From a bacterium (GTDB taxonomy: Bacteria > Lindowbacteria > 2-12-FULL-62-27): DNA of 64,000 bases. The notes beneath the pieces were generated by a model. The model was given only the letters and a program-made list of their open reading frames with translations, was not told the DNA's origin and did not search any database. A program made the position numbers and the translations under genes. This document shows, in pieces, positions 1 to 64,000 of the stretch; position 1 is the stretch's first letter; every line of letters starts with the position of its first letter. The stretch is from contig JACQOF010000127.1 in NCBI GenBank assembly GCA_016202645.1, forward strand, positions 62,001-126,000, written 5' to 3'.

Positions 1-613
1 GCATGATGGAAAATCCCGCCAGAGAAATATGCGTGATGCCGGCTTCGCTCGCGCCCACGATCATCGCGTCGGCGTCGCCGCACTGGATGGTCCGAAGGCC
101 AAACCCGATGCAGTGGTTGCCGGTGGTGCAGGCCGACACCATCGACGTATTGGGGCCTTTAAAGCCGTGCCGGATGGCGATCTCGCCGGCGGCGATGTTG
201 ACGATCATCATGGGAATGAGAAAGGGATTCACGCGTCGCGGGCCGTTTTCCAGAAGCCGCTTGTGCTGTTCCTCGATCGTCGAAAACCCGCCCATGCCCG
301 ACCCGAAGACCACGCCGATCCGGTCCTTCGGGACGCCGCCGTCGATCCGCGAGCCGGTCACAGCCTCGCGGCAGGCCACAAGCGCAAACTGCGCGAACCG
401 GTCCAGCCGGCGGGCCTCGACTTTCTCAAAAAAATTCAACGGATTAAAATCGGAAATCTCGCCGCCAAACCGCGTCGGATACGGCGCCGGATCGAGAATC
501 GTGATGGTCTTGATCCCGCTTTTGCCCTCCCGCACCGACTCCCAGAACGCCGGCACGCCGATCCCGCATGGCGCAATAACGCCCATGCCGGTGATGACGA
601 CGCGCCGTTTCAT
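1..613 (-). CDS. fabF: beta-ketoacyl-ACP synthase II, N-terminal part (cut by window edge)
   Basis: Condensing enzyme of fatty-acid elongation: it joins malonyl-ACP to an acyl-ACP in the cytoplasm. About 204 codons are present, starting MKRRVVITGMGVIAPCGIG, the usual KAS N-terminus. The nucleophile cysteine is seen in the motif SACTTGNHCIGFG near residue 163. The C-terminal half with the catalytic histidines lies outside the window. It follows acpP by 40 bp on the same strand, the usual acpP-fabF order, and probably shares the promoter upstream of acpP. A short AT-richer repeat lies directly before its ATG. A KAS I-type enzyme (fabB) is less likely given the acpP linkage. Confidence 0.93.
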   Translation of the reverse strand, partial: MKRRVVITGMGVIAPCGIGVPAFWESVREGKSGIKTITILDPAPYPTRFGGEISDFNPLNFFEKVEARRLDRFAQFALVACREAVTGSRIDGGVPKDRIGVVFGSGMGGFSTIEEQHKRLLENGPRRVNPFLIPMMIVNIAAGEIAIRHGFKGPNTSMVSACTTGNHCIGFGLRTIQCGDADAMIVGASEAGITHISLAGFSIM

Positions 614-619
614 GATTGT

Positions 620-650
620 GCTATTGGCTGATAGCTAATGGCCAATGGCG
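620..650. repeat. TTGGCTA/TAGCCAAT-type low-complexity repeat
   Basis: The acpP-fabF gap is mostly a run of near-heptamers (ctattggctg, atagctaatg, gccaatggc). The same sequence type recurs at 54356-54437, before the helicase gene. Confidence 0.6.
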
Positions 651-653
651 ACG

Positions 654-911
654 TTACGAATTGTGCGACGACGCCAGACAGGATTCGACAAACAGGACAA
701 CACGGCCCACGGTCGTGAGCTTCTCGATCTGGTCGTCCGGGATCTTGAGGTTGAATTCCTCCTCGACCGCGAGCACCAGCTCCGTCAGCTCGAGGGAATC
801 CGCGCCGAGATCGTCCAGAAAAGAGGCGGTCTCGGTGATTTTATCCTTTTTCACGTCCAGACGGTCAAGCACAATCGCCCGGACGCGCTGTAAAATCTCG
901 TCATGCGTCAC
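654..911 (-). CDS. acpP: acyl carrier protein
   Basis: Carries growing acyl chains on 4'-phosphopantetheine during fatty-acid and lipid A synthesis. The 85-aa acidic protein has the canonical attachment motif LGADSLELTELV with the modified serine near residue 39, and the usual four-helix pattern. The start is GTG at 911: AAGGAG lies 7 bp upstream and no in-frame ATG fits the family N-terminus. It is the first gene of an acpP-fabF unit. The C-terminal tail after helix IV (FVESCLASSHNS) is a few residues longer than in E. coli. Confidence 0.96.
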   Translation of the reverse strand: MTHDEILQRVRAIVLDRLDVKKDKITETASFLDDLGADSLELTELVLAVEEEFNLKIPDDQIEKLTTVGRVVLFVESCLASSHNS

Positions 912-954
912 GTCAAATCTCCTTGGTTGATGAAATTGTCCACGCCCCGGAGGA

Positions 955-984
955 ATCCTACGTTTATTGGGGGGGGGCTGTCAA
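955..984 (-). promoter_or_regulatory. sigma70-type promoter of acpP-fabF with a homopolymer in the spacer
   Basis: On the minus strand TTGACA (979-984) and TAGGAT (955-960) are 18 bp apart. Nine of the spacer bases are one C run (G9 at 969-977 on the plus strand). Predicted transcription start is near 949, giving a leader of about 38 nt that holds the AAGGAG ribosome site. Confidence 0.65.
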
Positions 985-992
985 CAAAAAAC

Positions 993-1108
993 GAAAGGGA
1001 AGGGAGAGAGGGAGAAAGGGAGATAGGGAGAGAGGTTAAACATATCTTCAGAAATGCTGTCTTCCGGTTCCCGACTTTCTCCCTTTCTCCCTCTCTCCCT
1101 TTCTCCCT
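993..1108. repeat. GGGAGA polypurine inverted-repeat element (copy 1)
   Basis: A purine arm (993-1035, repeated GGGAGA/GGGAAA) faces a complementary pyrimidine arm (1076-1108, repeated TTTCTCCC). The about 40-bp centre contains ggttaaacatatc, whose complement recurs inside copy 2 at 3073-3085. It fills the gap between acpP and the next gene. Confidence 0.8.
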
Positions 1109-1125
1109 GCTCCAGTTCGGTTGTT

Positions 1126-2358
1126 TTATATCTTGTCCAGTTTCCACTCCGCGCCGTCGAACTGGAAAACCGCGGTCTGCATGCCGGCGTTGTTGTACGT
1201 GGTCACGCGTTCGGTCTTGGTGACGGTCGCCTCGTCCCCGTTGAAGTCCACGGATGTGTTGTCGTCGCCGTGCCGGAATTCGAGTTCCGAAACGACCCAG
1301 AGCTTGACCCAGACCCGGGACCCCGGCTTCTCCGGGGATTCGGCGGCGATCTGAACGATCCGCCAGGTCCATTTCTTGTATTGCTGCTTTCGAAAGAATT
1401 CTTCGAGCATCGGAAACTGCGGCGAGGCCGGCGTCATCCGGGATTTCAGGAACTTGATATCCGCTTTCACCAGCGCATCGGCCGTCGTTTTGACCAACGG
1501 CTCAAACTTCCCGCGGAGTTTCGCCTGTTCCGCCATCCACGGAGCGTGCGTGTCATACCAGTCCGCGTAGTACGCCTTGCGAGGCGCGCCGCCGGGGATC
1601 TGATCCAGCGCGGCGTGAAGATCCGCAAGGGCCGACCGCGCATCTTCAGGCTCGGCCGCGAAAAGATGCGCCCGGACGCGCGTGGGCTGATATTGCTCAA
1701 TGCCGAAACCGACGTAGGTGTCGCGTTGAACGAGATCGGGCCGTTTCTGGAGCATATCCCGGACCAGGTCACGTGTTTCCCGAAGGGATTTCAGCGCCTC
1801 ATCGGCCTCGCCGCGGGCCAACTGCACTCGCGCCTTCGCGACCGTCCCGGCCAGGAGAGTCCGGTCGTCGATGATGTCCTTCGCCCAGGAAAAAAACTGG
1901 TCCACCAGGATGACCGGATATTCGGTCGCGCCGCGGTCGGTCATCGCCAATTGTTCGAAAAAAGACGCGCAGGTAAGCTGTGAAACCTCATTCCGAATCT
2001 GCTCGAACCTGGGCGTTTCCGCCAGACGGCGCTGTCTGGGCATCAGCGCGGAGTGCTTCTTCGCAGTCGAGAAAAACAGGATGGCGTCGGTTGTCACCGT
2101 GTCCTTCAGGCCGATTTCCGTCGCCAGGATCGACAACCGGTAAAGTTTGTAGTAATCGCCCTTTTTCTTGGCCGGTCCCCCGGCCTCCCCGATTTTTTCC
2201 TTCGCCTCCTCCGACTTCCCCTCCCGGATCAGGGCGGAAATTTCATCAAAAACCGCCTCGTCCCCGGCGACGGCGCAGAGCGTTCCCGCCGAGAAGATTG
2301 CCGCGGCCAGAAGGATGCGCGAAAAAAGCCGCCGGATGGTACGCAGGGCTCGGGTCAT
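1126..2358 (-). CDS. secreted protein of unknown function
   Basis: 410 aa with a clear signal peptide (hydrophobic core near residues 13-30, AGTLCAVAG, likely cleaved after AVA). The rest is soluble, charged and mostly helical for about 300 residues; the last 80 residues look beta-rich (RVWVKLWVVSELEF). I do not recognise a family. Its ATG overlaps the TGA of the upstream toxin gene (ATGA at 2355-2358), so it is translationally coupled to the toxin-antitoxin pair. This may reflect placement rather than shared function, because this product is exported and a MazF toxin acts in the cytoplasm. The gene ends 18 bp before the polypurine repeat. Confidence 0.8.
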   Translation of the reverse strand: MTRALRTIRRLFSRILLAAAIFSAGTLCAVAGDEAVFDEISALIREGKSEEAKEKIGEAGGPAKKKGDYYKLYRLSILATEIGLKDTVTTDAILFFSTAKKHSALMPRQRRLAETPRFEQIRNEVSQLTCASFFEQLAMTDRGATEYPVILVDQFFSWAKDIIDDRTLLAGTVAKARVQLARGEADEALKSLRETRDLVRDMLQKRPDLVQRDTYVGFGIEQYQPTRVRAHLFAAEPEDARSALADLHAALDQIPGGAPRKAYYADWYDTHAPWMAEQAKLRGKFEPLVKTTADALVKADIKFLKSRMTPASPQFPMLEEFFRKQQYKKWTWRIVQIAAESPEKPGSRVWVKLWVVSELEFRHGDDNTSVDFNGDEATVTKTERVTTYNNAGMQTAVFQFDGAEWKLDKI

Positions 2359-2723
2359 TGGGGTCTTGGGGAAAGATTCAACACCATACAGACGCCGGCT
2401 TCCACGCGCCGCATAACCGCAGATGGGACACTGCCGGCGCGGCGGGTAAGACGCGATTTGTTGAGGGTCAGGACCTGCGAGATGTTCACAACGGAATCTT
2501 TCGGGAGGCCGGATTCGGAGGCGGGAAGAAAGACGTTTCCGGGGGCGTCTTTCAGATCGAGATTTGATGTGATCACCAGGACGATGACCGTCCGGATACG
2601 GCTCCGGTTGAAATCGTCAGACTGCAGGACAACGACCGGCCGCCGGAATCCCGGCTCCGAACCCTGCGGCGCCGGCAGTCCGGCCCACCAGATTTCACCG
2701 CGGTTCACGGCGCGGGCCGCCAC
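2355..2723 (-). CDS. MazF/PemK-family endoribonuclease toxin
   Basis: 122 aa with the family N-terminal strand and loop: RGEIWWAGLP, then RRPVVVLQSDDFN and VIVLVITSN, the SH3-like barrel of MazF/PemK/ChpB. These toxins cleave mRNA, often at short sequences, and are neutralised by the upstream antitoxin. The length fits the family. It overlaps the antitoxin by 19 bp and the secreted-protein gene by 4 bp. The late strand around KDSVVNISQVLTL matches the family position for substrate-binding residues. Target specificity cannot be read from the sequence. Confidence 0.88.
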   Translation of the reverse strand: MAARAVNRGEIWWAGLPAPQGSEPGFRRPVVVLQSDDFNRSRIRTVIVLVITSNLDLKDAPGNVFLPASESGLPKDSVVNISQVLTLNKSRLTRRAGSVPSAVMRRVEAGVCMVLNLSPRPQ

Positions 2724-2953
2724 CCCTCGGCGCCGGCCGCCTCGTCCTGCATCCGGCTCCAGCCATCCTCCACGGCGGACTCGGTTTTCGAATAGACCCG
2801 ATTGAGCGCGGCCGTGACGTTGCGGCGCCGGTAGGCCTCGATGAAATAGGCGACGGCCTGGGCATACAGTTCGCTCCGGGACAGCCGAAGCTCCCTCGCC
2901 ACCCGGTCCGCCGACCGAAACACCCCGTCGGGAATCGATATCGCGGTTTTCAC
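2705..2953 (-). CDS. ribbon-helix-helix antitoxin of the MazF-like toxin
   Basis: 82 aa. The N-terminus MKTAISIPDGVFRSADRVAR followed by ELRLSRSELYAQAV is the classic ribbon-helix-helix DNA-binding pattern. The charged C-terminal tail would bind the toxin. The start is GTG at 2953; the ribbon strand begins at once, so no later start is plausible. No Shine-Dalgarno precedes it and the -10 box is only 6 bp upstream, so the mRNA is probably leaderless. The antitoxin precedes and overlaps the toxin, the normal mazEF order, and it should repress its own promoter. Confidence 0.87.
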   Translation of the reverse strand: MKTAISIPDGVFRSADRVARELRLSRSELYAQAVAYFIEAYRRRNVTAALNRVYSKTESAVEDGWSRMQDEAAGAEGWRPAP

Positions 2954-2959
2954 ACTGGA

Positions 2960-2989
2960 AGTATAACCAGGGTCATACTATGTTGTCAA
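2960..2989 (-). promoter_or_regulatory. toxin-antitoxin promoter with embedded operator palindrome
   Basis: Minus strand: TTGACA (2984-2989), 18-bp spacer, TATACT (2960-2965). The spacer and -10 hold an imperfect palindrome, AGTATGACC/GGTTATACT (2960-2979), the sort of site a ribbon-helix-helix dimer pair would bind. Predicted start of transcription is at about 2953, the first base of the GTG codon. Confidence 0.75.
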
Positions 2990-2993
2990 TAGA

Positions 2994-3120
2994 TCAGGGA
3001 GAAAGGGAGAGAGGGAGAAAGGGAGAAAGTCAGGATCCGGGGCGGGAATGACGGAGAGGGCTGAATAGTAACGATATGTTTAACCTTTCTCCCTCTCTCC
3101 CTTTCTCCCTCTCTCCCTGA
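2994..3120. repeat. GGGAGA polypurine inverted-repeat element (copy 2)
   Basis: Purine arm 2994-3029, pyrimidine arm 3085-3120. Read outward-in, both arms begin with TAGATCAGGGAG; on the right arm this TAG is the stop codon of the FecR-domain gene. The centre carries half of the GCGGGAATGACGGAGAGGG palindromic repeat and the gatatgtttaacc block shared with copy 1. Confidence 0.8.
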
Positions 3121-3121
3121 T

Positions 3122-5515
3122 CTAGTGATGAAACGGGTTCGGGTTGCCGAGCCAAGACGTCTGATCGAAGGGTACAGCGGCGCCGCTTTGCGGCGCGGGG
3201 GAGGTGAAATCGGCGTCGTTCGCGTCGTAGAACACCGTCCCGCTGAAGGCCGCCATCGGAGAATGGCCGTCTCCATCCACGTCAACGATCGTCGCTCCGG
3301 CCTCCGGATAGCCAGTCGGAACTGTTCCCCCGACGTTGACGTAGCCGAATCCGGCCGGACCGCTCGTCTCGAATCCCGAATTGCCGGTCACCGTACCCGC
3401 TTTGTCGGGGCTGTAGTAGACGATGTATGCATCCGCATACTGATCGAAATATACACCGGGATCTGGCGTATAGACATTGATGGTCACGATATCCCCGTGG
3501 CCGTTGAGATCGGGTGGAAAGGACAAAGGATTGAGAGGATCGCTGCCGAATTGGAATTCGGCCAGATTGGTGAAGCCGTCCCCGTCCAGATCGAGCCCCC
3601 CATCATTCGGATCGCTCAAATTCATTGAATGGACCGACTCCCAGAAATCCGGGATGCCGTCACCGTCCATGTCGGCATATCCACCCGGACCGCTCGCACC
3701 AACCGGGGTCTGCGTTGTCGTTGCCTCCGCCACAGGGACGGAAATGGCATCGAATGGATCCGTGGCGGATTGAAACTCCTGCAGGCTGGTGAAGCCGTCG
3801 CCGTCGGGGTCCAATAGGGCGTCGGCGGCGCTGTTCGGGTTCAAGCCGATTTGCAGTTCGTAATAGTCGGGGAGGCCGTCACCGTCGGCGTCAAAGGATG
3901 CGGCATCGAGAAAGAGAAGGGGATCAAGGCTGTTCTGAAATTCATATAAATTGGAGAGGCCGTCGCCGTCTGCGTCCAATAGGGCGTCGGCGGGGTTGTT
4001 GGGGTCCAATCCGTATTGCAATTCGTAAAAATTGGGGAGGCCGTCGCCGTCGTAATCTTCGGCGCCTGAACCCACGGATGCAAGGGTAACGCCGTGTGAA
4101 GTCGGGTCTCTCGGATTTGTCTGATCGTGAAATTCAGTTAAATTATCCCAACCATCCCGATCCGGATCTTGTTGAGCATCGCGCGGATCCAAAGGATTCA
4201 AGCCGTTCTCCCGCTCCCAGTCGTCCGGAATTCCATCCCCATCCGCGTCGCCGCCGGATACGACGGGCGGCGGCTGAAATTCCGGCGGAGGCGCCGGATC
4301 ACGCTGAGGGTCTAAGGAAGGATCTCCAAACGGATCGCCTTCTTCTCCCGGTGACGGAGGAAATCCTCCAGGATCGCCCACCGTTTTGTCGGGGTCATAT
4401 TGCCCACGCCCGGGACCATCCAACGTAGGCTGAAAATCCCTGTCCCCGTTGCCCAACTCCACCACCGGGCCGATCGACGGATCTACTGCGGCCGGATCCA
4501 GCAGTGAAGGTCCATCAGGCAGGCCGTCGAAGACCGGAAGATCCGCCGGGCCAAGGACGGACGGATCCATCGGTCCAATCGGCGCGGCTTCGGGAGCCAA
4601 GCCACCCACGGCAGGTCCCGCAACTTCGGGTCCCGCCTGGCCGACAGATAAGCCCGCATTCGACGCCGCCTCGAACAATTGCGTTACAGCCTGAACGGAC
4701 GCAAATCCCTGTTGAATGGCCTGGACCGCGCCCGGCCCCGCTCCCGATGCGGCCGCCACCTGAGCCATGATCTGACGGGCTTCCGTGGTCGGCGGCAATC
4801 CCGCCGCGATCTGCGCGACGATGGCGGCCGGGGCGCCCGCTTTTTCCGCCGCTTTGGCCGCGGCTTCCCGGGCCGCCGGAGGCGGCGCAATGTTTAGAAT
4901 TTGTTGGACGGCGGGCGGGAGGCGCTCGGCCTGCACCGGCGCGACAAATCCGGCGCCTTCGGTGATGCGGTTCACCGCGCCGAGGCCGGGGGTATACTCA
5001 GTCTCAAGCGTCGTTCCACGGATTCCGGCGACCGAGGCGGGCGTCGTCACCGTGAACCGGTTGGCTTTGCCGCTCTGCTTGTCGATTTTTGAGGTGAGCT
5101 TGCCGACCTGAAGAAAAATTTCGGTTTGATAGACTTTGTCGCTTTCCTGAGCGCGCCCCACCGCAAACTGCGCCAGCGGGGCGATGTCGGTCTGGCTGTT
5201 GGCGAAGGCCATCGTCGCCCGACCGTCGATACCCGCCGCGACTTGGTCGCCCGGACCGATGTCCATGCCGGCCTGGGCTTCGACCCACTCGGAAGTCCCG
5301 GCTTTCTGGACTTCGACGACGCCTTCGACCTTCGTCAAATTGCCCTTCATGGCGGCGATCCCGGCGGGAGGATTCTCGGCAAACGCTAAAACCAATGCCG
5401 TGCGGGGAACTGTCACGGAAGAAAGCAGATACACGAAGAACAGGGTGGCGAATTTTCTTGGGAAACTACACGGCCTGATTACAGGCGACCGACCCGAATC
5501 CGGAGGGTTACGCAT
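3122..5515 (-). CDS. exported FecR-domain protein with thrombospondin type 3 calcium repeats
   Basis: 797 aa. An N-terminal hydrophobic stretch (near residues 22-46) is the export signal. Residues about 57-185 form a FecR-like domain ([41 protein letters not shown]). Then comes an Ala/Gly/Pro-rich linker, followed from about residue 420 by repeated DxDGDGxPDxWE and DADGDGLSNLYEFQ calcium-binding TSP3 repeats. The C-terminal block ends GNPNPFHH, identical to the paralogue at 6040-8487. FecR domains in such proteins probably sit in the periplasm or at the surface. No sigma-factor gene is adjacent, so a signalling role is not supported. The start (5515) lacks a strong ribosome site, so an internal start is possible. 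Confidence 0.82.
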   Translation of the reverse strand: MRNPPDSGRSPVIRPCSFPRKFATLFFVYLLSSVTVPRTALVLAFAENPPAGIAAMKGNLTKVEGVVEVQKAGTSEWVEAQAGMDIGPGDQVAAGIDGRATMAFANSQTDIAPLAQFAVGRAQESDKVYQTEIFLQVGKLTSKIDKQSGKANRFTVTTPASVAGIRGTTLETEYTPGLGAVNRITEGAGFVAPVQAERLPPAVQQILNIAPPPAAREAAAKAAEKAGAPAAIVAQIAAGLPPTTEARQIMAQVAAASGAGPGAVQAIQQGFASVQAVTQLFEAASNAGLSVGQAGPEVAGPAVGGLAPEAAPIGPMDPSVLGPADLPVFDGLPDGPSLLDPAAVDPSIGPVVELGNGDRDFQPTLDGPGRGQYDPDKTVGDPGGFPPSPGEEGDPFGDPSLDPQRDPAPPPEFQPPPVVSGGDADGDGIPDDWERENGLNPLDPRDAQQDPDRDGWDNLTEFHDQTNPRDPTSHGVTLASVGSGAEDYDGDGLPNFYELQYGLDPNNPADALLDADGDGLSNLYEFQNSLDPLLFLDAASFDADGDGLPDYYELQIGLNPNSAADALLDPDGDGFTSLQEFQSATDPFDAISVPVAEATTTQTPVGASGPGGYADMDGDGIPDFWESVHSMNLSDPNDGGLDLDGDGFTNLAEFQFGSDPLNPLSFPPDLNGHGDIVTINVYTPDPGVYFDQYADAYIVYYSPDKAGTVTGNSGFETSGPAGFGYVNVGGTVPTGYPEAGATIVDVDGDGHSPMAAFSGTVFYDANDADFTSPAPQSGAAVPFDQTSWLGNPNPFHH

Positions 5516-5556
5516 CCACAGGGATGATATCCCGCCATCAGCCTTTTTGCAACTTC

Positions 5557-5600
5557 ATTAGTGATGAAACGGGTTCGGTTGGGTCGGGCAGGGTCGGAGG
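5557..5600 (-). pseudogene. relic of the 3' end of a third FecR/TSP3 paralogue
   Basis: The sequence ttagtgatgaaacgggttcgg repeats the last codons and stop (NPNPFHH-stop) of both neighbouring FecR/TSP3 genes. After about 20 bp similarity fades (gttgggtcgggcaggg) and no domain can be read upstream. It lies just upstream of the 3122-5515 gene, as expected for remains of a tandem copy. Confidence 0.55.
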
Positions 5601-5654
5601 ACGCCCCATCATCGGTCGATCGGAATGTGTCAAAGGGCCAGAATGGCCCCTGAC

Positions 5655-5762
5655 CTAGTTCTGGTCCGTGGGTCTGTAGGTTTTCAGCGCGTATAAGGCG
5701 GCCAGCCAGAGCGCCGCGTTTACGGCGTAGAGAAGAATGAACCCAGGGTTGATGTTTTCCAT
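5655..5762 (-). CDS. 35-aa single-span membrane protein
   Basis: The short ORF reads MENINPGFILLYAVNAALW... then LAALYALKTYRPTDQN. One transmembrane helix (residues about 7-26) is followed by a short basic, polar tail. It starts 5 bp after the stop of the 64-aa membrane protein upstream, so the two are probably co-translated. No family is recognised. A small membrane subunit or regulator is possible. The conserved spacing with the upstream gene and typical codon use support it being real. Confidence 0.6.
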   Translation of the reverse strand: MENINPGFILLYAVNAALWLAALYALKTYRPTDQN

Positions 5763-5767
5763 CGCGC

Positions 5768-5962
5768 TCAAATTTTACTCCCGGTCAGCTTTGTTGTCAA
5801 CTTGAACCCGAGATAAAGCGACACGATGCCGGCGATAATGCCGATGGCGTCGAACGCGACTCGGGTTCCGTCGACGAACCCATCGGCGATGCACCCGATG
5901 AGCGACGCCAGACCCACGGTTTTTGACACGTCCACCAGATACTCAATCTGTTTTTTGGTCAA
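5768..5962 (-). CDS. 64-aa two-span membrane protein
   Basis: MTKKQIEYLVDVSKTVGLAS begins an amphipathic segment, followed by two hydrophobic spans (about residues 15-32 and 38-57) and a short basic tail. It resembles small two-helix inner-membrane proteins of unknown function often found in pairs. It sits upstream of the 35-aa gene in what looks like a two-gene unit between two FecR/TSP3 genes. Function unknown. Confidence 0.65.
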   Translation of the reverse strand: MTKKQIEYLVDVSKTVGLASLIGCIADGFVDGTRVAFDAIGIIAGIVSLYLGFKLTTKLTGSKI

Positions 5963-6010
5963 TGCCCGGACTCTGCGCCTCTATAAGGGATGCCGGTCGA
6001 CAAACCCCGA

Positions 6011-6037
6011 CTTTCTCCCTTTCTCCCTTTCTCCCCG
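6011..6037. repeat. TTTCTCCC polypyrimidine half-element (copy 3)
   Basis: Only one arm of the GGGAGA family is present, directly after the stop codon of the second FecR/TSP3 gene. This matches the placement of copy 2 after the first paralogue, so the arm was probably duplicated with the gene. Confidence 0.7.
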
Positions 6038-6039
6038 CT

Positions 6040-8487
6040 CTAGTGATGAAACGGGTTCGGGTTGCCCTGCCAGGACGTCCGGTTGTTTGGATTCGCACCG
6101 GGGGTCTGCTCGCCCGGAGCGTTGTAGTCGCCGTCGTTGGAGTCGTAGAACGCGGTGCCGTTGAAGGCGGCAAGCGGAGAATGCCCGTCGCCGTCGGCGT
6201 CGACGATGGTCGTGTACTGCCCCTCGCCAGTTCCGTAATCCGGCGCCGATGTGGAATTGGATCCGCCGACATTGACGTACCCGAACAACCCTGTTGCCCC
6301 GTCGCTGGTCTGATAGATCATGCCGGAATACGGCTGCATGTCCCCGGCTCTATCGGGATTGTAGTATACTCGGTGCCCATCCGAGTACTGGTCGCGCTTG
6401 ACGCCGAAGTTGACCATCACGCCGCCCACGATATCCGAGACCAAATAGTCGATGGTCACGATATCTCCGTGCCCAGTCCCCGACGCGGTCGAAGAGGACT
6501 TTTTGGGATCGCTACCGTGCTGGAACTCGTACAAGTTGGTTTGACCGTCGTTGTCGAAGTCTTCATTGGGGCCCGTGAAGGATCCAGTGATCAAGCCATG
6601 CTGGCTTTCCCATGCATCCGGCATCCCGTCGCCATCAGCGTCCGGAAATCCGCCGAGACCGCTGGGACCGCTCGCAGGGTCGTCGACGTTGTCCCCGCCG
6701 GGCGGAGGGCCGGAGGGAAATGACGCGGCGTCTCGGGGATCAGTACCTGCGAGATATTCTTCCAAATTGTTGTAGCCGTCGTTGTCAAAGTGCAGGAGAG
6801 CATCATTCGGATTTTTAGGATCCAGCCCATGATCCAACTCCCACTGATCCGGGATATGATCCCCGTCGAAGTCACCGGTGGAACCGGTGACGGGCAACTG
6901 ATAGTAGGGATCGTATGTTGCGAAGACCGGGCCCAGGGTCGGATCAAAATACCCGGCGCCGAAAAATCCCGCCGGATCGCCGAAGGCGAGGGCGGGGTCG
7001 AAGGCCGGGCCGAAAAACGGGCCGATGGCCGGACCGAAAAATCCGCCGAAGTCTCCGGGGCCGAACGCTCCGGGGCCTCCCTCAAAGCCTGGCTGAAAGA
7101 ATGCCCCGTCGCCCATGCCCAGTTCCATGACCGGGCCGAAGGCGCCGCCAAAACCTTCAGGGCCGCCGAACATGCCCGGGTCCATCGGACCGCCGAACAT
7201 TCCCGGATCCATCGGACCGCCGAACATGCCCGGGTCCATCGGACCACCGAACATGCCCGGGTCCATCGGACCGCCGAATCCAAATGTCATCGGACCGCCA
7301 AACATGCCCGGATCCATTGGGCCGCCGGGCATCCCCGGCATAGGACCTCCCGGCATCATACCCTCGGGTCCGCCCGGCGCGCCCGGCATCCCGGGCATTC
7401 CCGGCATAGGCCCGCCCGGCATCATGCCTTCGGGACCGCCCGGCGCACCCGGCATCCCGGGCATTCCTGGCATCGGGCCGCCCGGCATCATACCCTCGGG
7501 ACCGCCCGGCGCACCCGGCATCCCGGGCATTCCCGGCATCGGCCCGCCCGGCATCATACCCTCGGGACCGCCCGGCGCACCCGGCATCGGTCCGCCCGGC
7601 GGAGGCGCGCCAAACGCGGGTACACCCGGACCGACGGGAGGCGCGGCGAGATCGCCGACGCTGAATCCGGCGTTGGCCGCGGCCTCGAACATCTGCGCCA
7701 TCGCCTGCACCGGCGCGAATCCCTGAGAAATCGCCTCAATGGCGCCCGCACTCGCGCCCGCCGCGGTCGCCACCTGCGCCATGATTTGACGGGCTTCAGT
7801 GGTCGGCGGCATCCCCGCCGCGATCTGCGCGACGATGGCGGCCGGCGCGCCGGCCTTTTCCGCCGCCTTGGCCGCGGCTTCGCGCGCCGCGGGGGGCGGT
7901 TCGACATTCAACATCTGTTGCACCGCCGGCGGCAGTTTATCCGCCTGCACCGGCGCGACGAATCCGGCGCCCTCGGTGATGACGTTGGACGCGCCGACGC
8001 CCGGCGTATACTCCGTCGACAGGGTCGTTCCGCGGATTCCGGCGACGGACGTGGGCGTCGTCACCGTGAAGCGGTTGGCCTTGCCGCTGGCTTTGTCAAT
8101 TTTGGAAACGAGTTTTCCGACTTGCAGATAAATTTCGGTTTGATAGACCTTGTCGCTTTCGGCCGCGCGCCCGAGCGCGAATTGCGCCAGCGGCGCCACG
8201 TCCGTCGTGCTGTTGGCAAACGCCAGCGTGGCCTTCCCGTCAATCCCCGCCGCCACCTGGTCGCCCGGCCCGATTTCCATGCCGGCTTTGGCGTCAGTCC
8301 ACGCGCCGCTTCCGGCCTTCTGGACCTCCACCGTTCCCTCGACTTTCGTGAGCTTGCCGTTCATCGACTTGAAATCAGCCGCGGCTGCCGGTTGTTTGGG
8401 TGGATCTTCCGCAAATGTTTGACTGGAAAAAGAGCTCAGTATGATCAGCGAACCCAATGTCAAGCCGATCAAGGATCTGATTTTCAT
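6040..8487 (-). CDS. exported FecR-domain protein with Gly-Pro-Met repeats and TSP3 repeats
   Basis: 815 aa. The start at 8487 is chosen over the longer frame because GGGAGG lies 7 bp upstream and [17 protein letters not shown]... opens a good signal peptide ending SSQTFA. A FecR-like domain follows (about residues 40-160, [28 protein letters not shown]), then an Ala-rich helix region closely matching the paralogue. A long low-complexity segment of [19 protein letters not shown] units and GGPMDPGMF units comes next. TSP3-type [17 protein letters not shown] and [12 protein letters not shown] repeats precede the conserved C-terminal block ending GNPNPFHH. Likely a surface or periplasmic calcium-binding protein; the Gly-Pro part could act as a flexible stalk. 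Confidence 0.85.
7162..7600 (-). repeat. in-frame coding tandem repeats (27 bp and 66 bp units)
   Basis: Two arrays lie inside the FecR/TSP3 gene. About 7162-7325 has five near-identical 27-bp units encoding GGPMDPGMF plus one diverged unit. About 7330-7600 has four 66-bp units encoding [21 protein letters not shown] variants. Unit number is likely to vary by slippage without breaking the frame. Confidence 0.85.
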
Positions 8488-8689
8488 TCGAATGCCTCCC
8501 GGCGACACGCCTCTATTTTTGGAACGACCACCCACGCAGGCCGTCCCCCCTCCCGACAACGAACCATCGACCAATATGGACTCAGTATCCTACCAACAGG
8601 ACAAAAAGCAAGGAATTTTTTGGTGTTTTTGGTCACAATGCACTTTTCTAATCCTTAGAATATCAGTCTCAATGGTAACCATTCAGGTC

Positions 8690-8760
8690 GTCATTCCCGC
8701 GAAAGCGGGAATCCAGATTATCGCAGGGCGGACTGGATTCCCGCTTTCGCGGGAATGACG
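8690..8760. repeat. REP-like palindrome pair (GTCATTCCCGCGAAAGCGGGAATCC family)
   Basis: Two hairpins in inverted orientation, each with the core ATTCCCGC-GAAA-GCGGGAAT, flank gatta-tcgcagggcggact. This is in the 315-bp gap upstream of the second FecR/TSP3 gene. The rest of the gap (8488-8689 and 8761-8802) holds the ribosome site of that gene and a short palindrome ATGGTAACCAT at 8672-8682; I see no gene in it. Confidence 0.85.
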
Positions 8761-8802
8761 GAGAGGGCGGAATCGTAACTCTCAATGCATGATATTATTC
8801 TG

Positions 8803-9417
8803 CTAATACGATTTGCCCCGGGACGCTGTGGTCTTTTCCTTTTTCTTCGCATCGATCACCTTCAGAAGCATCGCCATGAGGTCGTTGCCGCTCATGGTCT
8901 GGTCGATGAAGGTGTTTGCCGGGATGATTCCCGATGCAACCGCTTCCCTCAATGCGATCCGCTGGCTGTCCGGGAAAAACCGGTACATGAATCCGCCCTT
9001 GATGCCCATGGCCCGCATCAACATGTTCGCCGCCGTGCCGTTTGTCAAAGTTTCGTCCTTGCGTTTGATGATGTCGGCCGGGAAGTTGATCTTCTGTTTT
9101 TTGAGAAAGTCCAGTTCGGCCGGGAGCGGCTGAATCTCCTCCGGGCCGCCCTTGTACCGCGCCACGGCGCGGATGGCATCATCGATCGTCGCCGCCTGCT
9201 TGCGCGCGAGCACGCGATAAAACTGCGTCTTGCTCTTCGCCGCCTCCGCCGGTTTCGCCTCCTCCGATTTTTTTTCGGCCGGCTTCTCTTCCGCCGCCAG
9301 CGCCCAAGTTCCCGAATAGATCAGACCCAGACAGAGAATACCGAGAAAAAACCCCCCTCCCGGCCTCCCCCTCAGGGGGGGAGGAGTCTCGCGGCGAATC
9401 AGAGATCGAGAGAGCAC
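8803..9417 (-). CDS. exported protein of unknown function
   Basis: 204 aa. A GTG start at 9417 is chosen: GGAGG lies 5 bp upstream, within the end of the upstream barrel gene. The signal peptide has an unusually long n-region (residues 1-23) encoded by a GC-rich palindromic repeat, then FFLGILCLGLIYSGTWALA. The mature part is Lys/Ala-rich at first, then a helical domain with NGTAANMLMRAMGIKGG and SGIIPANTFIDQTMSGNDL, which looks loosely like an S-layer-homology-type fold; that is only an impression. It overlaps the upstream barrel gene by 19 bp and is probably co-expressed with it. Confidence 0.72.
   Translation of the reverse strand: MLSRSLIRRETPPPLRGRPGGGFFLGILCLGLIYSGTWALAAEEKPAEKKSEEAKPAEAAKSKTQFYRVLARKQAATIDDAIRAVARYKGGPEEIQPLPAELDFLKKQKINFPADIIKRKDETLTNGTAANMLMRAMGIKGGFMYRFFPDSQRIALREAVASGIIPANTFIDQTMSGNDLMAMLLKVIDAKKKEKTTASRGKSY
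9351..9384. repeat. CCTCCCCC-GAGGGGG palindromic element (copy 1)
   Basis: On the minus strand CTCCCCCCCTGAGGGGGAGG is followed by ccgggaggggggtt. The same pattern occurs at 29301-29340 before birA. Here it lies inside the coding sequence, in the signal-peptide n-region of the 8803-9417 gene. Confidence 0.7.
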
Positions 9418-10892
9418 TGGAACCTCCAGTAAATTTCGGGGTCGGCGCCGCGCCGGACGTTCTGGCCCTGGTTGTCCCCGAAGGAATCGGGATGCGGGAG
9501 GAATTTGCCCCAGCGGACGCTGAGATCGAGGTCGTTGAAAATCTGCCACCGGACCTGCAAATCAAATTCCCGGCCGACCCGTTTTTTGGCGCGGTTGTCC
9601 GCGAAAGCGGCCAGGTCGGAGATGGGCCCGGGGGTGACGGCGCGGGAGTACTCGTAGAAATCGGCGGTAACCCGGATGCTGCGAAGATGCTTCACGGCCG
9701 ATTTCGCGAATGGGGTGTAGTTGCCGGTGTATTTTTTGAAGGCGAGGTTGACGAAGGTCGGCGCAAACGCATATCCGAGAGAAAGTCCCCCGAATGCCCG
9801 GAAGGATTCGTCGTCGCCGGAGCGGTTGCCGAGGAGCGAACTGTTGACGGTGGTCTGGCGGTCGGGGTCACCGCTCGCCCAGCCGAACTCCGCCGCGACC
9901 GACGCGTTGTAGACGCCGGGAAATCGGTACCGGAGTCCCGCGTCCCAGGCGCCGGCGTTAACCCGCGTCGTGTCGATCTGGTCGCCGGTGGTGTTGGTCG
10001 TGCCGTACGCGTGGACGAACTCGCTGAAATAACTGAGCCGGTCCGTGATTTTCCCGTCCATGCCGTATCCGATGAAGGTCGGCTCGTAGATGTGAACCTG
10101 GCCGCTCAGGCCGTCGACGGTCCGGAGACCCTTGTACTTGTTTTCCACATAATAGAAATATGGAGTTCCGTAGGCGGAAAAATTCCACTTGAACTCGCCG
10201 CCGAAAAAATGTCGGTGCGTGTGGCCGCGGCTCGGGGGGCTGATCGTTCCCGGGTCGTGGTCGTCCGGCGAGCGGTCGGCCTTGACGGCAAAGAGCGTGA
10301 TGTCGTTTCGCTTGTAATTGGTCTTCACGTGAATCCCGTCCGCCGCCGCGGAATAGGCGATGCCTTTGCCGACCGACACGAACTGCCGGCCAAGCGTCAG
10401 CGTCGAGCGCGCGGTCTTGCCCTTGTACTTGCGCTCGTAATACATGAGGTCGACTTCGAGTTCCTTCCACTCGTTGCCCCGGGTGGTGGCCGAATTTTTT
10501 TTGCGTTCGGTGTAGGTGGACCGAAGGCGGGTGTAGAATTTGGAGACGCGGCGAAGGTCCACCATGTTGAGAAACAGGTTCAGCTCGTAATCCTTGGAAA
10601 ATTCCTGCGAGTCCTGCGTGCCGTAGGCGCGGTCGTTGTCGTCGCCGCCGGTATAGGTATACCGGCCCGTCCCGCCGTACTCCATGAACCAGCCGAGACG
10701 CTTCACAAGTTCCGAACCGAGCTTGAGGCTCGCGCCCGTGACTTCCTCCGTCCGGCGAAGTTCCTCCAGACGCTCGATCCGCTCGCGCCGCTCATCCTCG
10801 GTTTCGGCGCGCGCGGACATGGGATATGAACACACCAAGACTCCAACCGCCAAAACCAGGAAAAGGCGGAGCCCTTTGGTTAAATAAGTCAT
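9399..10892 (-). CDS. AlgE-like outer-membrane beta-barrel protein
   Basis: 497 aa. The start is MTYLTKGLRLFLVLAVG at 10892, giving a signal peptide cleaved near SARA-ETED; the longer reading upstream has no signal. After a short charged coiled stretch (about residues 30-50) the protein is a series of aromatic-ended amphipathic strands (WFMEYGGTGRYTY, SYFSEFVHAYG, AAEFGWASGDPDR, DLSVRWGKFLPHP) ending in the aromatic/hydrophobic strand IYWRFQCSLDL. This pattern and size fit alginate-export-type porins (AlgE family). The substrate is unknown; no alginate genes are nearby. The final strand overlaps the next gene's start. Confidence 0.8.
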   Translation of the reverse strand: MTYLTKGLRLFLVLAVGVLVCSYPMSARAETEDERRERIERLEELRRTEEVTGASLKLGSELVKRLGWFMEYGGTGRYTYTGGDDNDRAYGTQDSQEFSKDYELNLFLNMVDLRRVSKFYTRLRSTYTERKKNSATTRGNEWKELEVDLMYYERKYKGKTARSTLTLGRQFVSVGKGIAYSAAADGIHVKTNYKRNDITLFAVKADRSPDDHDPGTISPPSRGHTHRHFFGGEFKWNFSAYGTPYFYYVENKYKGLRTVDGLSGQVHIYEPTFIGYGMDGKITDRLSYFSEFVHAYGTTNTTGDQIDTTRVNAGAWDAGLRYRFPGVYNASVAAEFGWASGDPDRQTTVNSSLLGNRSGDDESFRAFGGLSLGYAFAPTFVNLAFKKYTGNYTPFAKSAVKHLRSIRVTADFYEYSRAVTPGPISDLAAFADNRAKKRVGREFDLQVRWQIFNDLDLSVRWGKFLPHPDSFGDNQGQNVRRGADPEIYWRFQCSLDL

Positions 10893-11013
10893 AAACCCGT
10901 CGATTCTACTGAGTTGTTGGGGGAAAGTCAATAAGAATTTCGTGGAGTGAGAAACGGGTCGGTGAATGGGGGCTTCTGATGAGGCAATGGTCAATGAGAA
11001 GGCTCAACTCTCA

Positions 11014-11060
11014 ATTACCAATTCTCAAGTCTCAAGTTTTCAAACTTGAAAATTGGTAAT
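11014..11060. repeat. nested perfect inverted repeat in a divergent gap
   Basis: ATTACCAATT (11014-11023) pairs with AATTGGTAAT (11051-11060), enclosing CAAGTTT/AAACTTG (11033-11039 and 11042-11048). It lies in the 490-bp divergent gap 10893-11384 between the barrel gene and the toxin gene. Other contents of that gap are a gatacggt repeat (11113-11133) and one REP-like hairpin (11287-11315). No credible gene is seen there. Confidence 0.6.
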
Positions 11061-11286
11061 AAGAAAAGACCTCGCTTTGTGGCAGTGTTCGTGACACTAC
11101 ACGCAAAGGAGGTCGATACGGTCGATACGGTGACACATCGGTTTCGCTTCATCCAGTTGACAACTCGTTTCAACGCATTCCCGAACCGATTCCTCTGTCG
11201 GGCATTCGCGCATTCGGGGTCACACTTGCAGTTTTGCAGTAATGGACGCGGGGCCGGTTTCCGGATCGGATGACGGGTAAAAGGGT

Positions 11287-11315
11287 CTGGATTCCCGCAT
11301 TCGCGGGAATGACGG
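11287..11315. repeat. single REP-like hairpin
   Basis: CTGGATTCCCGC-ATTC-GCGGGAATGACGG, one arm of the dispersed palindrome family, 50 bp upstream of the toxin-antitoxin promoter. Confidence 0.8.
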
Positions 11316-11365
11316 ATGGCGAGAATGGACAAAAAAATACACGGCAAATTTGACTTGATGTTGAA

Positions 11366-11371
11366 TATAAT
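11366..11371 (+). promoter_or_regulatory. -10 box of the HigBA-like operon
   Basis: A perfect TATAAT lies 13 bp before the ATG at 11385, predicting a leader of only about 7 nt with no Shine-Dalgarno. A TTGACT at 11350-11355 is too close (10 bp) to be the matching -35; at the normal distance only a poor match is present. Confidence 0.5.
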
Positions 11372-11384
11372 CTACAATCATTAA

Positions 11385-11726
11385 ATGGAAGCCGTGCCAC
11401 GGACTCTTTATTATTTTGAGGAGACCAAAGGAAGGTATCCTTACAGAGAATGGCTCATGGGTCTGAAGAATACGGCCGATATTGCCAAGTTGGACGTCAG
11501 GTTGACCAAGCTGATGTTGGGCAATTTTGGCAAATGGCGGGCCGTGGGTGAGGGAGTTATTGAACTCAAGGAAGATTTTGGGCCGGGGTACAGGATATAC
11601 GTCGCCGAAGACGGTCCAGTGATCGTGGTAATTCTGTGTGGAGGGGACAAAAGCACGCAGACGGCGGACATTAAAAGAGCCAAGGAATACTGGAGGACAT
11701 ACAAATCCAGAAAGAGAGGCAACTGA
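11385..11726 (+). CDS. RelE/HigB-type toxin (phage-derived Gp49-like family)
   Basis: 113 aa with the family pattern: an N-terminal strand with the REWLMGL helix, LTKLMLGNFGKWRAVGEGVIEL, then FGPGYRIYVAEDGPVIVVILCGGDKSTQTADIKRAKEYW. The GYRIY...GGDKSTQ.DI.RA signature is typical of the HigB-2/Gp49-like ribosome-dependent mRNA interferases. The toxin comes first, as in higBA operons, and the antitoxin gene follows after 1 bp. The start has almost no leader after a perfect -10 box. Activity is inferred from the family. Confidence 0.9.
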   Translation: MEAVPRTLYYFEETKGRYPYREWLMGLKNTADIAKLDVRLTKLMLGNFGKWRAVGEGVIELKEDFGPGYRIYVAEDGPVIVVILCGGDKSTQTADIKRAKEYWRTYKSRKRGN

Positions 11727-11727
11727 C

Positions 11728-12021
11728 ATGCCCAAACTGACATTCAAGGAAGATCTGGTAGAACGTCTCAAGAAACCGAAGGCGGCCCAGGCATATTTGG
11801 ACGCGGCCGTGGCGGATGGGGATCCGGCGCTGTTTCTCGAGGCGCTGAAAAATGTGGCGGAGGCCCATGGAGGCATGAGTCTTGTTGCAAGGAAAGTCCG
11901 GCTGGACCGGGCCGGCTTGTACAGGATGTTCTCCGCGAACGGAAACCCAACCTACAAAAATTTGCGACACGTTTTGGAGGCGTTGGGATACAGATTCAAA
12001 ATCGAAAAAATTGGGGCCTGA
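11728..12021 (+). CDS. HTH antitoxin of the HigB-like toxin
   Basis: 97 aa, start MPKLTFKEDLVERLKKPKAA, with a purine-rich ribosome site (AAAGAGAGG) at the end of the toxin gene. Residues about 45-90 form a Cro/CI-like helix-turn-helix (GMSLVARKVRLDRAGLYRMF followed by NPTYKNLRHVLEALGYRF). It matches the addiction-module antidote family that pairs with Gp49-like toxins. It should bind the toxin and the operon promoter. It is followed by a 190-bp gap made largely of a simple repeat. Confidence 0.9.
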   Translation: MPKLTFKEDLVERLKKPKAAQAYLDAAVADGDPALFLEALKNVAEAHGGMSLVARKVRLDRAGLYRMFSANGNPTYKNLRHVLEALGYRFKIEKIGA

Positions 12022-12149
12022 TGGTTGCGCGTGCCCTGGCTTATGGAAAATATTTTTTTGGGATCAGGCGTTCAGACGATAAAATCTGTCGAGTAGGCCG
12101 GGCAGGGCAATTGGAGACCCTGCCGGCCCCTCACGGATCCCTGCACGTC

Positions 12150-12187
12150 TATACGGTGATACGGTGATACGGTGATATGATACGGTG
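12150..12187. repeat. gatacggtg microsatellite
   Basis: Three or more units of (g)atacggtg(at) in tandem, followed by tgatatgatacggtg. A shorter relative, gtcgatacggtcgatacggtg, is at 11113-11133. It lies between the antitoxin and msrA, whose 3' ends converge. The remainder of the 12022-12214 gap shows nothing else. Confidence 0.75.
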
Positions 12188-12214
12188 TCATTCTTCTACA
12201 TTGCTACATTCACC

Positions 12215-12742
12215 TTATTCCCGAAGATTCATCTTCCGCAATTTCGGCCGGATCACGACCTGGCAGTAGGGGGCGCCGCGATTTCCGCGGTAGTAGTCCT
12301 GGTGGTAGTCCTCCGCGGGGTGGAATTCCTTGAGCGGGACGATTTCGGTGACGATCGGGTCCTTGAAAAGTTTTTCGGCCGCGCGGAGGGATTTTTCCGC
12401 CAGCTTCTTCTGCTTTTCATCGTGATACAAAATCACAGACCGGTACTGCGTGCCCTCGTCCGCGCCCTGACGGTCCGGGGTGGTGGGGTCGTGGCATTGC
12501 CAGAAAACGTCGAGGAGCTGTTCGTAGGAAATTTTCGCCGGGTCGTAGGCGACCTGCACGACTTCCGCGTGGCCGGTGGTTCCAGCGCAGACATCCTCGT
12601 ACGTCGGCTGGGGATGTTTGCCGCCCGCGTAGCCGCTCGTCACGTCATCGACGCCCGGCAACTGCTCGAAAACCGCTTCAAGACACCAGAAACACCCGCC
12701 GCCGAAGGTCGCGCGGGCGGTCTTTTCGGAAAACGGATTCAT
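12215..12742 (-). CDS. msrA: peptide methionine-S-sulfoxide reductase
   Basis: Reduces methionine-S-sulfoxide in proteins, repairing oxidative damage with thioredoxin as donor. 175 aa, the short MsrA form. The active-site motif GGGCFWCLEAVF holds the catalytic cysteine near residue 17. DVTSGYAGG, PTYEDVCAGTTGHAEVVQV and the EDYHQDYY signature are all present. No signal peptide, so it is cytoplasmic. It has no MsrB fused or adjacent. It diverges from the ATPase gene across 105 bp. Confidence 0.96.
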   Translation of the reverse strand: MNPFSEKTARATFGGGCFWCLEAVFEQLPGVDDVTSGYAGGKHPQPTYEDVCAGTTGHAEVVQVAYDPAKISYEQLLDVFWQCHDPTTPDRQGADEGTQYRSVILYHDEKQKKLAEKSLRAAEKLFKDPIVTEIVPLKEFHPAEDYHQDYYRGNRGAPYCQVVIRPKLRKMNLRE

Positions 12743-12847
12743 GACGGCCCGAGTGTTCTTGCCGCCAGGCCCACGGTCAAGCCCCCATGCCCGGGACTGG
12801 TCTGCTCATATTCCTATAAAAAAGTCTTGACTTTTTTTCAGTGATGT

Positions 12848-14068
12848 GTGAACACTTCAGGGATGAGATATCTGGCGGATGAGCTTGGGAGAATCCTGGA
12901 CAAAGAGCGGAAAATGGCGTTTGTAGCCGGGCCGCGGCAGGTGGGAAAAACCACTCTGGCGAAGTTTCTGCTGAAGGCGGTGGGGAGCGACGGGTATTTC
13001 AACTGGGACATTGAGACGCACCGACGGGCGATCATCAAAAACCCGGTTGATTTTTGGTCAAGCTCGGCGCCGACCCGCATCGTGCTTGACGAGATTCACA
13101 AATATCCGAGATGGAAACGGTTTTTAAAGGGTCTGTATGACGAGGCGGCCGAATCGGTGCAAATGATTGTGACCGGCAGCGGACGGCTCGACATCTACCA
13201 GCGCGGCGGCGATTCTCTCCTGGGCCGATACGGCCTCTATCGCCTCCATCCCTTTACGGTCGCCGAGCTTCTGGCAAAAAATCGCCGCAGCATTCTGCCG
13301 CCCGACCGGTGCCTGAATCTCATTTTGTCGGATCCTCCCCCGCCGGGCGCGAAAGAGGCATTGGAGTCCATTGAAACATTCACCGGATTTCCGGAACCGC
13401 TCTTTGCCTCAAGCGTCTCCCGGCTTCGGCGCTGGCGCGGGGCCCGGCGCCAACTCGTGCTGAAGGAGGATCTCCGGGATTTGACGCGCATCCGGGAACT
13501 CGGCCTGATCGAGACCCTTGTGGCGATGCTTCCGGAGCGGGTCGGATCTCCGCTCTCTTTGAACTCGCTTCGGGAGGACCTGGGCGTGGCGTTCGGGACG
13601 GTGAGGGATTGGGTGCGGGCGCTCGGCCGTCTATACTATATTTTTGAGATCCGGCCCTATGCGGGGAATCTGGCCCGGGCCCTGCGCCGGGAGGCCAAGG
13701 TCTATCTTTTCGATGGATCGGATATCGAGGGCACGGGCGCCAGGTTTGAAAATCTCGTCGCGCTGCATCTTCACAAGGCCTGCGACGCGTGGACCGATCT
13801 GGGATTCGGCGAATGCGCGCTCCATTACGTGCGGGACAAGGAAAAACGGGAGGCAGATTTTTTGGTCGTGAAGGACAAAAAACCATGGCTTCTGATCGAG
13901 ACCAAACAATCTTCGTCATCCCCGGCCCCGGCCTTGAAGTATTTCCGGGAGCGCCTCAAGGCTCCCCACGCGTATCAACTCGTCCGCGACGCGCCGCCGG
14001 CGTTCCTGGCGAAACGGCACGGCGTTACGGTTGTATCGGCCGCGCGCTTTCTGGCTCGGCTGCCGTAG
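12848..14068 (+). CDS. AAA+ family ATPase with DUF4143 domain
   Basis: 406 aa. Walker A GPRQVGKTT (about residues 28-36) and Walker B IVLDEIHKYPRWKRFL with the sensor region VTGSGRLDIYQRGGDSLLGRY. The C-terminal part has DIEGTGARFENLVALHLHKA and READFLVVKDKKPWLLIETKQ, the nuclease-like fold of DUF4143 proteins. These ATPases are common, often horizontally moved and poorly understood. The start is GTG at 12848 or ATG at 12863. A perfect inverted repeat AAAAAAGTC/GACTTTTTT (12818-12837) sits just upstream and may be an operator. The 3' end overlaps the convergent membrane-protein gene by 44 bp. Confidence 0.85.
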   Translation: MNTSGMRYLADELGRILDKERKMAFVAGPRQVGKTTLAKFLLKAVGSDGYFNWDIETHRRAIIKNPVDFWSSSAPTRIVLDEIHKYPRWKRFLKGLYDEAAESVQMIVTGSGRLDIYQRGGDSLLGRYGLYRLHPFTVAELLAKNRRSILPPDRCLNLILSDPPPPGAKEALESIETFTGFPEPLFASSVSRLRRWRGARRQLVLKEDLRDLTRIRELGLIETLVAMLPERVGSPLSLNSLREDLGVAFGTVRDWVRALGRLYYIFEIRPYAGNLARALRREAKVYLFDGSDIEGTGARFENLVALHLHKACDAWTDLGFGECALHYVRDKEKREADFLVVKDKKPWLLIETKQSSSSPAPALKYFRERLKAPHAYQLVRDAPPAFLAKRHGVTVVSAARFLARLP

Positions 14069-15512
14069 AGCAAACAGCGGGCGCCACAAGCGCTCTCGCC
14101 GCCAATCCCGCGGTCAAGACCAGGAGGGCGATTCCGGCGAGGATGGCGGGGCCGCCCGACTGAACCCACCAGATCTTGGCGCCTGTAGGATCTTCGAGAA
14201 AGATCTGCAGGTAGCCGATGAACCTTGGGGGAGCGGTCTCAAACTGCCCGGCCCAGCGGCGGTAGGCGACGCCGTATTCCAGACAGCCGATGATCTGCGT
14301 TAGAAAGGAAACGCCGAGGACGGCGGCGGCCGGAATGACCGCGGCCGCTCGTCCCCAACGCGGATTGAGGGAAATCCCATCCTGGGATTTCCTGATACTG
14401 AAGCATTGGGGACTGGACTTCCATGTCCGCTGCAGGGCGAGAAGACATTCCGGGAGCGCCAGATAGGCGAAGGGGACCGCCGGCAGGAGAAAGCGCTGGC
14501 CGTAGGAAAGATCGTATCCGGGCTGGCTGGCGTACCACGTGCCGTAGACGTAGAGGGATATGGCCATGAACAAAAGCGCCGCCCAGGATTCCGCCGGATG
14601 CGCGCGGTGGAATTTCCGCCAGAAAAGAAGGGACAACACCACCGACAGGGAATAGACCACAAATCCCTTTTCCCACGAAAAGAGCACATGAAGCGCTCCC
14701 TGAATAAAGGGCTGGCTGAACAGATACATTTCGGACTTGTAGCCGGTAGAGAAAAATGAGCCGTAGGCGTGGCGGTTGAAGAGAAGCAAGGCCGCGGCGG
14801 TCAGGATCGGCGGGATCAGGCCCGCCAGGAACTGGCGGCGGCATGTTTCCGGGGTGAATCGCCCCGCTTTCCAGACCCCATATATATATAGAGAGAAGGG
14901 CGCCAGAAACAGTACGGTGTCGGGACGGACGGCCACGGAGGCCGCGAAACAGGCGCCGGCGAATGCGGCCCGCCAGGTCGATGCGGTACCCAGCGTCCGG
15001 ATGGCGTAGAACGCGGCAAACAAGAGGACGGTGCAGGAAAGATTACCGAAGAGACTTCGGGAATAGGGCAAAAGTTCGCTGGTGAAAACAAGCAGGAGCG
15101 CGGCTGCGGCGGAGAGCCTTGGGCTGTATCCAAGATGCGTCCACATCCAGAACGCCAGGACGCCCAGGAAAGAGACTGCGAGGGGCCCGAAGAAAAACGC
15201 CGCGGTCATGAACTTATCCCCCTTCTTCTCAAGCGAATCGGCGGGATCGATAAAGAAAGCGGCAACCGCCGCGAACGGGGTCAGGATGACGGACTGGCCC
15301 GGGCCGAATTTGGGGTACATCCGGCCGGATGGCGCGGTGACGAAAAATTCGGAATGATAAATATCGGCCATCGGGATGTCGATGTCGCCGTGGTCGATGA
15401 GGGAGGTCGCGGCGTAGAGCGGGAGGAGTTCGTCGATTGATTCGGTGTGGATGCCGCGAATGGCGAGGGTCAGGCACAGGCCGCAGAGGAAAATCGAGAG
15501 CGGGCGGTTCAT
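14025..15512 (-). CDS. GT-C-like multi-span membrane protein
   Basis: 495 aa with about 11 hydrophobic spans. The N-terminal loop has IDELLPLYAATSLIDHGDIDI and FGPGQSVILTPFAAVA, resembling the first periplasmic loop of GT-C glycosyltransferases (PMT/ArnT-like), which use lipid-linked sugars. It is the last gene of the lpxB-msbA-acyltransferase run, overlapping the acyltransferase by 4 bp (ATGA), so a role in lipid A or cell-surface glycan modification is plausible. A similar protein is encoded at 20204-21781. Residues about 361-387 are encoded by a palindromic repeat (14351-14430) and look like an insertion. Substrate unknown. Confidence 0.75.
   Translation of the reverse strand: MNRPLSIFLCGLCLTLAIRGIHTESIDELLPLYAATSLIDHGDIDIPMADIYHSEFFVTAPSGRMYPKFGPGQSVILTPFAAVAAFFIDPADSLEKKGDKFMTAAFFFGPLAVSFLGVLAFWMWTHLGYSPRLSAAAALLLVFTSELLPYSRSLFGNLSCTVLLFAAFYAIRTLGTASTWRAAFAGACFAASVAVRPDTVLFLAPFSLYIYGVWKAGRFTPETCRRQFLAGLIPPILTAAALLLFNRHAYGSFFSTGYKSEMYLFSQPFIQGALHVLFSWEKGFVVYSLSVVLSLLFWRKFHRAHPAESWAALLFMAISLYVYGTWYASQPGYDLSYGQRFLLPAVPFAYLALPECLLALQRTWKSSPQCFSIRKSQDGISLNPRWGRAAAVIPAAAVLGVSFLTQIIGCLEYGVAYRRWAGQFETAPPRFIGYLQIFLEDPTGAKIWWVQSGGPAILAGIALLVLTAGLAARALVAPAVCSTAAEPESARPIQP
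14351..14430 (-). repeat. palindromic coding element, copy A
   Basis: An 80-bp block aligns without gaps to 59495-59574 (63 of 80 bases identical by my count). It has an outer stem CCCCAACGC/GCATTGGGG (14353-14361, 14403-14411), an inner stem GGAAATCCC/GGGATTTCC (14370-14378, 14384-14392) around ATCCT, and a small hairpin GGAC...GTCC. It lies inside the GT-C-like gene and is read there in a different frame from copy B. Confidence 0.8.
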
Positions 15513-16174
15513 GATATGCGGAGGCCCAGTTCGGCGTCGAGGCGGTCCGTCGCTTCGGCGAGCGAGCGCTCGGCCGACCGGCGCGCCGGCTCCAGGTCTT
15601 TTTCCGGAGGCGGGGCGATCGGCGGCAGAAATTCGACGACCGCGCGGGCGCCGTCCCTGGGAAGAACAAACCGGTCCCAGCTCGGAAAAACGAACGCGCC
15701 GGAGACTGACGCAGTCACCGGCAGGATGGGCACGCCTCCGAGACGCGCGGCGGCGATGGCGCCGCCCTGAAAAACATGGCGGGGTCCGCGGGGGCCGTCC
15801 GGGGTGAAGGCCACCGGGCGGCCGGTTTTCAGAAGCCGGGCGGCGGAGAGAAGCACCCGCTGGGCGCCGCGCGAGGTGGATCCCCGGAGGAACTCAATGC
15901 CCATCTCCGCGACGGCCCGGGTGATGAGTTCGCCGTCGGTGTTTTCGGACGCAAGGATGTGATAGCCCCGGTGACGGAAGAAATAGGCCATGATCAACAT
16001 CCGGGCATGCCAGAAGGCGAGCACATGCGGGCGGCCCGAGAGCGGCTCCCAATGTTCCTCCCCGCGGATTTCCCACCGCAGGCTCGAACCGATGTGCTCG
16101 ATCACCCAGGGCCCGAACGCGCCGCAGATTCCTTGAAGGAGGCGATCTTTCAGACAGAAGTTTCTCCGGTTCAT
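15509..16174 (-). CDS. DUF374-type lysophospholipid acyltransferase family protein
   Basis: 221 aa. The motifs VLAFWHARMLIMAYFF, LRGSTSRGAQRVL, PVAFTPDGPRGPRHVFQGGAI and GGVPILPVTASVS match the DUF374 family, relatives of lipid A acyltransferases with the WHAR/H...D type active site near residue 56. It probably adds an acyl chain to a lipid A or phospholipid intermediate at the inner membrane. Its ATG directly follows the stop of msbA and its stop overlaps the start of the GT-C-like gene, so it belongs to the lpxB-msbA operon. Confidence 0.88.
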   Translation of the reverse strand: MNRRNFCLKDRLLQGICGAFGPWVIEHIGSSLRWEIRGEEHWEPLSGRPHVLAFWHARMLIMAYFFRHRGYHILASENTDGELITRAVAEMGIEFLRGSTSRGAQRVLLSAARLLKTGRPVAFTPDGPRGPRHVFQGGAIAAARLGGVPILPVTASVSGAFVFPSWDRFVLPRDGARAVVEFLPPIAPPPEKDLEPARRSAERSLAEATDRLDAELGLRIS

Positions 16175-17959
16175 TCAGAGAGATTGGAGCGACACGGCCG
16201 TGCGGTAAACGGCGCACCGCGACATCAGCTCGTCGTGGAGGCCGGCGTCGATGATCCGGCCGTCCTGCATGACGAAGATGCGGTCGCAGGTTTTGACGGT
16301 TGAAAGGCGGTGCGCGACGATCAGGGTGGTGCGGCCGGCCGAGAGTCGTTCGAGCGCGGCCTGGACTTCGCGCTCGGATTCGGAATCGAGGCTCGAGGTC
16401 GCTTCGTCCAGAATCAGAATCGGCGCGTTTTTGAGAAAGGCCCGCGCGATCGCGATGCGCTGGCGCTGGCCCCCCGAAAGTTTCGATCCGCGATCGCCGA
16501 GGACCGTGTCGTAGCCTTTGGGAAGGGCCGCGATGAAATCGTGCGCGTAGGCGGCGCGCGCCGCTTCTTCCGCTTCCGCGCGGGCCGCGTCCGGGCGGCC
16601 GTAGAGAATGTTGGCGAGGGCGGAGTCGTTGAAGAGAACAATGTCCTGGGTGACGGTGGCCAGGAGCGACCTCAGGGAACGCGGGGCGAGGTCACAGAGG
16701 GAGGTCCCGTCCAGCGCGATGCTTCCGGCGGTCGGATCGATCAGTCTCGGGATCAGCATCATCAGCGTCGATTTCCCGGCGCCGCTCATGCCGACGAACG
16801 CGACCCGCTCGCCGCGGCGGACCGCGAACGTGATGTCTTTGAGGACTTCGGCGCGCGTGCCGTCGTAGACGAACCCGACGCCGTGGAAGGACAAGTCCCG
16901 CTCGAACACCGCCGGGCGGCCGGCGTCGAGGTCCGGAGACTCCGGCGCATCCAGAAATCCGAAAATCCGCTCGGCGGCGGCCTCGCCCTGCTGGTAGATG
17001 TTGTAGAGGTTGGTGAGATGCTTGACCGGCTTGTAGCTGGAAATCACGCAGGCCATGAAGGCGAAGAATGACCCGCCGGTGAGTTCGCCGGTGACGACGA
17101 GATAGCCTCCGTAATAAATCGCGAACGCGGCGCCGATGCCGCCGAGAAAAACCATCAGGGGGCCGGACATCGACGAGATCCGGGCCTGCTTCATGCTCCA
17201 CCGGAAATATCCCTCGACTTCGCGGGCGTAGCGGCCGCGCTCCGCGTCCTCCTGGCCGAATATCCGCACGATTTTCATGCCGCCGATTTTTTCGGTGAGG
17301 CGCTGGGTCAGGTCCTCGATCTGGCTCTGCGCGCCGTGCGTGGCGCGCTTCATCTTGCGGCCGAACAGGGCGATGAGGCCGCCGATCAGGGGGAAAACCA
17401 GAAAGGCGATGAGCGACAGCCGGACCGGGGCGAGCGTGAAGGCGAGGCTTACGAGAAACACGATCACGATCGGCTGAAGGATCGTGTCGGTGACGACCCG
17501 GATGAGGGCGCCGTAGACGAGGCCGACGTCGTTCAGGCTCACGGAAATCAATTTTCCGGCGCGCTCGCCTTCGAGAAATTCCATCGGCATTTGCGTGTAT
17601 TTTTTGAAGAGGTCATTGCGGAGTTTCTGAAGGATCCGGTGGCCCACGCGGGTCATCAAATACTCCTGGCCGAACTGCGCGGCGGACTTGATGAAGAAAA
17701 CGGCGGAGACGAACACGGACAGCGCGAGGAGCAGGCGGAGACGGTCGAACTCGAGACGCCAGCCGAAATACGGAAGAGTGACGGCGAGGTCCGCGGTGGG
17801 CGTGAAGATTTTGTCGAGAACGGGTTTGATGGTCCAGATCGAGAACGCATGGAAAAAAGCGAAGAGCACCATGCAGAAAATGGCGACGGCCAGCGCGCCC
17901 CGGTGGGGGACGAGATACTGGACCATCCGCATGCCGGTCGACGGGGGCGGGCGGTTCAT
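16175..17959 (-). CDS. msbA: lipid A export ATP-binding/permease protein MsbA
   Basis: Flips lipid A-core across the inner membrane. 594 aa, a half-size ABC exporter with six membrane helices (residues about 20-320) and a C-terminal ATPase with Walker A VGMSGAGKST, Q-loop VTQDIVLF, signature KLSGGQRQRIAIA, Walker B PILILDEATSSLDSESE and switch histidine in VAHRLST. The start MNRPPPSTGMRMVQYLVPHRG at 17959 overlaps the lpxB stop (ATGA); a long N-terminal extension in the same frame is only the shadow of lpxB. Position between lpxB and an acyltransferase supports the MsbA call over a generic exporter. Confidence 0.92.
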   Translation of the reverse strand: MNRPPPSTGMRMVQYLVPHRGALAVAIFCMVLFAFFHAFSIWTIKPVLDKIFTPTADLAVTLPYFGWRLEFDRLRLLLALSVFVSAVFFIKSAAQFGQEYLMTRVGHRILQKLRNDLFKKYTQMPMEFLEGERAGKLISVSLNDVGLVYGALIRVVTDTILQPIVIVFLVSLAFTLAPVRLSLIAFLVFPLIGGLIALFGRKMKRATHGAQSQIEDLTQRLTEKIGGMKIVRIFGQEDAERGRYAREVEGYFRWSMKQARISSMSGPLMVFLGGIGAAFAIYYGGYLVVTGELTGGSFFAFMACVISSYKPVKHLTNLYNIYQQGEAAAERIFGFLDAPESPDLDAGRPAVFERDLSFHGVGFVYDGTRAEVLKDITFAVRRGERVAFVGMSGAGKSTLMMLIPRLIDPTAGSIALDGTSLCDLAPRSLRSLLATVTQDIVLFNDSALANILYGRPDAARAEAEEAARAAYAHDFIAALPKGYDTVLGDRGSKLSGGQRQRIAIARAFLKNAPILILDEATSSLDSESEREVQAALERLSAGRTTLIVAHRLSTVKTCDRIFVMQDGRIIDAGLHDELMSRCAVYRTAVSLQSL

Positions 17960-19146
17960 GCGTGGAGAAACACCCCTGCGGCGGCGGCGGCCACGCGGCC
18001 GGCGGCGCCTTTCGGGCCGAGCTTTGCCGCCGTGTCGGCGAGGAGCGCGCGCATGGCGGATCGGCGGGACTGATCGGACAGGAGCCGCCGGGCTTCGTCG
18101 GCAAGCGCCCGTGGCGTGAAACGGTCCTGGATCAGTTCCGGGACGACCGGAGCGTCCGCGAGGATGTTCGGCATCGCGCAGTATTTCACGTTCACCAGAA
18201 GCCGGGCGATCAGGTAGGACAGGCGCGACAGCCGATAGCCGGCGATCATGGGCGTGCCGAGCAGCATCGTCTCGACGGTCGTCGTGCCGGTCGTGACGAG
18301 GGCCAGGTCCGAGGCCGCCACAAGCGTGTGCCGCTGGCGCTCGTCCGCCAGGAGAAACGCCTTCAAATTCGGGGGAGCGCTCTGCATCCAGTACCGGTAA
18401 AATCCGGAAGGGATCGTGCGGGCCTGCGCGATCATCACGGCGAGCGGCCGCTCCCGCGCCAGAAGCGACGCCGCCTCCCACATCACCGGAAAATGCCGGG
18501 ACACTTCCTGGCGGCGGCTGCCGGGCATGAGAGAGATCAGCGTATCTGTTTCGCCAAGCCCCAGCCGCTTGCGGGCGGCCCCGCGGGATTCGGCCGGGAC
18601 GACGCGGTCCACGAAGGGATGGCCGACAAACTCGACCGGACAGCCGGCGGATTCGTAGATGGCGGTCTCGAAGGGAAACAACACAAGCATTTTTTTAATG
18701 CGGCGCGCCAGGGTTTTCGCGCGGCCTTTCCGCCAGGCCCAGACCTGCGGGCTGATGAAAAAAACGACGGGGAGATTGTGTTTCGCCGCAAGCCGCGCGA
18801 TGTGTAGATTCAGCCCGGGATAATCGATGAGGAGAAGACCGTCCATTTCGCCGCGCGCCATCATCGCGTCGATCCGGCCGAGGAGTTTCCGGAAGTATCC
18901 GAGATTCTTGACCGCCTCGGAAAACCCGATGACCGCGCGGTCCACGATGTTTTCGATGAGGTCCAGCCCGGCCGCCCGGGAAACCTCCCCCCCCAGCCCG
19001 AAAAAAGTGAATTGCCCGGGGTATTTCTCCGCAAACGCCCGAAGCACCATCTCGGCATGCATCTCGCTCGACAACTCCCCGGACGACACAAATATTCTTT
19101 TGACTTTCTCCCTCTCTCCCTCTCTCCCTTTCTCCCTCTCCATCAT
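17956..19146 (-). CDS. lpxB: lipid-A-disaccharide synthase
   Basis: Condenses UDP-2,3-diacylglucosamine with lipid X to make the lipid A disaccharide, peripheral to the inner membrane. 396 aa. Family motifs: FVSSGELSSEMHAE, GLLLIDYPGLNLHIARLA, FFISPQVWAWRKGRAKTL, VEFVGHPFVDRV, ISLMPGSRRQEV and TTGTTTVETMLLGTPM. The start is ATG at 19146 (or the next ATG, 19143), overlapping the stop of the oxidoreductase gene. Codons 3-14 (EREKGREGEREK) come from the GGGAGA polypurine repeat, so the repeat forms the N-terminus ahead of the first conserved strand VKRIFVSSGE. Other LpxB proteins have a short, unrelated N-terminus here. Confidence 0.93.
   Translation of the reverse strand: MMEREKGREGEREKVKRIFVSSGELSSEMHAEMVLRAFAEKYPGQFTFFGLGGEVSRAAGLDLIENIVDRAVIGFSEAVKNLGYFRKLLGRIDAMMARGEMDGLLLIDYPGLNLHIARLAAKHNLPVVFFISPQVWAWRKGRAKTLARRIKKMLVLFPFETAIYESAGCPVEFVGHPFVDRVVPAESRGAARKRLGLGETDTLISLMPGSRRQEVSRHFPVMWEAASLLARERPLAVMIAQARTIPSGFYRYWMQSAPPNLKAFLLADERQRHTLVAASDLALVTTGTTTVETMLLGTPMIAGYRLSRLSYLIARLLVNVKYCAMPNILADAPVVPELIQDRFTPRALADEARRLLSDQSRRSAMRALLADTAAKLGPKGAAGRVAAAAAGVFLHA
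19104..19140. repeat. GGGAGA polypurine element inside lpxB (copy 4)
   Basis: A single uninterrupted arm of the family lies immediately after the lpxB start codons and in frame with the gene. On the coding strand it is GGAGAGGGAGAAAGGGAGAG and onwards. No opposite arm is seen. Confidence 0.85.
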
Positions 19147-20087
19147 GACTTGGATGCGAGCTTCTCGATCCGCAGCGCCAGCGACAACGCCGCAACCGCC
19201 TCGCGGATGCCGGGCTCGGCCGGGCGGCCGTCCCGGATGCAGTTGACGAAATGCCGGAGTTCCTTCCGGAGCGGTTCCTCGGCGTCCGGGAATTCCTGAC
19301 GGTCGATGTCGAGGTCCAGGAGGGATTTCAGGGTCCCGGGGGTTTTCTTGCAATACCACTCGTAGGAGCGGTTCTTGAAGTCGATCGAGAGGTAACTATC
19401 GGGCTGGAACACCCGGATTTTCCGCATGGCCTCCATCGACACGCGGCTGGCGGTGATGTTCGCGACGACGTTGCCGGAGTATTCGAGCCGCGCGTTTACA
19501 ATGTCGAGGCGGTCGGTCAGGACCTTCGCGCCAACCGCCGCGACTTTTTTCAGCTTGCGGCCCTTCATCAGAAGCTGGACGATGTCGAGATCGTGGATCA
19601 TGACGTCCAGCGCCACCGACACGTCCATCGCACGTTCCGGGAAGGGGCTCAGGCGGTGGACTTCGATGAACCGCGGGTCAGCGATGCGGTCCCGGACGGC
19701 GAAGAGCGCCGGGTTGAAACGCTCGATGTGGCCTACCTGGACCAGCTTTTTGGCATTCCGGGCAGCGCGGTCGATTTTCCGGGCGTCGGCGAGATTAAGC
19801 GCGATCGGTTTTTCGATGAAGACGTGGGAGCCGCGCGCAAGCAGTGCCGTCGCGGCTTCCGAATGGGCGCTCGTCGGGACCGATACCACCGCGAAATCGA
19901 CGGGGGGAATATCCGCGGCGGACGCGAAAAACGGAGCGCCGAATTTCTCGCCGACTTCCTTTGCGCGGTCCGCCCGCAGATCGGCGACGGCGGCCAGGCG
20001 GACGCCTTCGAGGGACGACAGAATCCGCGCGTGATGAAATCCGAGATGGCCCACGCCGATCACGGCGGCGGACAACATATCTGCCAT
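19143..20087 (-). CDS. Gfo/Idh/MocA family NAD(P)-dependent oxidoreductase
   Basis: 314 aa. The N-terminal Rossmann fold has AAVIGVGHLGFHHARIL and the catalytic-loop motif HVFIEKPIALNLADA, typical of the family; QVGHIERFNPAL and DVMIHDLDIVQLLM follow. It oxidises or reduces a sugar or nucleotide sugar. It sits directly before lpxB (4-bp overlap). Oxidoreductases in this position of lpx clusters are known; the UDP-GlcNAc 3-dehydrogenase GnnA, which makes amide-linked lipid A precursors, is one precedent, but no GnnB-like aminotransferase is in the window. Starts at 20099 and 20078 are also possible; none has a clear ribosome site. Confidence 0.87.
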   Translation of the reverse strand: MADMLSAAVIGVGHLGFHHARILSSLEGVRLAAVADLRADRAKEVGEKFGAPFFASAADIPPVDFAVVSVPTSAHSEAATALLARGSHVFIEKPIALNLADARKIDRAARNAKKLVQVGHIERFNPALFAVRDRIADPRFIEVHRLSPFPERAMDVSVALDVMIHDLDIVQLLMKGRKLKKVAAVGAKVLTDRLDIVNARLEYSGNVVANITASRVSMEAMRKIRVFQPDSYLSIDFKNRSYEWYCKKTPGTLKSLLDLDIDRQEFPDAEEPLRKELRHFVNCIRDGRPAEPGIREAVAALSLALRIEKLASKS

Positions 20088-20109
20088 GCGGGGAGCCATT
20101 CAGGCGGTC

Positions 20110-20181
20110 GTCATGCCCGCGGAAGCGGGCATCCAGACCAATCGCAAATCAGACTGGATTCCCGCTTTCGCGGGAATGACG
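20110..20181. repeat. REP-like palindrome pair
   Basis: GTCATGCCCGCGGAAGCGGGC and the inverted CTGGATTCCCGC-TTTC-GCGGGAATGACGG flank acca-atcgcaaatcaga. It fills most of the gap between the GT-C-like gene and the Gfo/Idh gene. The left hairpin uses GCCCGC/GCGGGC, a compensated variant. Confidence 0.85.
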
Positions 20182-20203
20182 GCAAGGGCTGACGGGCCGC
20201 CCA

Positions 20204-21781
20204 TCATGGGACGCCCTTGGACAGCTGATGTTCCCGATAGGCTGCGGCGGCCAATGGTTCGGACTTCAGTTCATACGCGGCGTGCTGAAGCAGTCGCGTG
20301 CGGTAGACCGGCACGAGCCGGGAATCCGGCGTGCGGACTGTGAAAATTCCGAGAAGGATCGACGCCGCGGCAAGGCCGTAGACCGGGCGCCACGCCGATG
20401 ATGAAGATTCCGCCGGTATGCCGATAAAGTCTTGACCGACCCACCGTCGAAGCACCCAGACCAGACACGCCAGCGCCGCGCCCAGCGGCACGAGACTCGG
20501 CCAGCCCGAAAGGCCCATCGCATGGCCGAAGTCGAGCGGCCTGTACCCGTATTGAAAAAGCGGCAGGATGCATTCGACAAGCGGATTCTGGATTTTTTCA
20601 GGCGTGTGCGGCATGCAAATCTGGGCGAATCCGACTTGCAGAAAAGACACCAGGCCCAGGACGGGCGTCCAGATGCGGTCGAACGCGAAGGCCATCGGCA
20701 CGGCCAGAAAGGGAAGCATCGGAACCAGATAGCGCGGGCCGAAGGTCCAGCCGCCGTGCCATCCGTAAAAACCGGCGGCGACCAGGAAACAAGCGAGGAC
20801 CGCGGCGCAGACGAGGAGACATTCCGGCTTGAGTCCCGGCCGCGAACGCAGGACCGCCAGGCCCGGAAGGGCCGTCAGCAAAACCGGCATGATGAAAAAA
20901 ACGCCGCGGGCCGGAGAGAAAAGCAGGGACAGGATCGACTCCACGCTCGGCGCGCCCACACCCAGAATTCCCTTCCGGGCGCCTTCCGAGAATGTTCCAT
21001 ACCCAAGGTGCTCGCTGGAATAGGACATGGACCAGGGACTGCCGAAACACTGAAGATTGTAGAGCGCCAGCGGAACGGCGCAGAGCGCGGCGCCGATCCA
21101 AAACGAAATCCAGTCCGCGCCGTGGCGGGCGCGCGACAGAGCGTAGAGAACCAGGACGACGGAAATACCGACGGCTGTGTAATCGGTCAATGTGGCAAAT
21201 CCGGCAAGTATCCCCGCGCCGAACCAACCCGGCAAATTCCGAACCCCAGCGCCCTCCCGGGCAAGATGCCGGACGGCCGCGAACGAAAAAAACGCGGAAC
21301 TTGCCGCAAGCTGGTGGCCGCTGAACATCGCCGCGTGAATCCATGCAATCGTGCCGAAGGCGTAAGCGAGGACCGCGGCAAAGGCGGACGGAGGCGCGGC
21401 CCCGACGGAAATCAGCAGTCGGAAGAGAACCACGCCCGTCAGCGCAAATGGCGCGGTGGTGGTGAAGATCCGGACCAGATACATCGCGCGGCGGGAGAGC
21501 GGCGCGTCGTGCCGGATGGGCGTTGCGCGGCGGAGCGCCCAATACACCGGGACGGCCAGAAGCGGCGCACCGATCGCCTTGTTCGAATACCGGTGACCGC
21601 CGTGTTCCGACGCGTCGATGGTCTCGTACCTGTCGATGTTGAGCGTCCCATAATCGACGACCGCGCTCACGAGATAATAGCGGCTGGCGGTGTTGTCGTA
21701 CTCGACCGGATGATGGACATAGGCGGCGGCGAGAAAGAGGAGCGCGAAGAGCCCAAGATCGGTCCTCCGGCGGACCTTCAA
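20204..21781 (-). CDS. GT-C-like multi-span membrane protein
   Basis: 525 aa with about 11 hydrophobic segments. The N-terminus has a first helix, then a loop with YDNTASRYYLVSAVVDYGTLNIDRYETIDAS in overall pattern, like the protein at 14025-15512 (HTESIDELLPLYAATSLIDHGDIDI): both have an acidic residue-rich first loop followed by YSNKAIGAPLLAVPVY or FGPGQSVILTPF. They are probably distant paralogues of a lipid-linked-sugar glycosyltransferase-like family. The gene overlaps mnmA by 4 bp but probably shares only transcription with it. Substrate unknown. Confidence 0.72.
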   Translation of the reverse strand: MKVRRRTDLGLFALLFLAAAYVHHPVEYDNTASRYYLVSAVVDYGTLNIDRYETIDASEHGGHRYSNKAIGAPLLAVPVYWALRRATPIRHDAPLSRRAMYLVRIFTTTAPFALTGVVLFRLLISVGAAPPSAFAAVLAYAFGTIAWIHAAMFSGHQLAASSAFFSFAAVRHLAREGAGVRNLPGWFGAGILAGFATLTDYTAVGISVVLVLYALSRARHGADWISFWIGAALCAVPLALYNLQCFGSPWSMSYSSEHLGYGTFSEGARKGILGVGAPSVESILSLLFSPARGVFFIMPVLLTALPGLAVLRSRPGLKPECLLVCAAVLACFLVAAGFYGWHGGWTFGPRYLVPMLPFLAVPMAFAFDRIWTPVLGLVSFLQVGFAQICMPHTPEKIQNPLVECILPLFQYGYRPLDFGHAMGLSGWPSLVPLGAALACLVWVLRRWVGQDFIGIPAESSSSAWRPVYGLAAASILLGIFTVRTPDSRLVPVYRTRLLQHAAYELKSEPLAAAAYREHQLSKGVP

Positions 21782-22815
21782 GCCGCGATGAGCCCGGAGG
21801 CGACGACCCGGTCGCCGTCGTACAGCACCCCGATCTGGCCCGATGCCGGAGCGAAGGCCGGCGCCGTCAGATCCAGGTCGATGTCCGTGTCCGCCCGCCG
21901 GGTGAGTTTCACGCCCGTGGTCGCCGCATGATATCGAAACTGAGCGGACAGCGCCAGATCGCGGGAATCGAGAATCTCCGGAGACAGAACATTACAGTTC
22001 GTGAGGCGGACGCGGGACAGAAATGCTTCTTCCCGCGGCCCGACCGTCACCCGGCGGGACCCGGCGTCGATCGCCGTGACGTACAGAGGCCGGGGAGACG
22101 AGATGCCGATGCCGCGACGCTGGCCAAGCGTGAAGAGATGAACGCCGGAATGCCGGCCGAGGACGTTGCCCGCGCGGTCGACGATGTCTCCCGGGCGGGG
22201 ATCGATGCGGGACGCGAGAAAATCGGACGTCTTGCCGCTCACAAAACAGATTTCCTGGCTTTCCGGCTTCTCGCGCGTTTCGAGCCCAAGATCGGCCGCG
22301 ATCTGCCGGACGCGGGATTTTGTCAGATACGCCAGTGGAAATAAAATTTGGTCGAAAGCTTCGCGGCGGATCCGCGAGAGAAAGTAGGCTTGGTCCTTTT
22401 GCCGGTCGAGAGCGCGGTAGAGCCCGCCGTTTTCCGACCGCGCGTAATGTCCGGTGGCCAGGGCGTCAAAGCCCAGGCGTGTCACCCGGTCGAGCACGGC
22501 GCCGAACCGGACTTCACGGTTGCACATCCCGCAGGGATTGGGTGTAACGCCGCCGGAATAACCGGCGAGAAACGGGCGGTAGACCTGATCACGGAAAAGT
22601 TCCTTGAAGTCCCACACGTAATGCGCGATCCCCAGACGATCGGCCACGGCACGCGCGTCCCGAAGATCGTTCGGAGCGCAACAGCGCTGGACGCCGTCGG
22701 GGTTCGATTGCCCGAGGATAAGGGTGAAGGCCGCGACGTCGTGGCCGGCTTCACACAAAAGGGCCGCCGCGACAGATGAATCGACGCCGCCGGAAAGTCC
22801 CACCAGGATTTTCAT
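21778..22815 (-). CDS. mnmA: tRNA-specific 2-thiouridylase
   Basis: Thiolates U34 of tRNA Lys, Glu and Gln using persulfide sulfur and ATP. 345 aa. PP-loop motif GLSGGVDSSVAAALL at residues 5-19; catalytic cysteines in TPNPCGMCNREVRFG and SQEICFVSG; ALATGHYAR and KDQAYFLSR also match. The C-terminal beta-barrel is present. It follows a cysteine desulfurase gene by 1 bp, giving a compact sulfur-relay pair. Confidence 0.96.
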   Translation of the reverse strand: MKILVGLSGGVDSSVAAALLCEAGHDVAAFTLILGQSNPDGVQRCCAPNDLRDARAVADRLGIAHYVWDFKELFRDQVYRPFLAGYSGGVTPNPCGMCNREVRFGAVLDRVTRLGFDALATGHYARSENGGLYRALDRQKDQAYFLSRIRREAFDQILFPLAYLTKSRVRQIAADLGLETREKPESQEICFVSGKTSDFLASRIDPRPGDIVDRAGNVLGRHSGVHLFTLGQRRGIGISSPRPLYVTAIDAGSRRVTVGPREEAFLSRVRLTNCNVLSPEILDSRDLALSAQFRYHAATTGVKLTRRADTDIDLDLTAPAFAPASGQIGVLYDGDRVVASGLIAA

Positions 22816-22816
22816 C

Positions 22817-23974
22817 TTACGCGGCCATCCCGAGGCGGCTTGCCGAACGGGCGAAGGCCTCGACGAACCGGGTCACGTCTGCGTCCGTGTTTCCGGACCC
22901 AAGCGAAACACGGATCACCTCGCGGGACTCGGATTCCGAGTAGCCCATGGCCTGCGCCACGCGGGACGGCATCGACGCGCCGGCGGCGCAGGCGGCGCCG
23001 GTCGAGACACAGATCCCCTCCTGGTCCAGACACACCACCATCTCGTCGTTGTGGACGCCGGGCGCGCGCAAAAACGACGTGTTGCAGACACGGGGCGCCG
23101 CGGCACCCAGGATTTCAACCTCCGGACACTTCTCCCTCAACCGACGTTCCATCTCGTTTCGCAATTTTTCGACGCGGGCGGGGCCGCCGGAATCCAGAAA
23201 TTCCAGCGCCTGCCGCGACGCGGCGCCCAGACCGGCTATACCCGGAACATTCTCCGTTCCCGGACGGCGGCCCCATTCCTGCTCGCCGCCCGACGCGTAA
23301 GACGCGACGCGGCTTGCCGAATCGCGGCGGATGAACAACGCGCCGATGCCCTTCGGAGCGTGAAACTTGTGGCCGGAAAGCGAAAGAAGATCGCAGAACA
23401 AGGCGTTGGGATGCACGGGCATTTTGCCGACTGCGGCGGTCGCGTCGCAGTGGAACAGGATGCCGTTCGCCCGGCACCACCGGCCGATCACGCCGGCTTC
23501 CTGGATCACACCCGTCTCGTTGTTCACCAGCATCACCGACACAAGACGCGTGTCAGGAGTCCGCAGAGCGTCCAGTTGAGACGGATCAATCCGGCCCGAC
23601 CGGTCAATCTCCAGATACGTCACGCGGTGACCGCGCTCGGCGGCGGAGCGGTGCGGCCCCAGCACGGCGCTGTGCTCCGTCGGCGACGTGATCAGATGCG
23701 CGGGCCGATCAGACCCAATAACCGCCCCCCAGATCGCCAGATTGCAGGATTCGGTCGCCCCGGATGTGAAAACAACTTCCTCGGGCTCGCACGACAGAAG
23801 CTTCGCCACATCGGCCCGCGCACGATCGATCCCGGCGCGGACTTTCTGCGCCGCCCGGTACGGCGAGGAAGGATTAAACCCTTCCTCATCCAAGTACGGC
23901 CGCATCGCCGCCCGTACATCGGGCGTCACCGGTGTCGTCGCATTGTGGTCCAGATAAAGCAACTTTGAACTCAT
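22817..23974 (-). CDS. cysteine desulfurase (IscS/NifS family)
   Basis: PLP enzyme that takes sulfur from cysteine and passes it as persulfide. 385 aa. LYLDHNATTPV start, HSAVLGP, HCDATAAVGKMP, PLP lysine in LSGHKFHAPKGIGAL, and the mobile-loop cysteine in STGAACAAGAS. The NVPGIAGLGAA and RVSLG stretches complete the fold. No iscU or iron-sulfur assembly genes follow, so its main partner here is probably MnmA, encoded next. Confidence 0.94.
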   Translation of the reverse strand: MSSKLLYLDHNATTPVTPDVRAAMRPYLDEEGFNPSSPYRAAQKVRAGIDRARADVAKLLSCEPEEVVFTSGATESCNLAIWGAVIGSDRPAHLITSPTEHSAVLGPHRSAAERGHRVTYLEIDRSGRIDPSQLDALRTPDTRLVSVMLVNNETGVIQEAGVIGRWCRANGILFHCDATAAVGKMPVHPNALFCDLLSLSGHKFHAPKGIGALFIRRDSASRVASYASGGEQEWGRRPGTENVPGIAGLGAASRQALEFLDSGGPARVEKLRNEMERRLREKCPEVEILGAAAPRVCNTSFLRAPGVHNDEMVVCLDQEGICVSTGAACAAGASMPSRVAQAMGYSESESREVIRVSLGSGNTDADVTRFVEAFARSASRLGMAA

Positions 23975-24015
23975 CCTTGGAGTGTAATCCCGCCAGCCCC
24001 CGCCGTCAATGACTC

Positions 24016-24759
24016 CTACCGGCGCGTCAGCCAGCCCTCGATGCCATATTTGGCGCGGATAGCGGATTTGGCGCGGGCGGCGTCGGATTCCGAGGCGTAA
24101 GGGCCCACGCGGACGCGGATGTAGGCGGCGCCTGAAAGGGTCGCAGACTCGCGGTAGACCGGCCAGCCGGCGCGCTCAAGATCGGCGAAAATAGAGTCGG
24201 CCTGGGAGCGATCCGGCGTCGAGACTACTTGAACCGCCCATTGGCCGGCGGACGACCGCGGGGGGGGATCCGATTCGCCCGGCGGCGATTGAGGTCCGGC
24301 TGGCTTCAGGACAGCCGCGGGCGTTGCCCGGACCGATCCGCGGATCTGCTCTCGGGCGGCGGCACGGTCGTAAGGATTGTCAGCGGAAAGCCACGCCGAT
24401 TCGAAGAGCCGCATCGCCGTGGTTTCATCGCCCATCTGACGGTGCGCGAGGCCCAGGGCGAGACGAATCGAGGACGTGGAAATATCAGACAGCGGACGGG
24501 CGAGAAGTGGCCGGAGCCGGATCGCCGCTTCTTCCGGGTGGTTGGATCGGAGAAAGCCGACCGCGGCGTAATACACGGCCTGACCGACCCTCGGATCGGA
24601 TGGAGATTCCCGGACAAACGTGTCGAAAGACTCGGCGGCGCGCGCGTGGTCTCCCTTTAAATAGAATTCGAGAGCGTCCTCATAGCCGCCGAAGGATGAT
24701 TCCGCAACCATCATCATAACGAGGACGGCAGGAAACAAACGGGAGGCACATAAACTCAT
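24016..24759 (-). CDS. exported SPOR-domain protein
   Basis: 247 aa. The start MSLCASRLFPAVLVMMM at 24759 gives a signal peptide ending near ESSFG; the longer frame upstream is the shadow of the neighbouring gene. Residues about 20-140 are TPR-like (GGYEDALEFYLKGDHARAAESF, HPEEAAIRLRPLLA). After a Pro-rich linker, the last 75 residues are a SPOR domain (QWAVQVVSTPDRSQADSIFADLERAGWPVY, YIRVRVGPYASESDA), which binds denuded peptidoglycan glycans at division sites. It follows the 91-aa membrane protein by 22 bp. Confidence 0.85.
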   Translation of the reverse strand: MSLCASRLFPAVLVMMMVAESSFGGYEDALEFYLKGDHARAAESFDTFVRESPSDPRVGQAVYYAAVGFLRSNHPEEAAIRLRPLLARPLSDISTSSIRLALGLAHRQMGDETTAMRLFESAWLSADNPYDRAAAREQIRGSVRATPAAVLKPAGPQSPPGESDPPPRSSAGQWAVQVVSTPDRSQADSIFADLERAGWPVYRESATLSGAAYIRVRVGPYASESDAARAKSAIRAKYGIEGWLTRR

Positions 24760-24781
24760 CCCCCCGAACGCCCCCAAATCC

Positions 24782-25057
24782 TTACTCCCTGCTTGGAGAA
24801 ACCGGCTTCTCGGCCTCGAGGCGCTGGATTTGTTTCTGCAGGTCGCGGTGCCGGCGGAAACTGCCGAAGGCGGCGAAGACGTCGTAGAGGGCGAGCGCGG
24901 TGAGCGCGGCGAGACCGAAGACGAACATGATGAAGACATCCTGCTTGACCTGGACGCCGGCGACGGCGATGAGGACGCCGGAGGCGAGGTGATGGCAGAT
25001 GAGAAGACCCAGAAAAAGAAATATCCCGATAGCGATGAGGACCGTCAGGCGGCGCAT
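24782..25057 (-). CDS. 91-aa two-span membrane protein with C-terminal coiled coil
   Basis: MRRLTVLIAIGIFLFLGLLI is the first membrane helix, VFIMFVFGLAALTALALYDV the second, and RRHRDLQKQIQRLEAEKP a short coiled coil facing the cytoplasm. The layout resembles LapA-domain proteins, but no certain match is made. It overlaps the 3' end of miaB by 13 bp and precedes the SPOR gene. Confidence 0.7.
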   Translation of the reverse strand: MRRLTVLIAIGIFLFLGLLICHHLASGVLIAVAGVQVKQDVFIMFVFGLAALTALALYDVFAAFGSFRRHRDLQKQIQRLEAEKPVSPSRE

Positions 25058-26367
25058 GAGGGGACCGCGGAAGGGATCGACGCGCGCAGACTTGTACCGG
25101 CCACGCGCTCGACGCGGACCGGCACGACACGCCCGACTTCGGTTAACGGCAGGTCCGCGACGACGGTATGAAAGGCGCGGCTCTTGCCGAAGAGTCCGCC
25201 CTCCCGCGCGGGGCCTTCAAAAAGAACTTCCACCACACGGCCGACTTGCCGGGCCAGGGAGGCACGAGTGTGGGCGGACTGGACCTCCGCCAGACTCGCG
25301 TGACGATCGACGGCAACGTCATGCGGCGGCGACGGATCCTTCAAACGGGTGGCGGCGGTGCCGCTCCGGGGACTGTAAAGGTACATGTAGGCGGCGTCGA
25401 ACCCGACCTCCTCGCAGAGCGAAAGAGTCTGCCGGAAATCCTCCTCGGTTTCGCCCGGGAAACCCACGATGACGTCGGTCGTGATCGCGATGTCCGGCAT
25501 TGCGCGCCGCAGAGCGCCAACCTTCCGCAGGAATGACTCGCGCGTGTAGAACCGTTTCATCCGCCGAAGAATCCGGTCCGACCCGCTCTGGACCGGCAGA
25601 TGAATATGCTCGCAGAGGCTCCCGAGGTCCGGCCACGCCGAGATCAGATCGTCGGTGAGTTTTCCGGGATGGGGAGATAGAAACCGCACGCGCCCGCCCG
25701 AAAAACGGCGGTCCGTTTCCCGGAGCAGTTCGGTGAACCACGAGTCTGCGGGCATGGGGCCCAGATCGTCGCCGTAGGCGTTGACCGTCTGGCCGAGAAA
25801 CAGGATCTCGCGATAGCCGGCCAAAACCAGCGAATCCACCTCGCGCAGGACGTCCGGCAGAGGGCGGGATTTTTCCCGGCCACGCGTCCTGGGCACGATG
25901 CAGTACGTGCAGTCCATGTTGCATCCGGTGATGATCGTGACGCAGGCCTTGAAGGATGAAAACCGAAGCCGCGGCGTCTCGGCGGTCAGGGCCTCCGACG
26001 GGCCGAAATCGGCCCTCTGCTCGGATAGAAACCTTGAAACTTGCGTCACTTGGTCCGTTGGAATGACGGCATCGAGAAACGGCAGAGTTTCAAACAGACG
26101 CGTGCGCTCCTCCGAAGCGACACAACCCATCGCGGCCACGAAAACTTCCGGACGGCGGCGCTTGAGGCCGGAAAGTTCCCGGAGACGCGCAAGTCCCCGG
26201 AGTTTCGCGTGTTCGCGGACGGTACAGGTGTTGACGAACACGGCGTCCGCCGAATCGGGCGCGTCGACCAGTTCGTACCCCAGGCGCGCCAGCTGACCCG
26301 CCACGATTTCGGAATCGTGGAGGTTCATCTGACAGCCGAAGGTCAGAATGCAGGCGCGAGGCTTCAG
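25045..26367 (-). CDS. miaB: tRNA (N6-isopentenyl adenosine-C2)-methylthiotransferase
   Basis: Radical-SAM enzyme that adds a methylthio group to i6A37 of tRNA. 440 aa if started at CTG 26367. All six cluster ligands are readable: TFGCQMN, VNTCTVRE and AMGCVAS in the N-terminal domain and CNMDCTYC in the radical-SAM core; a TRAM-like domain ends the protein. The first ATG in frame (26328) lies after the GCQMN cysteine, so it cannot be the true start. No ATG, GTG or TTG exists upstream in frame. The CTG at 26367 overlaps the previous gene's TGA (CTGA) and has GGAGG 10 bp upstream. Confidence 0.92.
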   Translation of the reverse strand: MKPRACILTFGCQMNLHDSEIVAGQLARLGYELVDAPDSADAVFVNTCTVREHAKLRGLARLRELSGLKRRRPEVFVAAMGCVASEERTRLFETLPFLDAVIPTDQVTQVSRFLSEQRADFGPSEALTAETPRLRFSSFKACVTIITGCNMDCTYCIVPRTRGREKSRPLPDVLREVDSLVLAGYREILFLGQTVNAYGDDLGPMPADSWFTELLRETDRRFSGGRVRFLSPHPGKLTDDLISAWPDLGSLCEHIHLPVQSGSDRILRRMKRFYTRESFLRKVGALRRAMPDIAITTDVIVGFPGETEEDFRQTLSLCEEVGFDAAYMYLYSPRSGTAATRLKDPSPPHDVAVDRHASLAEVQSAHTRASLARQVGRVVEVLFEGPAREGGLFGKSRAFHTVVADLPLTEVGRVVPVRVERVAGTSLRASIPSAVPSCAA

Positions 26368-26942
26368 GACCCGCTTTCCTCCGACGAGGTCCTTGGCTTC
26401 TTCTTCTCCTTCGCAGGCTTGGCCGGCCCGGCCGGAGAACCCGTGGCGGGGTTTCGGAACATGATGTAGCGGACTTGCGTGACGTCGATCTTCAGGTCGC
26501 CGTAGGTCGTCGCCACGCGGATGTCGCGCGCGGAAAATCCCTCGATCTTGCCGGTCACGTAGTCGGCGTTCCGGAGATATATCCGGTCGGCGGTCGAGGT
26601 CGTGTATTCCGACGCAAGCGTCTCCTCGCCGATCATGTCCATGTCGACGTAGCGGATGAACGGCAGTTTCACGGAAATGTCCGACTCGAAATTGCTGATG
26701 AACCGGAATGATCCCTTGCTTCGGTAGCCGCCGCCCTCATACTTGATGGCCTTGAGGACGTCCCCGGTCGTGAGATGCACCGTGAACTTGAAACTCCGCG
26801 ACGCCTCGTCCGCCTTGCGGTCGACTTTGCTCTTCTTCACTCCCCCCAAAATCTGATCGAAAATGTTCTCGGCCCGAACGGCCGCCGGAACCGCAAGGAT
26901 GAGCGCTCCCAGAAGCGCCATCCTGCACATGCGATACACCAT
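26364..26942 (-). CDS. exported protein of unknown function
   Basis: 192 aa. ATG 26942 is preceded by GGGAGG at 8 bp, better placed than the upstream GTG. Signal peptide core LLGALILAVPAAVRA-EN. The mature part is mainly beta (FKFTVHLTTGDVLKAIKYEGGGYR, DRIYLRNADYVTGKIEGF) with two repeats of a small sheet motif of the sort found in proteins sensing or binding ligands, and a basic Pro/Lys tail ending SSEESGS. No family recognised. Its stop overlaps the miaB start, so it is the first gene of the unit with miaB, the 91-aa protein and the SPOR protein. Confidence 0.75.
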   Translation of the reverse strand: MVYRMCRMALLGALILAVPAAVRAENIFDQILGGVKKSKVDRKADEASRSFKFTVHLTTGDVLKAIKYEGGGYRSKGSFRFISNFESDISVKLPFIRYVDMDMIGEETLASEYTTSTADRIYLRNADYVTGKIEGFSARDIRVATTYGDLKIDVTQVRYIMFRNPATGSPAGPAKPAKEKKKPRTSSEESGS

Positions 26943-27023
26943 ATGTCTCACCTCCCGAATGTTTGAAAACCTGGCGTCAGTGTAAAACGGCTGAATCCAT
27001 GCGTCAACATCATTCCCGCGATA

Positions 27024-28298
27024 TTATGGCGAAGGACGGTCCACTTCCAGACTCACCTCGAGCGGATCGTCGAAATAGGGGCGCGGGACGGCTTCGATGT
27101 TGAAGGCGGTCTCGATCGACCAGAACGTCACCTCGGCCGGGCCGACCTGGCCCTGGGTGTTGGCGATGTAGAGAGGGAGAATCGCCTGGGGGCGGGTCTC
27201 GAAAAGAACGACGCCGGCTGGATTGGTGAAAACAAGACGCATGGAAAGACGCCGCCACCCGTCGATCCACGGGTCGGCGACCGAGGCCGGAAGGGTCAAG
27301 GACACGGGCTTGTCGAAAAGGTCGGAGCGGTCGAACGCCAGTTTGAACTGTTCGGCGCCCTCCGGCGCGGCCTGGCCCAGCCGTCGGACGGCGTAAAGCC
27401 AGAAATTGAAATAATCCGGCCGGACGCTGATGTTCAGGGGGATCTTGACGTTGACCCGCGCCGAGTCCGACGCGATTTCCGTGACGTCGGGATCGCCGAT
27501 GCTGAAATCGAACGCGTTCGCCCGGGCCAGCTCAAGCAAGTCTGAAACCGAATCGACGGATGACGCGCCCATTGCGCGGGTTTCCTCGACGGGGGCCCGC
27601 ATGACCGCGCGGCCGGCGAGGACGAAGGCCATCTTCGAGATGGCGGCGAGGGCCGGCTTGAAGTGCGGGTCCTGGTCGATCGCCGTCTGAAAATACTGCC
27701 GGGCCTGGTCCCGGTCGCCGTGATCGTTTGCGTCAAGGCCCATGGCGTAATAGGCGAAGGCTTTCACGTCCGTGGTCGGCAGCTGCATCATCGCGATGAC
27801 TTCGTGGTCGGTCAGGCCGGCGCCGACGAGTTCAATGACTTTCAGGGCGAGCTCCTTCTGAAGAAACATCAGGTCGTCGACGGAGCCTTCGACTTGGCGC
27901 CATCCCCGCATGGATCCGTCTTTGGCCAGGAAAACCCGGGACTCGATGACGAGCGCCGTGTCCTGGCGCGTGATGCGGCCGGTGATGACGTGCGTGGCGC
28001 CGGTGAGTTTCCCGATCCGCATGTTCCGCTGGGCAATATATTTTTTTTCGGTGGCCGGAGGATAGAGACGCGTTACCTCCTCGATCTTGTCACGCGGCAG
28101 AACCTTGAACCGGTCGGTCTTCTCAAAATCCCGGACCAACAGGTCAACCAGGCCTTTCGGAAGCCAGTCCATGCGGTCGTCGCCGGTGGCGTTGTCGAAA
28201 TAGAGAATGGCCACGACGGGCACGGGGGCAAAATCTTTTGAAGCCTGAACCGGAGCGCCGGCGAGAACCAACAGGGCCAAACAGAGGACTCGTCTCAT
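27024..28298 (-). CDS. exported CsgG/FlgO-like protein with TPR segment
   Basis: 424 aa. Signal peptide MRRVLCLALLVLAGAPVQA. Residues about 25-150 match the CsgG/FlgO/TolB-N type fold: VAILYFDNATGDDRMDWLPKGLVDLLVRDF, IGKLTGATHVITGRITR. A TPR-like pair follows (AFAYYAMGLDANDHGDRDQARQYFQTAIDQD), then a beta-rich C-terminal half of unknown type. No curli or flagellar genes are nearby. A periplasmic or outer-membrane-associated role is inferred. Confidence 0.75.
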   Translation of the reverse strand: MRRVLCLALLVLAGAPVQASKDFAPVPVVAILYFDNATGDDRMDWLPKGLVDLLVRDFEKTDRFKVLPRDKIEEVTRLYPPATEKKYIAQRNMRIGKLTGATHVITGRITRQDTALVIESRVFLAKDGSMRGWRQVEGSVDDLMFLQKELALKVIELVGAGLTDHEVIAMMQLPTTDVKAFAYYAMGLDANDHGDRDQARQYFQTAIDQDPHFKPALAAISKMAFVLAGRAVMRAPVEETRAMGASSVDSVSDLLELARANAFDFSIGDPDVTEIASDSARVNVKIPLNISVRPDYFNFWLYAVRRLGQAAPEGAEQFKLAFDRSDLFDKPVSLTLPASVADPWIDGWRRLSMRLVFTNPAGVVLFETRPQAILPLYIANTQGQVGPAEVTFWSIETAFNIEAVPRPYFDDPLEVSLEVDRPSP

Positions 28299-28359
28299 CG
28301 GATCGCGACCTTATCACAGTGCTGGAAAACCTGTCTATATTGTCCGCTCAGCCCCCGCC

Positions 28360-28430
28360 GTCATTCCCGCGAAAGCGGGAATCCAGTCCGATTTGCGGTT
28401 GGTCTGGATGCCCGCATCCGCGGGCATGAC
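28360..28430. repeat. REP-like palindrome pair
   Basis: GTCATTCCCGC-GAAA-GCGGGAATCCAG and inverted CTGGATGCCCGC-ATCC-GCGGGCATGACG separated by tccgatttgcggttggt, in the divergent gap 28299-28475. The spacer is the complement of the spacer of the 20110-20181 copy (accaatcgcaaatcaga). A TTGACA follows at 28441. Confidence 0.85.
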
Positions 28431-28475
28431 GAGACCCGTCTTGACAGGATTCGAGCGCTGGTGGATGCTTGGCCC

Positions 28476-29285
28476 ATGAAGACCCTGCGAACGACGGCGA
28501 TTTTTCTGGCGTTTTTGTGCCCGGTCCCGGACGATGAGGCGCGAGCGGGATTTCGCATCACCTACGACGCCGTTTCATATTCGACCGTTACGGAAACCAC
28601 CGTCGAAACCACGGATCGACGGCAAAACGTCCTGATGATCGACGAGGGACGGCTCCGGACCGTCGGCGGCGATGCCGAGGGGTTTGACTACATCGCGGAC
28701 GCCCGAGGCGGCTGGCCCGAGACCGCGGCGGCGGAGATATACGGGGAGGGACTCGACGCGGCCGCCGACGGACGTCCCGTCGTCTACATCCTGGACCAGA
28801 CCCGGCCGGCCTGCGCGGAAATTCCGTTTCTCATCGTTGACGGCACGGACACCGGATTCGACACGGCGGGTCTCTGGATCGAATCGGCCGGCGAGGACAA
28901 ATCGATGATGGGATACCGGACTGAACTCTACCGCATCTACGAGGGAGACGCGCTGATCCGGGAAATCTGGACGACGATGGATTTCGGGCTGGGCTTCGAC
29001 TACATGCGGGTGCTCGAAAGTTTTGAACGCGAATTCAACAAGATGGCGCCGCAGGAGGATTTTGACGAGACAGCCCGGATATTCCGGCGCGTGAAAGGCG
29101 TTCCGCTGGTCGACATCGAGTATTATCCGGGCGGCAGGGACGTGCTGGAGGCGAGGACGATCCAGAAAAAGAAATACAAGGACGACGATTTCCGGCCGCC
29201 GGAGAATTACACGCGGGTATCCCTCCGGGAACTCGCGGAAAACCCGCCCGGTCTCAACCACTCGGACGACGTGAACGACCGCTGA
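28476..29285 (+). CDS. exported protein of unknown function
   Basis: 269 aa, start MKTLRTTAIFLAFLCPVPDDEARA. A short signal peptide is followed by a beta-rich domain (FRITYDAVSYSTVTETTVETTD, RQNVLMIDEGRLRTVGG, RTELYRIYEGDALIREIWTT) that resembles DUF4412-like proteins binding something in the periplasm. The C-terminal 50 residues are charged. A possible promoter starts with TTGACA at 28441-28446, but the -10 is weak. The stop is 43 bp before the predicted birA start. Confidence 0.75.
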   Translation: MKTLRTTAIFLAFLCPVPDDEARAGFRITYDAVSYSTVTETTVETTDRRQNVLMIDEGRLRTVGGDAEGFDYIADARGGWPETAAAEIYGEGLDAAADGRPVVYILDQTRPACAEIPFLIVDGTDTGFDTAGLWIESAGEDKSMMGYRTELYRIYEGDALIREIWTTMDFGLGFDYMRVLESFEREFNKMAPQEDFDETARIFRRVKGVPLVDIEYYPGGRDVLEARTIQKKKYKDDDFRPPENYTRVSLRELAENPPGLNHSDDVNDR

Positions 29286-29300
29286 GAACATCGTCCACTA

Positions 29301-29340
29301 ACCCTTCCCCCCTTGAGGGGGAAGTTGGATGGGGGGGTTC
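29301..29340 (+). repeat. CCCCCC-GAGGGGG palindromic element (copy 2) at the birA start
   Basis: CTTCCCCCCTTGAGGGGGAAG followed by ttggatgggggggtt; same family as 9351-9384. It contains the apparent ribosome site AGGGGG (29316-29321) and start codon ATG (29329-29331) of birA, and a G7 run (29331-29337). Confidence 0.7.
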
Positions 29341-30181
29341 AGCTGTCTTCAGATACCCTGAACTGACATCCACCAACGACCGCGCGCTGGACCTGGCGCG
29401 GAAGGGGGCGCCCGACCGGTCTATCGTCATCACCCGCCGGCAGACGGCCGGCCGCGGCCGCGGCGCGAACCGGTGGTGGTCGGACCGCCACGCGCTGACG
29501 TTCTCGATCATTCTTCGCCCCCCGCGCATCCATCCGGCGGCGGTGAGCGCGATTTCTTTGGTGACGGGACTGGCGGTCGCAAGAGCCCTCCGGCGGTTAA
29601 ACCGAAAATGCGCCGTCGGCGTCAAATGGCCGAACGATCTGTACGCAGGCGGCCGAAAAGTCGGCGGGATTCTGGTGGAAAGCGAAGTCAGGACCGGTCG
29701 ACCGGCGTTTTTTGTCGTCGGGATCGGGATCAATCTGAATTCAACCTTTCGCGGCGCGCCACCCGGCATCCGCAAGTCGGCGGTGTCGCTCAGGCAACTG
29801 ACGGGCGCGCTGTGGGATTTCGACGAGACGCTGGCCGGAATTTTGCGGAATCTTTTTTCCCGTGTCGACGATTTTTTAAAAAATGGGTTCGATCCGTTTC
29901 ACCGGGAATGGCGCCGGCTCGACGTCATCGCTGACGGCTCGCCCGTCAGGTGTCTCGTCGGAGGGCGGCGTATCGAAGGCCGGTACGCGGGCATTTCGCC
30001 GACCGGGGAACTGCGGATCCGGCCGCCGACGGGACCCGTCGAAACTTTTCTTTCCGGAACTCTTCTGATCGGTCAACGACCCCATGACTGTGCTTCCCGG
30101 AATATACCACGATTTCGGAGAGGGTGGGATTTGAACCCACGGACCCGCGAGGGTCACACGATTTCGAGTCGTGCTCCTTAG
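29329..30181 (+). CDS. birA: biotin-[acetyl-CoA-carboxylase] ligase, start out of frame by one G
   Basis: Attaches biotin to the carboxylase carrier protein via biotinyl-AMP. Readable from 29338 as FRYPELTSTNDRALDLA, then RQTAGRGRGANRWWS (biotin loop), GVKWPNDLYAGGRKVGGIL with the catalytic lysine, GIGINLN, and a C-terminal SH3-like domain. There is no N-terminal DNA-binding domain, so this is a group I enzyme. In the given sequence no ATG/GTG/TTG lies in frame before GTG 29543, which is after the biotin loop. ATG 29329 with AGGGGG 7 bp upstream would be in frame if the G7 run were G6. The frame then runs past its natural end and stops at 30181 inside the antisense of tRNA-Ser. Confidence 0.85.
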
Positions 30182-30200
30182 TCCGCTCGGACACCTCTCC
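30116..30200 (-). tRNA. tRNA-Ser (CGA)
   Basis: 85 nt. Acceptor GGAGAGG pairs with CCTCTCC, discriminator G. The anticodon stem CACGA/TCGTG encloses CTCGAAA, anticodon CGA. A long class II variable arm (TGACCCTCGCGGGTCC) and T-arm GTGGGTTCAAATCCCAC are present. CCA is not encoded (GAAAT follows). It is overlapped on the other strand by the birA reading frame. Confidence 0.96.
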
Positions 30201-30264
30201 AATTTATTTGTATCTCGCCACAATATCAGTAAGTTAGAGATTCCGACGAAATAAATCCATTTAA

Positions 30265-30423
30265 TTATTTCGCCACTTGGGTACAAATTGGGTACATTTC
30301 GGGAACATTTTCGTCCTGAATATACTGATCGAATTTACCCATCTGCTCGGCGTTCGTCTTATCAAGAGTGACGGCGTATCGCAAGGTAACGTTGCGCGCT
30401 TTTGATTTTCCTTCGCGTTTTCC
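30265..30423 (-). pseudogene. possible C-terminal remnant of a tyrosine recombinase
   Basis: An open stretch of 52 codons ends at TAA 30265. It contains NVTLRYAVTLDKTNAEQMGK, like the catalytic-tyrosine helix region of phage-type integrases (TLRYAH...), then a short charged tail PEMYPICTQVAK. No start codon or upstream integrase motifs (R, HxxR) remain; the PGPGW gene begins 13 bp upstream. It lies 65 bp from tRNA-Ser, a usual integration target, but on the 5' side of the tRNA. The 30201-30264 gap has nothing else. Confidence 0.4.
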
Positions 30424-30436
30424 CAATAGGACAACG

Positions 30437-30667
30437 TCAACTGCGGGCTTTGATCCTGGCCAGCATCCGGCGATAGAGATCGTCGGCCTTGCGATGGAGA
30501 CGGCCGGCCCATTGATATTCCGGCGCGAGAATGGCAAGACCGGCGACGATAAACGGCAATCCCCAGCCGGGGACGAGGACGGGTACGCTCACCACAATGC
30601 CCACCATGAACAGAACAAACCCCATGGCGCGGCGGAGGATTTTCCGGATGGCGGTCAGAACCGCCAT
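30437..30667 (-). CDS. PGPGW-family small membrane protein
   Basis: 76 aa. Residues 14-50 contain two hydrophobic spans around VPVLVPGWGLPFIVAGLAILAPEYQWA, which matches the PGPGW (Gly-Trp-rich) transmembrane family, followed by a basic amphipathic helix. Function of the family is unknown. It overlaps the upstream barrel gene by 13 bp and is the last gene of the TonB-cluster operon. Confidence 0.8.
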   Translation of the reverse strand: MAVLTAIRKILRRAMGFVLFMVGIVVSVPVLVPGWGLPFIVAGLAILAPEYQWAGRLHRKADDLYRRMLARIKARS

Positions 30668-31386
30668 GAAGTGGAAATAGAGGCGGCAGTTTCGTCCAAC
30701 AGCCGGACTTCGATTGCGGCGGCGAATTTTGATCCGGGCATGAATTCCGCGCCCAAGAGAACGCCGAATTGATCTTCGGATTCCACCCTCGAATTGATTC
30801 CGGCGACCTTGGTTTTGACTCTGACGTCGGAGATTTTGAGGCCGAAATAGGGAGTCCAGACGGCGAAGGGTCGGGCGATCGTGGCGGCGAAATGTACTTC
30901 TTCGAGATCGGCGTCACCCCGATTGACGCCGCCGAGCTTCAGTTCGTGGCCCGGCGAGGACAAAAATCGAAAGTCTCCACCGAGGCGAAAATCGTCAAAT
31001 AGTTCCATCGATGCGCGTGCGCCCAGACCCCATGAGAAGGAAGACCCCATGTCAAACGTGCCCACGCTTGCGCCGGTCGCGTCCGCTTTGTCCTTCAGTT
31101 TGGCGTCCGACAGGCCCGCCAAAAGATAGGCGGAAAGGTGTTCCGTGAAATTGACGCCGGCGTTGGCCACGAAACCGGTTTTCACGATTTCAAATTTATC
31201 TTTCGGCGCGACGGCATCAACCGCGTCCGCCGTCGTATGGGCGGCGGCAAGCCCGACAAAGAATCGGTGATCCGAGAGGTTGATGTTGCCGACGCTCAAT
31301 GCGCCGGCCGGCCCCGCCGCAAGGGCGATCAAGAGCAAGGCTGAAGAAACATGGGTGGTGGTTCGTATCCTGTGTTCATTGCTCAT
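30655..31386 (-). CDS. outer-membrane beta-barrel protein (opacity-like)
   Basis: 243 aa. ATG 31386 has AGGAG 7 bp upstream. Signal peptide THVSSALLLIALAAGPAGA. About eight amphipathic strands follow (NLSDHRFFVGLAAAHT, GFVANAGVNFTEHLSAYLLAGL, SSFSWGLGARASMELFDDF, FAVWTPYFGLKISDVRV) and it ends with the aromatic SISTSWRF, the usual barrel-insertion signal. Size fits an eight-stranded OmpA/Opa-like barrel. It follows the kinesin-light-chain-type TPR gene by 60 bp. Confidence 0.82.
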   Translation of the reverse strand: MSNEHRIRTTTHVSSALLLIALAAGPAGALSVGNINLSDHRFFVGLAAAHTTADAVDAVAPKDKFEIVKTGFVANAGVNFTEHLSAYLLAGLSDAKLKDKADATGASVGTFDMGSSFSWGLGARASMELFDDFRLGGDFRFLSSPGHELKLGGVNRGDADLEEVHFAATIARPFAVWTPYFGLKISDVRVKTKVAGINSRVESEDQFGVLLGAEFMPGSKFAAAIEVRLLDETAASISTSWRF

Positions 31387-31446
31387 GGATTGTCTCCTAT
31401 TCCGTTTCTGAAATGGCGGATCGCAATTCCGATTGTTTCTCACGCG

Positions 31447-33528
31447 TTATTCACCTTTCTTGATCGCCTTCAACCGATCCTTGAAATACTCGGCCTCGGT
31501 GGCACGTCCCAATTGTTTGTAGACGAACGCTAGATTTTTGATGACGGATTCGAGTTTGGGGTCGTTGGGTCCCAGCGCCTTTTCTTTCAGATCAAGGGCG
31601 CGCACGAGAAGCGGTTCGGCGTCACTGTAGCGACTTTGATCAAGATAGAGGGTGGCCAATCGCTCGATGAGGTTTGACAATTTCAGAGGCCCAGGGTCGA
31701 GTTCTTTTTCCCGGATGGCCAGCGCCCGTTTGTAGAGCCGTTCGGCCTCCTCGCGGTCACCCCGGACGTGACGAAGCTGGGCCAAATTATAGAGACCCGC
31801 GGCCATAAACGGATGATCCAGACCCTGGGATTTCTCCGTAATCTCCAACGCGCGCCTGATCAAGCGTTCGGCCTCGTCGGGATTGCTGGAACTGTAGAGC
31901 ATTCCCAGATTGAGAAGCCGACGGGCGACTTCGGGATGATTGGGTCCCATTGTTTTTTCGGATACGGCGGCCAGGCGTCTGTAAATCGGCTCGAGTTCGC
32001 CGTCCCGCTTCTCTTTCTGATAGAGCGCCTCCAAAAAGTGCAGGATGGAAACCACCTGCGGGTCGTCGGGACCGGCGGCTTTTTCCATGATCGTCATGGC
32101 GCGAAGGTATAATGGTTCCGCCTCCGATTTTCTGCCCCTGTCGTCAGACAAGCGGGCCAGATGAATCAGTTCGGCCGCCGTGGTCGGATGTTCCGGGCCA
32201 TACGAATCTTGCGCGATGGCGAGGGCGCGTCTAAGAAGCCGTTCGGCGGCGTCATGCCTGTCCCACTGTTGATGGAGCTGGGCGAGGCCGTTCAAACTTT
32301 CAATCAGCTCCCAATGATCGCGGCCGAAAAATTTCTCCTGTACGGCCAGAGACTGTTTGAAAAAACTCTCCGCTTGGGCGGCGTCTTTCCAGGAATAGAG
32401 TTTTCCCAGATGATATAAGCTCTGCGCCACTTTGGGATGATTCAGCCCGTACTTTTCCGTCCGAAGGTTCATGGCCTGCCGAATATGCATGTGCGCGTCC
32501 GATAATTTGAGTTGAGCCATCTCAAGAAGCCCCAAGAGGTCGATGGCGTCGGCATTGTTGCGATCCTGGGCAAGAACGCGCAGGCTCCCGACGCGGGCCT
32601 GATTCGTATCGTTTTCTCGATATGCCTGCCATGCCCGGTCCATTTCCTTTACGGCATCCCGTTTACGGGACAGCGGCCACGGTTTCCAAAGCGACTTGGG
32701 GGGAGTCGTCTTCCGACGCGCCACACCAGGCGATGGAGAGGGGCGGGACCGGTCGGTGACGAACCACGTGTCGGAGAGAAATTGGAGTTTGGCGCGCAGG
32801 CCCGCATGGGCCTTGGCGATGATCTGGAGGCGACGGTGGATATTGTCGGGCGGATAGCGATTGTCCTCAAACGAGAACGCCCTCTCAAAAATGACGCCGG
32901 TGTCGAAGGCGGCCGTGATGATGTGGACGCCGTCTTTGCGGTGGCGAATGACGACCCGGCGAAGGGTTGTGACGGGATTGGCGGGGAGCCATTCATTATG
33001 GAGAAGGTTGACCCAGCCGTCGTCGTTTCTGTAGAAAAGAACTTCGTTGGTTCCGTCTCCGTGGCGGAGAAACCGGATCATATATCCGGAGCGGTCGCCG
33101 GTGCGGCTGTTGGCCAGTGAGCCGTAACCGAATGGCGGCAAAGCCAGTCCGGACCCCGGGCCGAGGGCGTAACAAACAAAAAGGGAATTGGACATTTCGG
33201 CGCCGCCGCCGCCCATATGCAACGTGATTTCACGCTCGGCGGGGTCGATGGGTGAAACGGGCAGAGTGCATTCAATGCCGTTCGGCGGGCTGTTGGGCGT
33301 GTTGGTGTAGGACAGGACGAGATTGCCTTTGGAGATTCGATGGTCGGACGAGCGGACGTCAAAGACCTGCGTGTTTTTGGAAATCGGCGTGTCAAAATTT
33401 TCTCTGAAGAGAAGCGCCGCGGCGGATTCGGAGACCGTCATGACGACAAAAAAACCGGCGGCGAGGAGGTAGAACGCCGCCGGGCAAAAACTATAAAACC
33501 GGAACGGGCAGGCGACTGGAATCCGCAT
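31447..33528 (-). CDS. exported protein with LamG-like domain and kinesin-light-chain-type TPR repeats
   Basis: 693 aa. Signal-like hydrophobic segment at residues 16-38. Residues about 40-260 are beta-rich and resemble a concanavalin/LamG-type lectin fold (RENFDTPISKNTQVFDV, GNLVLSYTNT, GYMIRFLRHGDGTNEVLFYRNDDG). From about 310 to the end there are eight or more 42-residue TPRs of the kinesin-light-chain type (YGLNHPKVAQSLYHLGKLY, GPNHPEVARRLLNLGMLY). It starts 9 bp after the tonB stop, so it is part of that operon; TPR partners are common in TonB2-like systems. Confidence 0.85.
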   Translation of the reverse strand: MRIPVACPFRFYSFCPAAFYLLAAGFFVVMTVSESAAALLFRENFDTPISKNTQVFDVRSSDHRISKGNLVLSYTNTPNSPPNGIECTLPVSPIDPAEREITLHMGGGGAEMSNSLFVCYALGPGSGLALPPFGYGSLANSRTGDRSGYMIRFLRHGDGTNEVLFYRNDDGWVNLLHNEWLPANPVTTLRRVVIRHRKDGVHIITAAFDTGVIFERAFSFEDNRYPPDNIHRRLQIIAKAHAGLRAKLQFLSDTWFVTDRSRPSPSPGVARRKTTPPKSLWKPWPLSRKRDAVKEMDRAWQAYRENDTNQARVGSLRVLAQDRNNADAIDLLGLLEMAQLKLSDAHMHIRQAMNLRTEKYGLNHPKVAQSLYHLGKLYSWKDAAQAESFFKQSLAVQEKFFGRDHWELIESLNGLAQLHQQWDRHDAAERLLRRALAIAQDSYGPEHPTTAAELIHLARLSDDRGRKSEAEPLYLRAMTIMEKAAGPDDPQVVSILHFLEALYQKEKRDGELEPIYRRLAAVSEKTMGPNHPEVARRLLNLGMLYSSSNPDEAERLIRRALEITEKSQGLDHPFMAAGLYNLAQLRHVRGDREEAERLYKRALAIREKELDPGPLKLSNLIERLATLYLDQSRYSDAEPLLVRALDLKEKALGPNDPKLESVIKNLAFVYKQLGRATEAEYFKDRLKAIKKGE

Positions 33529-33537
33529 CGGACGGCG

Positions 33538-34545
33538 TCAGCGAAGTTTGAAATTCAGTTTGATGACGATGGCCTCTCGAAATCCGGTCGGCTCAAAAAC
33601 CCACTGCAAAACGGCATCGCGGGCGTCGGCGTCAATTTCCTTGAAACCGCTGGTTTTCTCCACCTCCGCCGACTCGACCTTGCCCGCGGCCGAGACGATC
33701 ACCCGTAATGTGACGACGCTGTTGAGTCCTTTGCGTTCAAACCAATCAGGAACGGCGGGCAGAGGCGACCGGATAATGGACCTGCGAGTTGAGAGTTCGG
33801 TCCCATCGGGTCGGCCGATGGATGAGGGGAGGTCCGCGGATGAAAGAGAGATGTAATCCGCGCCCTTTGAGCCTCTGGAACCGGCTTGGGAAGACGGCAC
33901 ATCAAACGAGACGACGTGTGTTTTTTCCGCCGCCGGCACAGGGCCGCCGATTTTTGGGACGGGCATTTCAACCTGGCCGGGGTCGTAGATGGACTGTTCC
34001 GAGGAATGAGCGGAGGGCTTCGGACGATCTGACCACTTTTCCGGCAAATCGCGCGAGAGGGGAATGTCTTTATTGGCCGGGGGTAGAATGGCGCGGCCGC
34101 CGAAATAGTCCGGCCGGGTTCCAATCCCGGCCGCGGCCATGCGAGGCGCTTGGTGGGGCACAGATCGCGAAGGCCCGACGGGTCGGCTGGGCGTCGCGGC
34201 TTTCCGGTCTTTGACGATCGTGCGCGGTTGTTCCTTGACGATCCGTGATTTGGCGAGGTCCGCCATGGCGCTCGACGGGGCGGGCATGAATCGGACGGCG
34301 ATGGCGCGGCCGGTCCGGTCAATCAGGCGGGACGAGTGAATCATGCCGTGGGATGCGATGTAGAGGGAAACGAGAAATGAGACGACGGAAATCAGGGCGC
34401 TGCGCGCGTCGCGGCGGTTCCGCTCGGTCGACAGGTACTCGCGAGTCCATCGGCCGAGGATATCCAGCGCGGCTCCGAGAACCCGCGCCGAGCGGTTTTG
34501 TTTTCTCGTCTGCGCCGAGCGGATATACAAGCGTCGTGGATCCAA
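33538..34545 (-). CDS. TonB-family energy transducer
   Basis: 335 aa from a TTG start at 34545, 4 bp after the exbD stop, with AAGG upstream. Longer readings overlap exbD in another frame and are not believed. One membrane helix (SALISVVSFLVSLYIA, about residues 48-65), a long Pro/Ser-rich periplasmic spacer, and a C-terminal TonB domain (LNSVVTLRVIVSAAGKVESAEVEKTSG, DARDAVLQWVFEPTG). It passes proton-motive energy from ExbB/ExbD to an outer-membrane partner. No TonB-dependent receptor is encoded in the window. Confidence 0.88.
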   Translation of the reverse strand: MDPRRLYIRSAQTRKQNRSARVLGAALDILGRWTREYLSTERNRRDARSALISVVSFLVSLYIASHGMIHSSRLIDRTGRAIAVRFMPAPSSAMADLAKSRIVKEQPRTIVKDRKAATPSRPVGPSRSVPHQAPRMAAAGIGTRPDYFGGRAILPPANKDIPLSRDLPEKWSDRPKPSAHSSEQSIYDPGQVEMPVPKIGGPVPAAEKTHVVSFDVPSSQAGSRGSKGADYISLSSADLPSSIGRPDGTELSTRRSIIRSPLPAVPDWFERKGLNSVVTLRVIVSAAGKVESAEVEKTSGFKEIDADARDAVLQWVFEPTGFREAIVIKLNFKLR

Positions 34546-34549
34546 GGCG

Positions 34550-34966
34550 CTACCCTTGCGCGGTTGTCGTGGCGACGGTGGCCTCGACGAAACCGGCGCG
34601 TTTTGCGGCGTCGATGACGGCAACGACCAGACCGTGCCGCGTGGACCGATCCGCCCGCACGAGGAGGATTTTCGATGCCGAGGCCGCCGCGCGTTCTTGA
34701 AGGATCCGGCCGAGGGCGTTCAAGTCCGGAATTTCGCGGTTGCCGACGAAGAGTTTGCCGTCCTGGGTGATGGCGACTTCGGTGTATTGAGGGATTTCCG
34801 CCGGAGTCGACGCGGCGGCCGGGAGGTCGACTTTGATGCCCGGCTGGCCGCGGAAACTGGTGGTGACGACAACGAACATGAGCAGGAGGATGATCGTGTC
34901 AACAAAGGGCACGATTTCGAAATCGAGATCGGACAGAAGCATCCGCTGTTTGCGCCGCGCGTTCAT
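34550..34966 (-). CDS. ExbD/TolR-family biopolymer transport protein
   Basis: 138 aa. Single N-terminal membrane helix with the key aspartate: EIVPFVDTIILLLMFVVVT. The periplasmic domain has GIKVDLPAA, LFVGNREIPDLNAL and ILLVRADRSTRHGLVVAVIDAAKRAG, the standard ExbD fold. It overlaps exbB by 4 bp (ATGA). With ExbB and TonB it forms the inner-membrane proton-driven motor. Confidence 0.93.
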   Translation of the reverse strand: MNARRKQRMLLSDLDFEIVPFVDTIILLLMFVVVTTSFRGQPGIKVDLPAAASTPAEIPQYTEVAITQDGKLFVGNREIPDLNALGRILQERAAASASKILLVRADRSTRHGLVVAVIDAAKRAGFVEATVATTTAQG

Positions 34967-35541
34967 GCGGCCGACCTTGCTTTCCCCTTTTTCATTCCCT
35001 TGAGATACAGCGTTTCGTACTGGCTGATTTTCCGGGAGAGCAGGCCGTTCAGGTAGAACGCGAAGAACAGGGCGGGAATGGCGATGAGAAGCCCCGTGGC
35101 GGTGGTGATGAGGACTTCCGAGATGCCCCCTGCGAAATACTCCATCTGCTCCAATCCCTGCTGGGACAATTTGTGAAACACCTTGATGATCCCCAGCGTC
35201 GCCCCCAGCAGTCCCATCAGGGGCGCTCCCTTGTAGATGGCGGCGAGAGCATGCAGGAACCGGCCGATTTCCCTTTCCAGCACCTCCGCCAGTTCCGCGA
35301 GCGTGGCCTCGGCTTCCTCTCCTTCCACGATCACCCGGGCGGGCGCGAAGGATGGCGACTGTCTGGCGGCTTCAAGCAAACCGTGTGACGGAACCATATA
35401 CAAAAATTCGGCCTCCTGACGTTTGAATCTCCACAACGCCTGAATCCTTTCGGCGATGATAAACAAGCAAGCGATGGCGGTCGCGTAGAGCGGCCACATC
35501 ATGAACCCGCCTTTGGCGGTTATTTCCCACATCTCGTTCAT
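34963..35541 (-). CDS. ExbB/TolQ/MotA-family proton channel protein
   Basis: 192 aa, start MNEMWEITAKGGFMMWPLYA at 35541 (AGGAG at 10 bp; the GTG at 35550 is too close to it). Three membrane helices: residues about 12-30, and the pair GAPLMGLLGATLGIIKVFHKL and VLITTATGLLIAIPALFFAFYL, which is the MotA/TolQ/ExbB signature with the conserved Thr/Ala and Thr-Ala-x-Gly-Leu positions. First of the coupled exbB-exbD-tonB trio. Confidence 0.93.
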   Translation of the reverse strand: MNEMWEITAKGGFMMWPLYATAIACLFIIAERIQALWRFKRQEAEFLYMVPSHGLLEAARQSPSFAPARVIVEGEEAEATLAELAEVLEREIGRFLHALAAIYKGAPLMGLLGATLGIIKVFHKLSQQGLEQMEYFAGGISEVLITTATGLLIAIPALFFAFYLNGLLSRKISQYETLYLKGMKKGKARSAA

Positions 35542-35572
35542 TCGATGCACACTCCTTTCCTTTCTGTTTGCT

Positions 35573-35947
35573 CTATTTCAGCGCCGTCGCGATGGCGGCG
35601 AGGAAAATCATGCCGATGAACCAGTTCCGGACGGGCTTGTTGTCGGGCTTTTTTGGTTTGTCCCGATCGCGCTCCGCCTGTTTGGGTTTTTGCATTTTCT
35701 CTCCCGCTGTCATGTCCGGATTGTCGGACTTGAGTCCCGCCTGCGCCGATTCCTTTTTCATTTTGGATTCGTCGCGCGGCGTCTTGGCGTCGGTGGGAGA
35801 CTCCTCCGACTGCTGGGATTTGTCCTTGCCGACAACCGTCGCCTGTTCGGTTCGATCCACGGCCACGGCCATTTCCCCGAATCCCGAAACGATCAGGCTG
35901 AGGCTCAACACAGCCGTCAATCCCCCAAGAAAAATTCGCTTTAACAT
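35573..35947 (-). CDS. exported 124-aa protein with C-terminal membrane helix
   Basis: Start MLKRIFLGGLTAVLSLSLIV at 35947, with GGTGGAG upstream. Signal peptide ending near EMAVAV; a highly charged Lys/Asp/Gln-rich middle (about residues 33-103), then NWFIGMIFLAAIATALK, a C-terminal membrane anchor. The longer reading upstream is the shadow of the large TPR gene. It lies between the TPR gene and exbB, so it may be a small partner of the motor complex. No family recognised. Confidence 0.7.
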   Translation of the reverse strand: MLKRIFLGGLTAVLSLSLIVSGFGEMAVAVDRTEQATVVGKDKSQQSEESPTDAKTPRDESKMKKESAQAGLKSDNPDMTAGEKMQKPKQAERDRDKPKKPDNKPVRNWFIGMIFLAAIATALK

Positions 35948-35963
35948 TTTCTCCACCTCTCTT

Positions 35964-38900
35964 TCAGTTGTTTGGGTCATTTGTATTTTTTCCGTCCGCC
36001 AATACCCTCGCCTCATGGGCGACGGGGCTGTTTGGGAATTTGGCGAGCAACTCCGCCGCGGCATCTTTGGATTTTTGCAAGTTGCCGGTTTTGGCATAGA
36101 GGCTGGAAATTCTGAAAAGCGCTTCGGCGGCCAGATCCGATTGCGTGTCGGATTCGTGCATGGCCAAAACTTTGTAATAGGCGATGAGGCTTTCCGGCAT
36201 CCGCCCGGACGACTCCAAGAGGTCGGCGGCGCGGAATTGGGCGGTACCGGCCAATGGGCCGTCCCCGTCCGCGAGCTTGTCGTACTCGTCATAGGCCGAT
36301 ACGGTGTCGCCGTAGATGGCCAGGGACTGCGCGTATAGCATCCGGATTTGGTCGGATGCGGAGGCGAACGGTTTTAAGTGGCGGTTCGCCGCCGAGTAAT
36401 CTTCGGCCTGGAAGGCCAGGATGCCTTTCAGGAGATTTGGCGCGCCGGCGGAGACGCCGGACGGCAATGGATCGGCCGCAAGCGTTTTCAGGGCACGGTC
36501 GGCGCCGAGTTCAAAAAGCGTTTGGGTCAATTGATGGTAGACGGTCCGGGCGGCCGCGTCACTCAAGTTTTCGCGTCTTTTCCATGCCGCCTGCAAATAT
36601 GGCCGTGCCTCCAGCCACAGTTTTTGAGAGGCGGCGTCTTGCGCGATTCGATAGGATGACCATGCGACATAGAACGTCTCGGAGGATGATCCGTCGGCGA
36701 TCTTATGAAAATCCGCCAAGGCGGCCTGGGTGTCCGAGAGGGCCAGCCGCGAAAGGGCCGAGACGTAGCGCGCGGCGAGTTTGGAGACGCCGAGCCTGTT
36801 TTCGATAAGATCGGCGATGCGGATGACGTCGAGGTGGCGTTTATCCTGCGCGGCGGCGTCGAGGAGAGCATCGGCGGCGCGTAAAGCCCACTCGCCCGTC
36901 GCGCCTCGTTGCAGATACTCTTCGAGGATCGGCAGCCCCCGCGCGCCACGCGAGACGGCGAGTTTGACCTTGCGGGATTCGGCCTGTTCCCGCAGATCGG
37001 CCCCGGCGTCACGATTGTTCTGGATGGACGTGTAGATGGCGTCGGCGCGGTCGGGATTGTCCATCGATTCGTGAAGTTGCGCGGACGTCAGGAGGACTTC
37101 CGTTCGGCGGCGCGCCGGGACGTCCATGGCCAGAAGGTCATATATGGCGTCCTGGGATTTGTCGTCGTCCTTCAGGGCCAATCGCGCCCATAGGTTGTAT
37201 TCCGCGGCGGCAATCTGATTCTGGCGGCCGGAAATATTTTTTTTGAATTTATCGTAGAGCCGGACGATTTCCGAGGGTTCGGCGGCCGATTTGGCGGCGG
37301 CGAAGACGTTGATGAGGGCTTCCTGGAAAAAGGGCGCGGATTTCCCGTTCGGCGCGTCGAGAATGGATACAAGGATCTCCCGCGCCCGAGCGTATTCCTT
37401 TTGATCCATCAGATGGTTGCCGTAGCGGAACCGGGCGGCGAGGCGGATTTCATCGTCGGGGAAATCGATGAGACGTTTATAAAGTTCGACGGCGCCTTTA
37501 TCTCCAAGCTGGGAGAGGGCCTCAGCCCGGTAAAAATCGAAATTGGCGCGGACAACGGAGTCGATGTCCTTTGCGCCGAATCCCTCCAGCGCGCCGATCG
37601 CCTCCCGCGGTCGGCGGAGTTTGACGGCGGCGTCAGCGGCGGCGAGGGCGATTTCGGGGTTGGGGCCGTACGCGGCGCGGTGAGATCGGGCCAAAGTCAG
37701 GACCATGTCGGAGTCTTCGCGTTTTTTCGCAATGCGCACGCGGAGCCGCATCATCTCCTCCGCCACCGTGCGTTCAACTTTTCGTTTTTCGAGAAAATCA
37801 AGTTTTCGTTCCGCGGCGTCGAGGTCGCCGCGATTTTGGTAAAGCCGCGCCGCTTCCATCGCCACATCCACAGCAAGCGGAACATCGGGATTTTGCTGTA
37901 AGAACCGTTCGAATCCGCTCAATGCGCTTTCCGCAAACCCGAGCTTGATTTTGCACAGTCCCGCGGCATAGGCGGCTTCCCGGCCCCATCCCGTAGCGGC
38001 ATGGGTTTCGGCGAGCGCAGTATAGCGGTTGAGAGCAGATTTGAAGCGTTTGAGGTTATATTCGCAGTCGGCCCGACGCAGATAGGATTCGATCAGAAGC
38101 TCCGTATCGGCCGATGGGCCGACGTCTTCGAAATAGGGGACAGCTTCATCGAATCGCTCGGCGTCAAAGAGCGTCATGCCCATCAGAAAGTTTGCTCTGG
38201 ACGAAATTACGGGATCCCGAATGCGGCCCGCGAGGCGCTTGAAATCCGATTCCAATTCCGCGTATCGCTCCCTCCGGTAGAGCAACGAAAAGAGGCCGTA
38301 GATGCTGTTATCCATCGTCTGCGGCGGCGCGGCCGGTTTGGCGAGCGCTTCGCGGTAGAGCTGTTCCGCCGCCGGCCATTTGGCAAGAGTTACTTTGACG
38401 TAGCCGAGTTTGTAGAGGAAGGCGGGATCGGATTTGAAGGATTTGAGCGCGCTCAATGGCTCCAAAATCACCTCGGCCTCAAGGAAGCGGCTCTGAAGGA
38501 TGCGGACGGATGCCATGTTGTATTGAGCGTCCGAGAGGAACGGGCTGGAGAGAATGTCTTTAAGAGATTTGCCGGAAAGCAATTTGCCAAATTCCATTTC
38601 GGCATCGTCCGGCCGGCTTTCTTCAACCGCCATGACGCCGAGATGGAATCGCGCTTCGGCGGCGTATTTACCGGCCGAATGCACATCCAAATACGAGCGG
38701 AAGGCCGTTTTGGCGTTGAGGGACTCGCCCGTTCCCTGAAGAATTCGGGCGCGCCAGAAATCAGCGTCGTCGGCCAAATCCGGCATGGGGCGGTTCGTCA
38801 GCCAACGGGACAGCCTGTCCAAGGCGTCCTGGGCGGCCGGGAGGTCACGCAGTTTAAAGTGAGCCAGTGTTTTGTAGTAAAGAGTCTTGCCGTAGATTTC

Positions 38901-40748
38901 GGCGTCGGATGGGAATTTGCCGAGCATGTCGGTCGTGTATCTCAAAAGATTTTTGTAATTTTCAGCGGCATAAAGGCGGTCGAAGATGAAGGCATAGGCG
39001 CGGGCGTCGCCCACGGCGGCGGCAAAGGCGTCGATGGTTTCGATCAGACTTTTCCTCGCGTGTTTCACCGAAAAATCGACAAGGTGCGAATAGGCGAGGA
39101 AGAGCGCGTCGGCATCGACCTGTTTGGCGGCGGTGACGGCCCGTTTGTAGGCATCGAGCGCCTCGTCCGGCTTGCCCTGCGCGTCAAGAATGTCGCCCCG
39201 GAGGACCATCGCGGCGGCGGCCGTTGTATCCGTTGCGGCGTCCATTTTAATTTTTGACGCAGTCTCGAAGAACGATTCAAGCGCTTTATTTGCCTTTGAA
39301 TAATTTTTGCCCTGAAAATGAGCGAGCGCGGTGAAGTAGCGGTAACGCTGTCCGGCGCGGGTATCCGTAGATTCGGCGGCCAAAAGACCGAACAGTTTCG
39401 CGGCCTCTTTGGATTTTCCGGCGGCCAAAAGCGCGTCGGCCAGAAAAGGTTTGAGGCGCGGAACAAGGTCGTCGTTCGGTTCCTTGATTCGGTCGAGCGT
39501 CGCGACGGCGGTGTCGAACTGTCCGGCGGAATGGAGGCTGAGCGCCATGTCGAAAAGGCACAGGTTGAGGGCGGGGCGCGTCGGCGCGGCGAGGGCGGCG
39601 CGTTCGAAGTAATCAACAGCGTCGGCATGGCGGCCAGTTTCAAAAAAAATCCGGCCGGTGAGCCGAATGACGCGGTAATCCTTATTTGAGATGCGGGCAA
39701 GAAATACCATGGCCCGGTCGAAATTTTTCTGAAGGAAGGCGGAGTCGGCGCGAAAGAGGAGAATTTCGTCCACCCGGTCCGCCCGGCCGCTTTCCCGCGC
39801 CAGATTTTCGGCGGCTTTGGCCATGTCGTCCGCCGCCTGTCGATTGCCTTTGTCCCTGTAGAGGTGGGCCAACCGCAAGGCGGCGTCGGACCGCAAGCCG
39901 GCGGACGCTGTCTTGTCCTCGAAGACTTCGCTGAATAGGGCCCGCGCCTTTTCCGTTTCGTCCATGCCGATATGGGCCCACGCGCCTCCGTAGAGAGCCT
40001 CGGTGCGGATCTCGCGAGGAACGCCGCGTCCTTTCACAAAAATTTTTCCGTACCACTGGAGGCACTCCTGATACCTGCCCTCATCGTAGGCGATGTCCGC
40101 CAAGGCGATGAGCGCCTCGGCCTGGCGAGGGCCGGGTTTTTCGGCGACGCGCAAAAGTTCCGCCCGACCATCCGGCAGGTTGCCCGCCCGGACGAGGAGA
40201 AACCCGAGCGCCAACCCGGCGTCCTGTCGTTGGTCGGAGGGCAGTTTCGGCGTTGCCAATACATCCCGAAGGATCGATTCCGCGCGATGGGCGTCGCCGG
40301 CTTGGGCTACGCAGTCGGCGAGGGCGAGTTGGGCTTCAACGTGGAGTCCTTTGGAAGCGGGGTCTTCAACCACCCTGGAAAAAAACGCGCCGGCGTCTTT
40401 ATAGCGTCCCAGTTTTTTAGAGGCATATCCGGCGGAGAGCACCGCGCGCGGGGCGAATTTGGTTTCCGGGAATTCGGCGGCGAGTCTTTTGTAAACCCCG
40501 AGCGCGTCGGCGTATTTGCCGAGATTGTAATAGGACTCGCCGAGCATAAAGGTCACCTCGTCGGCGCGCGCAATCACGCCGGATCGGCTCAAAATCAGCT
40601 CGAACCTCTGCGCGGCCTCGCTGTATTCGCCTTTTTTGTAGAAGTGCATGGCGGTATTGAAGTCGCGCGAGATATCCGCTGCGGCGGGGACGGCGGCGGC
40701 ATAAAAGACGGCCGCGCAGAGAACGAGCCTTCGAGAAAATGCGTCCAT
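35964..40748 (-). CDS. very large exported TPR protein (1,594 aa)
   Basis: Start MDAFSRRLVLCAAVFYAAAV at 40748 with GAGAGGG at 6 bp; signal peptide ending AAVPAAA-DIS. The rest is an almost unbroken series of more than 35 TPR or TPR-like helical pairs (FYKKGEYSEAAQRFELIL, LGKYADALGVYKRLAAEFPETKFA, ... GNLQKSKDAAAELLAKFPNSPVA). The N-terminal part resembles YbgF/CpoB and BamD-like TPRs. It is the first gene of the operon leading to ExbB-ExbD-TonB and probably forms a long periplasmic scaffold. A link between motor and outer membrane is inference from gene order. Confidence 0.85.
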   Translation of the reverse strand: MDAFSRRLVLCAAVFYAAAVPAAADISRDFNTAMHFYKKGEYSEAAQRFELILSRSGVIARADEVTFMLGESYYNLGKYADALGVYKRLAAEFPETKFAPRAVLSAGYASKKLGRYKDAGAFFSRVVEDPASKGLHVEAQLALADCVAQAGDAHRAESILRDVLATPKLPSDQRQDAGLALGFLLVRAGNLPDGRAELLRVAEKPGPRQAEALIALADIAYDEGRYQECLQWYGKIFVKGRGVPREIRTEALYGGAWAHIGMDETEKARALFSEVFEDKTASAGLRSDAALRLAHLYRDKGNRQAADDMAKAAENLARESGRADRVDEILLFRADSAFLQKNFDRAMVFLARISNKDYRVIRLTGRIFFETGRHADAVDYFERAALAAPTRPALNLCLFDMALSLHSAGQFDTAVATLDRIKEPNDDLVPRLKPFLADALLAAGKSKEAAKLFGLLAAESTDTRAGQRYRYFTALAHFQGKNYSKANKALESFFETASKIKMDAATDTTAAAAMVLRGDILDAQGKPDEALDAYKRAVTAAKQVDADALFLAYSHLVDFSVKHARKSLIETIDAFAAAVGDARAYAFIFDRLYAAENYKNLLRYTTDMLGKFPSDAEIYGKTLYYKTLAHFKLRDLPAAQDALDRLSRWLTNRPMPDLADDADFWRARILQGTGESLNAKTAFRSYLDVHSAGKYAAEARFHLGVMAVEESRPDDAEMEFGKLLSGKSLKDILSSPFLSDAQYNMASVRILQSRFLEAEVILEPLSALKSFKSDPAFLYKLGYVKVTLAKWPAAEQLYREALAKPAAPPQTMDNSIYGLFSLLYRRERYAELESDFKRLAGRIRDPVISSRANFLMGMTLFDAERFDEAVPYFEDVGPSADTELLIESYLRRADCEYNLKRFKSALNRYTALAETHAATGWGREAAYAAGLCKIKLGFAESALSGFERFLQQNPDVPLAVDVAMEAARLYQNRGDLDAAERKLDFLEKRKVERTVAEEMMRLRVRIAKKREDSDMVLTLARSHRAAYGPNPEIALAAADAAVKLRRPREAIGALEGFGAKDIDSVVRANFDFYRAEALSQLGDKGAVELYKRLIDFPDDEIRLAARFRYGNHLMDQKEYARAREILVSILDAPNGKSAPFFQEALINVFAAAKSAAEPSEIVRLYDKFKKNISGRQNQIAAAEYNLWARLALKDDDKSQDAIYDLLAMDVPARRRTEVLLTSAQLHESMDNPDRADAIYTSIQNNRDAGADLREQAESRKVKLAVSRGARGLPILEEYLQRGATGEWALRAADALLDAAAQDKRHLDVIRIADLIENRLGVSKLAARYVSALSRLALSDTQAALADFHKIADGSSSETFYVAWSSYRIAQDAASQKLWLEARPYLQAAWKRRENLSDAAARTVYHQLTQTLFELGADRALKTLAADPLPSGVSAGAPNLLKGILAFQAEDYSAANRHLKPFASASDQIRMLYAQSLAIYGDTVSAYDEYDKLADGDGPLAGTAQFRAADLLESSGRMPESLIAYYKVLAMHESDTQSDLAAEALFRISSLYAKTGNLQKSKDAAAELLAKFPNSPVAHEARVLADGKNTNDPNN

Positions 40749-40836
40749 AATCAACCCTCTCAAAATTCGGGGTGTTTAATTTTTCTCCGGTTGTTCCGGC
40801 AATCCTTCGATCGATCCGTCGATGGCGACTGTACGC

Positions 40837-41100
40837 TCAGTCCGTCAAGCGGCGCGGTACAGCCCGCCGAAATAGTGCAGAACATCCCGCATCCAAGCCA
40901 AGACGTCCGCGCATACGAAACGTCTGCGGGGTCAGATGCCTCCTGAAGCGCCGGCGGATATCGAGCAGATTTTTCGCCGTTTTGTCTTCAAATATCTCAT
41001 CCGGCGTACCGCCCAGCATGTGCTTAAGGTCGCATCCAAATACTTTTTCCATCGCATCATTTACAAACGTGATCACTCCATATGACCGCCCTATATTTTT
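40837..41100 (-). pseudogene. PAS-domain gene fragment
   Basis: Reads GVITFVNDAMEKVFGCDLKH then MLGGTPDEIFEDKTAKNLLD, a good PAS N-terminal half, followed by diverged sequence to a stop at 40837. No start, effector domain or ribosome site is present. It lies 15 bp after the stop of the 41115-42122 gene on the same strand. Probably the remains of a sensor kinase or diguanylate-cyclase gene. Confidence 0.5.
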
Positions 41101-41114
41101 GGCGGGCGCCCCGG

Positions 41115-42122
41115 TTATTCTTTGACGATCAGGCCGGTCGTGAATGAGGCCTTGGTAAATGCGCCGGCGGGGCTGACGGCTGTCACAAAAGTTTTGCCGC
41201 TGTAGACGTGGCGAGCCGCCGCGCGATTGAAATTCAAGGGATATTTCACATAGAGCGATTGATTTTTCCGCAGGTCGGCCCCGAACGCCGTGCGCTTGAA
41301 ATCATTGACCACAACCTGCAGGAGGCCATCCGGCGTCACACCGATCGAATAGTCGGACTTGGCAAGCGTCCACTCCGTGCCGTAGATGTCCGTGACGAGA
41401 ACCGTGACACCCTGGAGATTTTTCGGCGCGGCCCAGCCGTCGTAAATTTCGTCAAGGATCGCCATGCTTGCGATCGGCACGGCGCCGGTGTTCGTCACGG
41501 TGATTCTCGGCGTGACGGCGCCCTGCCGTTTCAAGATCACCTGTTCGGGTTTGTATTCCTTGGCCCCTTCGAACTTCGGAAGATTGACCGCATCGAAAGA
41601 GAGATTGAATCGGAGATAATACACGCCGGACCGCGCCTGCGGCGTTGACCGAAGTTGAAAATCGTCGCCGATCTGAAACCCGGGCTGCCAGACCCCCAGC
41701 GCTGAATAGTCCCACTCATAATCGGCTTCCGTATAAAATGAAAATGGATGGGGAGAGAGCGGCCCCCGGAAGGAGACGACGTTCCCGATGTCCGGGTCGG
41801 AAACAAATCCGTCGATTTCGGAAAACCGCAGCGGGGTCCACGAAACGATTCCGTCGAAGTCCGGTAGATACGGAACCCCCATGCGATACACGACGCGCTC
41901 CACGGCAACACCCTGCGCATCCACCTGGAGACGACGCTTGAAATAAATGGACTGGCCGGGATAAATGCGAAGCGGTGCGATCTCCGTATTCTCGTGAATG
42001 GTCGCCCCTTCCTTTTCCCAGTCAAACCTGAAAAAAGCGGCCCGGGCCGGCTGGATCCCGGCAAGAAACAATATGTAGAAGCCGGCCACGCACAAACACA
42101 CTCCAAAAATTTTCTTGTTCAT
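41115..42122 (-). CDS. exported protein of unknown function
   Basis: 335 aa. Excellent ribosome site GGGAGG 6 bp before ATG 42122. Signal peptide core IFGVCLCVAGFYILFLAGI ending PARA. The mature protein is beta-rich, with two probable immunoglobulin-like or COG1361-type segments: YPGQSIYFKRRLQVDAQGVAVERVVYR and VTPRITVTNTGAVPIASMAILDEIYDGW, the latter recalling domains of unknown function in archaeal and bacterial surface proteins. Flanked on both sides by regulatory-gene fragments. Function not recognised. Confidence 0.75.
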   Translation of the reverse strand: MNKKIFGVCLCVAGFYILFLAGIQPARAAFFRFDWEKEGATIHENTEIAPLRIYPGQSIYFKRRLQVDAQGVAVERVVYRMGVPYLPDFDGIVSWTPLRFSEIDGFVSDPDIGNVVSFRGPLSPHPFSFYTEADYEWDYSALGVWQPGFQIGDDFQLRSTPQARSGVYYLRFNLSFDAVNLPKFEGAKEYKPEQVILKRQGAVTPRITVTNTGAVPIASMAILDEIYDGWAAPKNLQGVTVLVTDIYGTEWTLAKSDYSIGVTPDGLLQVVVNDFKRTAFGADLRKNQSLYVKYPLNFNRAAARHVYSGKTFVTAVSPAGAFTKASFTTGLIVKE

Positions 42123-42386
42123 CTTGTTCCTCCCGCTTTTTTATGACTCCGGCCGATGTCGGACCCGGCGCGATCGATCAACCGGATTCGACACACTCTG
42201 TCCCTCGCATATGCAAGGCTCGAACCCAGCCGCGGCCCGACACGGAGAAATGATTGCAAGTGGTGAATTTTGAAATGGATACGAAACAGGAGATGGATAA
42301 TGATTTTACCCGGAGACGAGTGAGTGCTAACGCCGAAAGATTAACGTGTTAAGCGAACCCGTCCTCCACAACAAGAACATGGCCAT

Positions 42387-42515
42387 TCATGTGGACGCAT
42401 TCTCCCCTGTCAGCGGCAGGGTCAGGGTCGGCCGCGCACCCATCATCTTGCCGGCCTCATCGACGATGTTGCAGGCTTCAACCATCCCGCCGTGCGCCTC
42501 CGTGATTCCTTTCGT
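42387..42515 (-). pseudogene. C-terminal fragment of a histidine-kinase ATPase domain
   Basis: Minus-strand reading TKGITEAHGGMVEACN ... ARPTLTLPLTGEN to a stop at 42387 matches the G2-box end of HATPase domains (typically KGIVEAHGG ... TLPL). Only about 42 codons remain. The rest of the 680-bp gap 42123-42802 shows no credible gene; its right end carries the ribosome site of the CheX-like gene. Confidence 0.45.
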
Positions 42516-42802
42516 CCATCGGGGAGTCGAATGTGGACGGTGGACAGAATCTGCAGGTCTTCATCGATTCGAGTGAAATCATACGTGAAAGTATTTTTTT
42601 GGATACACCACGGCGTCGACAGGGCCACGGACGAACATTCCCAATATCCTGATTACAAGGCTGTTACTTATCGTTTTTCCGGCGCGGAGCGCTCAGGTAC
42701 GTGACTTGCTGTAGTATCAGGCGAAGCAACATTCAGAAAGGAAGGTGGACAGTATGGCCGGGCAGACACGGGTTGACTCAGCCGGCGACCGGGAGGGCCG
42801 TC

Positions 42803-43309
42803 ATGAATCCGGAAACGCGTAACGCGGTCGGCGGACCAACCCGGCGTCTTTCCGCCGCCGAGCTCAACGCCTGCATCGACGCCCTCACGGAAAGTTTCAA
42901 CCAGCTTCAGCTCGGATACATCCGCCGGAGCAAAGTCTTCGCGGTGCCGTCCGGCTGGCGCCCGGAAGGCTTTGTCATCTTTTCGTGGGTCGACCGCTGG
43001 ACGAACTGTTTTTTGGCTCTCGACATCGACCCGCGCCTGGCCTCGCGGATTACGCGCTACATCAGCCCGCGCCGGGGATCGATGAGCGACCGGGACGTGC
43101 GGTTGGCGCTTCAGATCATTGGCACGGACGTCGTCAGCGGCATGCAAACGCGTCTGGTTCGGGACGGCATCATGTCCCAGATTTCGCCGCCCGACGTGCT
43201 CACTCCCGAAGAATGGCGCCGCCGCCATCCCCCGGAAGTCCCGGTCGGGATCGTCCCGCTCTACTCCTCCTGCGGCATCTGCCATCTCGCATTCAATCTG
43301 AGCGCGTGA
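42803..43309 (+). CDS. CheX-like domain protein
   Basis: 168 aa, start MNPETRNAVGGPTRRLS at 42803 with GGGAGG 7 bp upstream. A helix with LNACIDALTESFNQLQLGY is followed by strands VFAVPSGWRPEGFVIFSW and a second helix LALQIIGTDVVSGMQTRL, then SQISPPDVLTPEEW and a strand pair with SCGICHLAFNLS. The layout, especially ISPPDVL, resembles CheX/CheC phosphatase-like domains. The catalytic ExxN motif of active CheX is not seen (the equivalent stretch reads QIIG), so phosphatase activity is doubtful. Confidence in the family is moderate. Confidence 0.6.
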   Translation: MNPETRNAVGGPTRRLSAAELNACIDALTESFNQLQLGYIRRSKVFAVPSGWRPEGFVIFSWVDRWTNCFLALDIDPRLASRITRYISPRRGSMSDRDVRLALQIIGTDVVSGMQTRLVRDGIMSQISPPDVLTPEEWRRRHPPEVPVGIVPLYSSCGICHLAFNLSA

Positions 43310-43388
43310 TTGGGTTTTTCATTGACACCAGAGCGGTCCCCCATGTAGGCTGTTCTGCCAAAAAAACTCAATGGGGGTGGTTTTCCGC

Positions 43389-44906
43389 ATGGCCAAGCAA
43401 TTCGACACCGTCGTCAAGGGCGGCACCATTTACACCGCAACGGACACCTACGTCGCGGACATCGGCATCAAAGGCGAAAAAATCACGGCGATCGGCATGA
43501 ACCTTCAGGCCGCCGGCGCGGACGTCATCAACGCCCGGGACCTTCAAGTCATTCCCGGCGGGATCGACCCGCACGTCCATCTGCAGCTGCCGTTCTGCGG
43601 GACCGTATCCTCCGACGATTTCTACACCGGCACGCGCGCCGCGGCCTGCGGCGGCGTCACAACCGTCCTCGATTTCGCCGGGCAGGGAACTCACGACAAC
43701 CTGATGGCGGGCATTGAAGCGCGCATGAAGGAAGCCCGGGACAAGGTCGTCATCGACTATTCCCTGCACACCATGGTCACGGGCTTTAAGAAACTCAAAA
43801 ATCCCCTCAAAGAATTCCAGCGTCTCATGGAGTTCGGCGTGGCCAGCCACAAGATGTTCATGATCTACGAGCGTGAAGGCTGGAACGCCACGGACGACGA
43901 CATCTTCGGCGCCATGCTCGCCGCCCAGGAAGTCGGCGCGACCCTCTGCATGCACGCCGAGAGCGAGAAAGTCATGAACTATCTCGTCGGCATGGCGCTC
44001 AAGAAAAACCTCGGCGCCTACGGCCACGTCGTCTCGCGGCCGAATTTCATCGAGGAGGAAGCCATCCAGCGCGCGATCAAGTGGGCTTCCGCCACCGGCG
44101 CCCATCTTTATGTCGTTCACATGTCGACCGGCGGAGGCGCCCAGCTGTTCAAGGAAGCCCAGGCGAAGGGAATCAACGTCCACGTCGAGACCTGTCCGCA
44201 GTACCTGGTCTTGAACGACGAAGTCTTCAAGGACAAAAAGACCGGCCATTACTACGCGACCTGCCCGCAGATCAAGAAAAAGGAAGACTGCGAGCGGATG
44301 TGGAAAGGTCTTCAGGACGGCGAGGTCGCGGTGGTGTCGACCGACACGTGCACGTTCACGACCAAGCAAAAAGCCATGTGGAACGGCGATTTCACGCGGA
44401 TCCCCTTCGGGATGCCCGGCGTCGAGACCCTTCTGCCGTCCGTCTATTCCTTCGGCGTGCGCGGCGGAAAATTCAGCCTGAACCATTTCGTCTCCCTGAT
44501 CGCGACCAATCCGGCCAAGATCATGGGAATGTATCCGCAGAAGGGCACCATCATGGTCGGTTCCGACGCGGACCTGTCGATCATCGATCCGGATGAAAGC
44601 CGGATCATCGACTACAAGAAACTCGCCAGCAACTGCGACTGGTCTCCCTTTCAGGGATGGAAACTCTACGGGTTTCCGAAGTTCACCCTCTCCCGGGGTA
44701 CCGTCCTCGTCCGGAACGGCAAGTTCGACGAGAAGGCCGGGCGCAAGGGCCGCGGGCGGTTCGTCAAGCGGGGGCCGTTCGGATGGCGGAACCTCAGCCG
44801 GCCCTGGTACGTGCCGGACCACAAGCCCCAGGTTCCGGCGGAGCTTTTCGGTGAAGGCGCGAAGTCCGACAACAGTGGGCGCAAGAGGGCGGCGGTCGGA
44901 GTCTAG
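43389..44906 (+). CDS. dihydropyrimidinase/D-hydantoinase-family amidohydrolase
   Basis: Zinc enzyme opening cyclic diamides such as dihydropyrimidines. 505 aa. Metal ligands: PGGIDPHVHLQLP, the carboxylated lysine in GVASHKMFMIYE (normally SFK), CMHAESE, YVVHMSTGG and the aspartate in VVSTDTCTFT. The end includes KGTIMVGSDADLSIIDPD, the usual beta-sandwich return. ATG 43389 is preferred over 43371 because GGGGGTGG then serves as ribosome site. No other pyrimidine-degradation genes are near; a COG0523 metal-chaperone gene follows. True substrate unknown. Confidence 0.9.
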   Translation: MAKQFDTVVKGGTIYTATDTYVADIGIKGEKITAIGMNLQAAGADVINARDLQVIPGGIDPHVHLQLPFCGTVSSDDFYTGTRAAACGGVTTVLDFAGQGTHDNLMAGIEARMKEARDKVVIDYSLHTMVTGFKKLKNPLKEFQRLMEFGVASHKMFMIYEREGWNATDDDIFGAMLAAQEVGATLCMHAESEKVMNYLVGMALKKNLGAYGHVVSRPNFIEEEAIQRAIKWASATGAHLYVVHMSTGGGAQLFKEAQAKGINVHVETCPQYLVLNDEVFKDKKTGHYYATCPQIKKKEDCERMWKGLQDGEVAVVSTDTCTFTTKQKAMWNGDFTRIPFGMPGVETLLPSVYSFGVRGGKFSLNHFVSLIATNPAKIMGMYPQKGTIMVGSDADLSIIDPDESRIIDYKKLASNCDWSPFQGWKLYGFPKFTLSRGTVLVRNGKFDEKAGRKGRGRFVKRGPFGWRNLSRPWYVPDHKPQVPAELFGEGAKSDNSGRKRAAVGV

Positions 44907-44917
44907 TCGTCCTTAGT

Positions 44918-44945
44918 CTGGATTCCCGCTTTCGCGGGAATGACG
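44918..44945. repeat. single REP-like hairpin
   Basis: CTGGATTCCCGC-TTTC-GCGGGAATGACG between the hydantoinase stop and the COG0523 gene. It supplies an ATG at 44940 that is probably not the real start of that gene. Confidence 0.85.
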
Positions 44946-44957
44946 ACCCGAGCAGTC

Positions 44958-45899
44958 ATGAAAAATCTTCGTTTGCCTGAAAAGGCCAAGGTCAACCTGA
45001 TCGGGGGGTTTCTCGGATCGGGCAAGACCACGCTTCTTCGGCATTTCCTCTCGCGCCCGAAACTTTCCGAAAAAGTCGCGATCCTCGTCAACGAACTCGG
45101 CGCCATCGGCATCGACGGCCAGACCCTTGCCCGCAGCGGCGGGAACATGGTGGAACTTGCCAACGGATGCATCTGCTGTCAGATCTCGGAGGATCTGGTT
45201 TCGACCCTCGTCCAGATATTCGACACGCAAAAGCCGGACCGGATCCTGATCGAGTCAACGGGCGTGGCCGAGCCCGGCAAGATCCTGAACGTGCTCTATT
45301 CGGTCGAGCCGATCCTCCGGCGGATGCGCGTTGATCCGACCATCATCGTCGTCGACGCGGGGGCATTCGAGCGGTTTAAGACCGCGCTCGCCTATCACTA
45401 CGTCATGCAGATCAAATCCGCGGACGTGATTCTTCTGAACAAAATCGATCTCTCCAAGCCCAAGTCTCTCGCGAAGGTGGAGCGGGCGATCCGGGACCTG
45501 AACCCAAAGGCATTCCTTCTCAGGACGGACCACTGCCGGGTGGACCTTCTGCGGCTCATCGAAGGAATTCCAGCGCAGACGCCGGCGGGAACCCCGGACG
45601 ATCACGGCCACGAGCACACGGACGACGAATTTGAAAGTTTCGCCGTCACCGAAGACACCCCCTACGACCGGGGAAAACTGGAGGCCTTTCTGGCGAAGCT
45701 TCCGGACAACGTCTTCCGCGCAAAGGGCTTCGCGAAAACGCCGCAGGGCCGGCATCTGGTGAATTTCACCGCGGGCGAAGTCGAGTTCGAGGATATCCCG
45801 GCGAAAGAATTCCCGAAGCAGGCAGGGCTGGTGTTCATCGGCCGGCATCTCGACGAAAAGAAGTTGCGCGGGGCCTTGAAGAGATGTAAAGCTGGGTAA
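44958..45899 (+). CDS. COG0523-family GTPase (zinc/cobalt metallochaperone type)
   Basis: 313 aa. Walker A LIGGFLGSGKTTLLRHF, metal-binding GCICC motif in ELANGCICCQIS, Walker B-like VVDAGAF, ILIESTGVAEP, LLNKIDL base-recognition motif, and a His-rich stretch DDHGHEHTDDE before the C-terminal domain. This family (CobW, ZNG1/YeiR, HypB-like) delivers metals, often zinc, to client enzymes. The client may be the zinc-dependent hydantoinase encoded directly upstream. ATG 44958 is taken as start since 44940 lies in the repeat. Confidence 0.92.
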   Translation: MKNLRLPEKAKVNLIGGFLGSGKTTLLRHFLSRPKLSEKVAILVNELGAIGIDGQTLARSGGNMVELANGCICCQISEDLVSTLVQIFDTQKPDRILIESTGVAEPGKILNVLYSVEPILRRMRVDPTIIVVDAGAFERFKTALAYHYVMQIKSADVILLNKIDLSKPKSLAKVERAIRDLNPKAFLLRTDHCRVDLLRLIEGIPAQTPAGTPDDHGHEHTDDEFESFAVTEDTPYDRGKLEAFLAKLPDNVFRAKGFAKTPQGRHLVNFTAGEVEFEDIPAKEFPKQAGLVFIGRHLDEKKLRGALKRCKAG

Positions 45900-45932
45900 A
45901 CTATGCGGGCTCCCCAAGGAGGCGAATTTTCC

Positions 45933-46622
45933 ATGCTCAAAATCGGCGTCATTCTCAGCGGCTGCGGCGTCATGGACGGATCGGAAATCCACGAGTCGGT
46001 CCTGACGATCCTGGCCATTGACCGCGCCGGCGCGGAGGCGGTCTGTTTTGCGCCGGACAAAAACCAGAAACACGTGATCAACCATCTGACCCAGGCGGAA
46101 TCCAGGGAAAGCCGGAATGTTCTGGCCGAATCGGCCCGGATCGCCCGCGGCAAAATTCAGGACCTGCGCAAGGCCACGGCAGACGGCCTCGACGCGGCGA
46201 TCCTTCCCGGCGGATACGGCGCCGCCAAGAACCTCTGTGATTTCGCGTTCAAAGGCCCCGACTGCGAGCTCGATCCGGACGTCCGGCAGATTCTGTCGGA
46301 CCTGAACGCGGCCGGCAAGCCCATCGGAGCGATCTGTATTTCTCCGGCGGTCGTCGCGCGGGCGCTTGGATCCAAACATCCGAAACTCACCATCGGAACA
46401 GACCCCGGAACCGCCGGCGCGCTTGAAAAAATGGGCGCGAAGCACCAGGCCGCGCGGGTGGACGAGATTGTCGTGGATGAAGATCTCCGGATCGTCTCGA
46501 CGCCCGCCTACATGCTGGCGGGCCGCATCTCCGAGGCGGCCGCCGGCATCGAAAAGCTCGTGGCGGAAGTCGTGCGGCTGGCCAGGGTTGCCGGGCCGAA
46601 AAAAACGCCGGCCAGAGTGTAG
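45933..46622 (+). CDS. elbB: ElbB/ES1-family DJ-1-superfamily protein (glyoxalase-like)
   Basis: 229 aa; start MLKIGVILSGCGVMDGSEI with AAGGAGG upstream. The sequence VILSGCGVMDGSEIHESV, LPGGYGAAKNLCDFAFKG and IGAICISPAVVARAL matches ElbB (old name: isoprenoid biosynthesis protein with amidotransferase-like domain). ElbB has weak glyoxalase activity; its natural role is unclear. The nucleophile-elbow cysteine (GAICIS) is present. It is followed after 13 bp by a gene that also carries a DJ-1/PfpI domain. Confidence 0.93.
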   Translation: MLKIGVILSGCGVMDGSEIHESVLTILAIDRAGAEAVCFAPDKNQKHVINHLTQAESRESRNVLAESARIARGKIQDLRKATADGLDAAILPGGYGAAKNLCDFAFKGPDCELDPDVRQILSDLNAAGKPIGAICISPAVVARALGSKHPKLTIGTDPGTAGALEKMGAKHQAARVDEIVVDEDLRIVSTPAYMLAGRISEAAAGIEKLVAEVVRLARVAGPKKTPARV

Positions 46623-46635
46623 CGGCGCCGACGCC

Positions 46636-47790
46636 GTGCTCCACAAGCGCGCCGTTTTTCTCGATCGCGACGGGACCCTGCTGATTCCGCCGGAGGAGTA
46701 TCTGGCGAAGGCCGACCAAGTCCGGTTTTATCCGGGCGTCCCGGAGGCGCTGGCGATCCTCAAGTCGAAAGGATTCCGGCGCGTGGTTGTCAGCAACCAG
46801 GCGGCCGTTGGCCGCGGCGTCATCAGTGAAATGAACGTGCTCCCGGTCCACAATCACATGAAGCGTCTCTTGTCGGAACGCGGCGCGGACCTCGACGCGA
46901 TTTTATATTCGCCCTATTTCCCGGCCGCCGGCCATCCGGAACACCGCCGAAGACCCCAGGACCGCAAACCCGAACCGGGACTCTTCGAGGAAGCGGCGCG
47001 GATGTTTCGTCTGTCGCTCAAGGACAGTTTTGTCGTCGGCGACAGCCTTGTCGATCTTCAGTCCGCCCGCCGGATCGGCGCGCGCGGCGTGCTGGTCCTG
47101 ACGGGCAAAGGCCCCGAGACACAGCGCGAGGCCGCCGCCGCCGGTGTTTCGCCCGATTTTGTCGCGGCGGACGTCCCGGCCGCGGCCGTTTGGATCTGCC
47201 GCCAAGTCCTCGACCAGCCCCTCGCCGGAAAAAAAATCCTGTTCGTTCTGGCCGGCCGGGATTTTCAGGAAACCGAGTACCTCGTTCCCCGGCTGAATCT
47301 GGAGGCGTGGGGCGCGGAGGTCGATGTGGCCGGGCCCGGTCCTGGGCCGGACGAGTGCGTCGGAGGCGGCGGCCTGCGCGTGAAACCCGACGTCACCCAC
47401 CAATCCGCCGACGCGGCGAAGTATGACGCGGTGGTTTTTGTGGGCGGCGGCGGCGCGCGATCCTTGAGCCGATGCGAATATTGTCGGGGCCTTGCGCGGA
47501 AGGCCTACGAATCGAAAAAAGTCGTCGCCGCCATCTGCGTGGCGCCGGCGATCCTCGCGGCCGAAAAACTTCTCTATCGCAAATCCGCCGTCGCATGGCA
47601 TACTGAACTCTCGGAACTTCGCAAACAGGGCGCCCGGATTGTCCCGAGGGGCGTTGTGCGGGACGACTTGATCGTGACGGCCGCCGGCCCGCGAGATGCC
47701 GAACCCTTCGCAGATGCCGTCCGGGCGGCGCTTCAAGGCGAACCGCAAATTGAAATGACGGTCGCGACCCGCGCCGTAAATCCCACGTGA
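46636..47790 (+). CDS. fusion of HAD phosphatase (GmhB/HisB-N type) and DJ-1/PfpI domain
   Basis: 384 aa from GTG 46636. Residues 1-180: HAD domain with AVFLDRDGTLL (two nucleophile/acid aspartates), VVSNQAAVGRG, KPEPGLFEEAA and FVVGDSLVDLQSARRIGARGVLVLTG, as in D-glycero-D-manno-heptose-bisphosphate phosphatase. Residues about 195-370: DJ-1/PfpI domain with KKILFVLAGRDFQETEYLVPR, YDAVVFVGGGGARSL and nucleophile-elbow VVAAICVAPAILA. The usual zinc-binding cysteines of GmhB are not evident. The pairing of a phosphatase and a glyoxalase-like domain suggests sugar-phosphate or metabolite repair; this is inference. Confidence 0.88.
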   Translation: MLHKRAVFLDRDGTLLIPPEEYLAKADQVRFYPGVPEALAILKSKGFRRVVVSNQAAVGRGVISEMNVLPVHNHMKRLLSERGADLDAILYSPYFPAAGHPEHRRRPQDRKPEPGLFEEAARMFRLSLKDSFVVGDSLVDLQSARRIGARGVLVLTGKGPETQREAAAAGVSPDFVAADVPAAAVWICRQVLDQPLAGKKILFVLAGRDFQETEYLVPRLNLEAWGAEVDVAGPGPGPDECVGGGGLRVKPDVTHQSADAAKYDAVVFVGGGGARSLSRCEYCRGLARKAYESKKVVAAICVAPAILAAEKLLYRKSAVAWHTELSELRKQGARIVPRGVVRDDLIVTAAGPRDAEPFADAVRAALQGEPQIEMTVATRAVNPT

Positions 47791-47799
47791 GGTGACAAC

Positions 47800-48192
47800 A
47801 TGCAGGTGCGCAAACAGCTTTCGATTTTCTTGAAAAATGAGCCGGGTGTCCTGGCCAAACTTACATCCGATCTCGCCGATCACCAGATCGACATTTTGGG
47901 CATGACCGTTTCCGACACCGTCGACCACGCCGTCGTGCGGCTGATGGCCTCCGACCCGGAAAAGGCCATCGACGTCCTGGAATCGGCGGGCCTCTTGGTG
48001 GTCGAGTCGGAAGTCCTGGTCGTGGACCTCACAAACCGCCGGGGCGCGCTGGAGGACTTCGCGGAGAAGCTGGCGAAGGCGCGTATTAATATAGAGTATG
48101 CGTATGGAACAGTGGGTTCGCGGGAGAAGAGAGGCGTTCTCATTGTGCGGGTTTCGGATACAAAGAAAGCCCTGAAAATTCTTCGTTCCTAG
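47800..48192 (+). CDS. tandem ACT-domain protein
   Basis: 130 aa, two ACT domains: MQVRKQLSIFLKNEPGVLAKLTSDLADHQ (residues 4-60) and ARINIEYAYGTVGSREKRGVLIVRV (70-125). Stand-alone ACT pairs bind amino acids and regulate enzymes or act as free sensors. Start ATG 47800 with GAGGTGA upstream, 9 bp after the previous stop, so probably in the same operon. The ligand is not predictable. Confidence 0.9.
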   Translation: MQVRKQLSIFLKNEPGVLAKLTSDLADHQIDILGMTVSDTVDHAVVRLMASDPEKAIDVLESAGLLVVESEVLVVDLTNRRGALEDFAEKLAKARINIEYAYGTVGSREKRGVLIVRVSDTKKALKILRS

Positions 48193-48200
48193 TCTGCGCC

Positions 48201-48257
48201 GTCATTCCCGCGAAAGCGGGAATCCAGAACTGGTTCCCCGCTTTCGCGGGGATGACG
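48201..48257. repeat. REP-like palindrome pair
   Basis: GTCATTCCCGC-GAAA-GCGGGAATCCAG and GGTTCCCCGC-TTTC-GCGGGGATGACGG with only a few bases between; again with compensated stem changes. It lies just after the ACT-protein gene and could act as its terminator. Confidence 0.85.
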
Positions 48258-48328
48258 GATGTAACGGGACTTAAGGAACACCACACTGGCACAACTGTAT
48301 ACTTATTTCTTGATAGAAAATAAAAAAC

Positions 48329-48357
48329 TTGACTCAGATGGCCCTATTGGGGACAAT
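48329..48357 (+). promoter_or_regulatory. sigma70-type promoter of the 95-aa membrane protein
   Basis: TTGACT (48329-48334), 17-bp spacer, GACAAT (48352-48357). Predicted start near 48364, about 68 nt before the gene's ATG. AT-rich sequence lies upstream (48301-48328). Confidence 0.55.
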
Positions 48358-48431
48358 ATGTGCAGAACTAAGCTGACAAGGCACGGTTTATCCCGAGGCC
48401 GATCAGCCTCATCCGAAAGGAGGTGGCGCAT

Positions 48432-48719
48432 ATGTCCGGGACGATTCTTCTAGGGCTGGTGTGTTTGGTGATTCCGGTGATTTACAAACACGCGGGACTG
48501 GGAGTCCACAAGTACATCAAGATCGTCGGCATGGCAGGGTTGTTTTTTCTATTGTCGGCGGTTTTTGGCGACGGCATCTGGATGCATGAGACCTTGGTGA
48601 AAATCGGGGTCCTCTGCCAGATGGGCACGTACTTTCTGGGCTTTCTGGGCTTGCTGATCGGAACACTGATGGGCACGCTTGATGTCATGTTCGACACAGG
48701 CGATGTCACCACCCACTAG
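48432..48719 (+). CDS. 95-aa small membrane protein
   Basis: ATG 48432 with a strong AGGAGGTG 6 bp upstream. MSGTILLGLVCLVIPVIYKH, IKIVGMAGLFFLLSAVFGDG and GTYFLGFLGLLIGTLMGTLD are three hydrophobic spans with small loops. No family recognised. It has its own promoter and is followed at once by a structured region and terminator, so it appears to be a single, well-expressed transcription unit. Confidence 0.75.
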   Translation: MSGTILLGLVCLVIPVIYKHAGLGVHKYIKIVGMAGLFFLLSAVFGDGIWMHETLVKIGVLCQMGTYFLGFLGLLIGTLMGTLDVMFDTGDVTTH

Positions 48720-48887
48720 GACCGATAACGCCCGGTAGGTGGAGACGAGGGATACTCCCATAACGCGACCCCGCGCGCCATGCATCCCGCGCCGGGGTAC
48801 CAGGAACGGTCATCCGTCGGAAAACGTCGGGGCCGGGCCTCACCCGAGGAAAAGGGTTCGCCACAAGAAACGGCGAACCCTTTTTTT
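48720..48887 (+). ncRNA. candidate structured RNA or structured 3' UTR
   Basis: About 165 nt without a credible ORF, ending in a strong terminator. Possible stems include ACCCCG-CGCG/CGCG-CCGGGGT (around 48770-48803), GCCCGG/CCGGGC (48729-48734 with 48831-48837), GGGA-ta-CTCCC (48747-48758) and CCTC-ACCC-GAGG (48838-48849). It does not match the 6S, SRP, RNase P or tmRNA signatures I know. It may be the processed 3' end of the preceding mRNA or an sRNA. Confidence 0.35.
48851..48887 (+). terminator. strong intrinsic terminator
   Basis: AAAGGGTTCGCC (48851-48862) pairs perfectly with GGCGAACCCTTT (48872-48883) around a 9-nt loop, followed by a T run (48881-48887). The best rho-independent terminator seen in the window. 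Confidence 0.9.
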
Positions 48888-49013
48888 GTGACCACAGGAC
48901 CTGGGAACCTCGGCGCCCAAGACCGTCGCCACTTGGCGGATACGGCGAACGCCCCTTTCCTCAACGGCGGGCCGGCTTGATTTTTCGATCTCCTGTGAGA
49001 GGATGCCTGCCAG

Positions 49014-49409
49014 ATGTGGTGGATCCTCTACTTCTGCGTCTATTTGTCGGTGACGGTTCTCGCCGTGGTTGGGGTGTTCACGCTCCCCCAGTATTCGGCC
49101 CTCGCGTTCGGTCCCTATGAAGTTTTGGGGATATTTCTGAACCTGAGCCTGCTTTTTGCCACGTACGCCTACATTTTCACCCGGGGCATCTTCGAGGCCG
49201 GGTTCTGGAAATGCGCATTCTGGGGCGCAGTGTTTCTGATCATCGTGTGGCTTCTGGAACTGTTTGTACTTCCCCAGTATTACATGGCCATTCTGATGCC
49301 GATTCTCCAGACCCGCATGCCCATCAGCGATTTGGAACGAATCATCTGCCTGATCGTCGGCCTGCCGGCCCTGTACGCCATGTACCGGATGAGCCGAAGC
49401 CGCTCGTGA
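49014..49409 (+). CDS. 131-aa four-span membrane protein
   Basis: MWWILYFCVYLSVTVLAVVG, an aromatic-rich second span (VLGIFLNLSLLFATYAYIF), a third (CAFWGAVFLIIVWLLELF) and a fourth (IICLIVGLPALYAMY) with a short basic tail. GAGAGGA lies upstream of ATG 49014. No family recognised. It converges with the reverse-transcriptase gene 13 bp away. Confidence 0.75.
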   Translation: MWWILYFCVYLSVTVLAVVGVFTLPQYSALAFGPYEVLGIFLNLSLLFATYAYIFTRGIFEAGFWKCAFWGAVFLIIVWLLELFVLPQYYMAILMPILQTRMPISDLERIICLIVGLPALYAMYRMSRSRS

Positions 49410-49421
49410 CTCCTTTTCGCC

Positions 49422-51293
49422 TTACAGGACCCGGGTTCTGGAAGGGAGAAGGGAGGCGGCGGCGTGGCGGGAGGGGGGAGCCAGGTGCGCGGCCAGGCGG
49501 GTGGGGGCGTGCAGGGCGAAGAGTGCGGCGCGGCGCGCGAAGAAGTCGCGTTCGGAGGCGGCGCGGTGCTGGAGGAGAGGGCGGACCCGTGGGTCACGGA
49601 TCTGGCCGAGGATGATGTAGAGGTATTTGCGGACCGCCGGGATTTTTTCGGCGCGGGCGGCGGCGAAGACCGCCGAGGGATTCAGCGTATGATAGCGGTC
49701 GATCCGGAGGATCGCTTCGAGGGATGCCAGCCTGATGAGCAAAGGGAATCCGGGATGAGCGGCGCGCCAGAGCGCGGGGATGGCGCGGATGGCGCCGAGT
49801 TCTCCGAGGGCCCACGCGGCGCGGACGCGGACGAGGAGCGCGCGCCGGGACATGAGGGCTTCGAGGAACCGGTTCACGGCGTTGGGATCGGAGAGCAAGG
49901 CATTGGCCGAGACAGACGGTTCGAGCGCCCAGGGGTGGTCGAGGAATTTTTGAAAGAATCCGCTTACCGGGACACAGTCAAACATCGAGAGGCGGATGGC
50001 ATAAAAGCGAAGCATGAAGATCGCGTGTTTGCGGCGGCGGTCGTCGGCGCGGCTGGAGTAGGGAATGCGTTTGGCGGCGGCGCGAAATCCCGCCGTCAGT
50101 TTGGCGCGGAGCCGGCCCACCGCGCGCGCGAAATCCGGATTTTGCCTGAGGAGCGACGCGCCCCAGGATCGGGCCGCCCCGTACGGCGATTCGATGTTCA
50201 GCCTCGGAAATCTCAAATGAAAGAAACCGTCCCAAGCATCCCGCGGCGGGTGCCGGCCACGGAGGCTCAAAAACTGCTGGGCGAGCCAGTCCGTCGAGAC
50301 AAACAGTCCCGCCGCGCGGAGGCCCTGCGTGTAAGCGCGAAGGGTCCTGGCGGGGTGCCGCGCGTAGAGACTGAGAAATTCCGGCGGCACGTGGTACAGC
50401 GTGCGCGCGATGCGGTCGAAATCCTCCGAAAGGCCCACCCATGAGGCGGGGCTGTCCGGCCCGTTCAGCGCCGACGCCGACCGGCCGACTTCGGCTTTGC
50501 CGTGATGAGTCGGAAGGCCATAGTGTTCCCAAAGCCGCGCCCGCAGGCGTCTGAAGACGCCGAGAAGTTCCCGGCGGTTCCCGCCGAAGAGGTACATATC
50601 ATCGACGTACCGGAAGTATCTGCCCCGGAGATTCCATGCGTTCAGGAGTTCCTCATCGAGAGACGCGAGGTAAACATTGGCAAGGCACCCGGAGATCGTC
50701 GGGCCCGCCGCAAGGTTCGGCCCGTCGGCCCACAGGAGCGACCGGAGGGCCAAAAAGATCGGGTCGCGCGGAAGAATTCCGGCGAGCGCGTCGATGAGTT
50801 GTCCCCGGCGGATGTGCGGGTAAAATTTCCGGACGTCGGTTTTCACGTAATGCCGGTACCGCCGGCCCGCATCCCGCGCGGCGCCTTCGAACTGCCCCCA
50901 GGACGACCGCCAGTCGAGGAAGAGCCGGTCGGAGGAGTGAACGCCGCCGAGCCGGTTCCCAAACGAGGCGCGGCCGCTTCGGTCCATGCGGCCTTCAAGG
51001 ACCGGCCGGGCGGCGAGGGCCAGCGCGACCGCGGCGACTTCATCCCGAAAATTGCGGTAGGCGTAGGGCCGGTTTTCGCCGGATTTTTTCGGCACCGGAA
51101 ACCGGATGAGCGGGCCCCAGCGGTACCCGCGTTTCAGGTGGAGCGACAGAAGCCGGAGGTTGTCGAAAAGTCCCCACTCAAACAGCCGGATTTCGAGCGT
51201 GTCGTAATACGGCGATTCCCACTGCCACTGCCGCGCTTTGAGAAAGGCGGCGTAGAGATTGGCGGTGTGGGCGGCCCGGTCTAAAAGGGTCAG
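49422..51293 (-). CDS. reverse transcriptase with C-terminal HEAT-like repeats
   Basis: 623 aa if started at CTG 51293, which overlaps the upstream TGA (CTGA). The first GTG in frame (51095) would remove about 66 residues that clearly belong to the domain (WESPYYDTLEIRLFEWGLF, LKRGYRWGPLIRF). RT motifs: KTDVRKFYPHI with the first catalytic aspartate (about residue 153), AAGPTISGCLANVYLASLDEEL, and RYFRYVDDMYLFG with the YxDD pair (about 229-232). The region about 470-600 is helical and HEAT-like (RVRAAWALGELGAIRAIPALW). No intron-maturase, CRISPR or DGR features are seen. It recalls the DRT/Abi class of defence RTs, but I cannot assign a subgroup. Confidence 0.85.
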   Translation of the reverse strand: MTLLDRAAHTANLYAAFLKARQWQWESPYYDTLEIRLFEWGLFDNLRLLSLHLKRGYRWGPLIRFPVPKKSGENRPYAYRNFRDEVAAVALALAARPVLEGRMDRSGRASFGNRLGGVHSSDRLFLDWRSSWGQFEGAARDAGRRYRHYVKTDVRKFYPHIRRGQLIDALAGILPRDPIFLALRSLLWADGPNLAAGPTISGCLANVYLASLDEELLNAWNLRGRYFRYVDDMYLFGGNRRELLGVFRRLRARLWEHYGLPTHHGKAEVGRSASALNGPDSPASWVGLSEDFDRIARTLYHVPPEFLSLYARHPARTLRAYTQGLRAAGLFVSTDWLAQQFLSLRGRHPPRDAWDGFFHLRFPRLNIESPYGAARSWGASLLRQNPDFARAVGRLRAKLTAGFRAAAKRIPYSSRADDRRRKHAIFMLRFYAIRLSMFDCVPVSGFFQKFLDHPWALEPSVSANALLSDPNAVNRFLEALMSRRALLVRVRAAWALGELGAIRAIPALWRAAHPGFPLLIRLASLEAILRIDRYHTLNPSAVFAAARAEKIPAVRKYLYIILGQIRDPRVRPLLQHRAASERDFFARRAALFALHAPTRLAAHLAPPSRHAAASLLPSRTRVL

Positions 51294-51700
51294 GATTTTT
51301 TCTTGGACCGCGGGCGCACGTCCCGTGCGGCTTTGAGGATGGCGGCGGGGGCGAAAGACTCTTCGAAGTTAAACACGCGCTCGAAATCCGCCGGGGTGTC
51401 TTCTTCGGTCTTGGTCATGAGACCCGCGTCGACAAGCGCGAACACGATGCGGCCGACCGTCTCGGTGTTGTCGACACCCCAAGCCTCAAGGACCTCCTTG
51501 GCCATGAGGCCGTACTCCCGCGCGGCGAGGTCGCGGACGGCCTCGCAGAGTTCCTTCCCGGTGATGTGCCGGCGCCGCCGGAGCCGCCGGAGGGTGAACT
51601 CGAGGGCCGACAGCACGAACCCCAAGGCGTGGGGCCGCACGGCGCCTTTCAGCGCGTCGTTGGATATTTTTTCCAGCTGTTCGTAGGTGGTGGCTTTCAT
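51290..51700 (-). CDS. Minf_1886 family protein
   Basis: 136 aa. The pattern HITGKELCEAVRDLAAREYG, MAKEVLEAWGVDNTETVGRI and DAGLMTKTEEDTPADFERVF matches the Minf_1886 family of uncharacterised helical proteins, frequent in PVC bacteria and relatives. It overlaps rnhB by 4 bp (ATGA) and its stop is used in the CTGA overlap with the reverse transcriptase. Function unknown; tight coupling suggests stoichiometric production with its neighbours. Confidence 0.82.
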   Translation of the reverse strand: MKATTYEQLEKISNDALKGAVRPHALGFVLSALEFTLRRLRRRRHITGKELCEAVRDLAAREYGLMAKEVLEAWGVDNTETVGRIVFALVDAGLMTKTEEDTPADFERVFNFEESFAPAAILKAARDVRPRSKKKS

Positions 51701-52374
51701 TCCTCGGGCACTATATCTCCGGTTCCGGGATGATTCAAGTTGGATTCGGGCGGATCAACTTCATTTTTCAAGTTGGCGACCGTCCGCCACTTGAGCCGAA
51801 CACAGGCGGGGAGGCGGTGCAGGGCCAGCCGGCATTTCAGAAGTTCCGCGCGGAGCCACCGTTTGGTGGCGGGGTCGGACGGATAGCCGGACCCGACGTC
51901 CCCCATCGCCGGCCGGAGTTCGTCCATCTGCCGGTCGCGGATGACCTTGGCGACGATCGACGCCGCCGAAACGATCAGGTGGTTCTCGTCGGCCTTCCAT
52001 TCCGCCAGCACGTCGACCCCGGGGAATTTTTTTTGAATCCGCGCGGAAAGTTTGGCCGGCGGCAGAAACGCGTCGACGATGATCCGCCCGGGATTTAGTC
52101 TGGCCGCGAGCGCCGTCAGCCGGTCGAATTCAAGTTCGTTGAGGTTCCGCCCGCCGTTGATGTCCGCGGGCGTGACGATTTCATACGCGATCTGAAACCG
52201 GCCGGCTAGCCTTTCGAAAATCCGTTCCCGCGCTTTTCGGGTCAGCGCCTTGGAGTCGCGCACGCCGAGTTCCCGGAAAGGCTCGACGGTGTCGTCCTCG
52301 GCCAGGACGGCCCCCATCACCATCGGCCCGAGAACGGGACCGCGGCCGGCCTCATCGACTCCCATGATCCGCAT
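51697..52374 (-). CDS. rnhB: ribonuclease HII, archaeal-type sequence
   Basis: Cleaves RNA in RNA/DNA hybrids and removes misincorporated ribonucleotides. 225 aa. Catalytic motif GVDEAGRGPVLGPMVMGAV, RDSKALTRKARERIF, NLNELEFDRLTALA, RIIVDAF, ADENHLIVSAASIVAKV.RDRQM in overall layout, and GSGYPSDPATKRWL. GxDEAGRGPVxGPMV and GSGYPSDP are typical of archaeal/eukaryal RNase HII; most bacterial enzymes read GVDEVGRGPLAGPV and GYPT. It follows zapA by 14 bp and overlaps the Minf_1886 gene. Confidence 0.93.
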   Translation of the reverse strand: MRIMGVDEAGRGPVLGPMVMGAVLAEDDTVEPFRELGVRDSKALTRKARERIFERLAGRFQIAYEIVTPADINGGRNLNELEFDRLTALAARLNPGRIIVDAFLPPAKLSARIQKKFPGVDVLAEWKADENHLIVSAASIVAKVIRDRQMDELRPAMGDVGSGYPSDPATKRWLRAELLKCRLALHRLPACVRLKWRTVANLKNEVDPPESNLNHPGTGDIVPEE

Positions 52375-52388
52375 CCGGGCCGGGCCTC

Positions 52389-52694
52389 CTATTTCGACGC
52401 CGCCGGCGTTGGTTCGCGGATGGACTGGAGGGTCAGTTCCAGCCGGTCCGAGAGGCCCCGGAGGAAATCCTCCATCCGGTCGAGCCGGGTTTCCTGCTTC
52501 AGGCGGATCAATTCCTCCGCGATGTTCAGCCCCGCGAGGACGAGAGTCCGGTCGTTGGAGATCATCCCGAGATGTTCCGAAACGGTTTTGACTTTCCGTT
52601 CGAGCAGGACCGCCGCCGCGCGGACGCGGTCGGGGTTGCCGGAGGTTTCGAAGACGTGTTTTTTTCCGAGGATCATGACTTCAACGGCGGGCAT
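52389..52694 (-). CDS. zapA: cell division protein ZapA
   Basis: 101 aa. MPAVEVMILGKKHVFETSGNP... with VRAAAVLLERKVKTVSEHL and LVLAGLNIAEELIRLKQE is the ZapA fold: a small beta-hairpin domain and a long C-terminal coiled coil. ZapA bundles FtsZ at the Z ring. It overlaps the stop of the upstream coiled-coil gene by one base (TGATG). The longer reading frame upstream is not believed. Confidence 0.85.
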   Translation of the reverse strand: MPAVEVMILGKKHVFETSGNPDRVRAAAVLLERKVKTVSEHLGMISNDRTLVLAGLNIAEELIRLKQETRLDRMEDFLRGLSDRLELTLQSIREPTPAASK

Positions 52695-52921
52695 CAGGGT
52701 TCGTCCGTCAGGAGACTGAGTCGTTTGAGTGCGGAGTCCACGTGCCGCTGGGAAACGCGGACGCGTCTCTCCAATCCGTCCCGGTGCTCGGACACTTCGG
52801 CAAGTTCCGACCGGAGCCGTTCGGTCTCCCTGCGGAGGACGACATTCTCGCGCGACAATTCCTCCGCACGGCGCAGGACCCTCTCGATCTGGCCTTCCAC
52901 GCGGCTGATCAATTCCTCCAT
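52694..52921 (-). CDS. 75-aa coiled-coil protein, ZapB-like
   Basis: MEELISRVEGQIERVLRRAE and the following heptads (ELSRENVVLRRETERLRSEL, EVSEHRDGLERRVRVSQRHV) form one continuous coiled coil, like ZapB. GATGGAG lies just before ATG 52921. ZapB-like proteins directly upstream of zapA are common and support a divisome role; sequence alone cannot separate it from other short coiled coils. Confidence 0.75.
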   Translation of the reverse strand: MEELISRVEGQIERVLRRAEELSRENVVLRRETERLRSELAEVSEHRDGLERRVRVSQRHVDSALKRLSLLTDEP

Positions 52922-52992
52922 ATCTCCATCCCCCGTGTACCCCACACGCGCGGGCGGCGTCAAGGGGGGCCGGGTCGGAATGCGGCCCCGGG

Positions 52993-53020
52993 TTGAAATC
53001 AATGGATTTTGTGCTAGGCT
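52993..53020 (+). promoter_or_regulatory. candidate promoter of the PhoH-like gene
   Basis: TTGAAA (52993-52998), 16-bp spacer, TAGGCT (53015-53020). The TTG start codon is at 53030, so the predicted leader is about 3 nt and there is no Shine-Dalgarno. Confidence 0.4.
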
Positions 53021-53029
53021 TCGAGTCCG

Positions 53030-54355
53030 TTGAAGAAATTTTACATTTTCGACACGAACGTGCTCTTGCACGAACCGACCTCCATGTTTGATTTCGAGGA
53101 CAACACCGTCGTCCTGCCGATTGTGGTGATCGAGGAACTCGACACATTCAAAAAGCGCGAGGATCAGGTCGGGCGGAATTCCCGCCAGGTTTCGAATGCC
53201 CTGGACGATCTGCGTCTCCAGGGGAGTCTTTCCGAAGGCGTGGACCTTCCGAGCGGCGGGAAACTTGTGATTGAACTCAAGCACCACGAACTGGCGCCCC
53301 TGCCGGAAGGCTTCGCGCAGGATAAAGCCGACAACCGGATCCTGGCCCTGGCGCTCTACTACAAGCAGAAATCCTCCGAGCCTGTGGTGCTGGTATCAAA
53401 GGATCTGAACCTCCGGATCAAGGCCGACGCGCTGGGGATACCGGCTGAGGATTACGAAAAGAACAAGATCGATCCCGAAGTTCTCTACAAGGGACACCGG
53501 GAGCTCAAGGTGAAGTTCGGCTATGTGGACCAGTTCTACAAAAACGGCGAACTGCCCCTGTCGGAATTCCCGGTCGACCCGACCCTTCTGCCGAACGAAT
53601 TCGTCATGCTCACCGATGAGACGAACCCATCGCACACCGGCCTGGCCCGGGTGAAACGCAAGAAGGACATCATTCAGAAGCTGACGTTCGACAATCCCGT
53701 GCTCTGGGGCATCAAACCCAAAAACCGCGAACAGCGGTTCGGACTCGACATCCTCCTCGACGATGACGTCAAGCTCATCAGCCTCGTGGGCATGGCCGGC
53801 ACCGGAAAAACCCTGCTCGCGCTCGCCGCCGGCCTCGAAAAAGTCGTCCGCGAAGAGAAATACCAGAAACTTTTTGTCGTAAAGCCGCTCGTGCCGCTCG
53901 GCCGCGATATCGGTTATCTGCCGGGCGAGGTGGAGGAGAAGCTTCTGCCGCGCATGCAGTCGATCCAGGACAATCTCGATTTCCTCTTCTCGAATGTTTC
54001 TCACAGTGACATTGAAGGTTCCGACCTCGAGGACCTCATGGACGCCGGGATCGTCGACATCCAGGCCCTCACCTACATCCGCGGCCGGAGCATTCCGAAC
54101 GTCTTCATCATCGTGGACGAGGCGCAGAATCTGACGATGCACGAGGTCAAGACCATCATCACCCGCGCCGGCCAGGGCACCAAACTCATTTTTACCGGAG
54201 ACCTCGGCCAGATCGACAACCCCTACCTCGACGCGACGTCCAACGGGCTTGCTCTCATGGTCGAACGGATGAAAGGCCAGGGCCTTTACGGACACGTGAT
54301 GTTTTCCAAAGGGGAGCGCTCGGAACTTGCGGAATTGGCGGCGCAGATTCTATAG
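53030..54355 (+). CDS. PhoH-family protein with N-terminal PIN domain (PhoH2/YlaK type)
   Basis: 441 aa from TTG 53030; the family N-terminus KKFYIFDTNVLLHEP begins at once, so no later start is possible. PIN domain (about 1-150) with IFDTNVLLHEP, VVIEELDTFK, ADNRILALAL and VVLVSKDLNLRIKA, the acidic nuclease residues. PhoH ATPase (about 240-441) with LVGMAGTGKTLLALAAGL and FIIVDEAQNL, FTGDLGQIDNPYLD. PhoH2 proteins are RNA-unwinding and RNA-cleaving enzymes. Divergent from the zapB-like gene; the two promoters share 110 bp. Confidence 0.92.
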   Translation: MKKFYIFDTNVLLHEPTSMFDFEDNTVVLPIVVIEELDTFKKREDQVGRNSRQVSNALDDLRLQGSLSEGVDLPSGGKLVIELKHHELAPLPEGFAQDKADNRILALALYYKQKSSEPVVLVSKDLNLRIKADALGIPAEDYEKNKIDPEVLYKGHRELKVKFGYVDQFYKNGELPLSEFPVDPTLLPNEFVMLTDETNPSHTGLARVKRKKDIIQKLTFDNPVLWGIKPKNREQRFGLDILLDDDVKLISLVGMAGTGKTLLALAAGLEKVVREEKYQKLFVVKPLVPLGRDIGYLPGEVEEKLLPRMQSIQDNLDFLFSNVSHSDIEGSDLEDLMDAGIVDIQALTYIRGRSIPNVFIIVDEAQNLTMHEVKTIITRAGQGTKLIFTGDLGQIDNPYLDATSNGLALMVERMKGQGLYGHVMFSKGERSELAELAAQIL

Positions 54356-54437
54356 TTATTCGCTATTAGCTATTGGCTATTTGCCATTGGCCAATTCCGG
54401 TTGAGCCAACAGCTAACAGCCAACAGCCAATGGCGAA
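54356..54437. repeat. TTGGCTATTAGC inverted low-complexity repeat
   Basis: Left arm: cgctattagctattggctat-ttgccattggcc. Right arm: the inverse of the same heptamer array (gagccaacagctaacagcca). The end of the right arm, gccaATGGCG, contains the predicted ATG of the helicase gene. Related sequence at 620-650 before fabF. Confidence 0.8.
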
Positions 54438-56619
54438 CGGCACGCACACGGACCAGCTCAACCCCGCCCAGATCGAGGCGGTGAATCACACCGAGGGGCC
54501 GCTCCTGATTTTCGCCGGGGCCGGCACCGGCAAGACCCGGGTGATCACGCACCGGATCGCGCGCCTGATTTTTGAGATCGGCATTCCCCCCGAGCATATC
54601 CTTGCCGTGACCTTCACCAACAAGGCCGCCGGCGAAATGCGCGACCGGCTTGGCCGGATGTGCGGCGAGGCGGCTGCGAATAATGTTTTTTTCGGGACCT
54701 TCCACCGCTTCTGCGCCTGGATCCTGCGGCGGCATGGCGAGGCGGTCGGAGTCAAACGGCATTTCACCATCTACGACCAGGCAGACAGCCTGCATCTGGT
54801 CCGGCAGATTCTCAAATCGATGGACCGGGCGCAGGAACTCTACCGGCCTGCGGCTATTCTAAGCGTGATCGACCGCGCAAAAAATGGGCGGCGGGGCCCC
54901 GCGGACGTGGCGGCGGGCGCGGACGGCCCGGTGGAGGAGATGGCGGCGAAAATATACGTCGAATACGACCGCCGTCTGCGGGAATCGGACGCGCTTGATT
55001 TCACCGACATTCTGGTCTACGCCGTCAAGATTTTGGAAACGTCCGCGCAGGTTTTGCGCAGCCTTCAGGAGCGGTTCCAGTACATCCACGTCGACGAATA
55101 CCAGGACACGAACGCCGTCCAGTACGCGCTTCTCAAATTTCTTGCCGCGGAACACCGGAACCTCTGCGTCGTCGGCGACGACGACCAGGCCATCTACTCC
55201 TGGCGGGGCGCCACCATCCGGAACATTTTGTCATTCAAAAAAGATTTCCCGGGCGCCCGGGAGATTTTTCTGCAGGAAAATTACCGCTCGACCCAGGGGA
55301 TTTTGGATCTGGCCTACAGCATCATCCGCCACAACCGCGAGCGCGCCGACAAGCGCCTCGTCACCGAGAAGGGCCCGGGCCACGCGCCGCTGGTTTTCGC
55401 GGCGGCGGACGGATACGACGAAGCGGCGTTTATTTCCCGGCGGATCCTGGAAAATCTGGCGGAGACGCCCTATTCCGAGATGGCGGTGTTTTTCCGGATG
55501 GCGGCGCAGTCGCGGCTCATCGAGGAGGAATTTCTCGCGCGCGGGATTCCCTACGTGGTCGTGAGCGGCGTCGGATTTTACGAGCGCCGGGAGGTGAAGG
55601 ATCTTCTGGCGTATCTGCGAGTGATCGCCAATCCCGCGGACGACGCCGCGTTTCTCAGGATACTCAACGTTCCCAAACGCGGCATCGGCGAGACCTCGGT
55701 GGCGGCGCTGGCCGAACACGCCAAAACGGCGGGCATCCCCGTTTCGGAAACGCTGAACCGGCTGGACGCCCTGCCTGTGTCGGCAGCGCTCCGCCGGCGC
55801 CTGTCGGAACTGGCGGAACTTCTTGCCGCCCTCCGGACCGAGGCGGCGAGGTCCACGCTGGAGGAAGTTCTCCGGCAGATCGTGGCGCGGACGGATTATT
55901 TCAATTTCCTGGAAAAATCCGATCCCGCCGGGTTCGAAGACCGCGCGGCAAACGTCCAGGAGTTGTACACTGTCGCGCAGGAGTTCGCCCGCCGCACGCC
56001 GGAAGCCGACGCCACCGTACAGATGTTCATCGAGGAAATGTCCCTCCTCACCGACCTCGACCGGATGGACCCCTCCGCCGACCGAGTCTCCCTGATGACC
56101 CTGCACGCCGCCAAGGGCCTCGAGTTTTCGACCGTCTTCATGATCGGCCTTGAGGAGGGAAGCCTCCCTCACGCGTCGAGTTTCGAGTCGGACGCCGAGA
56201 TGGAGGAGGAACGCCGCCTCTGCTACGTCGGCATCACGCGCGCCAAGTCGAGATTGTTTCTTTCCCACGCCTTCAGCCGCCGCATTTACGGGGAAACCCG
56301 CGACGACATCAGGCCGTCCCGGTTCCTTGACGAGGCGGGACTGATCGACGCCGGGGACATTTCCTTCATCGACACGCACGGCCGCGGCCGGCGAAACGTG
56401 GAGGACGCCAAGCCGGATCTGATCGAGCGGGTTCCGTTGGACGAGGAGACCGCCGCGTTCGGCGTTGAGCCGGGCGGCCGGGTTCGGCATCCGCTTTTCG
56501 GCGAGGGGCTTCTACTTCGGATATCCGGCAGAGGCGAGGACGCGATGGCGACCGTTCGATTTGATCGCGCCGGCAAGAAACGGCTGAAACTCGCCTATGC
56601 CAAACTCAGCCCCGCATGA
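54430..56619 (+). CDS. UvrD/PcrA/Rep-type DNA helicase
   Basis: Superfamily 1A 3'-5' helicase. 729 aa from ATG 54430, which lies in the repeat. Motifs in order: LNPAQIEAV, GPLLIFAGAGTGKTRVITHRI (Q motif, Walker A), AVTFTNKAAGEMRDRL, GTFHRFCAWILRRHG, HVDEYQDTNAVQYALL (Walker B), VVGDDDQAIYSWRGA, LQENYRST, VSLMTLHAAKGLEFSTVF and YVGITRAKSRLFL. The C-terminal domain ends with a Tudor-like HPLFGEGLLLRISG, as in PcrA/UvrD. It acts in repair and in clearing proteins from DNA. The small gene after it overlaps by ATGA. Confidence 0.93.
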   Translation: MANGTHTDQLNPAQIEAVNHTEGPLLIFAGAGTGKTRVITHRIARLIFEIGIPPEHILAVTFTNKAAGEMRDRLGRMCGEAAANNVFFGTFHRFCAWILRRHGEAVGVKRHFTIYDQADSLHLVRQILKSMDRAQELYRPAAILSVIDRAKNGRRGPADVAAGADGPVEEMAAKIYVEYDRRLRESDALDFTDILVYAVKILETSAQVLRSLQERFQYIHVDEYQDTNAVQYALLKFLAAEHRNLCVVGDDDQAIYSWRGATIRNILSFKKDFPGAREIFLQENYRSTQGILDLAYSIIRHNRERADKRLVTEKGPGHAPLVFAAADGYDEAAFISRRILENLAETPYSEMAVFFRMAAQSRLIEEEFLARGIPYVVVSGVGFYERREVKDLLAYLRVIANPADDAAFLRILNVPKRGIGETSVAALAEHAKTAGIPVSETLNRLDALPVSAALRRRLSELAELLAALRTEAARSTLEEVLRQIVARTDYFNFLEKSDPAGFEDRAANVQELYTVAQEFARRTPEADATVQMFIEEMSLLTDLDRMDPSADRVSLMTLHAAKGLEFSTVFMIGLEEGSLPHASSFESDAEMEEERRLCYVGITRAKSRLFLSHAFSRRIYGETRDDIRPSRFLDEAGLIDAGDISFIDTHGRGRRNVEDAKPDLIERVPLDEETAAFGVEPGGRVRHPLFGEGLLLRISGRGEDAMATVRFDRAGKKRLKLAYAKLSPA

Positions 56620-56783
56620 AGTCTTTCGGGTATTTCCTCCAGGTCATCGCCCTCATTCTTCTGCCGTCGGTTTTCGTCTGGGCCCTCATGGGAAAAATCG
56701 GCGCGCGGACCGAGCTCTCCATGCTGGCCGCGGGCGCGATCCTTTTTTACGCGGGGAATTTGTGTTCGAAGCGCAAGAGTTGA
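56616..56783 (+). CDS. 55-aa two-span membrane protein
   Basis: Short ORF overlapping the helicase stop (ATGA at 56616-56619). MKSFGYFLQVIALILLPSVF, then VWALMGKIGARTELSMLAAG, then AILFYAGNLCSKRKS: two hydrophobic helices with a basic C-terminus. The hydrophobic layout and the exact coupling support a real gene. Function unknown. Confidence 0.65.
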   Translation: MKSFGYFLQVIALILLPSVFVWALMGKIGARTELSMLAAGAILFYAGNLCSKRKS

Positions 56784-56789
56784 TATAAT
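56784..56789 (+). promoter_or_regulatory. -10 box of bioB
   Basis: A perfect TATAAT begins directly after the stop of the small membrane protein. ATG 56800 lies 10 bp after it, so the mRNA would start about 4 nt before the codon; the alternative ATG at 56788 would lie within the -10 box. The -35 is weak (TTGTGT, 19 bp spacing). Confidence 0.5.
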
Positions 56790-56799
56790 GGCTCTTTCT

Positions 56800-57774
56800 A
56801 TGACTCCCTATCGCGAATGGGCGGACCGGGTTCTGGGAGGCGGCAGCCTCACCCGCGAAGAAGCCGGCCGGTGTCTGGAGACGCCGACGGAAGAGCTCGA
56901 CGAACTCACCGATGCGGTGTTCTCTGTCCGCAAGGCGCATTGGGGACGGCGCGTCAAAATTTGCGTGCTCAACAACATTCGGTCCGGTCTCTGCCAGGAG
57001 GATTGCGGCTACTGCTCCCAGTCGAAAGATTCCGGCGCGGACATTCCGGTCTATTCGTTGAAATCCTCCGAGGCCATTTACGAAGGCGCCCGCCGCGCCC
57101 ACGAGGAAGCCGGCGCCAAACGCTACTGCATCGTGGCCAGCGGCCGCGGACCTTCGGACCGCGACATCGATCATCTGGCGGCGACGATCCAAAAAATCAG
57201 GGCCGATTTCCCGCTCGAGATATGCTGTTCGCTCGGGCTGTTGGACGAGGACAAAGCCGTCCGGCTGAAACGCGCCGGCGCCGGATGGATCAACCACAAC
57301 TTGAACACAAGCGAGCGGTTTTACCCGCGAATCTGCTCGACCCATACATGGCGGGACCGCGTCAACACGATCCGCGCGGTCAAATCGGCCGGCCTGAAAA
57401 CCTGTTCGGGCGGGATCGTCGGCATGGGCGAGACGGCGGACGACGTCCTTGACATGGCCTTCGCGATCCAGGACCTCGACATCGATTCCATTCCCGTCAA
57501 TTTTCTACATCCAATCGCCGGCACCCCGCTGGCCGGACGAGGCCGGACATCCATCGACTCCGGCATGGCGACGCTGTGTCTGTTCCGCCTGCTCAATCCA
57601 TCCAAAGACATCCGCGCCGCGGGCGGCCGCGAGTTCACGTTCGGGCCTGATGCGTACCGGGTTCTCTACCCGGCCAACTCCATTTTTGTCGAAGGCTATC
57701 TCACGACCCCGGGCGATGAGGCCGACCAGGCCCGCCAGGCGATCGAGGAGATGGGGTTTGAGGTTGAGGCATAA
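56800..57774 (+). CDS. bioB: biotin synthase
   Basis: Radical-SAM enzyme inserting sulfur into dethiobiotin. 324 aa. SAM-cluster motif CQEDCGYCSQSK (normally CxxxCxxC with YCSQS), YCIVASGRGPSDRDIDH, ICCSLGLL, HNLNTSERFY, GGIVGMGET and IPVNFLHPIAGTPL, with the [2Fe-2S] ligand region near the conserved Arg of the C-terminal part. No other bio genes adjoin, but birA lies 27 kb away. Start MTPYREWADRVLGGGSL is taken at 56800, close behind a perfect TATAAT. Confidence 0.94.
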   Translation: MTPYREWADRVLGGGSLTREEAGRCLETPTEELDELTDAVFSVRKAHWGRRVKICVLNNIRSGLCQEDCGYCSQSKDSGADIPVYSLKSSEAIYEGARRAHEEAGAKRYCIVASGRGPSDRDIDHLAATIQKIRADFPLEICCSLGLLDEDKAVRLKRAGAGWINHNLNTSERFYPRICSTHTWRDRVNTIRAVKSAGLKTCSGGIVGMGETADDVLDMAFAIQDLDIDSIPVNFLHPIAGTPLAGRGRTSIDSGMATLCLFRLLNPSKDIRAAGGREFTFGPDAYRVLYPANSIFVEGYLTTPGDEADQARQAIEEMGFEVEA

Positions 57775-57805
57775 CGACATTGACACATCACAAGGAGGAA
57801 CGAGC

Positions 57806-58330
57806 ATGAACCTGGTAAAGTTGACGGCGTGGGCCGGCCTCGTTTGTATCGGCCTCATGGCGGCGCCGGCGGCGTCGGCGGAAATGACGGACAACTGGAA
57901 ATACTCTTTCTCGTTTGGACTTAAAGACAATTTCTCAAAACCGACATTTTTCCCCGGGGCGACGTTCGGGGACTGGAAGCAAACTGCCGTCCTCAAGGCG
58001 GACCAGGGGCAAATGGCGGCCGAGAGCCCCGGATTCCGGTATTCAGCCGGCCTGCCCTACATTTCCATGACTCTGTTCGAATGGGCCAAGTACAACCGAA
58101 ACAACGAAATGATCGGATTTCGCGGAATCAACTGGGGACTCGGATTTCAGAGCAAGAATTATTTCAAGCCGATGAGAAAACACGCCTGGAACCCCTACTG
58201 GCAGTGGGGCACGGTTTTGCTCCTCCTCCCTTACGTGGGCGTCGGCACGGAGTTTTCAACGGGCAACATCTTCTTCGAAATCGCGACCTTCTACATCATC
58301 CCGTATCCGGCCCTGGGGATTCACTTCTAG
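57806..58330 (+). CDS. exported protein of unknown function
   Basis: 174 aa. Strong AAGGAGGA 6 bp before ATG 57806. Signal peptide LTAWAGLVCIGLMAAPAASA. The mature part is aromatic-rich and beta-like (DNWKYSFSFGLKDNFSKPTF, GFRGINWGLGFQSKNYFKPM, FYIIPYPALGIHF) and ends in an aromatic residue, so a small outer-membrane or lipid-A-modifying barrel (PagL/PagP-like size) is possible but unproven. It converges with the TPR membrane-protein gene, 3 bp apart. Confidence 0.75.
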   Translation: MNLVKLTAWAGLVCIGLMAAPAASAEMTDNWKYSFSFGLKDNFSKPTFFPGATFGDWKQTAVLKADQGQMAAESPGFRYSAGLPYISMTLFEWAKYNRNNEMIGFRGINWGLGFQSKNYFKPMRKHAWNPYWQWGTVLLLLPYVGVGTEFSTGNIFFEIATFYIIPYPALGIHF

Positions 58331-58333
58331 ACC

Positions 58334-60100
58334 CTACTTCCGGCTTCGCCTCACGCGTTCCAGGTTCTGCCGGGCCAAGTCCATGTGCGGGTGCCGGGCG
58401 ACGACATCCGCCAGGAGCGTTTCCGCTTCGACCGCGTTGCCTGTCATCCAGAGAAGTACCGCGAGGTTGTGTTTGGAGTTGACGTAGTGCGGGTCTTCTT
58501 TGAGCGCCAGCCGGTAGGCCTCGATCGCTTCTGAAAACTGTTTCGTGTTCTGATAGGAGTATCCCAGATTGTGGTGGATGCCGGCGCGGTGACGCCCCGG
58601 AACGGTTCGAAGGGCCTGCTGATAGGCTTGGCGTTCTTCTGCGCGGCGGTCCACGGACCCGTAAGCGATGCCGAGGTTGTTCCAGGAGGTCCAGTCCAGC
58701 GGCGCGATGCGCGTGGCGTCCTGCAGATACTGGATTTGAAGTTTGATATTTCCCGCCCGGCCGTATTCACCGGCCAGTTCACGGTAGGCCAGATGAGATT
58801 TCGGAAAAGCATGGATGGTCTCCTGCCAGACCGCAATCGGCGACTGCCAGGTGACGTTCCGGGCGAAGGTCAGGCCGCCCAGGACGACCACTCCGGTCCA
58901 TGCGGCTTTCTGAATCCAGTTGCCGTATCGAGACCAAGCCGACTCGATCAAAGTCGTCATCGCCCAAAACGGGCCGATCAAGGCCATGTAGAGGTGGCGG
59001 TCCGAGATCTGGTCAATCCGGGGCACAACCGAATTCGTCGGAGACAGGGCGGCCAGATACCAGCCAAGCGCAAACAGATAAATCCTTTGGCCCCTGCGAT
59101 ACTGCCGAACGCAGGCGCCCGTCAAGATCGTCCAGAACAAAACCGGTCCGATGACGACGAAGTCGAGTACGCCGCCTGGCAAATCGAACTGGTAGACGAT
59201 CGAAAATCCCGTTGGGAAGACGGCGCGGGCCAGGCCGATGAAGAGGCAAAAGGGCTGCAAGAGCAGATAGCGGGCGGCATTCGGGACATGAAAGCCGAAG
59301 TTATCCGCGTGATCTGTTTTGAGAAACAGGAAACCGGCGACGGATGCGGCGGCAGACAGGACACTTACCGCGAATGCCACTTTCGAAAACCGCGCGAAAG
59401 CCGGCCGGAGGACGGCGGAGACGAGTAGATACAGCGCCGGAAGAACTACCGCCGTTTCCTTGGTCATCACCGCCAAAACCGCCAGGACCAGCGCGCCCCC
59501 AACGCGCAATGGAGAAATTTCCGTCCTGGAAATTTCTGAGACTGGAGCGTTGGGGACTGGACATCCCTGTCCGCCCCCAACGCGCAATGGAGCGGAACCG
59601 GTCCGCAGTGCCATCAGGGCGCCGAGGAGAAACGCGGTCACGAGAAGATCCGAACGCCCGTAAATATAGGAGACAGCTTCCATCTGTGTTGGATGGACCG
59701 CAAAGAGAGCGGCGGTCAGAGCGGCCGCCGGCGCCGAGGCTCCGAACCCGCGGACGAGATACAAAACCAGCACGGCATTGATCCAGTGAAGAACCATGTT
59801 CACGATGTGAAACCCGCCCGGGTCCGGGCGGCCCGGGGACTGTAGAAGCAACTGGAGGTACCACGTGACGTGAGTCAGGAATCGGTTCTGCTGAAAGTGC
59901 TGCGTCACGTCATGCCAGAAGGCCTTGCCGGACACGGACGGCCAGTAATCGAGATATATCTGATAGTCGTCCAGCAGGAAGGGGATTTTTAGAGATGGGA
60001 AAAAAACAGCCGCGATCAGGATTCCCAGAACTCCGGCCCACCGGAACATCCCGGTTCCGGCGGCCTCGGCACGGGTGGGTTTGTGTTTTCGGTTCGACAT
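58334..60100 (-). CDS. TMTC-like multi-span membrane protein with C-terminal TPRs
   Basis: 588 aa; start MSNRKHKPTRAEAAGTGMF at 60100 with AGGGGCG upstream. About 10 membrane helices with PFLLDDYQIYLDYWP and NRFLTHVTWYLQ near the N-terminus and HPTQMEAVSYIYGRSDLL, LALSPTNSVVPRIDQISDRHLYM further on: this matches GT-C/TMTC-type proteins (the DD near the first loop, and PTN). Four TPRs (about 430-570) follow. Residues about 170-202 (PLRVGGGQGCPVPNAPVSEI) are encoded by a palindromic element with a repeated PLRVGG and look inserted. Likely lipid-linked-sugar mannosyl-type transferase; substrate unknown. Confidence 0.8.
   Translation of the reverse strand: MSNRKHKPTRAEAAGTGMFRWAGVLGILIAAVFFPSLKIPFLLDDYQIYLDYWPSVSGKAFWHDVTQHFQQNRFLTHVTWYLQLLLQSPGRPDPGGFHIVNMVLHWINAVLVLYLVRGFGASAPAAALTAALFAVHPTQMEAVSYIYGRSDLLVTAFLLGALMALRTGSAPLRVGGGQGCPVPNAPVSEISRTEISPLRVGGALVLAVLAVMTKETAVVLPALYLLVSAVLRPAFARFSKVAFAVSVLSAAASVAGFLFLKTDHADNFGFHVPNAARYLLLQPFCLFIGLARAVFPTGFSIVYQFDLPGGVLDFVVIGPVLFWTILTGACVRQYRRGQRIYLFALGWYLAALSPTNSVVPRIDQISDRHLYMALIGPFWAMTTLIESAWSRYGNWIQKAAWTGVVVLGGLTFARNVTWQSPIAVWQETIHAFPKSHLAYRELAGEYGRAGNIKLQIQYLQDATRIAPLDWTSWNNLGIAYGSVDRRAEERQAYQQALRTVPGRHRAGIHHNLGYSYQNTKQFSEAIEAYRLALKEDPHYVNSKHNLAVLLWMTGNAVEAETLLADVVARHPHMDLARQNLERVRRSRK
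59495..59592 (-). repeat. palindromic coding element, copy B, with partial second unit
   Basis: Aligns gaplessly with copy A (14351-14430). Perfect outer stem CCCCAACGC/GCGTTGGGG (59497-59505, 59547-59555), inner stem AGAAATTTCC/GGAAATTTCT (59513-59522, 59528-59537) around GTCCT, and hairpin GGACA-TCCC-TGTCC. The first 20 bases recur exactly at 59573-59592, a 78-bp period (26 codons). Confidence 0.85.
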
Positions 60101-60189
60101 CGCCCCTGATATACAACCAACGGGACGATTGGGCAATCGGTTAAGGCATCTTCACGGCAAATCCGATAAGTTATACATCGGAGGTGCGG

Positions 60190-60570
60190 ATGTCACGATT
60201 CATATTTCCTCTCATCGCCGGCCTGGTCATCGCCGTGATCTTCCAAGCCGGAGCGGCGTTCGGCGCCGGCAACAGGGACCTCGTCAACAAGTACCACGAG
60301 ACTCTCGAGAAGGGCTGTCCGCCGGTGGTAGTCAAGCACACGGTGGTGGCCGGCGTTCTCGGATTTCTGCCGGGCGGCGGGATGTACTTTACCGAAAACT
60401 ACGGCGCCGCCATCCGCGACACGCTTCTGTGGCCGCTCTCGGTGCTCTGGGATCCCTTTCTGGCGGTAAGATCCGCCCGGGCTCAGAACATGCAGGCGAC
60501 GATCCGGGCGTGTCAGATCAGCGAATCGAGAAAATCAGGGAGAGAGGGAGAAAGGGAGAAAGGGAGATAG
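60190..60570 (+). CDS. exported protein of unknown function with repeat-encoded tail
   Basis: 126 aa. ATG 60190 has GGAGG 5 bp upstream. Signal peptide FIFPLIAGLVIAVIFQAGAAFGA. The mature part has VVVKHTVVAGVLGFLPGGGMYFTENYGAA and a second hydrophobic stretch RDTLLWPLSVLWDPFLAV, like small membrane-associated proteins with a LPGGG loop. The last 11 residues, SGREGEREKGR, are encoded by the GGGAGA polypurine repeat, so the natural C-terminus was probably near QISES. Function unknown. Confidence 0.7.
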   Translation: MSRFIFPLIAGLVIAVIFQAGAAFGAGNRDLVNKYHETLEKGCPPVVVKHTVVAGVLGFLPGGGMYFTENYGAAIRDTLLWPLSVLWDPFLAVRSARAQNMQATIRACQISESRKSGREGEREKGR

Positions 60571-60755
60571 GCGGGCTTTGGGAAGTGTAACGCCTTTTCA
60601 AAGCGCCTGACCGTCGTCACTATTCAGCCCTCTCCGTCATTCCCGCGCAAGCGGGAATCCAGATGATCGCAGGGCGGACTGGATTCCCGCTTGCGCGGGA
60701 ATGACGACCTGGTACTGACTATCTCCCTTTCTCCCTCTCTCCCTTTCTCCCTCCC
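60536..60755. repeat. composite element: GGGAGA arms enclosing a REP-like palindrome pair
   Basis: Outer arms 60536-60570 (purine) and 60721-60755 (pyrimidine), both ending inward in GGGAGATAG. Inside, 60636-60706 is a full GTCATTCCCGCGCAAGCGGGAATCC pair with the spacer gatgatcgcagggcggact, nearly the spacer of the 8690-8760 copy. It separates the convergent 60190-60570 and transketolase genes and contributes the 3' coding end of the former. Confidence 0.85.
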
Positions 60756-60757
60756 AA

Positions 60758-62770
60758 CTAGGACTTGAGCAGAGTCCGCGCCTCCTCGGCCACCCGCTCG
60801 GAGGTAAAGCCGAACTGCTTGAGCAGTTCCTTGAGCGGGGCCGACGCGCCGAATTCCCTTCGGCCGATGACAGCGCCGTCGGTGTAGATGCCCACGTAGC
60901 GGCGCCATCCCAGGGTCGACGCCGCTTCCACCGCGACGCGCTTGCGGCACGTGGGCGGCAGGACTTTCTGGCGGTAGGCCTCGGACTGCATCTCGAAAAT
61001 CTCGTAGGACGGGAAACTCACCACCCGCGAGCGGACGCCCTCCGATTTGAGTTTTTCGTGGGCCTCGACGCAGAACTGGAGTTCGGATCCCGTCGACATC
61101 AAAATCACCTGCGGCGGGCCGTCCGAATCGGCGAGGATGTAGGCACCCTGGTGGAGGCCTGAAGCCGGCGCGTACTTTGCGCGGTCCAGGGTCGGCAGGG
61201 CCTGCCGGCTCAAAATCAGCGCGACGGGATGATTCTTGTTTTTCATGATCCATCGCCACGCTTCCGCGACTTCGTTGGCGTCGCAGGGTCTCAGCACCAC
61301 GAGGTGCGGAATTGCGCGCAGTGAAACGAGGTGCTCGATCGGCTGATGGGTCGGGCCGTCCTCGCCGACGCCGATCGAATCGTGCGTGAAAATGTGCAGG
61401 ACCGGCAGTTCCATCAGGCTGGCGAGGCGCAGGGTCGGGCGGCAATAATCGGAAAAGATCAGGAATCCCGAGCCGTAGGCCCGCAGTTTGGAAATCGTCA
61501 TCGCGTTCATGATCGATCCCATGCCGTGCTCGCGGATGCCGAAATGGAGATTTCGGCCGCCGTAGGAACCTCTCTGAAAATCTCCGCCGTCCGCAATCCG
61601 GGTTTTGGTCGAAGGCGTCAGGTCCGCGGAACCGCCAACCAGCCACGGGACCTGTTTGGCAATCACCGCCTGGACCTTGTTGGAGGAATCCCGGCCCGCG
61701 AGGCCTTTGGGGTCGGCCGGAAAACTCGGAATGTCCTTGTCCCATCCGGCCGGCAATTCTCCCTTCTGCATGTGCTGGAACTCTTCGGCCAGGGCCGGAT
61801 GCGCCTTCGCGTAGTCGGCGAACTTCCGGTTCCACTCCTCTTCCGCCTTCATGCCGCGATCGACGGCTTTCCGCATATGCGCCGCCGCCTCGTCCGGCAC
61901 CAGAAACTTCGCCTCCGGCGGCCAGCCGTAGCGCTGTTTGGTCAGGCGGATTTCCTCATCGCCCAGGGGCTCGCCGTGCGCGCCCGACGTGTCCTGCTTG
62001 TTCGGCGCGCCGTACGCGATGTGGCTGTCGACGATGAGAAGCGTCGGCCGTTCGGTTTCTTTCCGGGCCGTATCGAGGGCCCACGTGAGAAGCCCGAGGT
62101 CGTTCGCGTCGCCGACGCGGTGGACGTTCCAGTGATAGGCCATGAACCGGGCCGCGACATCCTCCGAGAACGCCAGCGACGTGTTGCCTTCGATGGTGAT
62201 GTGGTTGTTGTCGTAAATCCAGACGAGATTGTTCAGGCCGAGATGCCCGGCCAGGGACGCCGCCTCGGACGAAACGCCCTCCATGAGGCACCCGTCTCCG
62301 CAAATGGCGTAGACCCGGTAATCGATGATCTCGTGGCCGGGCCGGTTGAAATGGGCGGCGATCCATTTTTGGGCGATCGCAAATCCAACGGCGTTGGCCA
62401 CGCCCTGTCCGAGGGGCCCCGTCGTCGTTTCGACGCCGGGGGTGATGCCAAACTCGGGATGCCCCGGACATTTGCTGTTCCACTGCCGGAAATTTTTCAG
62501 CTCGTCGAGCGGCAGGTCGTACCCCGTGAGATGCAGCATGCTGTAAAGAAGCATGGAAGCATGCCCGGCCGAGAGGATGAACCGGTCCCGGTTGGGCCAA
62601 TTGGGATTTTTTGGATTGTGCCTTAAGAAGCGGTCCCAGAGCGTGTAGGCGACCGGCGCCAGCGCCATCGGCGTTCCGGGATGCCCGGAGTTGGCCTTCT
62701 GCACGGCGTCGATCGAAAGCGTCCGAATGGTGTTGATGCAGATATCGTCAATGTTATTTGTCCCGTCCAT
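60758..62770 (-). CDS. tkt: transketolase
   Basis: Thiamine-diphosphate enzyme of the pentose-phosphate pathway. 670 aa, full length. Motifs: [68 protein letters not shown] (ThDP/Mg), [17 protein letters not shown] with the catalytic glutamate, [20 protein letters not shown] and [14 protein letters not shown]. It stops 3 bp after the polypurine arm. No other pathway gene adjoins. Confidence 0.96.
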
Positions 62771-62822
62771 ATCCGTCCAAACCTCCCCTGATCTGATGAA
62801 CTACGGTCTACCGATCATCTAT

Positions 62823-64000
62823 CTACCACTTGGATGGATCCTCCAGAGAAATCAGCCGCCAGCCGGCGCCCGTGTCGCCTTCCGATTTCCCGCGCTTCAC
62901 AAACGTCGCGATCTCCGCGGTCGTGTCGCTTTCCACCCGGCCGTCCGTGTGGACCCGGGTTTCGGAGACGCGGCAGAGCGCGCTGACGGCGTCGAGCGCC
63001 AGAAACCGGAACGCGTCGAACTGCACGTCCGCCGTTATTCGCTCGGTGGCGGCGAACCGGTCCTCGTAAGACTTCTTAAATTCCTTATAACTTAGATTCA
63101 GCCATGACGACCGAAATTTCCGGTCGACGCGCGACATCATTCCCTCCAAGTCCCTGCGGCCCACGGCGGCGATCATTTCCCGCATGGCCGACTCGACTTG
63201 CGGGAAGTAGGTTCTATAGGTGTGGGGAAAGACCACCTTTTCGTATTCCTCGACGCCGGTTCGCAGCGGCGAGGCGCCGGGCGGAATGTCCTGCCGGGTC
63301 TGGACGAGGGCCCAGAGATCCCCAAGCTGGGCGATCCGGTTTTCGTCCACGGGATGGGATCGGAGAAACTCCGGAACAAATGACTGGTCCCGGCGGCCGA
63401 ATTCCTGAAACACCGAGATCACCTGGTCCGCCTGATAGCCGGCCTTGTAGGCATATTTCATCCCGAGCGCGTCGGACCGGAGCTCGTCGCCGCGGCCGAA
63501 TGACATCATCATCAGGTTCCGGCCGATGTCGATTCCCAGCGGCATTTCGCGGCCCTTCGTAAAGACCGCCCAGAGCAGATCCGTCGCCATGCCGCCCTGC
63601 ATGTGCTTCATGGAATGCCGCTCGACCACGTGGGATATCTCGTGCCCCAAGACACCCGCCAGTTCCGCCTCGTTGTTGAAGATCGTCAGGATCCCCCGCG
63701 TGATGTAAATCGTCCCGCCCGGGAGCGCAAAGGCGTTGATGAGAGGATCGTCGAGCACATAAAAATCGTAGGTGATGTCCTGCCGGTCCGCGAACGACGC
63801 CAGAGTCGCCCCGATCCGCCGGACGTACGCGAGGAGATCGCTGTCGTCATAGAGTTTATATTGCTTGAGGACTTCCTTCTTCACTTCCTGCCCCAGTTTC
63901 TCCTCGTAACTTTTCGAAAAAAGCACGCCGCCGGTCGACGCCTCGAAGGGGTCCTTCTCGCGCCGGGACTTGCTCCGCTCGACTTTACCCGCGTGGGCGC
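62823..64000 (-). CDS. M48-family metallopeptidase, N-terminus outside window
   Basis: At least 392 codons, still open at the window edge (AHAGKVERSKSRREKDPFEA before the first visible GTG, perhaps just after a signal peptide). Zinc motif HEISHVVERHSMKHMQGG (HExxH) and the downstream glutamate in GDELRSDALGMKYAYKAGY match BepA/LoiP-type peptidases, which act in the periplasm on outer-membrane proteins. YITRGILTIFNNEAELAGVLG precedes the motif as usual. The C-terminal 130 residues form an extra beta-rich domain (RRDLEGMMSRVDRKFRSSW). Confidence 0.92.
   Translation of the reverse strand, partial: AHAGKVERSKSRREKDPFEASTGGVLFSKSYEEKLGQEVKKEVLKQYKLYDDSDLLAYVRRIGATLASFADRQDITYDFYVLDDPLINAFALPGGTIYITRGILTIFNNEAELAGVLGHEISHVVERHSMKHMQGGMATDLLWAVFTKGREMPLGIDIGRNLMMMSFGRGDELRSDALGMKYAYKAGYQADQVISVFQEFGRRDQSFVPEFLRSHPVDENRIAQLGDLWALVQTRQDIPPGASPLRTGVEEYEKVVFPHTYRTYFPQVESAMREMIAAVGRRDLEGMMSRVDRKFRSSWLNLSYKEFKKSYEDRFAATERITADVQFDAFRFLALDAVSALCRVSETRVHTDGRVESDTTAEIATFVKRGKSEGDTGAGWRLISLEDPSKW

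Follow-up and report, generated by a model that had tools for sequence, protein, structure and literature searches.

Two membrane-protein genes in the window (the whole stretch of DNA analysed, 64,000 nucleotides; C106:62001-126000 of an uncultured Lindowbacteria genome of 2.92 Mb in 146 contigs) each contain a palindrome of 80 bp. What are these palindromes, and are they, as an earlier note proposed, comparable to the Rickettsia palindromic elements (RPEs), which invade ORFs in frame?

We observed the two copies at the positions reported earlier, copy A at 14351-14430 and copy B at 59495-59574 (both on the + strand), and they aligned over 80 bp without gaps. Another alignment of the pair gave 79% over 84 bp. 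The ends are sharp in both, with GCCCCC at the 5' end (GTCCCC in copy A) and TGTCCGC at the 3' end; the conserved 3' motif is found at two places in the window and in none of 100 shuffles of it. In copy A, the outer stem is formed by 14353-14361 and 14403-14411 (columns 3-11 and 53-61, assigned from the alignment and by folding), with one mismatch in this copy. The inner stem is formed by 14370-14378 and 14384-14392 (columns 20-28 and 34-42), which enclose the loop 14379-14383, and the terminal hairpin GGAC..GTCC at 14415-14428 (columns 65-78) is followed by the GC end. The paired substitutions in the inner stem, on which the proposal rested, are real: columns 21/41 change from G-C to A-T, 24/38 from A-T to T-A and 26/36 from C-G to T-A, with a loop of 5 in both copies. 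Single-strand folding of the two window copies gave z-scores of -4.65 and -5.95 relative to shuffles.

The ORF around copy A (14025-15512, - strand) encodes 495 amino acids, by eye a multi-spanning membrane protein. The element is antisense to it in frame -ph2, and codon usage calls an equal frame on both flanks. The ORF around copy B (58334-60136, - strand) encodes a 600-residue membrane protein with C-terminal TPRs, to which the element is antisense in frame -ph1. An 18-bp 5' fragment of a second unit (CCCCAACGCGCAATGGAG; 59575-59592, + strand) lies in tandem to copy B and adds 6 codons. Both ORFs run through the element, in the same orientation and in different frames, as had been described. 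The GT-C-like label given earlier to the hosts is unproven: the only match for the host of copy A was Glyco_transf_22 at E 0.02, and that of copy B has the TPRs.

Other repeats were also observed in the window. The ORF 6040-8574 (- strand) has tandem 27-bp and 66-bp repeats at 7133-7654. A second dispersed repeat, GTCATTCCCGCG..CGCGGGAATCCAG, is REP/BIME-like and frequently occurs as inverted pairs (at 8696, 20116, 28366, 48207 and 60642 on the + strand and at 8733, 11287, 20154, 28404, 44918 and 60679 on the - strand); it was near just one of 13 RAYT loci. Arrays of an 8-bp unit of the CTCTCCCTTTCTCCC type, in both orientations, are present at 990-1123, 2985-3133, 19093-19160 and 60526-60775, frequently close to the inverted REP-like pairs.

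A plain DNA search of the whole genome gave 40 good places. With a covariance model of the 80-bp family (R1), a search of the kind that the earlier note had called for, we obtained 58 places at E <= 0.1, of which 50 scored above 86 bits; copy A scored 94.4 bits and copy B 106.1 bits, the top score in the genome. The proposal would have failed had no further copies existed, and about 55 additional ones were found. These copies are dispersed, with unique flanks and fixed ends. R1 found 9 places in G001, a genome of the same family and another genus. Among 386 genomes scanned (60 at first, then 386), there was one match outside the family, a distant one in genome G290. An exact-pattern scan for the 3' motif in a genome contig collection, from which the host genome may be excluded, gave nothing. 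The assignment of the host to Lindowbacteria is inferred from one gene, ValRS, whose closest named sequences belong to Candidatus Lindowbacteria at 85 and 81% identity. No such elements in Lindowbacteria were found in the literature searched, a limited collection.

Conservation of the fold extends to the family. In 34 aligned copies, 98.9% of the inner-stem cells are paired, and both-side changes at 21/41, 24/38 and 26/36 occur in 14, 5 and 13 distinct rows, respectively. Shifting the partner columns by 1-3 reduced the paired cells from 92.7% to at most 55%. The outer stem is weaker than the inner one: it is intact in the CCCCAACGC sub-family, whereas in the CCCCTTCGC sub-family the middle three pairs do not form. 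We therefore rejected the outer-stem conservation seen between copies A and B as a rule for the family.

R1 also detected elements of 82-83 bp that carry a TACATCCCTGTA hairpin and whose outer stem, GTCCCTGTTGC...GCAACAGGGAC, is stronger. The lengths in this sister branch vary between 79 and 84 bp, unlike those of the ORF branch. A second model, R2, was built from nine sister-branch elements only (31 pairs, 11 with double changes), and it recovered the ORF family with E-values down to 3e-8. As R2 recovers the ORF branch, the homology of the two branches is shown independently. Sister-branch members adjoin the 3' ends of tRNA genes for Leu (twice), Lys (twice), Arg and Trp, and the 5' ends of those for Gly and Glu. 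At eight such loci, the palindrome, here of 82-84 bp, directly touches the tRNA gene, its 3' end always at an end (5' or 3') of the mature tRNA, and some of these palindromes are in tandem. Three further loci adjoin hairpins with A/T runs that by eye resemble intrinsic terminators. The tRNA/terminator branch probably represents elements of the same kind, with a variable length and a different integration niche.

Next, we consider the sites without the element. The proposal could also have been refuted by orthologues that all carry the segment, and this was not so: it is absent from orthologues in G001 and G002, which represent two sister genera. The best-aligned empty sites are consistent with 26 residues having been gained net (E2 acyltransferase against G002, CbiB against both, and LeuRS against G001), and on removal of 78 bp the joined flanks of these three genes have the length of the orthologue. 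RibF against G001 fits 25 residues, not 26. The second unit next to copy B begins at 59573 and the first at 59495 (with the shared GC counted), a distance of 78 bp, and a copy on contig C52 is followed by the same 5' fragment. The net unit is thus most likely 78 bp, or 26 codons, which is well supported, although the exact length depends on distant orthologues, from different genera, and on the tandem spacing; in copy A we take it as 14353-14430. Consequently, one GC of the 80-mer is common to the element and its target. The left flank reads YCC in 27 of 52 copies (background 0.046) and GYCC in 14 of 52 (background 1.4%), mirroring the 3' end of the unit itself, GTCC-GC, and giving the target as (GY)CC|GC. 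The inverted arms lie inside the element, whose ends are a direct GC (or CGC); a duplication of 2-3 bp therefore cannot be distinguished from a conserved target. Target duplications longer than 2-3 bp were looked for and not found.

Most copies lie within one long ORF that reads through them. When codon usage was called separately for each flank, the two sides agreed in strand and frame in 35 of 54 R1-type copies, which is a minimum count of copies within ORFs. Where both calls were confident, 15 of 18 copies were in frame, and the remaining three are inferred from the ORF map to lie at gene ends or boundaries. The 35 copies are distributed over both orientations and five of the six frames (-ph1, 11; +ph2, 10; -ph0, 8; -ph2, 4; +ph1, 2), and the sole frame with stops, +ph0, is used by none. 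Pfam domains lie across the insert or beside it in ValRS, LeuRS, RecG, SMC, E2 acyltransferase, RibF, YgfZ/GcvT, CbiB, NAD-GDH, a RecF-like ATPase, transketolase, a response regulator and several histidine kinases, as well as in a UvrD-type helicase with two copies and at the linker of a glutaredoxin-thioredoxin reductase. RpsB carries the element in its C-terminal tail, and the LpxK copy is cut short by the end of the contig. These Pfam assignments, together with the independent codon-usage calls, establish the in-frame invasion of unrelated conserved genes. Two length variants within genes also remain in frame: the helicase has one of 77 bp, and another, of 47 bp, lacks the inner hairpin. 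The latter (C99:41448-41494) has lost 33 bp, or 11 codons, and kept both ends. Two copies in one gene were seen at three loci, encoding an S1-domain protein, the UvrD-type helicase and a spermidine-synthase-like protein.

The extra residues were mapped on a structure model of ValRS, as the earlier note had suggested (mean pLDDT 85; 38-sequence alignment). The insert (residues 600-627) maps to the segment 601-640 with pLDDT below 50, a predicted disordered linker, which is the only long disordered stretch and lies between the confident helices 573-596 and 643-664. In LeuRS and E2, the alignments to PDB sequences are interrupted exactly at the insert, and in RibF it lies in a gapped stretch between aligned blocks. 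An AlphaFold model of E2 from three sequences had a pLDDT of 40 and was discarded.

The dispersal, the fixed ends, the empty sites, the in-frame residence and the hairpin kept by paired changes are all observed. We infer from them that the 80-bp family is a non-autonomous mobile palindrome, RPE-like in action and translated as a tolerated peptide insert, and we put the probability of this reading at about 0.8; mobility, translation and the mobilising enzyme are inferences. A net 78 bp would be inserted at sites ending in (GY)CC-GC, and the 3' end of the unit, TGTCC-GC, would restore the motif on the right. Transposition may proceed via a single-stranded intermediate, by analogy with the guide pairing of IS200/IS605 and REP systems (PMC8266576, PMC5934647). 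The target could be chosen by pairing of GGAC of the terminal hairpin with GYCC of the target, and a host HUH enzyme might mobilise the element in trans. As the unit has 26 codons and is open in five of the six frames, a host gene remains readable in nearly any orientation and phase. The added Pro/Gly/Ser-rich peptide would be tolerated in loops, linkers and termini; that it is translated and not removed rests on open frames only and is the simplest reading. The openness in five frames is not significant relative to shuffles (P about 0.2), so it need not be an adaptation; we rejected it as a sign of one, since it is not unusual for such a composition.

A narrower version of the mobile palindrome names the enzyme, and takes the copies as REP-type elements moved by a resident RAYT (TnpA-REP). 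Y1-transposase genes of the RAYT type are indeed present (10 in the host genome, 8 in G001 and 6 in G002), and the terminal hairpin beside a short conserved end is reminiscent of HUH substrates. However, none of these 24 loci in the three genomes was flanked by the element (best R1 E-value 1.4), and the RAYT loci were therefore rejected as the autonomous partner. There is also no GTAG (or CGTC) tag at the foot of the hairpin in the 34 aligned copies, and the element has 80 bp and is mostly intragenic, versus 20-50 nt for REPs, which are mostly intergenic (PMC8266576). We consider this version unlikely.

Could the element be an intervening sequence that is absent from the protein, an RNA cut from the mRNA or skipped by the ribosomes? 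The strong fold with its covariation would suit this, RNA-level roles are conceivable for a family whose related branch adjoins tRNA genes and terminator-like hairpins, and palindromic bypassed elements in Magnusiomyces mitochondria provide a precedent (PMC6649704). However, the copies within genes use both orientations and five phases, and still every length found in ORFs (80, 77 and 47 bp) maintains the reading frame; removal or bypass needs neither a length of 3n nor open frames, and thus leaves the frame keeping unexplained. Against removal, a comparison of nine loci with Rfam gave only tRNAs above the gathering score, and at 80 bp the element is shorter than the known self-splicing introns. 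The removal or bypass of the insert is therefore very unlikely. Equally improbable is that the repeats are regulatory or structural elements selected by the host, for example mRNA hairpins for the control of decay or translation, and not selfish DNA. The inner stem is held by compensatory changes, as expected of such elements, but paired changes can also stem from active source copies without selection at each site. Moreover, both orientations are used, the hosts are functionally unrelated, the tested sites are empty in the sister genera, and related copies lie at tRNA ends and terminator-like hairpins. Common protein ancestry of the inserts is ruled out, as the earlier note had argued, because the different frames yield unrelated peptides.

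The mobile palindrome, which we thus prefer, has distant relatives. In G290 and G152, the only two genomes examined of another phylum-level group, we observed 74-bp elements of the same plan with a net unit of 72 bp, at six loci. The in-frame hosts in G290 are CRISPR cse1 (CasA), a calcineurin-like phosphoesterase and a 7TM/HisKA_3 protein. A 660-residue ORF of G290 without Pfam match carries two 74-bp units in tandem at a spacing of 72 bp. Whether the likeness reflects common descent, transfer or convergence remains open. A superfamily of pairing-guided, single-strand mobile palindromes, with at least two deep lineages (78-bp and 72-bp units), a codon-fixed length suiting essential genes and a tRNA/terminator sister branch, is a tentative idea that we hold to be rather doubtful at present.

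Compared with known systems, the resemblance to RPEs is supported as a behaviour, the in-frame invasion of conserved genes; no sequence kinship is shown or claimed, and mobility is inferred. The RPE families were reportedly described by Ogata in 2000 and 2002. RPEs are palindromes of 105-146 bp in Rickettsia; of the first 44 reported, 19 were located in ORFs with the frame kept (PMC2229807, PMC10969869). They are described as present in all Rickettsia and Wolbachia (PMC3767692). They also occur in RNA genes (tmRNA, M1 RNA), and translation of the insert was shown for Rickettsia gmk (PMC2229807). Like RPEs, the Lindowbacteria element is a short palindrome with tens of copies, in frame in unrelated conserved genes. 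Unlike them, it resides in a host outside the Rickettsiales, has 80 bp (net 78) versus 105-146 bp, consists of two nested stems and a terminal hairpin, has a fixed codon-multiple unit and a CC-GC target, and its sister branch adjoins tRNA genes and is not inside them. Thus, the family acts like an RPE, yet by lineage and length it is not one. PMC2229807 also cites protein-coding palindromic repeats of Wolbachia and, in Methanocaldococcus jannaschii, palindromic repeats with coding potential (Suyama 2005); these are likewise coding palindromes from other organisms, and as they lie outside Rickettsia, the kind is not unique to that genus.

With REP/RAYT (HUH) and IS200/IS605, the element shares a hairpin beside a short conserved end, the lack of a clear target duplication, and a similarity of target and end suggestive of pairing-guided cleavage; unlike REP/RAYT, it has no GTAG, is longer and mainly intragenic, and none of the Y1/RAYT loci was found associated with it. 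ERIC/RU and other bacterial MITEs are likewise small and non-autonomous, and they too can form in-frame fusions with genes (PMC2759123, PMC10969869), but they are mostly intergenic with few in-frame cases, whereas the Lindowbacteria copies are mostly intragenic, many of them in conserved genes. PARCELs are likewise palindromic coding sequences spread between genomes (PMC2996958); unlike these intragenic tandem repeats, which form repeat proteins, the Lindowbacteria copies are mostly single insertions in unrelated proteins. Set beside these systems, the family comes with a defined unit and target motif, with empty sites, and with about 35 host proteins, some of them essential. It provides concrete substrates for studying by which route such elements move and how a protein accommodates 26 extra residues. 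Coding palindromes have hitherto been regarded as peculiar to Rickettsia and Wolbachia, apart from a single report in an archaeon, and their mode of movement is open. An unrelated family in another phylum shows that evolution has repeatedly taken the route of invading proteins in frame.
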